Assembly: GCF_030463535.1 (NCBI RefSeq)
Contig: NC_132881.1
Span: forward strand, 2,173,345 to 2,237,344
DNA length: 64,000 nucleotides
Source of the DNA: Salminus brasiliensis
Taxonomy: Eukaryota; Chordata; Actinopteri; Characiformes; Bryconidae
Direction of reading: 5' to 3'
Position numbers and translations under genes: made by a program. Below are positions 1 to 64,000 of the stretch, one piece after another (the first letter of the stretch is position 1; each line of letters starts with the position of its first letter). The notes below the pieces were generated by a model. It did no database searches and was not told where the DNA came from. It saw nothing but the letters and a program-made list of their open reading frames with translations.

Positions 1-3000
1 CTGTTTGCCCATGTGCAGGTCGTTGAGGGTGAAGGCACTCTGGCTGAGCTTGTGCTTCTGAGACTCCAGCTCTTGATTCAACAGCTCTTTTTGAGCGAGA
101 GAATCAGAAAGCTCTGCCTTCAGACGGGTAACTTCAGCTTCTGCCTGAGATTTCTGTGCAGCAAGTTGATCCTTCAGAGTGATGAGATGCTGAATAAAAT
201 AAAGTAGTAATAAGTAAAGAAAACTGACGACATAAAGTTTAGGCTCAAATTCAATACACTACATTTAACTGGATCTTACATACACATGAAAAGCAAATGC
301 CCAGTCCACAACTGGAAACAAACCTGTGTGGCGTCCTGGTTCTGCCGGTCGAGTTCCTCTAGCTCAGCTGTGAGCGTGTCCATGTCGAGATGTGCTTGCT
401 TTAGAGCCTGCTCTCTCTGATCCAGCTGGTTCTTTAGGTCTGAGATTTCCAGCTGCAGGTCCCCAGAGTCCTCAGGTGGAGCTGAAAGTTCTCTCTCCAT
501 TGCTAGTCTTAACTTCTCAACTAACGTCGACTGCTCAGGGTGACAGAGGCAGAAAAAAGAAGATGCAGTCAGGACATTAAAATACTACCAAAAAGAAAGA
601 AGAAGAATTCATACACACTGAGGTAAGCACTTTTATGTAGGGATGTCCCAATTCGATCCAGGGATATTTGAATGGATGGAGTATCTGCTCTTAATCCCAA
701 TCCAGTTTTGAGTTTTTGTTTTTACTCAGGTGTTCAGAGAAACATCTGGTGTCCTCAAGGCACCGTTAACAGAACACACCCTTAGAGCCAGCATTGCTTA
801 TTTGGTTTTTTTGCCATCCACAAAACTAAGTATGACCTCAATCCAAATTTAAGTCACAGGACACGCCTACTAACACGCATGAAGGGTTGCAACGGTATGA
901 AATTGTCGCGGTATGATAACCGCCTCAGAAAATATTTCAGTGTCACGGCATTTCACATATTTTAGCACTTAAACTGACCGATAAAGAAAGGGTTTCTGTT
1001 TATAATAAATGATTTATTGTAGTGGAACTATTTGTGATGACAGTTGTGATGTAAAAAAAAAAACTAAAAAAAAAAAAGCATCTGTTTTAGTGCTAAGTTA
1101 GTGGATAATAACCAGATACTACAGACGGAGGGGATCATTTCGGACATGATCTTCATTATAGAGATTTCTCTACTCTGTCATTTTCGCCGCTGTGTGCTTC
1201 AGTGTGACGTCACTGGCCGAGGAGCACAAGTACGGTATGATAACCGTGCATTTTAATACGGTGGTACACCGTGAAACCAGTTACCGCTGCAACCCTACAT
1301 GCATGCAGCAATATTTGTATTTTGACTACTCACTGACCTTGTAATTCAGTGGACCCAGTGATATTTGGGGAGGGGGCAGAGCGCAACCTATCAGCTTTGG
1401 AACACTTTTGTTTACTCAAGTGAATTTGGCAACCCCCCCCAACCCCCCATCCACTGTTAAAATGACACAGAACTGCTTATTTGGTTTTTGCCATCTACAA
1501 AACTAAGCAGGACCTCAAGACGTATTAACAAACCTTCTCCTTCTCCAATTCCTCGTTCTCCTGTCTCAGGGTACCGATGATTGTGTTAAGCTCTAGGATG
1601 TCAGCATGCTCAACCTCTGCATTAGATTCGCTCTGATTGGTGTCAAAGGAAAATAAAGAAAACAAACAATTGAGCAACACATTGTCTGAAGAAAAGCATG
1701 AAGCATGACCATCATAATGATAATGTTCATGTGGTGCTGGTCACAACGGTTATGAAAAAAGCACCAGAAGCAGACTTACTTCACTGAAGGACTTCAGCCT
1801 GGACATCTCCTGCTCAGCAGCTACAGAATAACAAATTAAACATATTGGAGGCAATTCATATTCCCCAATCGCATGAAACCATCACCTGTACACCTCAAGC
1901 ACATTCTGACAGCATCACAGTTACCTGCGAGGGCTTTCCTCAAGGTCTGGATCTCGACATCCTGATGGGCTTTGAACATGGCCTTGCCCTCCTGCTCCTG
2001 CACGCGAGTCTGAAGTTCACTGACGGAGCTCTGAAGGCGGCTGTAGTTCTGCAGGAGTTCTGCGTTCTCTGCCTTGGCCTCCTCCTTCTCACGTTCTAAC
2101 GCCGCTCTCAGACGCCCACCCTCCTCGAGACTGGCCATCAGCTCATCATGCTTGACCTTCTGCAGCCCCGCCTCCTCTCGCAGAGATCGAATAGTGGCCT
2201 GTAACTCCTCGAGTTTGGAGGGATCCTGTGGTGCTGCTGGCGTGGCAACCGTGGCACCACCTCCTGGTGAAAGGGAAACACAAAAGAGAAACTAAACCAT
2301 ATGGAGTTTATTTCCAAAGACGTCTACAAATGTGTAGGTTATCTTACCTCGATCCAGGACCCACCCATTCCTGCACACTTCATGCCCTTCATCAATAAAA
2401 CAGAGCTTAACTTAGGCTGTCATCAGAACTCCTCACCACTTTGAATTTGCTCCTCCAGCTCCTCTATCCTCTCCTCGTACTCTGCAAGTTCCTCTCTGTG
2501 CCGTTTTGTGATGTCGGCCAGTTTCTGACGGTGGGCATCCTGTAACACGGCCAGTTCATGCTGGTGTTCGTCGACCTCCTTGCCCATTGTCTCTCGCAGC
2601 TCCTGATAGGGACAAAAATCACACCTATAAGAAATGGTCTGCCCAAAATACTGAAGAATGGAAGCATTTAACAACAACAATAATAATTATTATTATAATT
2701 ATAAAATAAAAACAAAAAATTATAACAGACACTTTTATTATTATTTTATTATTATTATTATTATTATAATTATTATTATTAATAGTAGTAGTAGTAGTAG
2801 TATATAGACACTTGGCTTGACATGTCAAGCCAGTTCCATCACTGATTTTAATGTTTTAATCTTGCTTATTTCCTATTAGGTTTTAGGCCAGGTGGTGGAA
2901 CCTGTGGTGTCTGAAAGTGAAGGCTAGACTAGAGAAGCATAATAATATTGGTATCAGTCGGTAACTGTGAAGGAGTCTAAGAAAAAACTAAAACAGCTGT

Positions 3001-6000
3001 ACAAACATTCAAATCTGCAACACGTTTGACTAAAACACAACGTTATTTTAAAGCATACAAAACACCACAGTATACAATACTGCACGGTATACCTACTACC
3101 GGGTACCCTACCGAGACACTTTTCAGCTGCAAAATTGAGGGCTGAATGAGAGTCAAATTGCTTAAAATGATAAATTACAGTGGAGGGAAAAAAGTGTATG
3201 GTTATCGTCTTAAAGACAAGTCAGGACTCAAAAAAAAGAAAAGAAAAGGAGAAAGAGACAGAACTCACTTTGATGGTTCTCTGCAGTTTCAGGATTTCTC
3301 CCTGGTCACCATTTTCAGCTCCTGGCACTTTGGATGCCTGAGAGACATGAACAAAAAACATCCTATCAAAATACAACTGGGCAGAACAGGACAAAAGGGC
3401 AGTTTTTGCTTAAAAACAAAAGTTTTTTTTAAAAACAGTCTTGTGAATTATCAGAAATTGTGCGAAGATCAGTGGTAAACTGCCCGGCTTTAAAGACACT
3501 AAACTGAAGTGAAAATTAAGCAAATTTCAGATTTGTAAAAATAACGAAGAGAGAGAAAATCAGTGGTTAACCTGTTAAAACAAACAGGACCCCTGACAGG
3601 TCATTTTAGACCGAACCAAACCAGAACCAGTAATAATACATAGACAGGCAGCCCATAATAACCTTCAAAACTGAAAGTCTGCTTTAGGAGAATCTGTAGA
3701 CAAAGCCAGGTTGGGTGTTACCTGAGCGACTCTCCTCCAGTGGGCTATATCCACCTCCAGGCGATGCACCTCACTGGACAGTCGGTTGATTTCCTGCTGT
3801 GACCACAGGACATCACTCAGGTCCACCTCATCTCCATGGAAACCGTGATGGGCTGCTGAGGTGCTGGACAGGTAGGAGGTGGAACTCGTAGTGGTGGCAC
3901 CAGTGGTAACAGGAAGAACAGCAGGACCGGAAGTGGAAGGAGTGACATCGGAACTTCTGAGCTTCTGAACCTCTTCCTGCAAGGTGTTCTGACGGGCTTT
4001 CAGGTGGCTGATCTCTACCTGGAAACACATGTAAACACAAAGCTGATCAAAATAATATCCCCAACATATCAGCATAATATATCATATCAGAGGGGCGAGT
4101 GATGGAGGGGGGGGGACAAGGGAGGGAACAAGGGAAATAGGAGGAGGATGAGACAGGGACACAGGCAGTGAGAAACCCACCTCCTTCTGCTGCAGGAGAG
4201 TCCGGTACTCCAGTGACTGCTGTTTAACCTGGATTTCTGCTGCCTCTAACTTCTCCTCCAGCTCAGCATTGATCCGCCTCAGACGCTCATGCTGGAGTAG
4301 TGAGAGAGCGAGAGAGAGAGATGAAGAGCTTTACGCTTCATTTACACAGAGGGTCAAAGACTCTGTACGTACAGGACAAAAGAACACACACCTCAGACTT
4401 CTGTGTTGCAAACGAAGCCTCCAGTTCCACCAGCTTCGAGTTGGACACCTGCAGCTCAGTAGCAGCATCTGTGACAAAGCAAAGCATATACTGTTCAGAC
4501 ACTCTATAGGAACCTACACATGCAGGTCTATTTATACCCACCCCAACCATTTCAGCGGTTATGCACATAATGAGCTGTAAGCAATACCACCACCCACCTG
4601 ACCTCACCCCAAACTCTACAACTAGGGTGGGCGATAAGGTAAAAATATGAGGCTATAGTGCTGGGCAGTATAACTGTTCATTCGGTACACCGTTTAAAAT
4701 TCGTTCTATGGTCCACGTTTTGTTTTTGGTTTTTTACATACCACGATACCACTCAATGCTGGGGGGCTATATACCCCTCTAGCCCATGCCTGGCATTAGG
4801 CAGCATGGTGCCAATGGGCCCATGTTTACTATCTGCTTCAGAGAGTCCTATTCTATTGGCAGGACTTTTCTACAGGGACTAGACAAGCTGTGTGTGCGTA
4901 TGCATCTGTGCCAGCAAAGGGTGCAGCTTAAAGTTGCTGAATGTGTTCACTAGAAGGGGTGTCCACAAACATTTGGACAGACACATCCCTGTGAGAATCA
5001 GCTGCTGAAACTCAGTCACGCATCTCCAACAATGTCACTGAGGCAAAGCACCCGAACAGGACCGACAACCAGGCCACTCAGCAGCGTGCGCTCAGCAGCG
5101 TGCGCTCAGCAGCGTGCGCTCAGCAGCGCCGGCCTCCAGGTAGCACTTTATTTTCATGGACGATCGCACACTGCTCGACTACAGCAGATAAAGAGTACCA
5201 CCCGAAAACAGCCCCGGCACATTCCTGACAGAGATAACCTCGGTATCTGCTGATGCTACAGATCTCAGCGGAAACGAGAGTCTTCAGTCTGGTTACAGCA
5301 CAAATACCACGTCCGCTAGCCGTGTAACAGATCAAGTACGGACCCCCCCATATTTTGGGAGCCACACCCAAACTAATATAAAAGTCACTAATACAAACAA
5401 AGAAGCAATTAGGTTAACTGGTAGATGTTTAGTGTGTAAAAGTAGCTATGCCGAGTGTGTAAAAGTAGATGTCGAGTGTGTAAAAGTAGCTATGTAGAGG
5501 GTATAAAAGTAGCTATGTAGAGGGTATAAAAGTAGATGTAGCGTGTATAAAAGTAGATGTAGAGCGTATAAAAGTAGATGTAGAGTATAAAAGTAGCTGT
5601 AGAGTATAAAAGTAGCTGTAGAGCGTATAAAAGTAGCTGTCAAGGGTATAAAAGTAGATGTAGAGCGTATAAAAGTAGATGTCAAGGGTATAAAAGTAGA
5701 TGTAGAGCGTATAAAAGTAGCTGTCAATGGTATAAAAGTAGATGTAGAGCGTATAAAAGTAGATGTCAAGGGTATAAAAGTAGATGTAGAGCGTATAAAA
5801 GTAGCTGTCAATGGTATAAAAGTAGATGTAGAGCGTATAAAAGTAGCTGTCAATGGTATAAAAGTAGATGTAGAGCGTATAAAAGTAGATGTCAAGGGTA
5901 TAAAAGTAGATGTAGAGCGTATAAAAGTAGATGTAGAGTGTGTAAAAGTAGCTATGTAGAGTGTATAAAAGTAGATGTAGAGTATAAAAGTAGATGTAGA

Positions 6001-9000
6001 GCGTATAAAAGTAGATGTCAAGGGTATAAAAGTAGATGTCAAGGGTATAAAAGTAGATGTAGAGCGTATAAAAATAGATGTAGAGTGTGTATAAGTAGCT
6101 ATGTAGAGTGTATAAAAGTAGATGTAGAGTGTGTAAAAGTAGCTATGTAGAGTGTATAAAAGTAGATGTAGAGCGTATAAAAGTAGATGTAGAGCGTATA
6201 AAAATAGATGTAGAGTGTGTATAAGTAGCTATGTAGAGTGTATAAAAGTAGATGTAGAGTGTGTAAAAGTAGCTATGTAGAGTGTATAAAAGTAGATGTA
6301 GAGTATAAAAGTAGATGTAGAGCGTATAAATGTAGATGTCGAGTGTGTAAAAGTAGCTATGTAGAGGGTATAAAAGTAGATGTAGTGTGTATAAAAGTAG
6401 CTGTAGAGCGTATAAAAGTAGCTGTAGAGCGTATAAAAGTAGCTGTAGAGCGTATAAAAGTAGCTGTAGAGCGTATAAAAGTAGCTGTAGAGCGTATAAA
6501 AGTAGATGTCAAGGGTATAAAAGTAGATGTCAAGGGTATAAAAGTAGCTGTAGAGCGTATAAAAGTAGATGTCAAGGGTATAAAAGTAGCTGTAGAGCGT
6601 ATAAAAGTAGCTGTAGAGCGTATAAAAGTAGCTGTAGAGCGTATAAAAGTAGCTGTAGAGCGTATAAAAGTAGCTGTAGAGCGTATAAAAGTAGATGTCA
6701 AGGGTATAAAAGTAGATGTCAAGGGTATAAATGTAGATGTCGAGTGTGTAAAAGTAGCTATGTAGAGGGTATAAAAGTAGCTGTAGAGCGTATAAAAGTA
6801 GCTGTAGAGCGTATAAAAGTAGCTGTAGAGCGTATAAAAGTAGCTGTAGAGCGTATAAAAGTAGCTGTAGAGCGTATAAAAGTAGATGTCAAGGGTATAA
6901 AAGTAGATGTAGAGCGTATAAAAGTAGCTGTCAATGGTATAAAAGTAGATGTAGAGCGTATAAAAGTAGCTGTCAATGGTATAAAAGTAGATGTAGAGCG
7001 TATAAAAGTAGATGTCAAGGGTATAAAAGTAGATGTAGAGCGTATAAAAGTAGATGTAGAGTGTGTAAAAGTAGCTATGTAGAGTGTATAAAAGTAGATG
7101 TAGAGTATAAAAGTAGATGTAGAGCGTATAAAAGTAGATGTCAAGGGTATAAAAGTAGATGTCAAGGGTATAAAAGTAGATGTAGAGCGTATAAAAATAG
7201 ATGTAGAGTGTGTATAAGTAGCTATGTAGAGTGTATAAAAGTAGATGTAGAGTGTGTAAAAGTAGCTATGTAGAGTGTATAAAAGTAGATGTAGAGCGTA
7301 TAAAAGTAGATGTAGAGCGTATAAAAATAGATGTAGAGTGTGTATAAGTAGCTATGTAGAGTGTATAAAAGTAGATGTAGAGTGTGTAAAAGTAGCTATG
7401 TAGAGTGTATAAAAGTAGATGTAGAGTATAAAAGTAGATGTAGAGCGTATAAATGTAGATGTCGAGTGTGTAAAAGTAGCTATGTAGAGGGTATAAAAGT
7501 AGATGTAGTGTGTATAAAAGTAGCTGTAGAGCGTATAAAAGTAGCTGTAGAGCGTATAAAAGTAGCTGTAGAGCGTATAAAAGTAGATGTCAAGGGTATA
7601 AAAGTAGATGTCAAGGGTATAAAAGTAGCTGTAGAGCGTATAAAAGTAGATGTCAAGGGTATAAAAGTAGCTGTAGAGCGTATAAAAGTAGCTGTAGAGC
7701 GTATAAAAGTAGCTGTAGAGCGTATAAAAGTAGCTGTAGAGCGTATAAAAGTAGATGTCAAGGGTATAAAAGTAGATGTCAAGGGTATAAATGTAGATGT
7801 CGAGTGTGTAAAAGTAGCTATGTAGAGGGTATAAAAGTAGCTGTAGAGCGTATAAAAGTAGCTGTAGAGCGTATAAAAGTAGCTGTAGAGCGTATAAAAG
7901 TAGATGTAGAGCGTATAAAAGTAGATGTAGAGCGTATAAAAGTAGCTGTCAAGGGTATAAAAGTAGATGTAGAGCGTATAAAAGTAGATGTCAAGGGTAT
8001 AAAAGTAGATGTAGAGCGTATAAAAGTAGCTGTCAATGGTATAAAAGTAGATGTAGAGCGTATAAAAGTAGATGTCAAGGGTATAAAAGTAGATGTCAAG
8101 GGTATAAAAGTAGATGTAGAGCGTATAAAAATAGATGTAGAGTGTGTATAAGTAGCTATGTAGAGTGTATAAAAGTAGATGTAGAGTGTGTAAAAGTAGC
8201 TATGTAGAGTGTATAAAAGTAGATGTAGAGTATAAAAGTAGATGTAGAGCGTATAAATGTAGATGTCGAGTGTGTAAAAGTAGCTATGTAGAGGGTATAA
8301 AAGTAGATGTAGTGTGTATAAAAGTAGCTGTAGAGCGTATAAAAGTAGCTGTAGAGCGTATAAAAGTAGCTGTAGAGCGTATAAAAGTAGATGTCAAGGG
8401 TATAAAAGTAGATGTCAAGGGTATAAAAGTAGCTGTAGAGCGTATAAAAGTAGATGTCAAGGGTATAAAAGTAGCTGTAGAGCGTATAAAAGTAGCTGTA
8501 GAGCGTATAAAAGTAGCTGTAGAGCGTATAAAAGTAGCTGTAGAGCGTATAAAAGTAGCTGTAGAGCGTATAAAAGTAGATGTCAAGGGTATAAAAGTAG
8601 ATGTCAAGGGTATAAATGTAGATGTCGAGTGTGTAAAAGTAGCTATGTAGAGGGTATAAAAGTAGCTGTAGAGCGTATAAAAGTAGCTGTAGAGCGTATA
8701 AAAGTAGCTGTAGAGCGTATAAAAGTAGCTGTAGAGCGTATAAAAGTAGCTGTAGAGTGTATAAAAGTAGCTGTAGAGCGTATAAAAGTAGATGTCAAGG
8801 GTATAAAAGTAGATGTCAAGGGTATAAAAGTAGCTGTAGAGCGTATAAAAGTAGATGTCAAGGGTATAAAAGTAGATGTAGAGCGTATAAAAGTAGCTGT
8901 AGAGCGTATAAAAGTAGCTGTAGAGCGTATAAAAGTAGCTGTAGAGCGTATAAAAGTAGATGTCAAGGGTATAAAAGTAGATGTCAAGGGTATAAAAGTA

Positions 9001-10685
9001 GCTGTAGAGTGTATAAAAGTAGCTGTAGAGTGTATAAAAGTAGCTGTAGAGTGTATAAAAGTAGCTGTAGAGCGTATAAAAGTAGCTGTAGAGCGTATAA
9101 AAGTAGATGTCAAGGGTATAAAAGTAGATGTCAAGGGTATAAAAGTAGCTGTAGAGCGTATAAAAGTAGATGTCAAGGGTATAAAAGTAGCTATGTAGAG
9201 GGTATAAAAGTAGCTGTAGAGCGTATAAAAGTAGCTGTAGAGCGTATAAAAGTAGCTGTAGAGCGTATAAAAGTAGCTGTAGAGCGTATAAAAGTAGCTG
9301 TAGAGCGTATAAAAGTAGCTGTAGAGTGTATAAAAGTAGCTGTAGAGCGTATAAAAGTAGCACAGAGGATCTAAAAGTAAATGTAGAGCGTATACAGTTA
9401 GATTTAGGGCATATAGCTTTAAACTATTGATTGAACGGTTGGAAAGAAGGGTCTCTATCACTGAAGCGTGTGGAGGCCCTGAAACAGAGACATGAGTCAT
9501 AGTCTGTCCGCTGTTCTGCTCCGCTGGAAGCTGCTGGTCAAAGTTCTCCATCCATGCCGGGTGCAGGATGTCCACCAGCACCAACAGCGCTACACATACG
9601 GTGGGTTAGGCAGAGCTGATCTGAATTCCCGGACTGCACAGAACACGGCCTGCTACACGAGCGCACACAGGGATGAGGGCGACTTTTAGCCCCTCTGCCC
9701 CCCTCGTTTTGGGGTCATGACTTAATCTCTTGGGACAGATTTCTCCAGGCTTTGAACGCTCTGCGATTCTAAAAGAGTAACTTGAAAGTGTCTGAGAACA
9801 CACCAAATTTATCTCAAGATAATTCATTAGAGCAAAAACAAACCCATTTAAACAACACAACTGTAATAATATACTTTTTACAACAATAATAAAAAACTAT
9901 TATATTAAACTAAATGTTAGTTATTGTTGCAGATGTTTGTCTGTCCGTCTGTGGGACCGTCTGTGGGTCTGCCTATAGGTCCGTCTGTGGGTCTGCCTGT
10001 ACGTCCGCCTGTGGGACTGTCTGTGGGACCATCTGTGGGTCTGCCTATAGGTCCGTCTGTGGGTCTGCCTGTACGTCCGCCTGTGGGACTGTCTGTGGGA
10101 CCGTCTGTGGGTCTGCCTATAGGTCTGTCTGTGGGTCTGCCTATAGGTCCGTCTGTGGGACCGTCTGTGGGTCTGCCTATAGGTCCGTCTGTGGGTCTGC
10201 CTATAGGTCCGTCTGTGGGTCTGCCTATAGGTCCGTCTGTGGGTCTGCCTATAGGTCCGTCTGTGGGACTGTCTGTACGTCCGCCTGTGGGACTGTCTGT
10301 GGGACCATCTGTGGGTCTGCCTGTGGGACCATCTGTGGGTCTGCCTATAGGTCCGTCTGTGGGACTGTCTGTACGTCCGCCTGTGGGACTGTCTGTGGGT
10401 CTGTCTGTGGGTCTGCCTATAGGTCCGTCTGTGGGTCTGCCTATAGGTCCGTCTGTGGGTCTGTCTGTGGGTCTGTCTGTGGGTCTGTCTGTGGGTCTGT
10501 CTGTGGGACTGTCTGTGGGACTGTCTGTGGGACTGTCTGTGGGACTCACCCCCGACCTCCTCGGTTCCCTCCAGCAGGATGTCTTTGGTGAAGGTGGAGA
10601 TCTGACCGGTGAAGGAGGACAAGCTCCCCCCGACCTGACCGAGGGACTGTCCGAGTCCGGAGCCCAAACCCCCCAACCAGGACAT
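1..10685 (-). CDS. trip11: trip11 (GMAP-210 golgin), 5' part, truncated by window edge
   Basis: Thyroid receptor-interacting protein 11 / GMAP-210, a long coiled-coil tether of the cis-Golgi that captures small vesicles and supports cilium traffic (family knowledge). Exons read on the minus strand: 10550-10685 (ATG at 10685), 4392-4468, 4181-4291, 3722-4018, 3269-3337, 2437-2602, 1925-2263, 1780-1820, 1534-1632, 324-530 and 1-189 (continues outside). They join in phase to 577 codons. Residues 1-45 begin [20 protein letters not shown], the curvature-sensing ALPS motif found at the GMAP-210 N-terminus. Residue ~100 onward has the conserved [10 protein letters not shown], then [12 protein letters not shown] and [17 protein letters not shown], all coiled coil. 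Exon 11 ([10 protein letters not shown]... NDLHMGKQ) is the start of the very large central exon known in mammals. Intron 1 is 6.1 kb and mostly tandem repeat. The gene lies downstream of golga5 in the same orientation. Confidence 0.96.
883..1296. mobile_element. MITE-like DNA transposon copy in a trip11 intron
   Basis: The segment begins AGGGTTGCAACGGTA and ends with the imperfect inverse TTACCGCTGCAACCCT, giving roughly 15-bp terminal inverted repeats. The interior (about 380 bp) has no reading frame and carries further CGGTATGATAACCG-type inverted motifs. It sits in the trip11 intron between exons 9 and 10. A clear target-site duplication was not found, so the superfamily (hAT or piggyBac type) is open. 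Confidence 0.55.
2676..2810. repeat. AT-rich microsatellite cluster (AAT/ATT, AGT)n
   Basis: Imperfect (AAT)n/(ATT)n runs grade into a clean (AGT)n run at about 2,783-2,801, inside the trip11 intron upstream of exon 6. Simple-sequence DNA with no coding content. Confidence 0.85.
4640..4990. repeat. dispersed repeat, fish non-autonomous DNA-element type
   Basis: The stretch ends in GGGTGTCCACAAACATTTGG, a tail that recurs at about 14,570-14,600 and 58,440-58,475 and, inverted, near 61,395-61,440. The interior text (TCAGAGAGTCCTATTCTATTGGCAG... GACTAGACAAGCTGTGTGTG) is also shared, inverted, with the 61.5-kb copy. A dispersed family is therefore seen directly. Its class is inferred, not proven. 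It lies in trip11 intron 1. Confidence 0.6.
5430..9370. repeat. 21-bp tandem array with TATAAAAG in nearly every unit
   Basis: About 3.9 kb of head-to-tail units whose basic form is GTATAAAAGTAG followed by CTGTAGAGC (21 bp). Common variants have ATGTAGAGC, ATGTCAAGG or CTGTCAATG in the second half, and a less frequent longer unit reads GTGTAAAAGTAG plus CTATGTAGAGT. Dividing the length by 21 gives about 188 units (estimate). Because 21 is a multiple of three and the common units lack stops in several frames, long spurious open frames of 100-360 codons appear on both strands. They encode only heptad repeats and are not genes. The array lies in trip11 intron 1, antisense TATA orientation relative to the gene. 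Larger blocks are duplicated within it, with shifts of 1,123 and 804 bp. Confidence 0.97.
9936..10545. repeat. 12-bp minisatellite abutting trip11 exon 1
   Basis: About 50 units of 12 bp, mainly GTCTGTGGGTCT, GTCTGTGGGACT/C, GCCTATAGGTCC and GCCTGTACGTCC. It ends within four bases of the trip11 exon 1 splice donor (GT at 10549-10548). The pattern GTCTGTGGG... continues right into the donor, so the donor itself is part of or derived from the array. The exon 1 reading frame stays open through the whole array on the minus strand, encoding tetrapeptides such as [12 protein letters not shown] and THRR, down to about 9,921. Confidence 0.95.
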
Positions 10686-10745
10686 GACACACACTCACAG
10701 TGTCGCGCGCTCTCTCAAACACTCTCTCTCTCTCACACACACACA

Positions 10746-10800
<55 letters not shown>

Positions 10801-11220
10801 AAATACCGGCTCACCGGTCGTTAAAGTCCTGCCCCTCCACACACACACACACACACATGCGAGCCGCAGGTCTCCTCAGCAGCTGCTGCGGATGAACGAA
10901 GGAGCCGCTTCCGAGCCGAGACCCGGACCCGCACATACAGCCTTTCAGCGGCCGGTGCAGGTCTCAAACGCGTCGGTCAGAGGTTACAGCACCCTCCTAA
11001 CGCCCGCAGGAACAAAGACAGTGTCCAACAAAGCGTCCAAACGGGTCAGAACCGCCTTTGTTTTGGTCCTCCTGCTCCACTCCTGCCAGCTCGACCGCGG
11101 CCATCACCGGACTGCTGCGTCACAGGGGGACGTGGACGTGAGCAAAGGATTATGGGAGTCCGGCGGATCAGAGACCCAAGCTAGTTTGCAGAGACCGAGA
11201 TCTGCCACTCGCTGCTGAGA
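10686..11220 (-). promoter_or_regulatory. trip11: trip11 5' UTR and CpG-rich promoter region
   Basis: Directly upstream of the trip11 ATG lies a (CA)n/(TG)n tract (about 10,736-10,799) and then a GC- and CpG-rich stretch (10,860-11,220) typical of a housekeeping promoter. The transcription start was not located. If it lies upstream of the dinucleotide tract, the 5' UTR carries a long (TG)n run about 50 nt before the start codon. No TATA box is evident here. Confidence 0.55.
10736..10799. repeat. (CA)n microsatellite upstream of trip11 ATG
   Basis: A nearly pure CA dinucleotide run of about 64 bp, about 50 bp upstream of the trip11 start codon. A shorter run follows near 10,840-10,857. Confidence 0.9.
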
Positions 11221-12689
11221 GGAGCTCGTTTTCTAACACTTTAGAGTAACACTGTCCTAATTAAGACTATATAATATATATATATATGATCATTAACCAA
11301 GGATTATTAGTAAACATTTAGTTAACATAGTAAACAGCTGTAATACAAATACAAAAGAGATCAGGAACCACAGCCATCTGAAGTCTGATGAAGCTCACTG
11401 TTGTCCTTTTTACCCGTGCGTTATTATTATTAACAGCTTCATAATAATTTAAAGGTGTTTATGACCTAATTATTAACCTTACACACATTATAATATATTA
11501 TAAAGGATTTTTCTATTTTAATATAAAAAAAAACTTGACGACGAGGAGGGAGGGAGAGAGAGGAAGATTAATAGTGAGTGATTACCAATAGCAAAAATAC
11601 CTAAATAAACAGAAACGGGCAGGTGGGCTGTGTGTGTTTGACACATTTATAAATTAAAATTTCTATTTATTAATTTATTAAAAGATGAGCTACAGGCGTA
11701 CAGTGGCTACGTTTGCAAACGATTATTGCAATACCGTTTAGGAACACGAGGGGGCGACTGCGCTGCAGCACAATTTCACACCTTTACACTTTTAAATGAA
11801 GAAAACAAACAAATAAACAAACAAATAAATAAATAATAATCAAAAGTATTATTATTATTATTATTATTACCAAATATCATTGTTTATACAACAACATTCT
11901 AAAAACGATGCACACTACTTACTACTTATTTTTTCTAGTATTGAATATTCTTTTTCTTTCTTTTTTTTTCTCACAATAATCTGTATAATGTATAATATGT
12001 GTATTTGTATCTGCCACATTGCACAACTGTATGTTAGCAGCTGTTGTTTATGCCTTATTGTCAAACGCTAGATTTCAAATCTTTCTAAATTAACATTTTC
12101 CTCATATTTAGTGTCATGGCTTTAGTCACAAGCTCTGAGACTTCCTAGCAAAGACAGACTCAAATCCCGATTTCGGCTCAAATGCAGAATGTAATATTTA
12201 TTATTATTATTATTATTATTAATATTTGAATGGTTAAGGATTCGAGCTGGTTGAAGGACTGCTATAGACACTATCGCCCTCCAGTGGTCACAGTCCGCCA
12301 ACGCTCGTAGGATAGTTGCACAGAAGCACAGGCGATTGACTGTTTATTGCTTTAGTTTCTCAACAAAATACAGTAATTCATCATTAATGTCTAAACATGT
12401 ATTAAATGCACTAATGCTCGTTTTACAGGCAGGACTCTCGACGCCTGTTAGACGTGAACACTGCAGCTGCTCACTGTCCGCCTGATCCCGTTCACTTCCA
12501 TTGTTTTCCGTGTTTCTGGCGCCCTCTCGCGTCCCCGTAAGGTATTACAGTACACTCTCGTAAACGTGGCCACTGTAAAGACTGCAGAGGCTGTTTTATA
12601 TCCACTGAGCATCAACTCAAAACGAGCAGCTTCAGGATTCTCTCCGATTTACAAAAACAGAAGACTCCTGGGTTGTCACTGTGCTAATG
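11221..12689. other. intergenic spacer between trip11 and golga5
   Basis: AT-rich spacer with short microsatellites (ATT near 11,850 and 12,200; TA near 11,275; AAAC/AAAT near 11,810-11,835) and no convincing exon. It separates the trip11 promoter from the golga5 poly(A) site, about 1.5 kb. Confidence 0.6.
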
Positions 12690-12695
12690 TTTATT
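12690..12695 (-). terminator. golga5: golga5 poly(A) signal
   Basis: Minus-strand AATAAA (plus-strand TTTATT), 484 bp beyond the golga5 stop codon. It is the first canonical hexamer seen in a suitable place, implying a 3' UTR of about 0.5 kb. Confidence 0.6.
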
Positions 12696-13178
12696 AAAAG
12701 AAACCAGAAGAGGTAAGAAAAGCAATGGATCTGTAACAAAAATAGCCGACCTTGATTAAAACCGAGTGAAACCACTTGCCAGACGATAGTCTTTGTTAAA
12801 TAAAACCCAAACCTCTGTCCTTAAACCCCTTTAAATAAAACCCAAGGCAATCTGTCTGTATGTCTCAGCTGAGACAGTGCTTCAATACCATCCCCATTCC
12901 ATACATCCCACAGATTACAATGAAGGCAGACAGAGAAGGAGGAACACATGAAACACAACTGAAGAGGAGAGAGAGATGATGATGATGATGATGATGATGC
13001 TGCTGCTGCTGCTGTCCCACTGAACACCGCTGCAAATGGTCAGTACCAGTTCAGACAGATTGCACATATGTATGAGCCATCGTCCAGCTGCTGACAGCTT
13101 ATAGTATAGATCTATAGATTTCTTCTGTACATGTAGATCATCTCATACATATTTAATATACATTAAATTCATAATCTT

Positions 13179-15806
13179 CTATCTGCCGTCAGGATGGGAT
13201 GCTTGCGGGTGCATCTCTGGTGTGTACGTCAAGAGCACGATCATAACCCAGAGGTGCAGTAGTGCCTAGAGAAAGAGAAAGAGAAAGAGAGAGACATTAA
13301 GCCATGTGGGAGACTGGGGTTCGATTCCCTGTCTGGGTGACTAAGCTGCGCTTAGTATTGGGCAAGACTCCTAACATTACACTGGTTACACTGGCCTGCC
13401 TCTGTAATAAGAGTAACCTCGCAGGTCGCTCTGGATAAGATGAAGTAAATGTAATAAATGATTATAAGCCCCCTGACCAAAAAAAATAAATAAATAAATA
13501 AATAAAAATAAAAAAGGGGGAGTGATCTTGTGTGTTTAATTAACGTAGTAGTAACTTCAGGCTCCTGCAGATGGCGCTGTATGAGGATGATGGGTGATCA
13601 TGAATCGTAAATATGGAACGTTTAATATTTAGCACTCAAAGCCACTCACCACTGGCACGGTCATCTGCCATGTTTACATCCACTTTGTGAGAAACTCCCA
13701 CCTGCTTCTTAAAGTGGGGGGGTGTTTCATTCAGGGCAGACGGTGCAGTGTGCGGACAGTTATTATCTGCGGGGTCTCTCATCGGTTAGGATCATTTTAA
13801 TAATCCTGTAATGTGGGCGAGGCATTCACTTGCACATTAATCAAATGCCCTCATGCACAGATTTGCACATGTGTGTATTTACTGTACGTACTGTACTGCA
13901 CCCTGTCTCCTGTTTTGTGTATTACTGTACCACATTTACCTGTTCCTGAACCGGACATTTAACCAACAGTGTTTGATTGTCATGTACAACCCTGTATTGA
14001 ACTGAACACTGTATCAGAATTTCATGATGAATGGACCAATAAAAATGCTCCAAAATTAATTGGAGTAAAATCTTTTTACATTGACTTCCGATGAAAGTTA
14101 AGAAGGATTTTCCTCCTCCTGTAAATCTGCTGTTTTGGAGATAATGGGACCCTGCTTGGAGGTTCACTCACCATATAAACGATTACAAAGACTCTGGCCG
14201 CTGGATAACGTCTGAGAAAGATCCCTAGCCGGATGCTGGGTGGAGAAGACAAAAAAATAATGAAATTATTTATGAACTCAATGTTAGTGTGAGTGATGAG
14301 TCAATGCCATGAATCTGACACAGGACCGGTTACACAGCTCACCTGAAGCGATCTATGGTGCTGGCAGCTTTGCGCACTTTCCCGTATACCCCTGACGTGG
14401 AGCCGTCCTGGTCACTGAACAGAACCGGAGTGTTCCTCTGTCTCGCGCCTGTTTACAGCACAACACAGTGCTTTACAGCACAACTACAGTACTTCTCTAC
14501 AAGGACTCGACAAGATGTGTCAGTTGCAATGGGTACAACTTAAAAGTAGCTGAATGCATTCGTTAGAAGGGGTGTCCACAAACATTTGGACATATAGTGT
14601 AATAAAGTAGCACTGTTATTTTTAACACTGTAGTTTTTGACTGAGTGTGATTGTGTATAACTGCCATGAATACACAAATATGTCAGGCGTCCACATCTAT
14701 ACAGAACTGTACAGTCATGCCGACCTGGTCCCTCCACCGCTGCCATGTTGATGTGTGGGCCACTGCTCTGGCCGCCCTGGACGCTCTTGAGCTGCTGCTC
14801 CAGCCGTTCCAGCTGGAAGATGAGCGAGCTCTTCTCGGTGCCCAGAGCCTCCAGCATCGTCTGCTTCTGGATCAGCGTCTCCGTCAGCTGGTGCAGGCGC
14901 CCCTCCAGCTCCGCCTGGCTGCTGCTGCTCAGGGCTTTATTGGTCAGCTGGAGAGATACAGAGAGAAAAAATGATAAGAAAAGGGTGGATAAATAAGTTT
15001 CCATCAAAATACAGAAATTAGGTAAATGCTCAAAAGTGAAGGTCACTCTAATTGTGCTTCTGCTGTTTCTAATTTGATAATTTGAATAAACTGGGATATA
15101 CTGTAACTAAAGGGTGTAAAAAAATAGATATCAAAGTATTGTGATATTATATTTTGCAATACTGTATTGGTTCTCAAAAATACAGGATCACAACAATGTT
15201 GTGTTGGCATGTTTTGATCATGACAACTTTCCTAAGTTTTAAAAAAAATGTTTTTATTATATATATATTTAATTATGTAATCCAATGAATCGTAACTTCT
15301 GTATCACCAGGTTTTTGCAACATTAGCACCAGATCCTTTTAGTCCTCCAAGTTGTAAGCTGAAAGTCACCTGGTTCCTGAGTTTCTGGATCTCGTCCTCT
15401 CTGTCCTTGATGCGACTCTGCAGCGAGCTTTTAGTACGATGCTGCTCCTCCTCCACGTACTGCAGCTCCTGTGACGCACACACCGATTTTACATCATAAC
15501 AAAAAACCCAAACTTCTCCATCCTCCCGTCCATCTACAACAGTGGTCCTCAAACTTTGAGCCCCTCTCTACTGGTCCTTACCTTCATGTAATGTCATGGT
15601 TGTGCGACAGTACAGAAATCTTATATATACTTAAATGGGTGTTTTAAGATAACTGTTGTTAGTGACCAGTGGCCACATTTTTAAATGAAATGAACAGAAA
15701 TGAGACAGAATGTCTGCACCCCCTCTTTGTGCCCCCCAAGGAGCCACAGCCCAGTTTCAGTTCTATTTCAGCTTTATTTCTCTGAAACACACACACACCC
15801 ACCCAC

Positions 15807-15865
<59 letters not shown>

Positions 15866-18800
15866 ACCTGTTTGCAGCGTTCCAGCTCTGCCTCCACCTC
15901 TTGCTTGGCTCTGCTCTGTTGTGCCTGTTGCTCCAGCAGCTCCTGCTGCTGCTCCCTCCAGCTCTCAGCCTCCACCACAGCCTGGCCCTCCAGCTCCTGC
16001 AGCAGAGAGCGTACCGGGTCAATGCACAAAGCCACGAAACACAGCAGAATTATTGCATTATTACCTAATTATGACCCAATTACTATTCCTTGATTAATAA
16101 AATTCCAAAATTAGGCTGTGTAATGATCACCTTCACACTGATGCATCTCAACATGCAACAAGACAAGGCATGCAACCGATACTGATGCACATGTAAATAT
16201 GCATCCATATGCATTTTGCATCCTGCACTGGAATAAACAGCACCTCTGTAAAATAACAGAGACACAGTGCCTCTGTAAATAACAGTTTCTAGTCTAACTG
16301 AAATGAATTCCCCACCTCAGATACTGCGTCCATTATATTCAGCAGATCCCCCTGGATCTGTTCTCTGCACCGGGTTTTTGTGGTCATGCGAGTTTGAAAT
16401 TACATGCACCTGTATCTCTGAACGAAGGGTCTGGATCTGGGCCTGCAGTTTCTGGATCTCCTCTCTCTGGAGCTCCTTCTCGTGCCGTAACTCCTCCAGT
16501 TCCACTCCTGCAGCTCCTGCTCCTCCATCCAGCACATCCAAACCGGAGCTCTCCTTCAGACTGCTGATGAGCTTCTCCTTAGACTAGAAACACAGTTCCA
16601 GTGTAAGGGTATACAATTGATACCCAGTAGAAATGTTTAAAATTGCTCCACCACCACATGGGCTACAAACTGTAGCTGGAAACTTAAAAAGTGCACCTAA
16701 ATGATTTTAGGCGTTTCTAATAAAATGGCCAGCACGCCTAAATAGGCAGTAGGCGTGCCCAATTCAGTGTAGCCAGGTACATTTCAGCATTTTCAATAAC
16801 ACAGGATTAGGATACCGCCTGTGTTCATGCAGAAGTATTGGTAGAGGGCAGAGGGAGCGGAGACCTGTAGGATGCGAGATGCTTTGTTTTTGTAGTCTTG
16901 CAGCTCCTGTCTGGCGTAGTCTGCAGCAGACCGGGCACTTTTGGCCTGCTGCTGGAGCTCCTCCGCTCTCTGCTTCTCCTCCGCCACTCTGCGCTCCGTA
17001 GTAGTCAGTGACTCTGCCAACGTATGCCGCTCCGCCTCCGTCTTCGCCAGCCGTGCTGCAAACTCACTCTGGCAAAAAGAACGCAAACTGGGACTGAGAC
17101 TGGAGTATTGAGTGCTCATGGGAAAATTGCAAAAAGAAATGTGTGATGTCATGAATAAACGGTGTATTTACTCTTGTCGCTGAATGCAATCAAATCAAAC
17201 AAATGCTCCAAAATCTAGTACAAAGCTTTCTTCCCTGGACAGTAGAGACAGTTACTCCAACAAACGCAGGAAAAACTATTTTTAATGAACCTTTTTTTTT
17301 TTTAACAAATTGTCCTCTCTTGGACTCCGGCTGCTGATGGTAAGCAGAATGACCCGGGATTCGAATGAACGATCCCAGGATCATAGCGGCAGCGCCTTTG
17401 CACACGGAACCACTCGGAACCTCACCCATGTTATTTCCTAATGAACTATTCTATATGCCTCTAGATGTTTCCTCATCTCTAAGTACTTCTGTTTGTTCAG
17501 TGTACCTACCTGCATCTGTCTGTAGCCGTCCTGCTCTCTCTTGAGGGCAGCCTCAGCCTCTCGGACACGATCCTGCAGCGTCTGCAGAGCCTGAGAGTGT
17601 AGACTGTTCCCCTCGCTGTGATCCTGCAGGATTCTAACAGCCACAAACAGCAGGACAGATAAAGAGTGAGATCTACCAAGAATACCAGGCTAAAACAGTA
17701 AGAAGCACCTGAATACGTTTAAGACTAAATAAACCATTATGGAAAAATGTCAAATAAAATGGCAATGAAACTCTGCAGTGAAAGAAGCGTTAGGACCTTA
17801 CCTGCTCCTTTCGTTCTGGGCCTCCTCCAGAGCACAGCTTCGGGCCTTCAGTAACTGATCTGCTTCATCCAGTCGCACCTTCAGGACGGCCAACTGAGCG
17901 TCCTTAGCCGACAGGGCTTCTGTGAGATCGTCGACCTGCGACCGTAGCTCCCTGACGGCGCGATCGGTGCGAGACTGCTCCGTGTTCCATTTATCCGTAC
18001 GAGCTCGGGCCTGGTTCAGCTCTGCAGAGGCGAGAGTGCAGGTAAACGCTGGTGCAGAATTGGATCGGGACTGCATGGACTGATCTTAGATAGATGTTAA
18101 TCTATCTCAGAGATCCTTGATAATTATGAGCCCTGGTGTCTAACTTGCATTTAACTCCAGCTCCAGACAGGAATTCTGGAGTACTGGAGGGGTAAACTGG
18201 AGGGGTAAACTGCTACTTCAACTAGAATGACCGTACAGCTCTCTCACCCTCCTGCGTGTCTTTTGCTCTCTGGACGAGGGAGGCCATCTCTTGGTTCAGA
18301 GAGGACACTTCGCTGCGCAGGAGCTGGTTCTCCAGGCGCAAGTTGGACAGCACCTGCCCGACCTGCTCCTCGGGGGCTGCAGAGTCCACCACGGCTGGGG
18401 GGTCCAGGGGAGCAGCAAGCCCAGAGTCAGAGCTCTCTGGAGTATCACCTGTAGGGGAGGGGGTACTGCATGACAAACATGACACACTAGGTCCACAGAA
18501 TCTAGTGTCACCCCCTGATTACAACCACTCACTGCCTACTCACTAACATGGGTGGGGCTAAAAACAGTGCCAGTCAAAAGTTGAGTGGGTGCTGATCTTC
18601 TTAAAAACACTGGATCCAAAAATATGGTTAAACTAGCATTAGATCTATTGTTCTTAAGATGATGATGATGATGATGATGATGATGATCAGCACACAGTCA
18701 ACCAGGTGTGACCATAAATCAAGATCAAATAACTGAACAAAGCCTATTTGATAGTCATCCCAAAGCCATTTTTATCTTCCTCTGCACCCATCTCTGACAC

Positions 18801-19572
18801 AGGAAGGTCTGGAGGCCCCTAAAACAGATCCATATTCACAGCCAGGCATAAGCTATAGTCTTGGACTAAACTGAGGGTTAATCATGGTGGTACCTTGACT
18901 GAAGTCTCGAGCGGAGCCATCCTCTGTCTTGGCGCTGTGCGTGCTGGCGCTGAGTGAGCTGAGGCTGGAGTTTCGGGACAGGCCACACGTGGAGGGTGGT
19001 GTGGCAGGGGCAGAGGGGACCCTCTGGGGAGCTGCAGTGACCGAGCCAGCCGTTACCTGTCCCTGAGCCAGACCTTCTGCCATGCCCATCTCACTGGGCG
19101 GCGTATCCCTCCTGGTCTCCCTCCTATCGCTCTGAGGCGGATCCGAGCTGTTCAGGAAGTCAAACAGAAGGTCATCGTCCACTTCGGGCTTCTTGGGCCG
19201 GACGAAGTTGGAGGAGGCTCTAACAGAGGTGCTGCTACTGCTGGAAGGGGCAGAGCCCAGCTGAGTCGAGCTGTACACGTTGGAAGTGCCGGCGAGTGCG
19301 GTGGCTTTGGATTTCTTGATGTTCCCGGCTGCTGCAGCAATAAAGCCAGGTGTCTCCTGGGTGGAGGATGGAGCAGTGTACGCATGCTGAGGCTCGTAAG
19401 AATCCCTATAGGCTGCTGAACTCTGCTGAGAAGAGTCGACAGAGTCCGAAGGGCCGTAGGACGTCAGGGAGGACCTCTGGGTCGAATGTTTGGTCAGAGC
19501 GGTGGCTGCTCCCTGGTCCACTTTGTTCAAGAAGTCCTCGGCTCGGCCGGCCAGATCAGCCAACCAAGACAT
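13179..19572 (-). CDS. golga5: golga5 (golgin-84), complete coding region
   Basis: Golgin-84, a tail-anchored coiled-coil tether of the Golgi rim that captures intra-Golgi vesicles (family knowledge). Coding exons: 18894-19572 (ATG 19572), 18248-18448, 17802-18021, 17510-17633, 16865-17068, 16410-16583, 15868-15996, 15370-15468, 14725-14947, 14343-14448, 14172-14235 and 13179-13265 (stop 13181-13179). All junctions are in phase and give 769 residues, against about 731 in human. Residues 1-21 (MSWLADLAGRAEDFLN...) match the family start, and DDDLLFDFLNSS is the conserved acidic motif. SNLRLENQLLRSEV and HQLTETLIQKQTMLE are typical coiled-coil blocks. A single transmembrane anchor near residues 733-755 (ARVFVIVYM-ALLHLWVMIVLLTY) precedes an 11-14 residue lumenal tail. 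A noncoding exon lies at about 20,819. The intron after exon 15868-15996 starts with a (GT)n tract. Confidence 0.97.
13297..13470 (+). mobile_element. tRNA-derived SINE in the last golga5 intron
   Basis: A box-B-like GGTTCGATTCCC is followed by the tail TCGCTCTGGATAAGATG, a combination typical of fish tRNA-derived SINEs, and then an A-rich (AAAT)n end near 13,485-13,510. Inserted antisense to golga5. Confidence 0.65.
13960..14130. repeat. dispersed repeat shared with 39,760-39,850
   Basis: The text TCATGATGAATGGACCAATAAAAATGCTCC... is the approximate inverse of GGAGCATTTCTATTGGTCCGTTCATCAT near 39,815-39,842, so the same element is present twice in opposite orientations. Class unknown. Confidence 0.5.
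14440..14605. repeat. dispersed repeat copy in a golga5 intron
   Basis: It ends in AGAAGGGGTGTCCACAAACA followed by TTTGGACATATAGTGT, the same tail seen at 4,951-4,980 and 58,441-58,473. Upstream sequence (CTACAAGGACTCGACAAGATGTGT) also matches the 4.9-kb copy. It lies between golga5 coding exons 9 and 10 and overlaps the 3' part of the intron. Confidence 0.55.
15805..15863. repeat. (AT)n(AC)n microsatellite at a golga5 donor
   Basis: (AT)n passes into a pure (AC)n run that ends only a few bases from the splice donor of golga5 exon 15868-15996. In the transcript the intron therefore begins GTATTGTGTGTGTG. Confidence 0.95.
18657..18688. repeat. (GAT)n microsatellite in golga5 intron
   Basis: About ten GAT triplets between golga5 coding exons 1 and 2. 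A similar (GAT)n(GCT)n run lies in the golga5 3' UTR at about 12,975-13,014. Confidence 0.9.
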
Positions 19573-19719
19573 CCTGAAATCTGAGAAGACATGGATTCAT
19601 GATTATCTGTCAAAGCAAGCAAGAGGTTCCCCCCACCCCAAATAACCCACCCTAAATAACCGACCCTTTTGTAACCCCTAGCATTAGTAGTGCTTCAGAT
19701 ACTAGGAGGGTAAGCACTT

Positions 19720-19865
19720 CACACACGTCTTGGCGATGCCACCAGACACACTTGGAGGAAAGCGCTGGGTCCCCAGCTCTGCCGTACCAATGTTGCTTAA
19801 GTCTGATGAGGGAAGAGAGCGCCATCTACCCACCTGGAGAGAGCATGGCCTTCATGGCCTGAAAT
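19720..19865 (-). mobile_element. SINE fragment, inverted
   Basis: GAGAGAGCGCCATCTACCCA and CGCTGGGTCCCCAGCTC are the inverse of the body of the SINE copies at 45.8 and 58.0 kb. Located in golga5 intron 1, just upstream of the first coding exon. Confidence 0.5.
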
Positions 19866-20624
19866 CTGACCCACTTTTTTTTTCCAGATGTTACAAAAAA
19901 ACAACAACACATTTACATATTTCCACCCATCCAGCCAATAGCAGTGTAGCCCCATCCATTACTGCTGAGTGTTTCAGCCTAGCTGGATTGTCTGATTTCT
20001 GAATAAGGCAAAAAATACAGTGCAGCCAATCATCAACTGATCAATTTTACACATATAATGTCTCCTAAAGACCAACCAATGGTTAGCCAGTGGTCAGGTA
20101 AAATTCAGCATATATTTAGCCCATGCTCAAAACAATTAATATAACAATAACAATAAAAAATAATTGAAGGACTTTACCTTCTTGCTTAAACCTTTTTTTT
20201 TAAAAGACCAAGTTAACCAAGACGATCATTAGCGACCATTATCTAATTACATAATAAAAGTCTCATGAGATACTAATATCCATATATTTAATAGCTACAA
20301 CTACTGGACATTAGATCTATCTGACATGCTAACCTAAGATAAGCAAGGGTGTTTATCCCTTGTTTATTAAACGTCTACACCTATTTAATAACGATAAGCT
20401 TAATTCTATAGGCGCACCCAAGCCAGTCTAATCACTAAGGGTTAAGGGACTATGTCCTGCCACAGCAGGATTTTTGTAATCAATAACAATCAATAAACCA
20501 AAAATCAATTTAGCTGCTAACTCGTCTAATTTTATGGGAGCTGTAGCACCTCGTCTGAGAATAATGTCTTAGTCTAGTTTGGTTTTTAGAGACGGCAAAC
20601 CCAGGTTCAGAAGGTGGAAAGGCT

Positions 20625-20741
20625 CCGATCCAGGTTCAGAAGGTGGAAATCCGCGCCAGGATTTTGTTCCAACTGTCAGGCCGGCTCTGACAGTTGGAAC
20701 AAAATCCTGGCGCGGATTTCCACCTTCTGAACCTGGATCGG
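20625..20741. repeat. perfect 54-bp inverted repeat (foldback) in golga5 intron 1
   Basis: Left arm 20625-20678 and right arm 20688-20741 are exact reverse complements over 54 bases, checked base by base, with a 9-base spacer (GGCCGGCTC). A 20-bp segment of the left arm, CCAGGTTCAGAAGGTGGAAA, is also present as a direct copy at 20601-20620. In RNA from either strand this would form a long uninterrupted hairpin. It lies within 200 bp of the golga5 exon 1 donor. Confidence 0.97.
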
Positions 20742-20818
20742 CTACCGGAGCTTGCTTTAGCTCTGTTTAGCCTAGCTTCGCTCTGAATTTAAATATAACA
20801 AAAATATGTTTTAAATAC

Positions 20819-21010
20819 CTGAAGCGTTTCAGTTGTATTGAAGACCGCAAGAGAAACTTTTCGAAAGCATTTTCTGTAGTAAAACGGGATCCAGTTCCCT
20901 CCCGCTGTTAGCCCCGGAACACGGCCAGCGTTAATGTTGTCATTCCTCTCCTATCAGCATCAGCTGAATCCGGCTCTACGTGGCCCGGAGACTCGTTAAA
21001 GGGCCGGAGC
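20819..21010 (-). promoter_or_regulatory. golga5: golga5 noncoding exon 1 and promoter
   Basis: Minus-strand CTTCAG|GTATTT is a splice donor with the exon ending at 20819. Upstream, 20,880-21,080 is CpG-rich and lacks a TATA box. The coding exon begins right after TTTCAG|G at 19573, so the first exon should be untranslated. The transcription start was not located. Confidence 0.6.
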
Positions 21011-21089
21011 TCAGTGTGTGTTTACCGGGCAGGCAGAGAGCTGCTGCCCCCTACTGCTACCCAGCCAGCTCCAGCTCACTCAGACGAGA

Positions 21090-21092
21090 ATT

Positions 21093-21130
<38 letters not shown>
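21090..21130. repeat. (TA)n microsatellite
   Basis: About 15 TA dinucleotides just upstream of the golga5 promoter region. Confidence 0.95.
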
Positions 21131-21136
<6 letters not shown>

Positions 21137-21344
21137 TTATTATTATAATAATTTTGAGCTACACCTAAGCCGGCCGTGATATCCAACAGGGGACAGAAAA
21201 TATTATCCTGTCCTGTCAACATTGGTATTTTCTGATGTTGAATTTCTATATAAAATATTTTTTATAAAATCAAGTTTTTAATTAAATAATTATTTAAATT
21301 TGGTAGCCAATTAACCCATACATACATAGCTCCCCCTGCAACTA

Positions 21345-21605
21345 GCAATGATCCCGACACTAGGGACATAAGGATGCGGAAGCCAGCCACCAGTGCGGCA
21401 TCACAGGGCACCGTCCCGCTCTGAGGAAAGCGCAAAAGCAGAAGGTCCCCAGCTGCACCACACCAGCTAACAGAGGCCTGTGTCAGTCAACGTCATTTAA
21501 GAATGATAAGGGGGGAGAGAGCGCCATCTACCCGCCTGTACAGAGAGGATAGCCAGTTGTGCTCTCTCTGATTCAGGCCTCTGATGGCAAAGCGGCCTGG
21601 CTCGA
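21345..21605 (-). mobile_element. SINE copy, inverted
   Basis: Inverse orientation of the SINE body seen at 40.0, 45.8 and 58.0 kb: GAGAGAGCGCCATCTACCCG, GGTCCCCAGCTGCACCACAC and CGGAAGCCAGCCACCAGTGC are shared features. It sits in the golga5-rtf1 spacer. Confidence 0.55.
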
Positions 21606-22218
21606 GTATCAGTGCCTTTTTGCCTTGACATTTTGTACTTATTAATGCCAAATTCAACATTCTCACATTTATAAACATACTACAAAAAACTGGCTTGGAT
21701 GCATAGGTATGTATTTTGTTTAATTGAGCCATTATCATTAAAATTAGAAGTAGTACAGAACTGTTGATTAATATTTTATTTGTTATATATTATATTAAAT
21801 TATATTGTTTTATTCTATTTTATTCACACAAAATATAATATATGATATGATAAAATAATGTAATGTTGACCTTTCACAACACGAAAAATATTTTGAAAGA
21901 CATGTTATTTTTAATGTTGTGCTTTGGGTTTTAACCAAAGGACAGGTACCCTTTTTAAGTGTTGGTTTGTCTTCATGGTTCTTCCTCCTCTCCTGTGGGA
22001 GGATTTCCTGACCCCCTCAACCTTACAACCCTGATTTTGTAAAGCGGCTGAGACAAGGCCCACTGTAATAAGAGCCGAAGGAATACATTCCTAATATTCA
22101 AAAATTCACCCTAGCTGTTGACAAAAGTTCTTAATTTTAGTGAGAAAGACCTCGATTACCTTCTTTTAGAAGGTGTTGTTAGAACATACCAGCTGACAAC
22201 GTACGAAACAGTGCTTTC
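21606..22218. other. AT-rich spacer between golga5 promoter and rtf1 3' end
   Basis: AT-rich sequence without a recognisable exon. It includes fragments of dispersed repeat (AAAGCGGCTGAGACAAGGCC near 22,040). By comparison with human gene locations a synteny break falls in this spacer. Confidence 0.5.
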
Positions 22219-22224
22219 TTTATT
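22219..22224 (-). terminator. rtf1: rtf1 poly(A) signal (candidate)
   Basis: Minus-strand AATAAA, about 1.07 kb beyond the rtf1 stop. The interval 22,225-23,294 would be the 3' UTR and contains several A/T homopolymer runs. Nearer, weaker signals may also be used. Confidence 0.5.
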
Positions 22225-23294
22225 TTGCCACACTCATCCCAAATGGCCAAATCTTATTTACAAGGCATGCCACATCAATACAAGAACCGACGAAAAGACA
22301 TCATTAATAACCAATGATCAATAGTCAATAACACATCATCATCTCTGGGGTGGGGGGGTGAGGGGACAAGGGAGATACTGAGAAAATAAAAATCAGAACC
22401 AAAAAGATTAACAGCTCTCCACATTTCCCACTGAAAAAGAGGTGAACAGAGGTATTCGATCCGCTTGTTTCTTATTTGTTATAAAAAAAAAAAAAAAAGG
22501 AGCAGGTTTCGTGTCCGTTAGAGGAGTGTAATGTCATTATTCGTCTCGTTCTTCAGATGTTCCTCAAATGTTCAGATTGCACAGAAACTGAGACTCAAGT
22601 TTCCACAGATGGCTTTAAAAAAAAAAAAAAGCTTGTGAGGGAAAATGCACTCATAAAAATTCCTCCAAATGTCCATAGTTTAATGAGATAGTGTCCTTCT
22701 TTATCACGATCATTCACACGCTCTGATTGCTCCAAAGGCTGGTCAGATATAAAATGCGATCATCTATGAAGACTAGGATGAAAACATGGACATTTCATTA
22801 CTCGAAAAACAGAAAAAAAAAACAAAAGGCAAGACTAAAGAGAGGAAAGACAATTGTCGGGTTCGATTCTCAGTAAATAGACCAGTGGACAATTTCCTCC
22901 CTTAAAAAAAGTGAGTCTATAAAGAAGACAAGAAAAAAATAAACACTCAAAACAGTCATATTTCATGAAACTGTCATGTTTTCTCTGACTTTCACAATGC
23001 TTGCGCACATAACTGCACAAGTATACATCTTGGACCATACACTCCCTTTCATACACACGCACACACACACACAAACGCATTCACACAAAGGTATACATGT
23101 ATACAAGCTCGCACACATTCCAACCACATTCTTCTTTTCTCACACACACAGGTAAGGTGGGATGGGGATGAGGGTGGGGGTGTATAGCTTCGGCCTCAGT
23201 CTCAGTTCCCAGTGCAGTTTGCTAACACATGCAGGAGGAGATGGAGCAGGGGTAGCGAAAGGAGGATGGGAGGGGGGCGGGAGCGGGGAGGAGG

Positions 23295-29765
<6,471 letters not shown>

Positions 29766-29930
29766 GGTGAGTTAGCTCGCTCTCCTCTGCTGCGTTTGTT
29801 TGTCTGACACGAACCAGCCGCGACTCCGCGAGTCCTCCGAACGCACGGGGGCGCGCACGCGTCGAAGCGTCTGTGACGCAGCTGCATCGAAACGGTGCGT
29901 CAGAGTCGCGCTTGCGTCAAAACATAACAC
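29766..29930 (-). promoter_or_regulatory. rtf1: rtf1 CpG-rich promoter / 5' UTR
   Basis: High CpG density immediately upstream of the rtf1 ATG (CGCACGGGGGCGCGCACGCG near 29,841-29,860), with no TATA box. It faces away from ndufaf1, which starts 1.8 kb away. Confidence 0.6.
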
Positions 29931-31139
29931 ACAGGTTTAAGCATAAACACACCATCATATTTACACACATATATACATGAACATAAAACATATGCATGCA
30001 AAACATAAAAAACAGAACATTGACATGGTATAATTATACACCATGAGGACAAAAGTATTGGGACATCTGTTCATTAAAAGGAGTGTTAAAAGGAGTGTAT
30101 CCTGGTTCTGTAACTGTAGTAACTGTCTCTACTGTCCAAGGAAGAAAACTTTCTGCTAGATTTTGAAGGAGCACTGCTGTGCGAATTTAATTGCATTCAG
30201 TATTCAACTTCAACTTAAAGCATGCCCACATGCCCAGTGCACAAGTATTTGGACACAGCAGCGTGAATAAAGCACCATACATGCTTTAAGACCTTTAATA
30301 GCTTTTTGTTTTAAATATATTGTTATGTCAATATATTTAAATAGGCATTTTGCATGAGAATTCATACTTATGAATATAGCATATTCATTTAAAAAGATTT
30401 TTATGTTTTCTTTTATCTTTTATTATTTCCACATTAAAAGCACGGAGGTTTTACCAGTATTTTATTGTCACATACTGACAATACCAAAATGAAGAAATTT
30501 CTAGATAGTTGTAGTTACAGAATAAACAATGTTGTAATTTTTCAGGATAATTTAAACATAACGATGCTGTTATTTTTAAATCATATTGAATTTTAGCAGG
30601 GTACACTTTCTGTTTTAAGTTTATATGAAACTTAGGAATTAGACAGAACGTTTTCCACTGAATTGAAAGAACATGAGGTAGTGTAACAATATAATTTTAG
30701 CACAAAACAGTTCGTATGGATCTGTCACTGATATGACACTAAACTGTGTGATTAACTACTTTACCTATAGGAGAATATATTGCTGTAAGAACCTGAGCAG
30801 TATAGCAACATACTTTTGAAGATCTTCAGAATTATTTATTTTTTATTTCAGTCCCCTTTAAGACAGGACTCTTCTCCAGTTGTTAACTCACATTAAGACA
30901 GATATTTTTGCATTACACGTTTTCTACATGTTTATGCTACTAAATTAGAGCTGTCCGGCTTACAGTGTGAGAAAATACAGTCAGTGTACCAAGGTACAAC
31001 TGCTACAGACAGTTCAAATGAGTCACTGTTTGTTTTTTGTTTTTTTTGTTATTTACCTATTTGGGGCCTAATGATCAGAATCTCATAATGATTAATGAGA
31101 AATGTGTGAGAAATAATTAGATGTATGTGTTTGAACTTT
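29931..31139. other. rtf1-ndufaf1 intergenic spacer
   Basis: AT-rich. It holds a dispersed repeat at about 30,040-30,250 (GAGGACAAAAGTATTGGGAC; ACTGTCTCTACTGTCCAAGG) whose inner text recurs at 17,215-17,275 and 61,720-61,770. No exon was recognised. Confidence 0.55.
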
Positions 31140-31280
31140 ATCCGCAAGGTCGGAACGTGAGCAGCGTCCGCTTGTTTCCGTACGGACTATTTATGATGGA
31201 GAGCGCGATGGCAGCTTAGTGGAGAGACCTGGTGGTCTTAAACGAACTAAATACGTTTACTAAATTGATCGGTTGTAAGC

Positions 31281-31313
<33 letters not shown>

Positions 31314-31554
31314 CCGTTAATAATACTGTGCACTATTGTGTTTTTTTGTAGTCGTTTAATTACATTTGTTACCGTCCCACTGTTGACCCATTTGACCCTA
31401 ATTTAGGAAACCCTTCATTCATTCATTTTCCTCATAATAATAATAATATTAATATTAATAATAACAACAAGGATTCAGACATTACGCTCCCGATCAGCTC
31501 CCGGGGCTGAAGGATTCGGACTGTTTTTGGGTTATCAGATAAACCTCGTATGTC
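31140..31554 (+). promoter_or_regulatory. ndufaf1: ndufaf1 promoter and 5' UTR region
   Basis: A short GC-richer segment (31,140-31,225, AGGTCGGAACGTGAGCAGCG) precedes a (TTA)n run and the coding exon. Whether an untranslated exon is spliced to the coding exon is unclear. A TATCAG acceptor-like site lies about 20 bases upstream of the ATG. Confidence 0.4.
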
Positions 31555-33332
31555 ATGGCCATGTCCAGGGCGATTCTCCAGGCTCCTACAGGAGTGTGTG
31601 TCCTCTTCAGGAGACAGCTGCTCCAGCCCGGACACTGTTCAGTCGTCTTGAGCACCAGGACCGTATACCAAAAATACAGGAGACCGGGTCAGGCTCCGGA
31701 CAAACGGCGGCCCTGGGAGAGATTCCAGTTCGACTACGACAAAGGCAAGGAGTCCGTAAAAACACAGCTTCAGCTGCTGAAGGATTATTTCACGGCCCGG
31801 TGGATAGGGCCCGAGGGTCGGCCCCTGCGCGAGCACCTTTTTGAGCAGACCTCGGTGCAGTGGGTGTTCCGGGGGCCAAAGTCTCTGGATGAATGGTTGG
31901 TGACCTCAGACAAAGAGATAGGGGGCCGGAGTGAAGCGTACCTGAAGCTGGGGAAGAATAACACCACCTGTCTGGTGTACGGGACTCTGTGCTCGGTCCC
32001 ACCTCGGGATGGGCAGACCCGTTACAGTGGGTACTGCACCCTGCGCTCCAAACAGATCCTGGTCAGTGGTTGGATGCATTTGTTTTTCTGTCACAGAAAG
32101 AGAGCTCCATGATACTTGAAGTGATTTTCCTGATGTCTGTGTCTAAGTCTATGAGTGCAGTGATGTGGTACAGCACAGAGACTCTCTAATAGTCAAGAGA
32201 CGGAGTTTACAGTGTTTAGTGAACCTGTGGTGTGAATGGAAAGGATTGGTAAAGATTGGTAAAGATTGGTGCTGTACCTTTTGAATCTGTGTTTTCTTGC
32301 CCTACCAGGGTTTATTCAACAAGAAGAAGCACTTTGATTGGTCCCACTTCAACTCGCTCCACCTTCGAGTCCGTGGAGATGGGAGGCCCTGGATGATTAG
32401 CCTTGCACCAGATACCTACTTCTCCCACAACGCCGACGACCTCTACTGTTACTTCCTGTACACCCGAGGAGGGCCATACTGGCAGGATGTCAAGGTTTGT
32501 GCTGCAGAAGCGTCTGCAGTGGTCAGAAATGTGTCCCCTCTTTAACAACCCCTCAAAAGGCCGGGTCTAAATGTCTAGTACACACTTAATAAAGAGTCTG
32601 CTAGTTTGCATTGCAGTCTTTGCAGTTAACGGACACCCAAACTAGCATTTTGTGGTGATGGGAGGAGAGGTGGGCCATTCTGTCCACCCATAGAGCACAG
32701 TTATGCTCTCCTCCGACTTCCCTCCACCTTGGACCTGCCATCTCCTTATGTAATGGGCCAAGTTGTAGTAGCATTAAATTAAGACAACTTCTTACCTTAG
32801 AGAGAGCCAATAAGTCAAGATATTTGGCATAAATAAATCTGAAATAAATCCAAAAATAGTCAGTATGTCCAGATTTAAGCATGTGAAATTTTGAAAGGGA
32901 GCCAAGGGAAAATTAGTGCGACTAATTACTGTGCGAAATGGACTTCTCTAGTGCATGTTTATTCATCATACTGCTTTTTTCGTGTGTGTTACAGATCCCA
33001 TTTTCTAAGTTCTTCTTTTCAAGCCGAGGCAGAATACAGGATGGGCAGTATCCTCTCTGGTTGGACAAGGTCAGGTTAATTACATACTTCTGCTTGAGGC
33101 CACAGTAGATAAGATCAGTCATTTTGAAAATGTTGCACATTGTAAATGAAGTCATGGAAGTAGCCATTGTAAAATGGACAAATTTTGGGCTTGCTTTCAG
33201 ATCAACACTATTGGCTTCTCGCTGGCAGACGCTGCAGATGGTCCTTTTCAGTTGGAGATTGACTTCATTGCTGTGTGTAATGACCGCAGTCACACTGAGG
33301 AGTTTGCATATGAAATGTATTTGACGAACTGA
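31555..33332 (+). CDS. ndufaf1: ndufaf1 (CIA30, mitochondrial complex I assembly factor), complete
   Basis: NDUFAF1/CIA30 is a mitochondrial matrix chaperone needed to assemble the membrane arm of respiratory complex I (family knowledge). Exons 31555-32061, 32309-32494, 32995-33069 and 33201-33332 (stop TGA) join in phase to 299 residues, somewhat shorter than human (about 327). The first ~50 residues are basic and hydroxylated without acidic residues until about position 60, as expected of a mitochondrial presequence. A second ATG is two codons downstream. The CIA30 domain covers roughly residues 110-290: [20 protein letters not shown], then [36 protein letters not shown] and the C-terminal LEIDFIAV ... 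HTEEFAYE. The AATAAA is 23 bases after the stop and is interlocked with the convergent nusap1 signal. Confidence 0.96.
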
Positions 33333-33354
33333 AAGTGGCAGCGGGTCCATGTCC

Positions 33355-33371
33355 AATAAACACAATTTATT
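33355..33371. terminator. two-way poly(A) signal of ndufaf1 and nusap1
   Basis: AATAAA (33355-33360, plus) and TTTATT (33366-33371, which is AATAAA on the minus strand) are separated by five bases, forming one palindrome. For ndufaf1 a GT-rich then T-rich downstream element follows at 33,385-33,408. For nusap1 this would give a 3' UTR of about 330 nt overlapping the ndufaf1 3' end. An ATTAAA at 33459-33464 (minus) is an earlier alternative for nusap1. Confidence 0.7.
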
Positions 33372-33684
33372 GAATCTAGTGCAATACATAGTGTGCTTTT
33401 TTTTTTTAGCATCCAAACAAATCCAATGACAACAATGTACAAAACCATTCAGACTTGTTTAATAGTAAATAAAAGCAGATTTTAAACATGACCATGCTTT
33501 TTCTCCTGACATCAATCTTCATCCATAAAGAATTACATATATACAAAAAAAAAAAGACTATGTATAAAACATTTTTTTCCCCATTTAGAAAGCACAGCGT
33601 AACCAAAAAACTAGCTTTCAAACACAGACAAAGGACAGACGCACGTTAAGAAGTTTAACGCTAAAGTAGACAAACCCTAAAGTA

Positions 33685-36600
33685 TTAAGCCATAACCAGA
33701 CCACGCCTGGCACCAAGCATGGTCTCTTTCTTCTGCTTCCTGCCCTCTGTGTGCTTGACGCGTCGTTCCTCCCTGCGGTGGAAAAGAAAGGAGAGCAAAA
33801 ATGACTCCTATTCAATTCTTGGATGAATGCATCTAATTGGAAATCACTGAAACACAGTTTGTCCTCTGTGTCATACAGATAAGCAATTATTACCTAGCTG
33901 GATCCAGTTACACTTTCAGAGAAGATACTGGCACGGACTCACTCACCTTGTCTGTACCTGGTGTTGTTTGTAATTTTTCTGGTGAGAAGGAATCGTCACA
34001 GACTTGTTCAGGGCTGCGTTTTCTTGCATTGCGCCAAAAGGCTTCAGCTTCCCTGTGGGGATTAAATGGGGGGGCAGTGGCATTAGATGTGTCCAATAAA
34101 TCCAGAGGTAAATCTAAATCTGGGATACTAATGCCTCATTAAAGCAATTAGCAACAACAACAAATGATTCTCTGTGTCTGGTTATATACAGTAGCGTAGC
34201 AAATAATGTACAAATCTGAGACCACCCACCCGTGTGAGGCTTATAGGTGAGGGGCCGAGAGAGACTGGCTTTCAAATCAAATGGGTTTTTCTTGTTGGTC
34301 GATGGAGTGGACGATGCACCATTGAAGACAAAGGGAGTCACTCCTAACGGTAAAACATAAAATTGGAATTTTATTGCATTTCCCAAATAAATGTGAATTA
34401 TTAATAGTTAAACACAAACATGCAGCACCACACTTTATTAATGACGTCTACTGTGTTTTGGATTAATGTTATTAATGTGGCTATTTCGGTCTTCGTAAGT
34501 GGTCATATCTGTCCATATTAAAAGCCTTTACTTTTAGCAGACAGCTAAGCATGTTCTTACCTGCGGTTTTATTCATGGAAGTGGTGGTCTTGTTAGTCTC
34601 TGTTTTGGTGCGGCCTTCAGACTTCCTGCCAGGAGTGGGGGTTAGAGGAATCATGGGGGACATCCGAGCTGGAGTCTTCACCAAAGAACGCTTGTGCTCA
34701 TTGTCCTGTGTTGCTTCAGAGAACCTAAACCATTTAAAAAGGGCATCAATTTATGAACAAGTAAGTCTTATACAGACAGTAGTATTATTTAGAGTTTAAC
34801 CTTCAACACCTGGTTTGGTGAATTAGTGCTTAATTATAGTAACCAGGTGAGCTGGTGATAGAATCGAACACATGCACATGTTGGCTGGGGGCATCCAGGA
34901 GAAATCTGGATGCTCTTTGAACTAGCTCACAAGATCACAACTACTTTCTTTAATACAGTAAAAACTCTCTGCAGAGAGAAATGCTTTAAATACTGTGACT
35001 GGGTGCCTAGAACCTTTAAACAGTATTGTTTATATAATCGGTTGCATGAAATCCATGATGTCTAACTACCGGCTTCATCTTACCTGACATTGATCTTGTT
35101 GACTGAAAAGACACTTGGTTTGAAGGTGGTACTGTCTTTTGCCGCAGACCTGTTGGCAAGAATTGGGGTGAACCTGCGTTTCTCTGCAGCAGGTTTCCTC
35201 TCCTGCAGGCCTGGACTGAACAGCGAGGCTCGGCTGGCTGGCGGTTTCTGCTGATAAACGTATCTTTAAGTCCAATGCTATTTCACAGAGCAAGACTGGT
35301 TTTATGAAGAGGAAACTAAAGCAAAACCATGGTTTACTTACAGCCCTAGTCTTTGCATCACCTGATTTCTTTGTCGTGTTCTCGGACTGAGCCTGAAATG
35401 ACAAGATGTTGAATGCTGTAATAAACTGCAAAGGGAAACAGTAAACATCATTCGGCACATTTCAATCCACTTCTTATTCTCAACAGCCTGAACAATTTAA
35501 AAGATATTAGAGAAAAGAGCAGTGCCTGAGAGCACCCACTTAAATATAGCTAATTCACCTTAAGTTCCTTAACAGAGCTTCTGAGGGTTTCCATCTGCTT
35601 GTTCTTCCTCTGCACGTAAGAATCAATAGACTCCATCTTATTGAAGTGGGCCTCATGGAGTTTCTTGAAGTCTAAAGAAAACACAAACACACATTATGTG
35701 AAGCACGGTGACTAAAATAGGCGTAATCCGACGTAGCATGTTAAAACGCAGGACCTGACCTTGCTGTTCTTTGCACTTTTTGCATTTACATCCACTTCAG
35801 AGGACGTACACATGCTTGAATAGCCTACAAATCACTCTGTTACATTCAATCAATTCGTCGTCTTAAACATTTGGAAGTAGAATCGCGATTTACTAATGTA
35901 TAATGGAATCGATGTGTGTCAGTGCCCACATATTCTGAAACCTCAAACACATTACATTCAAACACGTAAATGACCGTTTTTCACATAATGAAACCCTGAC
36001 TTACTCCACAGAATATCGGCGAAAACTCCCAGATAACGCACTTCTTTTGTTAACCTGGTAGAATAAAGTAAGAGTGGGAGATATGGCATACTGCCCTGCA
36101 GGAACCCAACTAATCAGGCCCATTTTGATCTCTGTACCAAAACATGCAGTTGTTCCATTCTCCTCAAACACTAATGTTATTCAGGATAGACTCAGGGAAG
36201 CATATTGCGACGAAGTACCAGAACAATGATGTAATCATTTTGCCCAACTCTTATAAACAGATTAAAATAAAACCTTACTGGGAGTGGTTGGTCTCAGAGG
36301 TGCCTTCTTCTTCAAGAGACCCTCATGACGAGGAATTCTACCAGCAGTTTTCTTACCCACGCCTGTAATGCAAAACACAAAAACTGAAGTCCCTGTAGTT
36401 ATTTGACCATGTTGGGACTGAACGTGTTGCCAAATGTATACCTTGAGCAGTCTGCTGAGTGTCAGGGTCATTAACAAATTCCGGTTTAGCCTCTGCTTGG
36501 TTTTTTGGAGTCTCTGTGCTCTTTCCTGAGGACACCTTTCTCCTTTTCGAACTCCTTCTGCCTTCCTCGGAGTCATTAGGCTTGGCATCGTCCTGAAAAT

Positions 36601-37894
36601 TGCGAACACTTAGTGCTGGGCGGTACTTACCAGCATATATAAACATACTACGATATTGCTTTTTGTAAATAATGAGCACATATCCAGGATACACTGCTAA
36701 TTAAACAGCAATAGCCTTACTATCAAAAGGTTAATAATGTTTTTTATTATTTAACAAGCACACGAATATGAAAAGCATCAGATTTCGCCATTAGTGAATC
36801 CCTACCACAAGTCTTATGATTTTAATTTTTGTTGTACTTTGCGCGGTATCCAGTACCCATCATATATAACATGATTGTTATATGCGTTATATTTATACAC
36901 ACAACAATCACAACAATCTTACCTGGGCTGGGCTCTCTTCCACTTTGGGCTCACCATCTGCACTGCCCTGGTCAGAATGCTTCCTCTTTGCGCTCTGACC
37001 CTTCCCACGGCGATTGGTCACATTTGAAGACACGACCTTGTCCACTGCCTGTGCACCAACATCATTTCCCTGAAGGATGCAATGCATTTGCTATGATGCT
37101 AAGGAACACAATTCTAATGTTTCATAACTAAGACAAACTCAAAAGGATGCAAAAAGGTGTACAGCGGCTGATTAGGAGATTAGACTCACGTTCTCTGAGC
37201 TCTCCTGTTGCTCAAAGTGCTGCTTTAAGGCCTTCAGCAACTTCTCAGCCTAAAAGCAAAACAAAGGTTAAGGTTAGATTCCACTCGGCTGCAAATGAAT
37301 GAGATTCTCTTTAAACCCTTTAGACCTTGTAAGTAAGCCCATACTTTGTCAAGCGCAAGGGCATTACTGTCATAATAAATAGCAGCTTCATAGACCCCAA
37401 AATAGAAACCTGTGGGACGCCACAATGATGTGCTAAATCCACAAAGGTTTCTGCATTAAAATAATAATAATAATAATAATAATAATAATTTTTAAACCTA
37501 AATAATAAATATAGCTAAAGCTGTGTGCATGATTTAAAAAATATATTAAAAGACATCCATCCTATTTTTACATAAACTAAACTCTCCAAAAAATATTTAA
37601 AATAATAATAATAAAAAAAAAAGTTATAAAATGTTCATCACAAACGTTAGCCAGCCAGCACCCTACATAGATCTCAGCGAGGCTGACAAATGTTCCATAC
37701 CACCTTAAAAGTCGCACAGTCACATTAAGGAGCCCGGCCATGCCCCAGTCTGCACCGTGCAGCATTTAAGGTGGACCAGAAATAAGACTAACGATCCCAG
37801 TTATCCGTCTTACCTTCATGTTGGCTTTCAAACCAACGGATTTGGCAAGCTGCTGCAAGTCTCCATACTTAAGAGAGTCTAAATCCATCTTCAT
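33685..37894 (-). CDS. nusap1: nusap1 (nucleolar and spindle associated protein 1), complete
   Basis: NuSAP is a microtubule- and chromatin-binding mitotic spindle protein (family knowledge). Twelve exons: 37814-37894 (ATG), 37190-37249, 36923-37069, 36442-36592, 36279-36362, 35559-35671, 35342-35392, 35084-35250, 34561-34724, 34230-34343, 33947-34052 and 33685-33772 (stop TAA). They are in phase throughout and give 441 residues, equal to the human length. Residues ~4-45 ([20 protein letters not shown]...) form the N-terminal SAP DNA-binding motif. Basic central part with [13 protein letters not shown] (nuclear signal). [20 protein letters not shown] and [19 protein letters not shown] are family signatures, and the Arg/Lys/Glu-rich C-terminus ends [10 protein letters not shown]. 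It is head-to-head with oip5 and tail-to-tail with ndufaf1. At the position where human has a KEN tripeptide, this copy has QEN. Confidence 0.96.
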
Positions 37895-38262
37895 GACCAA
37901 AGCCTGGCGCCCTGGAGCTTAAAAAAACAGGCAAACGGGGTCGAAAACAGTAAATTTGAGCGAGTCGAAATTAACCGCGTTTGTTTTGGTCGGCGACTGA
38001 GCGAGGGCGCGCGCCTGCGTCCGTTGAAAACCACGTTTCAAAAATCGCCTCCTAGACGTTTGATTGGCTAGGAGCGCTGGTGACGACACCGAGTCCTTTG
38101 TGCTGATTGGCGCGTATGGCGAAATTGGGCGGCGCCTAAAAAAACACAAGCACGCTGCGTGTGAGGGGTGAAGGAGGTGGACGCTGCGTGTGAGGGGTGA
38201 AGGAGGTGGACGCCGTGTTTTGGGTGCCTGTTAGCGCGTTTGGTGTCTCGCTAGTGCAGAAA
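37895..38262. promoter_or_regulatory. shared nusap1/oip5 bidirectional promoter
   Basis: Only 368 bp separate the two start codons. Three ATTGG (inverted CCAAT) boxes lie at 38063, 38106 and 38124. There is a TTTGAA on the minus strand (38038-38043) resembling the cell-cycle homology region, and E2F-like GGCGAAATTGGGCGGCGCC sequence. CpG-rich, no TATA box. CCAAT plus CHR/E2F sites are the known layout of G2/M genes controlled by NF-Y and DREAM/MuvB, which suits both genes. Confidence 0.75.
38152..38209. repeat. 29-bp perfect tandem duplication in the nusap1/oip5 promoter
   Basis: Two identical 29-bp copies (38152-38180 and 38181-38209), each beginning ACGCTGCGTGTGAGGGGTGA. They end about 50 bp before the oip5 ATG, so they lie in its promoter or 5' UTR. 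A partial third start (ACGCCGTG) follows. Confidence 0.95.
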
Positions 38263-40609
38263 ATGTCTCACAGAAAGCCTAGTTGTCGTTTAGCTGACAG
38301 CTATGAGTGCGATAGCACCCAAAGTAGCTTAGTGGTGGACCAGCTGAGAGCTGTGGAGCAGCCAAGAGAGCACAGCATGGACTATGAGAAGTGCAGTGTT
38401 TTGCACTGCGCCAAGTGCAGCACGGTCATAGCTGACTCTCTGGGTGTTTGTGGGGAGGCTAAGCATATCAAATCCATCATTTGCCTCAGTAAGTTTGTGG
38501 ATTGTGTCAGGTAAAATGTTCATTCGTGAAAAATTAATTAATTAAGTAATATCAATATCTGCTGGTGGTTTGTGAGATGTGTATGTAAGTATGTAATGCT
38601 CAGGGCAGCTGAAAACTGCCTAATTGAGTGTTTTCCAGGCCCAGTTGAAGGACCTCTAGGGTCAGCTATGCTATGGCACACCATGAGGGTTAAGGCCTTT
38701 TTAGCAGCATCTCTTTATCCCATATAATTGAATGTCCTGTATTGTGCCTTTAAAAAGCAGTCCAGATCCTTTTGACCTGGCTGTGAATGGGCAGGGCTAA
38801 ACTATGGAATATATGTCATATGTAAATGAGCTGTTACATCACAAAAAATGTCCTGAAACTAGTTATGTAATAATGTTCATCTGTTATTATATCAACATGT
38901 GTTGGTATGTAATAACTATTACATCTTTTAAACAACTAATGCTGTCCTACACAGAGATCACTAAGGATGTGAGAGTGAGAGGGAAGTTCGAGGTGTGCCT
39001 AGATGGTCCTCTGGCTTTTTGGTAAGTAAACCGTCCCTTAATGTGGCAGTTTTCTTATTTTCTTATGTTCTAAATTTGAAGTAAAAATCTACTCTTCCAT
39101 ACTTGTTTCCCAGCACTTACAAGATCCTTGAATGCACCGGTTGTCACCGTAGTGTGGGTGTTGTCCTTCACTCCACCCCACCACATTGGTCCTGCTTGAG
39201 GAACCTCTTTCTCTTGCGGAAAGAAGTGTTAAACTGGTGAGATTAAAATGGAAAAGGAAAAAAAATAAACTCTAATGTATGAATTCTGCAAAAAAAATAC
39301 ATTTTCATATTTCTGATGTTTATTTCCTTTATTCCCTTCAGTTACATGTTAAGAGATTCCACAGTGGTGAAAGCTACCAAAGTCAGCTTTGAAACCAGAC
39401 CTCTGAGAAGAAGCATCATTGAGGTAAGCATAGCTTGAATGTCAGAAATGTATCTATGTGCACTATTGAGGGCAGTTGTAGGGAGAATATCATGGAGCAC
39501 CCCAATTTCTATCACTTTTTAGAATGTATGTAAGCAATTCTTTAAAACAACACTGTCTGTAAAGGGAAACTAAGCTGCAAAATCTGGGTCTTGGTTTTAA
39601 TGATGTCAAAAAACAACACACTTAAATATTAGTGTATGGCAGATAAGCAATACAAGGCAGCCAGTGAGAAAGAAATGGCCTTTTTGGATAAATAAAACTT
39701 TTTGGGGGGGCATTTGGTATGTACAGCAACATGGACCACAACAGTGTCTCTCCAAAATGTCAACTTTACAGGACGAGAAAAAATCTTAACTTTCAATGGA
39801 AGTCATTCATTTTGGAGCATTTCTATTGGTCCGTTCATCATACTTTTTTATGCAATGTAAAGAACAACTGGCAAATTCACATGATGTCAAATTGTGAAAA
39901 ATTAGACCTTTTTGCATTACAGCGATGATGAGTGGCTCTAAAATACAAGACAAATGCAGGATATTGGTCCTTTAATTACACGAGTGTCCATTTAAGAAAG
40001 TTGAAGTTTATTATCAGTTAACATTCCTTCAAGACAGTGGAGCACATGCCACTATGGCCCAGGGTCACAAGTTCGAACCTTGAGCCATGCTGCCTTGAGT
40101 ACCCTCATCACTCTTAAAGCGATGTTGGTCGGCACAGGCGTCTTTAGCTGGTGTGGTGGAGCCGGGGACCCACCGCGTTTCTCTGAGCATGTCTGCTGCC
40201 CGGCTATGTTGCATCGGCAGCAGTTTCAAAAAGAGGCAGTGGCTGGCTAGGCGTTTATCAGAGGAGATGTGTTAAATCCTTACCTTCTTGGTGTCTGAAG
40301 CATTGCTAGTGCTAGGGGGAGCTTTGAATGGGTGCCAAATTGGGAGAACATTTATATTGGACATGTATATGGACAAAAAGGGGGAATACAGTAATATACA
40401 AGTTATATTTGTATATAATAAATACCTTTTTCTCTTTTCCATTCGGATGGTCCGCCCAGCTGAAACAGGATATGGAAGCTCAGCTGAAGCAAGTTGAAAT
40501 GTTGAAGGAAGTACTGGAAGAAGCAAGCATTCCCAGAGAGAGCGCCCGGCCTGATGCCAGTGCCAGTCTTCCTCACTCTACTACAATGCTGACCAGTGGC
40601 AGCGAGTAG
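38263..40609 (+). CDS. oip5: oip5 (Mis18-beta, centromere CENP-A licensing factor), complete
   Basis: OIP5/Mis18beta forms the Mis18 complex with Mis18alpha and M18BP1 to license CENP-A loading at centromeres after mitosis (family knowledge). Exons 38263-38488 (ATG), 38955-39021, 39114-39236, 39342-39423 and 40460-40609 (stop TAG) give 215 residues in phase. The Mis18/Yippee-like zinc fold is shown by two CxxC pairs: VLHCAKCSTVIADS near residues 45-58 and LECTGCHRSVG near residue 106. They are followed by a C-terminal coiled coil (LKQDMEAQLKQVEMLKEVLE) used for assembly of the complex. The frame is open upstream of the ATG to a GTG at 38197, but the first ATG in good context is 38263. AATAAA at 40818-40823. 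A SINE sits in the last intron. Confidence 0.94.
39760..39910. repeat. dispersed repeat copy in oip5 intron
   Basis: Approximate inverse of the 13,960-14,130 segment, sharing the GGAGCATTT(C/T)TATTGGTCC core. It lies in oip5 intron 4. Confidence 0.5.
40035..40275 (+). mobile_element. tRNA-derived SINE in oip5 intron 4
   Basis: Pol III box-B-like GTTCGAACCTTGAGCCATGC near 40,071, then a body shared with the 45.8- and 58.0-kb copies and, inverted, with 21.4 kb (TGGTGTGGTGGAGCCGGGGA; CCCGGCTATGTTGCATCGGC). Confidence 0.6.
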
Positions 40610-40817
40610 TTGGTGCTGAAATTGTAAAGTTGCTCTTCTGTTTGTGGAATTTGATGTTTGGTCAGGGTTTTCTGTTCTAATATGTTCTATTTTCTATGGA
40701 AATGACTAATACAGGATCGTCATCTGTGTTTAGATGTCAGTCTAGAGGACGAGTGTAAATGTTTGTTTCAGTTTTGTTGTTAGGAAAAGACTTTATATAT
40801 GAAAACTAACAAACAAA

Positions 40818-40823
40818 AATAAA
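40818..40823 (+). terminator. oip5: oip5 poly(A) signal
   Basis: Canonical AATAAA 209 bp after the oip5 stop, followed by a GT-rich stretch (GTGTTTATATTGTTTCAGCG). Confidence 0.8.
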
Positions 40824-40944
40824 GTGTTTATATTGTTTCAGCGTCTCCCTTTTTCAGAAGCAGTAGCTTTATAGCGGTTCATAGGAAGAGAAAAGAATGA
40901 TAGGGAATTTACAGTTAGAGAAAACCTAAATTAGATGTGTTCAC

Positions 40945-41480
40945 TGTTTACACCTGGTCACTTCATGTAACTTGTATCTGGATTGTATCCTGATTTTAGC
41001 CACATGCGTTTACACTTGCTTACATGTCTCTGTTAGTCAGATTAAAATCCGGAACACACAGTCGCTCAGATTTCTGGTGTTTTGGTTGTACTGGGAGGAG
41101 TTTTGGATGTTGAGGGAGTCTAGGAGAGACAGAAGTGTTTACGCTACTTTAACACGTGGATCAAGTGCATGTCAGGCCCTGTTCACACTTGGCATTAACT
41201 TTAGCATCTTGGGTGATCTGATCAGAAGTGGTCAGCACAAAGTACATATTTTTAAAAAGGTGGAGAAATGCATGCAGGCCATAAAAGGAAAATAGTGTAA
41301 ATTGTGATTTTTTTTAAGGTTGCCACTATTTTCCCATTTTTGTAATTGCATATAAAACCCAGAAGATATGTATAGGTTCACTGGTGGGTTTGGGCAGTAA
41401 ATAAAATGGCTTTATTTGTGGTGTACATATGGTGAACGACACCTGGTTGCATTGGTCAGTAAGTTTCCCTCCAATGAAAC
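40945..41480. repeat. dispersed repeat stretch between oip5 and cyrano
   Basis: CCTGTTCACACTTGGCATTA followed by ACTTTAGCATCTTGGGTGATCTGATC resembles a common fish DNA-element relic. Part of the stretch (TTTTTAAAAAGGTGGAG ... ATAAAATGGCT ... GGTGAACGACACCTGGTTGC) recurs at about 60,670-60,880. No coding content. Confidence 0.5.
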
Positions 41481-43753
41481 TGGAATCATTTTACACTCAA
41501 CCCCACTCTGACCAACTTAATAATATTCATGTCGTTATTATAATTCCCCAAACCTATAAACAACAAAAAAGAGGCAAATGTAGGATTGGCACCATGCTGT
41601 TTTTATTGCTAAAATTTCTGATGCAGACTATATATATTTTTTGTTTTCAATTGTACAAAATCAAGAAGAGGTTCATCTTAGCATGCTCAGCGCATCTGTA
41701 GTGCATAGATTTAACCCAACATACAGGATTCCCATCCAATGGCAAACAATGCAGGTTACAGCAGGGTCATAAACTCATATAATTCAACAGGAATGACTTG
41801 ACCTTAACCGCTGGGCCCAGTCGAAAATGTCAAAACCGCTCGATGGCATTTCACAGATATCATTCAATTTACACTGTCCGATTACAGTCCGTATTCACGC
41901 CCTTAAGATAGTCTGCACCTATCGTAATGTAGCATACCTAATGTAGAATGAAAAAAACTGCATTTTGTCTTATATCAGAAATCAAACCATTTAAATCATT
42001 TTGTTCACATTGGACATAAAAAATTAAATAAGACCAAATTGAACAAGGTCATGTTAAATTTGATACAGTTATCAGGTTCCCTCTAAGTAATAAATAATAA
42101 ACTGAATTTATTAAACCTTTGGGACCAAAAAAGAAGTTTTAGCTCAATTTTTCTGCTTTATGCTTCTATCCCCCAAGCAAAGTTTAATTATTGCATGCAA
42201 CACAACACATTTCTTACCCACTTCTACCATGCAGCAACTATATTTTCCTGCATTCCGATATAAAAACACCAATTAATACTAGGTTTACAGTCAGCCATTG
42301 CACAATGATGCCCATTTAAAGTCATTGGTTGTGGAATCTGAAATAACCACTGGTGTTTATAAACAGGATCCATCCAGAATTGAACGGTTTGAGTGAAGCG
42401 AAGGAGTCGCTCCTATTGCTTTCAGTTACAACTGGCTGCATATTCAATTACTGTGCGTTATGGTCACGGTCACGGTTTCGGTTTCTGCTGCTGTACCTAC
42501 ATAAAAATATGCGGTGCATATAGATAAACATCGCCAATACGTTCTCCACGCGAAGGGCCTCTGCCCTACTGCCGAAAATGGCAAATTTCAGCACTACATT
42601 CACAAATGTTTTTGGTTTTAATGACCGATGAAAGGAGTTGGCTGCTAACGACTGGCCTAGTGAGATAACTGAACTGTATGTTCTACCAATGGATGTCAAG
42701 AGTTGGTATGCGCCACGTAATAGGCCTCAACACTCACCACGGACGGCTACAAGTATGCTACAAGTTTTCCATTCCACAAAACACCATTCTGGCACTATAT
42801 TATTTCATGCATATAATAAGATTATTGCTTCTAAGTAACTAATGTACAGATGTATAGTATGGCTTGCATATATGTAAGTGTACTCTAAAAATATAGTTTG
42901 CATTCCAGTCATTGAGGTATTTATCTACATTACAATATTTTGATTGTTAGGGCATATGTTTGATTTTTTTTTTGTAACATTACTGTGTGTTCACTAAGCC
43001 TAGGCTAAAGCTTGTGCTACCTTAAGCTAGTTCGCAAACTATGTTAGATTACTAAGCGAATTAGTAGCGAATTCTCTATTGACCTCCTTTTCCATTGATT
43101 TTCAGAATTACTTAGGTATTCCCTCCCTCCCTCCCTCCCCAATTCACAGCATGTCGCTGATGCAATCATGAAGCACCTACGTATTTTACAGAACATCGAG
43201 TCTGACCTTCTTCCCTTTCGAGTTCTCGCCGATTTTGACCAGAAACTACGGCAGAGATTTAGGTGGGAGATGCTGATCAGCATTTAGACACACACAAACA
43301 CACAAAAAAAACCTTACGTTAACACAAACTAGCAAAACTACGAACATTTACAATAGCATGCAATTTGGCGTCGCTATTTTCACGCTAGTAAAACCAAATG
43401 CTAGACCTTGATAATGCTGATAGGGGAAGCTACTCAAAAAAACGTGACAAACAATGAACCTTCTGCTAACAAATCTAGGCCTCTCTTGGGTTTCCACTAC
43501 TATCCAGCTATCCAAAGCTCCTTAGCCTCAAGGCTACTCAATGAAAGGATGCTTCATCCACTAGCGGCAACTAACCCTTAACTATTTTGCTAAATCATTA
43601 GATTATATGCTGTGTTTTTGTTTCTTTTCTTTTTTTAAACTACATCTACTTTACTCTGCAAGCATTACGTCCAGTCATGCATGGCCACATATAACGTTGG
43701 CACGACAAATCCCGCTACGGCAAAGTAAGCGGATGAATCTATACATCATTTAA

Positions 43754-43778
43754 TGGAAGACATTGGTGATTTTGTTGT
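43754..43778 (-). promoter_or_regulatory. oip5-as1: conserved miR-7 target site of cyrano
   Basis: The plus strand reads TGGAAGAC, then ATTG, then GTGATTTTGTTGT. miR-7 is TGGAAGAC, TA, GTGATTTTGTTGT (as DNA). The minus-strand RNA therefore pairs with miR-7 over 8 seed and 13 3' nucleotides, with a small asymmetric internal loop, the geometry that triggers miR-7 degradation in mammals and fish. Confidence 0.95.
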
Positions 43779-45834
43779 TTTTTTCACGAACAACTCGTCA
43801 CTCGTTTGTACAATATACACATTTATCTTAAAACAGGACAATAAATAAATAAATAAATAAAGAGAAAGGGAAGAGGGCACGCCACGCATATTGCACATAT
43901 CCCATGTCCCTGGACGCCTGACCCAGGGGTAGGTTTGAAACTGGGCTGCACAAAGTCACCCAGTCAGAAAGCTTGCTGGTTTTTGTGCTACAATAAATTT
44001 CAGATGGAGCAAAACAGGTCCAGGTAAACATCTCCCAGCACGCAGCTTTGAATAAGAACCTAGGTAACAGTCTAAGGGGAACATTAGCAAGGGTGGGCAC
44101 CCTTAGCTAGAGCCTTACAGGATTTTTCCATTCTCCAAGTACGACTAATGTTGTAAAATATCAGAGTAGATTGCTACTGGGTTGTCAGGCATCCATGAGA
44201 TGCACTTATTCCTATAAAACTGTTCAATCTCAAAGCTTTTACGATTTTACTATTACTAAAACTAGGCCAATTCAGGCACAACCTTAGACACTAGCCTGTC
44301 TACACAAAGTGAAAACACATCATTAGCAAATAAAGAGCTTTACTAGTGTACAGCCTTCCTTTTCTAGGATTTTCCAACATCTTATCCAACAACTAAATAA
44401 CTCTGACACTAAAACAAGATACTTTGTGCATCTAAAGCTAAGCTATTGGCATTGACCATGAAAGGTTTTCTTCTTGTGCAACTCTATAAAGCATTTACTT
44501 TTACCTCTACTCTGAAAATACAGGAACAAGCTTGGGCCAAAAGGAAAGCTAAAGGAAGCTCTAAGCCAAACATGCTAGCTAACATGGATAACGATCGCTA
44601 GAAGCTACACTGTAAACTGTTTATATAAAAATGCAAAGGAAAAACTATTGCTTCGCTTGAAATTCATGAAATTCATGAAATTCAAGTTAAGCCTGCAAAT
44701 CGATTTCATCTTTAACAGACTGGTAACAGACTGACGGTGAAGTAGTAGCAACAATAATGATGTAGTTCAGGGTCCAAAGTTAACATTTGCTGGATATTTG
44801 CCATTTAGTTACATATCTTTTATTAAAACTTCCATTTTTAAACTAAATAACTGTTAAAATATATGTTAAAATGTACCATCATCACTGACTGTGTAGTAGC
44901 TAACTAACAATTAGCATACAGACACGCTGTTAGCAACATCAGCAACACCTCTGACTGAACTGAATAACTTTGCTGTTTCTCAATAATTCATTCAGTTAAT
45001 AGTTTAGACGGTTGAAATATGATTTTCTACAGGTTTTGGGCAAAAACAAAGCAATTTTTCTATCAATTTTCAACTTTGTATATATGAGTTTTTTACGCTA
45101 ATTTCTAAATCCTCAAGAAAAGGTTGTATGCTGTGTGTATTCTGTAGTCTGGGATCATTGTAGCTTGCTTTGACCTGTGTGTGCACAAATTGCAAAACTG
45201 AATGTGAACATAAAGCACAGAACAGACTAATTAAATGTCCAGGGTAAGCGAAACGGACGTCATGCTACACGAAACAAATCGCAGTTTTAAGAAATTTAAG
45301 TGAAGTAAAATTTGAACATTCCTTCCAAAATATAGTATGAAACTATGGTAAAGTAAGTTCTGTAAGTACAGTGGGGCCAAGACTTTACATTACAGTTGAG
45401 AAATGATTTGCCGTTGATTCTGTGGGCTTCGCCAAGAAGTCAGAAGCAGAACAGACAGGAACTTGACCCAGGCGGTGCCTCCACACTTCACTGCCGATGC
45501 CGGCCTCCATGACTTCTCAGCTGAGGAGGTCGGTTGTTGTACGAATCCAGGGAGGAAGTTAAGCAAATCTGGAGCCAGAACAGAGCAAGCTTTAGAATGA
45601 CTCGCATGTAATCTGCACATCATGCCACATATAAGAACATAGAAGATCACTTTTAGCCACAGCACTGTAAACACCACCACATCAACAGGCTCCTCAACTA
45701 AGCTTTTATTTTCTGGCAGAAGTTATTTTCTGTGTTATCCACAAGGGTGGCAACTATGAGCGCCTGTAGTCTCAACTACGGGAATACTGTAGGAATTTGC
45801 TGTAGCATAGCACTGTAGTTAGGTCGCTATGGCA

Positions 45835-46082
45835 GGTGACACTGAGCGGTCCAGCGAATTAATGCACTGCCACAATGATCCGAGGATCGCTGGTTCGAAT
45901 TCCAGGTCATACTGCCTGCCATCAGCAGCCGGAACCTGAGAGAGAGAACAACTGGCCTTGCTTTGGGTGGGTAGATGGCTTGCCCCCATGAAGTGTTACA
46001 TGTGATTGGGGCGAGCGTACTAATGAGTGAATTGGGCAATTTGCTATCAATTTGAGGAGGATCATTTATTCCCCCCACTTTG
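45835..46082 (+). mobile_element. tRNA-derived SINE in cyrano intron
   Basis: Box-B-like GGTTCGAATT at 45892-45901, then CCAGGTCATACTGCCTGCCA and TCAGCAGCCGGAACCTGAGA. It is the same family as 57,975-58,285. Antisense to cyrano, between its candidate exons 2 and 3. Confidence 0.65.
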
Positions 46083-46974
46083 TCTGCTTATCAGAAGACA
46101 ACAGAGGCGCTTACTTTAAGATTTTCATGGAAAGCTATGTTTCCACCTGCAGGTGAGTGGGAATGGATTAAACCATAATTAAAAACAGTAGGAAGCACCA
46201 TGCGTCTAGTGCTGTCCTCCAGGCCTGGCGGGCCAGAGTCCAGCACAGTTAGATGATTTCCTTGCAGATTCAAATCCTCCAATCATTGGGACTCACCGGG
46301 TAATGGTTCCTTTGTTGTCTTACGGCAAAACATGTTGAAACAGTTTCTTGAACACAGCAGGGAACACAAGCCTGCAGAGACAGAACAGTTAGTCGATAAT
46401 GCAAGCAGGCCGTTCTCTGAGGACAGGCTAGTGACGGACAATGTTTAGAAGTGGCAGCGTTTAGGCTAGTTACAGCGGTCATTAATCTAGCAGAACTGTC
46501 AGCACAGAGAGGAGCTGAGACTGGCAGAAAAAAAGCTACGGCTCTAGCAATGCAGTAATTTGGCAATAATAATAATAATAATAATAATTATTATAATAAT
46601 ATACTTTTTGTTCTCTTTGTTCTGAATGTATTTTATAGTGTTTATTTTTATGTTTCCTTAAACATTGTATAAATACTATCAATTTATTTTTATAATAAAA
46701 ATATATCTGTTATATAATGCATTTTGATAAAAAGGACAAGAACTAATATTCAGTCTTAATGTAACTAAAATATCACCCTGCCAGAGCTTGTTTTTTATAT
46801 ATATATATATATACTGGCCTAATAAAATTTTATGCTGCATTACAGACCTATACATGCTTACTGTTTATGAAGTGGTGCAGTTCAGTGCAGTGAATACAGA
46901 AGGAGCCCTGCGGTTATTAGGTGATGAGAGGTGCTGGGCTGTGCAGAGCCTCGGTTCGCTTCACTGGTAAACAA

Positions 46975-47290
46975 AGAGCATGCAGTGTGGGACACCCCCC
47001 TCAGACAAAAACCCCGTACCGTGGACCCGCCGTCCTTCTCCCGTCCAGTGGTGTGATATAACGACATGTCTGATGTGTATCCCCGTGCCATGGCGTGTTC
47101 CTGCGGGCCGTGGGGGTCCGATTTTCGGCCCCGTAGTTCGGCCGGACCCGGCCCGCTCTGCACAACTACGCCATTTCACCCCTATACGAAACTCTCCATC
47201 CGGAATGACAGTGAACGTCCAACGAGCTGATTGGCCACACGACCGGCCAATCAACGCCTAGAACCCGCCCTGCGAAGCAGGAGACTTGGT
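46975..47290 (-). promoter_or_regulatory. oip5-as1: cyrano promoter (CpG island)
   Basis: CpG-rich and GC-rich block with ATTGG/CCAAT boxes (GATTGGCCAC near 47,228; GGCCAATCAACG near 47,245), isolated from any coding exon. The next plus-strand gene begins 1 kb further right with its own island, so this one best fits the minus-strand lncRNA. Confidence 0.6.
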
Positions 47291-47299
47291 TAAGCAGCA

Positions 47300-47537
47300 A
47301 ACTGTCCAGTACGCCCTACCCGCCTACTGCCTACCTAGTGTACGACGTATTATCTGGAATATGAGGTACACGCCCTAGGTAGTGCACTTAGTGGTAAATA
47401 GGGACACAGTTTTAATTCGGATAAAACCCGCTGACGGAGTTTTTTTTTTTTTTTGGAATTTACTTATTATGTATTTATTGTATTATATTGCATTTAGCTG
47501 TGCGTTGCTTAGCTATTTAAATTAATTATTATTTTAA

Positions 47538-47587
<50 letters not shown>

Positions 47588-47860
47588 CGTACCTTGGCTG
47601 GCAGATGACGACACATTTTTAATCCCACATGAATCCCACATTCAACACTATTATAAATACACTACACAGCAACCACATGGCAACACCCTAGCAACCACCT
47701 GGAATATCATATCGACTGCCTTGCCATTACTAATTGACACCACTGTCCTAGCAACCTCGTAGCAAATACCTGGTATACCACAGCAACCACTTATGCAAAG
47801 GAAAACCACCTTAGCTCTGCGTTTCTTTTAATTTAAATAATATATAAATAAGTCATTGAA

Positions 47861-47891
<31 letters not shown>

Positions 47892-47992
47892 ATATGTTCT
47901 ATTATTTAATATATTTAGTCTATACCATCAATTTATAGAAATTCATTATTGGTAACAAAAAAAGTTTACATGATCCAAGTTAGGTTGTGTTG

Positions 47993-48029
<37 letters not shown>

Positions 48030-48207
48030 ATTATTATTATTATTGTGTGTCAAATGTGCAATTTGTCAGCCTAATATCTCTCTAAACAGTTGGGTGGGCA
48101 AGTCTTAAGGCAGAACATATGTATTTAGAGATTTATATAGATTTATATAGTTCCCTTATTAATTAATTTAATTAATTATTTTAGGCTCAGACACTTTCCA
48201 AACAGGG

Positions 48208-48210
<3 letters not shown>
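47300..48210. other. cyrano-tmem39b spacer, microsatellite-rich
   Basis: (TTA)n at 47,539-47,587, (AAAT)n at 47,858-47,893 and (ATT)n at 47,995-48,043. A repeat built from AGCAACCAC and CACCTGGAAT/GGTATACCACAGCAACCAC motifs (47,645-47,810) also fills 59.3-60.1 kb. No exon seen. A synteny junction relative to human is inferred here. Confidence 0.6.
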
Positions 48211-48213
<3 letters not shown>

Positions 48214-48246
<33 letters not shown>

Positions 48247-48275
48247 TATACACACATATACACACACACACACGG
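48214..48275. repeat. (CA)n microsatellite next to tmem39b promoter
   Basis: CA dinucleotides interrupted by TACATATA, immediately upstream of the tmem39b CpG island. Confidence 0.9.
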
Positions 48276-48284
48276 ACCCAACCC

Positions 48285-48487
48285 CTGCTGTATGCACGCG
48301 CTGGTCCCGCCTTCCTCGTGTACGCGCTGCGCGTGTCCGTGTTTAGCAGCATCTCCAGCATCAGAATGAAGGGAAAATGCAGCTCCTACACGCTGGGCTC
48401 GGATTAGCCCGTCACTGAAGCCCCTTAACACAGTATAGTGTTCCTCAGCGGGACTTTCGGGGCTGATTCTCCTCCGTCGGAGGGCTG
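48285..48487 (+). promoter_or_regulatory. tmem39b: tmem39b promoter and noncoding exon 1
   Basis: CpG-rich segment ending in a strong donor, GGGCTG|GTGAGT, with the exon ending at 48487. The first coding exon has an acceptor at about 50,106, so this is the likely untranslated first exon. The exact transcription start is unknown. Confidence 0.6.
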
Positions 48488-48964
48488 GTGAGTAAGCCAG
48501 TGCTGGTTTCAGCTGGGTCGCTTTAAAGTTGACGCTAGGCCTCAGTCGTGCGGAGTTTGCGGCAGGTTTGCGGGGGCCAGAATCCAGCCAGCTCTGTTTA
48601 ATGGACATTACCGTTATTCTTGTGTTCATTTGGACCATATAAGATCCTTAATAGCCTCTGGGGCAGCTTTGAACCAGCCCAGACACTCGGAAGAGTGCGC
48701 TGGCTTGTTAGTTAGTTAGCTAGCTAGCATAGCATAGCATAGCATAGCCTAGCTGGCTAGGCAGGCTAGTTAACCATAACAGCCCCTTTGCGCGCTGCTG
48801 AGTTTAATAAGCAGCCTTATATGGAAACAGACAGCGTGGAAAGATGATGTGATGTCTAAAATGGCATACTTTACCTGTCAAGTACTTTAGTTAGTTGTAG
48901 TCCAGTGTGTGGAAGAACCAGCTAGCACAGCTGTGATGTGATGTGCATGCAAAGGGGGCAGTAA

Positions 48965-49023
48965 TAACAACAACAACAACAACAACAACAGCTAATAGCT
49001 AATAGCTAATAGTAGTAGTAGTA
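48965..49023. repeat. (AAC)n, AGCTAAT and AGT short tandem repeats
   Basis: Three consecutive small arrays, (AAC)8, (AGCTAAT)3 and (AGT)4, in tmem39b intron 1. Confidence 0.9.
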
Positions 49024-49539
49024 ATGCAATGTTGGGGGTTATTGTTAACTTGCACACTCTCTGCTTCAGAAAGGATAACCCATCAGCATAAATGCAAAGC
49101 ACCAGGTGAAATATATAAATAGTTGGTTGATGCTGTTTATTCAAATAGGTGATGGATGCCTCTATTTTGACTAGATCTCACATTAAGGTAAGGCATGTTG
49201 TTGCAGTTGTGTGTAGTGCTACAGCTACAGCTACAGGTCCTTGTCTAATTAGTATGTATAGTATGTACACTTCCTCACACTAGCTAAGGAGCAATGCATC
49301 GCATCCACACCCCGGCCACAGGTAAGCTCACTTTAGCTTTCTAGAAGCTGTGGCTGGTTTAACATACTGCCGTGTGCAAAAGGTTTAGGCAGCTACACAG
49401 GTCCTTTTATGGGCAGCAAGTGCTGATCTCGTCAATAAAACACTGATATTGGAATAAACACTAATAACATTCCTACAGAAACCGTGGTGGTTTTCCATCA
49501 CCAAGGTTCTCCTCTCTCATGGAGTCTAGTGTTATTTAG

Positions 49540-49760
49540 AGTTCTCCTCAGATCAACACCTGGTTTGGTGGTAAATCAGGGCGTAATGATGGTGAATCAG
49601 GTGAGCTGCAGCCTCTGCTGCTGCTGCTGCTGCTGATGGAGTTGATTGAACACATCCTCCACGCTGTGCTGGCTGGACTGGGGGGCGTCCAGGAGAACCC
49701 TGGAGGAACCGAGCTCTGTTCTTCAGACTAGCTCACCGACAAGATCTCACTACTTTCTTT
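49540..49760. repeat. dispersed repeat shared with 34,800-34,960
   Basis: Both copies contain CAACACCTGGTTTGGTG, CAGGTGAGCTG and CATCCAGGAGAA/CGTCCAGGAGAA, followed by GACTAGCTCAC/AACTAGCTCAC. The 34.8-kb copy is in a nusap1 intron and this one in tmem39b intron 1. Class unknown. Confidence 0.6.
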
Positions 49761-49865
49761 AGAATGAGAAGCTCTTGTTTCTCCTTTTTACTGGATTTAT
49801 GTTCACCTGCTTTATCTGTTCTGATGAGATCTAGAGCTTCTGCTGTAAAAAAATAAAAAAGGGGA

Positions 49866-50057
49866 GGGGCAGTGGTGGCTTAGTGGTTAGAGAACCGCCA
49901 GGGTTGTGGGTTCGATACACAAGCTCGACAAGTTGCCACTGTTGTTGCCACTGTTGGCCGTCAAACTTCTCTGCTCTCCAAGTGCTGCTGCAATGGCTGC
50001 CTGCCGCTCTGAGCACATGTGGTCACTGTCCAATGTGTGTGTGTGTTTTCACTGCAT
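49866..50057 (+). mobile_element. tRNA-derived SINE in tmem39b intron 1
   Basis: The head GGCAGTGGTGGCTTAGTGGT resembles a tRNA A-box region and GTGGGTTCGATACACAAGC a B-box, followed by a SINE body with CACTGTCCAATGTGTGTGTG. It ends about 50 bases before the acceptor of the first coding exon. Confidence 0.75.
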
Positions 50058-50135
50058 GGATTTAATCAACAATTACCCTCTGGTGCTGTGCTTCGTCTCA
50101 ATACAGGTCCCCAAGGCAAAAATAGACAGGGGTAA

Positions 50136-56389
<6,254 letters not shown>

Positions 56390-56506
56390 AGAGGTGTTCT
56401 TGTCAGATGAGCATCGCAGAAGAGCAAAAAGCATGCATGAGAGCTTTTTATTTTTTCTATAACTGCATTTTTTGGTCACTCTGTTCCATGTTCTGATCTG
56501 CCATAA

Positions 56507-56512
56507 AATAAA
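56507..56512 (+). terminator. tmem39b: tmem39b poly(A) signal (candidate)
   Basis: AATAAA 118 bp after the tmem39b stop. It is the first canonical hexamer downstream. A longer 3' UTR cannot be excluded. Confidence 0.5.
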
Positions 56513-56519
56513 AAAGAAA

Positions 56520-57455
56520 TATTTTTGTATTGTTCACAGGTCTGGATTCGGATTTTTAATTTATGCAATGTCCAAGTGTCAGTATCAGACAAAATTGGTG
56601 CGATTCACTACGTTATGATGCGGATTTCTTCTAAATGTGCTGCAGATGTGCAGTATAGACCTCTTCATGCTGGCTGGCAAAGTGCAGGCGTGCGATTTTT
56701 ACCTATAGATTGCGCACTTGTACTTTACTGCGGGACACTGCAAAGGCAGCTGGGGCAGAGATGCAAATGTCAAATGCGAGGGTCCTAAATCTCTTTATTC
56801 TCCCAAAGGCAGTCTCAGTACAAAGTACTCCAAGTTTGGACTGCTGTACATGGTAGGACAGACTTGACAAGTTGGACTCAAAAGTACAAACCCCTGAAGA
56901 CGGGAGGATGCTATACAGCAATTCTGTAATTGGAACAGCAGCGTGGTGTGCAATGATTTCTTGGATATTTGGCTGTGCCAAGTCCACCCAAGTCAAAGCC
57001 TGGTGCATCCTAGATGTGAAGTTCTGATTGGAGCAGTACTTCGGCTGCAACTGAAGACATTTCCACTGTAGTCCACTGGAACACAACTACGGACAAGAAC
57101 GCAGGTTGAGAATCGGCCCGAGTTGAGATGAAATTTGATCTATAAGCAAAATTATGCGAAAATGCTAAAGGACCTCAAAGAATGGAGGCAAATAAAATGT
57201 AGAAATATAGGCTATATTAACTATCGAGTGTCCAAAACCTCCATCTTTGCCTAACAACTGTCTGCAGAAATGGTAATCAACACGTTTCTCAGCCAGTCAC
57301 AGACCTCCGCAAGTGCTATTTCCGCTGTCAACTGAAGGGAAAACTCACTGTCTGAGCCAGCTGTTCACAGGCTTACACTGGCTCTAAGGTAAGTGGAACC
57401 TTTTTGGGGTTATCTGTTTGTGCTCATACATACAGTATTCAGATTTACATTTATC
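56520..57455. other. tmem39b downstream spacer
   Basis: Mixed-composition sequence without a recognised gene. A 127-codon open frame on the minus strand (56703-57086) has no clear homology and overlaps what looks like degraded repeat. Confidence 0.35.
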
Positions 57456-57460
57456 AAGCT

Positions 57461-57600
57461 AAGATAAGATAAGATAAGATAAGATAGTCCTTTATTAGTC
57501 CCGCAGTGGGGAAATTCCCAGTGTAACAGCAGAAAGGGATAGCAAGACACTCAGTTACAAAAATTTGGATAAATAATTTACACTATATACACAATATAAA
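57461..57600. mobile_element. retroposon 3' end with (AAGAT)n
   Basis: Five or more AAGAT/AAGATA units are followed by AGTCCTTTATTAGTCCCGCA and GTGGGGAAATT, a frequent 3'-end signature of fish retroposons. The body is short, so this is a truncated or solitary end. Confidence 0.55.
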
Positions 57601-57974
57601 TAAGAATTAAAAGAGCAATAACAATACTATTTACAGTAACTATGTGGGCTAGCTTGATAAATTGGTCTATTTGGACAGGAGTATTTAATGCTTACATTTA
57701 TAATTAAGTAACGCATTAATACAGTAATGCAGCTGGAGGCTTGTTTTTATTTGGTTTTATGAACATTTGGATGCCTTCAAGTCCACCAGATTCCCAATTC
57801 TAAATATATGGAGCCCCGCTGGTGGCATGGTGACCTTAATAAGACTAAGTTGTGACAACAAGATAATTGAGTTTTCGACATGGTGTGGGAACAAGATATT
57901 AAGTCGTGGCCACTACAAAGTGGGAGGAGTTCTCAGTCCCATGCCTTACTAAGATGTGACCACAAGTTTGGGAT

Positions 57975-58285
57975 GTTTGTGGGGCCAGCAGACTAAGGCG
58001 CTGTCACTAAGGTTCGAATCCAGGTCATGCTGCTAGCCATCGGCAGCCGAGGCCCAGAGAGAGCACAATTGGCCTTGCTCTCTCCAGCGTGGGTAGATCG
58101 CCTCGTTGCTGGCCATCACCGGCATCCACAGGCTGGTGAGTTGGAGCCGGGTACGCGGCTTCCGGGCTTTGCCCGGTGATGTTTCTGGCAGTTCAAAAAA
58201 TGAGCAGTTTGACTGTGCACCAGTTGTTGGCTGATCACCACCCCACCTCATCATCCCCAACTCGCCAACTGATCCCAGCAGAACT
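57975..58285 (+). mobile_element. tRNA-derived SINE upstream of ccdc28b
   Basis: GGTTCGAATCCAGGTCATGC (58,011 onward) is the box-B region. The body GCCATCGGCAGCCGAGGCCC and CTCTCCAGCGTGGGTAGATC matches the 45.8-kb copy. Followed directly by another dispersed repeat (58,310-58,475). Confidence 0.65.
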
Positions 58286-58309
58286 GCATGGAGCTCCACC
58301 ATCATTCCA

Positions 58310-58475
58310 GAGAACACAGCTCCTCAGTGCTGGGGGGCTTTATATACCCCTCTAGCCCACGCCTGAGAGTCATACAGTCATACTGTGTTGTGTCTGTGTG
58401 TCAGTGATGAGTGCAGCTGAAAGCAGCTGAATGCATTCATTTGAAGGGGTGTCCACAAACATTTGGCCATACACA
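58310..58475. repeat. dispersed repeat copy upstream of ccdc28b
   Basis: It shares GTGCTGGGGGGCTTTATATACCCC with 4,757-4,780 and the tail GAAGGGGTGTCCACAAACAT with 4,955 and 14,568. Confidence 0.6.
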
Positions 58476-58554
58476 GTGTGTCTAAGGATACTAGAAGGTA
58501 GCCTGAGGTGACGAAACAAAACAACAGAAGGGGGCGGGGCTTATTGTGTTTACG

Positions 58555-58930
58555 GTCCAATAAAGACGATTCAGCGCTCGGTGGGGGGCGTGGCTTTTCA
58601 GAGCTGCGAGGAGGGGCGAGGAGAGGAGAGGAGGGGCGAGGAGAGGAGAGGAGGGGAGGGGAGGGGAGGGGAGGGGTGATGGGAGCGGGGCACTGTCTCT
58701 TTAAATGCTAAGCTGGAAATGGCGACATGGCTTCTTTTATTCCTCGGTCGTGGAGAGGCAGTGCGCAGAGAGCGAGAATTTAAACCCGCGTAGTGTTTCA
58801 GTGTTTCTGCAGCGAGGCCAGCGCGAACCGGAAACTTGGACAGCGATGGACAGGCAGCTCGCGGGCGGGATGCAGAAGCCAGTCCTCCGCTAAAAGCCGG
58901 GCGATCGGAGCAGAACTGCTGCAGCAGCCG
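58555..58930 (+). promoter_or_regulatory. ccdc28b: ccdc28b promoter and noncoding exon 1
   Basis: CpG- and G-rich island with a (GGGGA)n tract at 58,650-58,676, then sequence ending in the strong donor CAGCCG|GTGAGT (exon end 58930). The next supported exon on this strand is 63149-63384, so this is its likely untranslated first exon. The transcription start was not determined. Confidence 0.55.
58609..58677 (+). repeat. GGGGA/GAGGAGA purine repeat, G-quadruplex-prone
   Basis: Runs of GAGGAGAGGAGGGGC pass into five GGGG blocks separated by single A (58,651-58,676). This fits the G-quadruplex consensus on the plus strand, within the ccdc28b promoter. Confidence 0.9.
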
Positions 58931-59310
58931 GTGAGTGAGCCGCGGTACAGCCGGAGCCGGAGGGTAGAACACCCCCCCCATCAACCGCCAGTGAGCTCCG
59001 CTCCACATTAGTCAACAATAGCTCTATTAGTCATTAATATAATTAGTTAAAAAAAATCAGTAGGATTCTGTATCAGTTCAACACAAACCAGCGACCTTGT
59101 GCCTTCAGACAGGTCCGTATTATTAATCGACAGGATGCTGATGGTAAAGTCAGAGTACCGGAGCGCCTGGCTGGGATCAGATGATCAATTGATCCATACC
59201 TACATGAAACGGAACCGCTGCAGCTTTGTGCTCTTATGTGTGTTTAAATAAAGTGACTGAAGCATTTTCTTTTTGGACATGTGACCCACTTTACCCTAAA
59301 ATCATGTAGA

Positions 59311-59340
<30 letters not shown>

Positions 59341-59341
<1 letters not shown>

Positions 59342-60115
59342 GCAACCACTAATCAGCACCATTGCTTGGGATACCACAGCACCACCAGGATATCCCACTA
59401 ACAACCTAGCAATACCATAGCAACCACCTGAGATGGGGGAAATATATATATATATAATTTTTTTTTGTTGTTCTTATCTCAGGTGGTTGCTATGGTCTTG
59501 CTACGTTGTTGCTGTTATTTGTCAAGTGGTGCTGCTAGGCTGCTGCTGTGATCCCATGTGGTTGCAGTGGTGCTGCTTACTGATTACTGTGCTAACCCCT
59601 GAGGCTGCAGTGGTGTTGCTAAGTGGCTTCTATGCTGCTTTTTGATTGTACACTTTTTTTTTTCTTTTCATTTAACTGAATTGTCATCGTAATACAAATA
59701 TACTAGTAACACCCAACCAACCACCTGGGATACCACAGCAACAGCCGAGCAACCACTAAAGACCACCTCGAATACTATAGCAAAACTGTAGGGCCCATCT
59801 AATAACCACCATCTGACAACACCATAGCAGCCTCCTGGGATGACCGCAACAACTTAGCATCACCATTTTTGCAACCACTGGGAACACCACAGCAGCAGCC
59901 TAGCAGGACCATGGTAATCACCTGGGATACCACAGCAACAGCCTAGCAACACCTAGCATCAACCACATGCGATACCTTAGCAACTACTTAACAACACTAA
60001 GGCAAACACCTGGCATGCCACAGCAACAGCCGAGCAGCATCAATTAGGATACCCCAACAACAAGGGCATTGCAACTTTAGTTTCACCTTAGTGACCACAT
60101 AGCAACAGCCTAGCA
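59341..60115. repeat. irregular AGCAACCACCTGGGATACCACAGC repeat block
   Basis: About 0.8 kb built from degenerate copies of AGCAACCACCTGGGATACC and ACAGCAACAGCCTAGCAAC in both orientations. It includes a 20-nt exact inverted pair (59415-59434 and 59476-59495). The same motifs occur at 47,645-47,810. It lies in ccdc28b intron 1. Confidence 0.75.
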
Positions 60116-61389
60116 ACTGAGTGGGAGGCACTGCAGCTGAGCCTGAGTGCAGCTGAGTTCTGTGTTTCCTGCAGGAAAATGCACTTTTCTAGTTTGTTCA
60201 GCAGTCGTATAAATCACAGCAGTGTTTGCCACAGACAGCGAGGCAGTGGTGGAAGAATAAGGAGGGGAAGCGTGGGCTTTTACAGCGTCGTACATCAGCT
60301 CGATCCAGAGCTACGTTACTAAACACTTAAAGAGGAATTGCACTCATTTCTCAAAATGTCTGAATACTTAAAAGACTGAGTAGTGGAATGTTTGGTTTGG
60401 GTCATTTTGCTGTGAAGTGCTCTTCTTAAGAGAAACCTACAGAGTCTGAATGGTTCACAGCGATGATGAATGGAACCAGACGTAGACGTCTGAACCTCTA
60501 AAAGCTCCCTCACAGAAAGTCATTACACCTAATGGTTTCATTACATATAACAAAATATGTCTGGAGAATTCAGTGCCCCCAAAAGGGTCTCTCGTAGTAA
60601 AGTCGTAAATACGCGGCCTGTTGCCCGAAACGCCAGTTTACCGTAGTTTTCAGAAGATTTGGGCCTAAAACACATTTTTAAAAAGGTGGAGGGATACGTG
60701 GCAAAATAGTCCCAAAAGAAAACCTATTTTTGTTAGATTTTTTCCCCCTTTTTCCCCATCATCAACATTTCATATGAACCTCAGACGACACGTGCAGGCT
60801 CACCGGAAGTTTTGGATAGTCAATAAAATGGCTATATCTGTGTTGTAGTCATGGCGACCGTCGTCTGGTTCCATTTACCACCACTGTAAAGAAGTCAGTC
60901 AGTACGTTTCTCTACAGTGAACCGCGATTTTGCACCGAATGAGTGTTTACATCTCAACCACTGAATTATGCATAGATTTGAAAAATGAATGGGCTTGCCC
61001 TTTTGAGCTGCCACTTTATACTAAAGCTCAGGCTATGTTTATTTAACGCCATATTAACCGAAACTTAAATTTATTTAGGTTAAAGGCAACAACAATCTGA
61101 GTGAAGATCAGTGTCCTAAATATACTGGGCACCGATTAGTATGGACATTTCTTAAAAATAGGACTACAGTTTGAAGGACATGCAGAGTGAGGATCTCAGT
61201 CAGTTGAAAGCCTGCATTGAGAGAGATAGATATTTATAGGGGAATGATATCAGACACCCTATAGTCCCGGCGGGATCTGAGGCTTCTAAAAATAGCTCAC
61301 ACTGGGAGCGTAATGGCTGTTTACTCTCACATACTAGATGGGTTTCTAGCGCGCACATCAAAACAGGCCGAAGTCATTGCACAAGTACT

Positions 61390-61471
61390 AATGCTGTTTG
61401 TGGACACACTTTTAAATGAATGCATTCATCTACTTTAAGTTGAACCTGTTGCTGACAGAGATGTGCAAATG

Positions 61472-61514
<43 letters not shown>

Positions 61515-61855
61515 CTTGTCTAGTCCCTGTAGAGAAGAAGTACTGCCAATAGAATAGGACTCTCTGGAGCAGATCAACATCATGAAGCTATTGGCTCCAT
61601 GCTGCCTAACGCCAGGCGTGGACTAGAGGGTATAGTGATCATCCAATATCAAGACCTCACTAATGCTCTTGTCCCTGAAAGCAATCAAATCCTCACAACA
61701 ATGCTCCTCCAAATTCTTGTAGAAAGTCTTCTTCCCTGGACAGCAGAGACAGTCACTCCAACAAAAGCAGCATCAACTTTTTATTTGAATTCCCTTGATT
61801 TCAGAAGACACAATGAATGAGCAGGCGTCCCAATACTTTTAGCATCTCTACACAG
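61390..61855. repeat. dispersed DNA-element-like repeat with internal (CA)n
   Basis: It opens with GCTGTTTGTGGACACACTTT, the inverse of the recurrent GTGTCCACAAACA tail, and closes with GCGTCCCAATACTTTTAGCA. Internal text (GGACTCTCTGGAGCAGATCA; CTTCCCTGGACAGCAGAGACAG) matches copies at 4.8, 17.2, 30.1 and 62.8 kb. The (CA)n run is at 61,473-61,514. Confidence 0.6.
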
Positions 61856-62648
61856 GTTGAGGGGGTGTATCTGAAGGTTCAGGCCTGCAGTTAGCACCAT
61901 GCTCATTGTTATCTATAAGCTTCCACTACATATTAGCTAAACTAGCCTCGTAGCTCCAGTGAAAACTTGAACACGTCTTGACAGTTCCATTTTGGGGTGA
62001 ATTTGGGGGAATGGTGTCAGTGTGTTTGGTGGCTGAGCTTGATACGGACTGGTTGTTGTCAAACTGGGTCATGAGCAGCAGATCTTCGATCATCGTGCTG
62101 AAACTTACGTCATTGGAAATGGATTTAGATTTACGTAGGGGTCGATCAATAGCAAACACAACCTCTCACAACACGAATGAGCCCAGCCTGGGTGATGGCT
62201 GTGCTTTTAGGCGTAAGTGTACACTCTGAAAGGTGCAGCTAGGCTAAGTGGAAGGAAATGAAATATCCATACGGTCGCTCCTGTATAGAACCCAGGCTGC
62301 CAGGGATATCACATCAGAGTGCTTTTCACTTTGATCAACATGTTTTAGGTATTACTGAACAATTTCACACAGTTTGAGGCAAGTTTGATGACTTGGGTAT
62401 GTTGGCATAATGCTAAAGGTTGCTTGCAGGTTTTCAATATTTGTTGGCTACATTAGTCTCTAGTGTGAAACTGGGGAAGCAAAATTTAGACACCAAACAT
62501 ATCTTGTTATAGCTGATGAGCTGTATTTTGGATAATGGGTAAAACTGGAAATATGACTAATTATTAAAGTTATGGACAAATGGTAGCCAAAATGATGTTA
62601 AGCTAGGTGTGAAGGCCCGTTTCTCACAGACTGAGGAAGATAAGGTAA

Positions 62649-62759
<111 letters not shown>

Positions 62760-63148
62760 GTATATATATATATATGTATGTGTATATATATATAGAGCAG
62801 ATAAACATGAACTTATTGGCACCATGCTGCCTAATGCCAGGTGTGGGATAGAGCATTGAGTTGTGGAGCAGTGTGTAAAAAAAGAAGTGTGTTTTTAGCC
62901 AAACTAATTGTTGGTTATGAACAAAATAGTGGCCAAATTTTTTTGTGTTTGTTTAACCTTTCTATTTCTAGTAGCCTGTCATTGTAACTTACTGTGTCAA
63001 AGTAGATACTTGTTTTTTTAACATTCTGGTGTATTTTATTATTACATTTAAAGAATGTTCTTAGTAATGTAATGTTGTTGTTTTCATCTCTGCAAGTCGT
63101 GGCAGTGGACGTTTAGAGGACACACTTAGGAAAAAAAAAGGCGACCAA

Positions 63149-63384
63149 ATGGAGGACAAGAGGAAGAAGCGCAGTCCCAAAGTTTCTCTCCCCCAGCCCC
63201 CGCCCCCACCCGTCAACCCCCGCAAACTCTCCGTACTCCCGGCCAGCAAGAGTGCCACCTTCTCTCTGGGCCTTCCCCAGCCGCCGTCCCCCAAACCCAG
63301 GGGCAAGTACAAGAGGTCTGTGGGGGCAATGGGAGCAGCCAAGGAGGTCCTGACTGTGCCTGTGATTCCTCCGAAAGCCACCAG
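63149..63384 (+). CDS. ccdc28b: ccdc28b-like gene, first coding exon (partial gene)
   Basis: The exon encodes 78 residues plus two bases, beginning MEDKRKKRSPKVSLPQPPPP and continuing with a Pro-rich stretch, FSLGLPQPPSPKPRGKYKR, and ends at the donor CACCAG|GTTTGT. CCDC28B in mammals starts with a similar basic M(D/E)DKxKKRSPK and has SLALGLPHLPSPKQRAKFKR at the same place, so the match is good. CCDC28A also starts with a KRRSPK-type motif but lacks the GLP-PPSPK segment. CCDC28B is a small coiled-coil protein that modifies Bardet-Biedl syndrome, linked to cilium length and TORC2 (family knowledge). The coiled-coil exons lie beyond the right edge. The next-door tmem39b also fits human 1p35. 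Confidence 0.72.
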
Positions 63385-64000
63385 GTTTGTAGGAGCTGCC
63401 TCTCTGAACGGGCCTTTTACCTGGACTAGAGGGATTATAGATTATTGGAAAAAATAAAAAGCTGCATAATTAAATGCATGTGGTCAAAATAAAGCTCAAG
63501 GCTTAGCTCATGTTTTGTTTACTAGAAGCTTTTGTTGTGATTAAAGAGTAGAGATGGACTAACCGGCGTCTTTAAAAGCCCCTGGGAGCACATTTTGATA
63601 TTTTGATTTTTTTTTGTATAATACTAAACTTTGGTGTTCAGCAACATTTCAATAGAAAACACAAGAATCTTTAGGGTTTCCTGAAGTTCTGATATCTGTA
63701 ACCGAGTTAGTAGCCCATATATAGATACACAGCATAACGCCACACGCAGGGAGCATCATGATTATACAGCCATGCATGTACAACTTCACCTCACAGAGCT
63801 GTGACCTGTCTGGACTACAGGAGCTCTGAGTGGAGCTCTACCACCGAGAGGTACAGCCTCTCACAGCGCTATGCAGACCTAGCGCAGCCCCCCTCGCAGA
63901 GGACCAGCCCTGGCTACGCTCCAGCTCCCTCTCGCATCGTTATGCAGACCTAGCTTCTCACCTCTGTAGCACTACACAGACTCGCTCCCTGCCTGAAGTT
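63385..64000. other. start of ccdc28b intron 2, no further gene seen
   Basis: AT-rich to 63,720, then a GC-richer stretch with a direct repeat of TATGCAGACCTAGC (about 63,871 and 63,940). No recognisable exon. Confidence 0.4.

Follow-up and report, generated by a model that had tools for sequence, protein, structure and literature searches.

The minus strand of the window, that is, of the whole stretch of 64,000 nucleotides from Salminus brasiliensis that was analyzed, very probably carries from about 47.2 to 41.6 kb the ortholog of Cyrano (OIP5-AS1), whose predicted long last exon contains one TDMD-type miR-7 site. We give this reading a probability of about 0.94. It is based on the architecture of the site, the companion elements that lie in order around it, the flanking genes, a promoter-like stretch together with a polyadenylation signal, and the shortness of the ORFs. 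Both the gene and its miR-7 site are already known in fish and mammals and nothing here is new in kind; the work is an annotation check more than a discovery. Its interest is that the full pairing geometry of a miRNA-destroying site, described in mammals, is kept in a fish, and that the same genome contains the mir-7 targets (at least five genes) and a relative of ZSWIM8. The locus makes it testable whether fish Cyrano destroys miR-7, and why.

Pairing Geometry of the miR-7 Site

The site was characterized by its pairing, by shuffles, by a genome search and by comparison with the mir-7 genes of the species itself.

43754..43779, minus strand: TDMD-type miR-7 site

Read on the minus strand, positions 43779–43754 are AACAACAAAATCAC-CAAT-GTCTTCCA. 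Positions m1–m8 of miR-7 match 43754–43761, forming eight seed pairs (an 8mer), and m11–m24 match 43766–43779, forming 14 contiguous 3′ pairs; between the two helices, four target bases, CAAT (43762–43765), face two miRNA bases (m9–m10) in an unpaired center. The predicted energy of the duplex is −29.5 kcal/mol. An earlier note on this DNA had claimed minus-strand pairing with miR-7 over the 8-nt seed and 13 nt of the 3′ half, with an offset internal loop, and the matches at m1–8 and m11–24 confirm it. The interval that it gave, 43754–43778, fits a 23-nt miR-7, which makes 13 3′ pairs, and the 24-nt form makes 14. The mir-7 genes of this genome contain the miR-7 sequence that had served as query.

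This pairing cannot credibly be put down to chance. A set of 60 first-order Markov sequences, each of 64 kb (120 strands), contained 369 miR-7 7mer-m8 seed matches, and the longest contiguous 3′ run next to any of them was seven, against the 14 observed; when 2000 shuffled miRNAs were run against the window itself, they produced 25,619 seed matches, with a longest 3′ run of 11. The window contains the 29-base site string a single time, and none of 100 shuffles contains it. Searched for the 23-base core, the genome (1,066,335,885 bases in 103 contigs) yields one exact match; the pattern search, which scores the best candidates only and skips simple repeats, reported six other matches, each with three mismatches, and five for a reversed control pattern. 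Viral contigs searched for the same site with a variable center gave no match, and text searches of papers retrieved neither the letters of the site nor those of miR-7 together with Cyrano.

Local RNA structure was considered as an explanation and rejected: the folding of the 251 nt surrounding the site is matched or bettered by 154 of 200 shuffles, and the hairpin that the site forms on the minus strand is nothing unusual, as 683 of 1000 flank shuffles are as stable. The predicted accessibility of the site is ordinary, 33% of the 26-nt stretches in 630 nt being more open. A cloverleaf proposed for Cyrano (Jones 2020) is judged inconclusive in PMC8250186.

Companion Elements and Their Order

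Nine Cyrano elements are reported to be conserved in all 18 species compared, or in all but shark (PMC7798263). Our comparison covers eight of them. Besides the two halves of the miR-7 site, these are, from 5′ to 3′ on the minus strand:

47169..47174, minus strand: ATGGCG followed by TAG, a 2-aa ORF, tentative 5′ AUGGCG element; TISU match at 7 of 12 positions
43889..43897, minus strand: TGTGCAATA, miR-25/92 seed match, LncLOOM element 2; only copy in the window on either strand
43739..43745, minus strand: TGTATAG (UGUAUAG), Pumilio-like, LncLOOM element 6; 8 bases downstream of the miR-7 site
43675..43681, minus strand: TGCATGA, Rbfox motif WGCAUGA, following TGTATAG at a distance of 57 bases (PMC7798263: about 55)
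41702..41708, minus strand: CTATGCA (CUAUGCA), miR-153 seed match whose start precedes that of the polyadenylation signal by 99 bases (PMC7798263: about 100)
41602..41609, minus strand: GCAATAAA (GCAAUAAA), Cyrano polyadenylation signal; followed by a T-rich stretch

The order UGUGCAAUA, the two miR-7 halves, UGUAUAG, WGCAUGA, CUAUGCA and GCAAUAAA is the published one. The miR-25/92 element UGUGCAAUA (43897–43889) lies 109 bases upstream of the miR-7 site, and the polyadenylation element is described as being a miR-137 site as well (PMC7798263). At the 5′ end, ATGGCGTAG (47174–47166) falls inside a CpG-rich stretch, in a poor TISU context.

Five ordered motif tests, with distance limits that follow PMC7798263 but were set after the hits had been seen, were all positive at the locus; among 2000 shuffles in which the site was held fixed, 1872 were positive in none, 127 in one and 1 in two. 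The weakest of the five is the upstream ATGGCG-type short ORF, which also appears in 86 of the 2000 shuffles. Motif density in the predicted last exon speaks against the reading: the exon contains one consensus PRE (a number reached by 220 of 500 shuffles) and three WGCAUGA motifs (reached by 49 of 500), against 18-species averages of 3.2 and 9.8, respectively (PMC7798263). Two further miR-25/92 matches of the 7mer type were seen in this exon, at 42303 and 42195 of the minus strand; such hits number four in all, and 33 of 500 shuffles reach this number.

Predicted Transcription Unit

The proposed gene model is as follows, exons having been predicted with simple weight matrices.

41585..47190, minus strand: predicted Cyrano transcription unit; both ends placed manually, close to the 5′ ORF and the polyadenylation signal
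47001..47500, minus strand: CpG-rich stretch resembling a promoter, at the predicted 5′ end
46297..46371, minus strand: predicted exon 2, 75 nt; acceptor TCTCTGCAG, donor CCG/GTGAGT
41585..45935, minus strand: predicted last exon; acceptor TCTCTCTCTCAG; holds every element listed above except the 5′ one

Spliced in this way, the predicted RNA would measure about 4.6–4.8 kb; zebrafish cyrano is 5.5 kb long (PMC6633201). A strong splice donor for exon 1 was sought with the weight matrices and none was found, the best score being 6.8. The stretch at 47001–47500 has a CpG observed/expected ratio of 1.02–1.10, a GC content of 0.50–0.56 and CCAAT motifs in both orientations. By the cut-off that was chosen, it is one of seven CpG-rich clusters in the window, and it likely marks the promoter. 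Together with the polyadenylation signal it bounds about 5.6 kb. The longest ATG-initiated ORFs in two predicted spliced RNAs are of 87 and 79 aa. The proposal that this otherwise anonymous stretch of some 6 kb is a functional lncRNA locus is in line with a predicted Cyrano unit of about 5.6 kb whose two predicted spliced RNAs hold no ATG ORF longer than 87 aa.

Gene Neighborhood and Copy Number

Protein-coding genes were recognized on both sides of the predicted unit.

50658..56389, plus strand: tmem39-family gene, upstream of Cyrano; Pfam Tmp39 in four exon stretches, E 7.3e-27 to 1.8e-34
38263..40609, plus strand: oip5 (Mis18-beta) coding exons; Yippee-Mis18, E 2.3e-22, exons joined by hand
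34114..37894, minus strand: nusap1; NUSAP, E 3.6e-15, on 34114–34407; start at 37894 placed by eye

The upstream gene is assigned to the tmem39 family as a whole, since Pfam does not tell A from B. Downstream, oip5 stands tail to tail with Cyrano, with an AATAAA near 40.8 kb; its first exon taken alone is weak in Pfam (E = 0.0024) and has no PDB match. nusap1 stands head to head with oip5, and a Pfam search with its hand-joined 5′ exons returned no family. The genes beyond oip5 are nusap1, a CIA30-domain gene taken as ndufaf1, rtf1 and golga5. Human OIP5-AS1 presumably also has RTF1, NDUFAF1, NUSAP1 and OIP5 as neighbors. In zebrafish, cyrano is flanked by tmem39b upstream and oip5 downstream (PMC6347452), and the arrangement found here, a tmem39-family gene upstream and oip5 downstream, matches it. 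A genome search with the 321 bases around the site found one match and no second copy of Cyrano, which is thus single to the extent that this search can tell.

The window also contains three conspicuous repeats: about 4 kb of a 21-bp minisatellite (5421–9415, 189 copies), whose plus strand is much richer in G than in C and which lies among golga5 exons; a 24-bp repeat (9943–10543, 25 copies) that is open in several frames; and a TA dinucleotide array (62653–62794, 71 copies).

The pairing geometry, the named elements in order on the same strand and the zebrafish-like gene neighbors bear out the earlier suggestion that the site is the conserved core of Cyrano. The opposite possibility, a miR-7-like site arisen by chance in unrelated intergenic DNA, deserves virtually no credence: nothing was found in its favor, and it is contradicted by the statistics of the site, by the ordered companions and by the gene order.

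Resemblance of the Plus Strand to mir-7

A site so complementary to miR-7 might have another origin: it could be the relic of a plus-strand mir-7 hairpin, now transcribed antisense inside Cyrano. Positions 43739–43826 of the plus strand do give a full-length match to the Rfam mir-7 family (RF00053), at 21.8 bits and E = 0.77, the sole match at E up to 1 between 41 and 48 kb. This score is below the gathering score of the family (51.8), and at gathering scores Rfam finds no match in the whole window. Moreover, part of the score comes from the miR-7 complement alone, the plus strand being a near-copy of miR-7. What matters is the opposite arm, for which the tests yield at worst no signal and at best a result that about 2.5% of shuffles share. 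When it is set in register against the star arms of this genome's five mir-7 genes, it agrees at 10 of 12 positions, a level attained by 123 of 5000 shuffled sequences and by 78 of 18,274 stretches of the window; this figure is for the best of five arms, in the last of several tests, run after the alignment had been seen, and out of register 268 of 5000 shuffles agree as closely. With the star arm of the Rfam consensus, an ungapped comparison gives 9 of 12, a level that 241 of 2000 shuffles and 93 of 4264 stretches of the window attain too. Neither a gapped alignment (1508 of 2000 shuffles and 594 of 1500 stretches do as well) nor plain complementarity to m11–24 (1439 of 2000) exceeds chance. 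Folding does not clearly set the hairpin apart: shuffles equal a 66-nt plus-strand stretch in 16 of 200 cases and the 88-nt match in 50 of 200, and when the flanks are shuffled, 182 and 114 of 1000 sequences attain the hairpin energy.

Because the best signal came last of several tests and from the best of five arms, we regard an antisense-relic origin as very improbable. If true, it would mean that a miRNA gene, read backwards, became the destroyer of its own miRNA, and would suggest a birth route for degradation triggers. No paper announcing an antisense or hairpin origin of Cyrano appeared among the titles and abstract openings listed, a sample from which absence from print cannot be claimed.

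Putative Partners: mir-7 Genes and a Relative of ZSWIM8

The putative partners of Cyrano were sought in the genome assembly. Six places differ by at most two mismatches from the first 22 bases of miR-7, and the reversed control gave none. Five of the six are mir-7 precursors according to Rfam, with 61.9–83.6 bits (cut-off 51.8); the count is therefore at least five, as a search for near-identical patterns would miss diverged copies. The sixth, on contig C19 (30175101), has two mismatches and no mir-7 hairpin at the gathering score, and is either a chance match or a decayed mir-7 copy.

With the site, the mature arms of all five genes form eight seed pairs and a 3′ run of 13 (one gene) or 14 (four genes), with duplex energies of −29.4 to −29.6 kcal/mol. 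Four of the genes share one 22-mer and the fifth, on contig C1 (15288641), differs from it only at m10, opposite the loop; judging from these sequences, all five products should therefore be targeted by the site. We take this fifth gene to be miR-7b-like. In its best predicted duplex, m9–m10 pair with the two adenines of the loop, which is thereby mostly closed, and leave two one-base bulges in the target; on this model, the center could be more closed for the miR-7b-like product than for miR-7a.

The C-terminal family of ZSWIM4–8 has five matches at three loci of the genome. One of them is a relative of ZSWIM8, seen here in its C-terminal exon (contig C4, 38102176–38102373), which aligns over 55 residues with ZSWIM8 in PDB 9rwz (E = 1.5e-28) and has an open reading frame.

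Possible Degradation or Repression in Fish

From mammalian work, we infer that Cyrano may drive the destruction of miR-7 in this fish as well. By analogy, Argonaute loaded with miR-7 would bind the site through the seed and the long 3′ helix; the unpaired middle would block slicing and bend the duplex, so that the 3′ end of the miRNA would leave the PAZ pocket. The ZSWIM8–cullin ligase would then ubiquitinate Argonaute, the proteasome would remove it, and miR-7 would be destroyed, a single Cyrano molecule possibly acting several times.

What is known of zebrafish invites a different view of the site in an equally orthologous Cyrano, namely that it mainly lets miR-7 act on Cyrano, or has some other conserved use, and is no important destroyer of miR-7. 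Zebrafish that lack the site or the gene are reported to develop normally, to be viable and fertile and to show no overt defect (PMC6347452). Furthermore, when the conserved region was deleted, the truncated transcript was overexpressed in embryos and in adult tissues except brain; a possible reason, according to the authors, is that the transcript is more stable once the miR-7 site is gone (PMC6633201). On the other hand, the site has the full TDMD geometry, with 14 contiguous 3′ pairs and an open center, which goes beyond the need of repression, and the genome contains both mir-7 genes and a relative of ZSWIM8. We consider this alternative unlikely and retain a Cyrano ortholog with a TDMD-type site as the preferred reading.

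Comparison with Known Systems

Two other RNAs share part of these properties. CDR1as (ciRS-7) also binds miR-7, but it is a mammalian circular RNA with many miR-7 sites and is reported not to trigger miR-7 decay (PMC6175985). The miR-29b degradation trigger libra/NREP is described as pairing with both ends of its miRNA around an unpaired center, as here, but it is a different gene and acts on a different miRNA.

Compared with known Cyrano, the locus differs in a few respects. The miR-25/92 element is farther from the miR-7 site (about 60 bases upstream in PMC7798263), the TISU context is weak, and PRE and Rbfox motifs are fewer than the 18-species average. Duplicates of human and mouse Cyrano are reported in a review (PMC8250186), whereas no second copy of the core was found here. 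As in Cyrano/OIP5-AS1 of zebrafish, mouse and human, an 8mer seed match and 14 contiguous 3′ pairs, the combination that PMC10899785 gives for Cyrano, stand among elements in the same order (PMC7798263), and, as with zebrafish cyrano, the gene has a tmem39-family member upstream and oip5 downstream.
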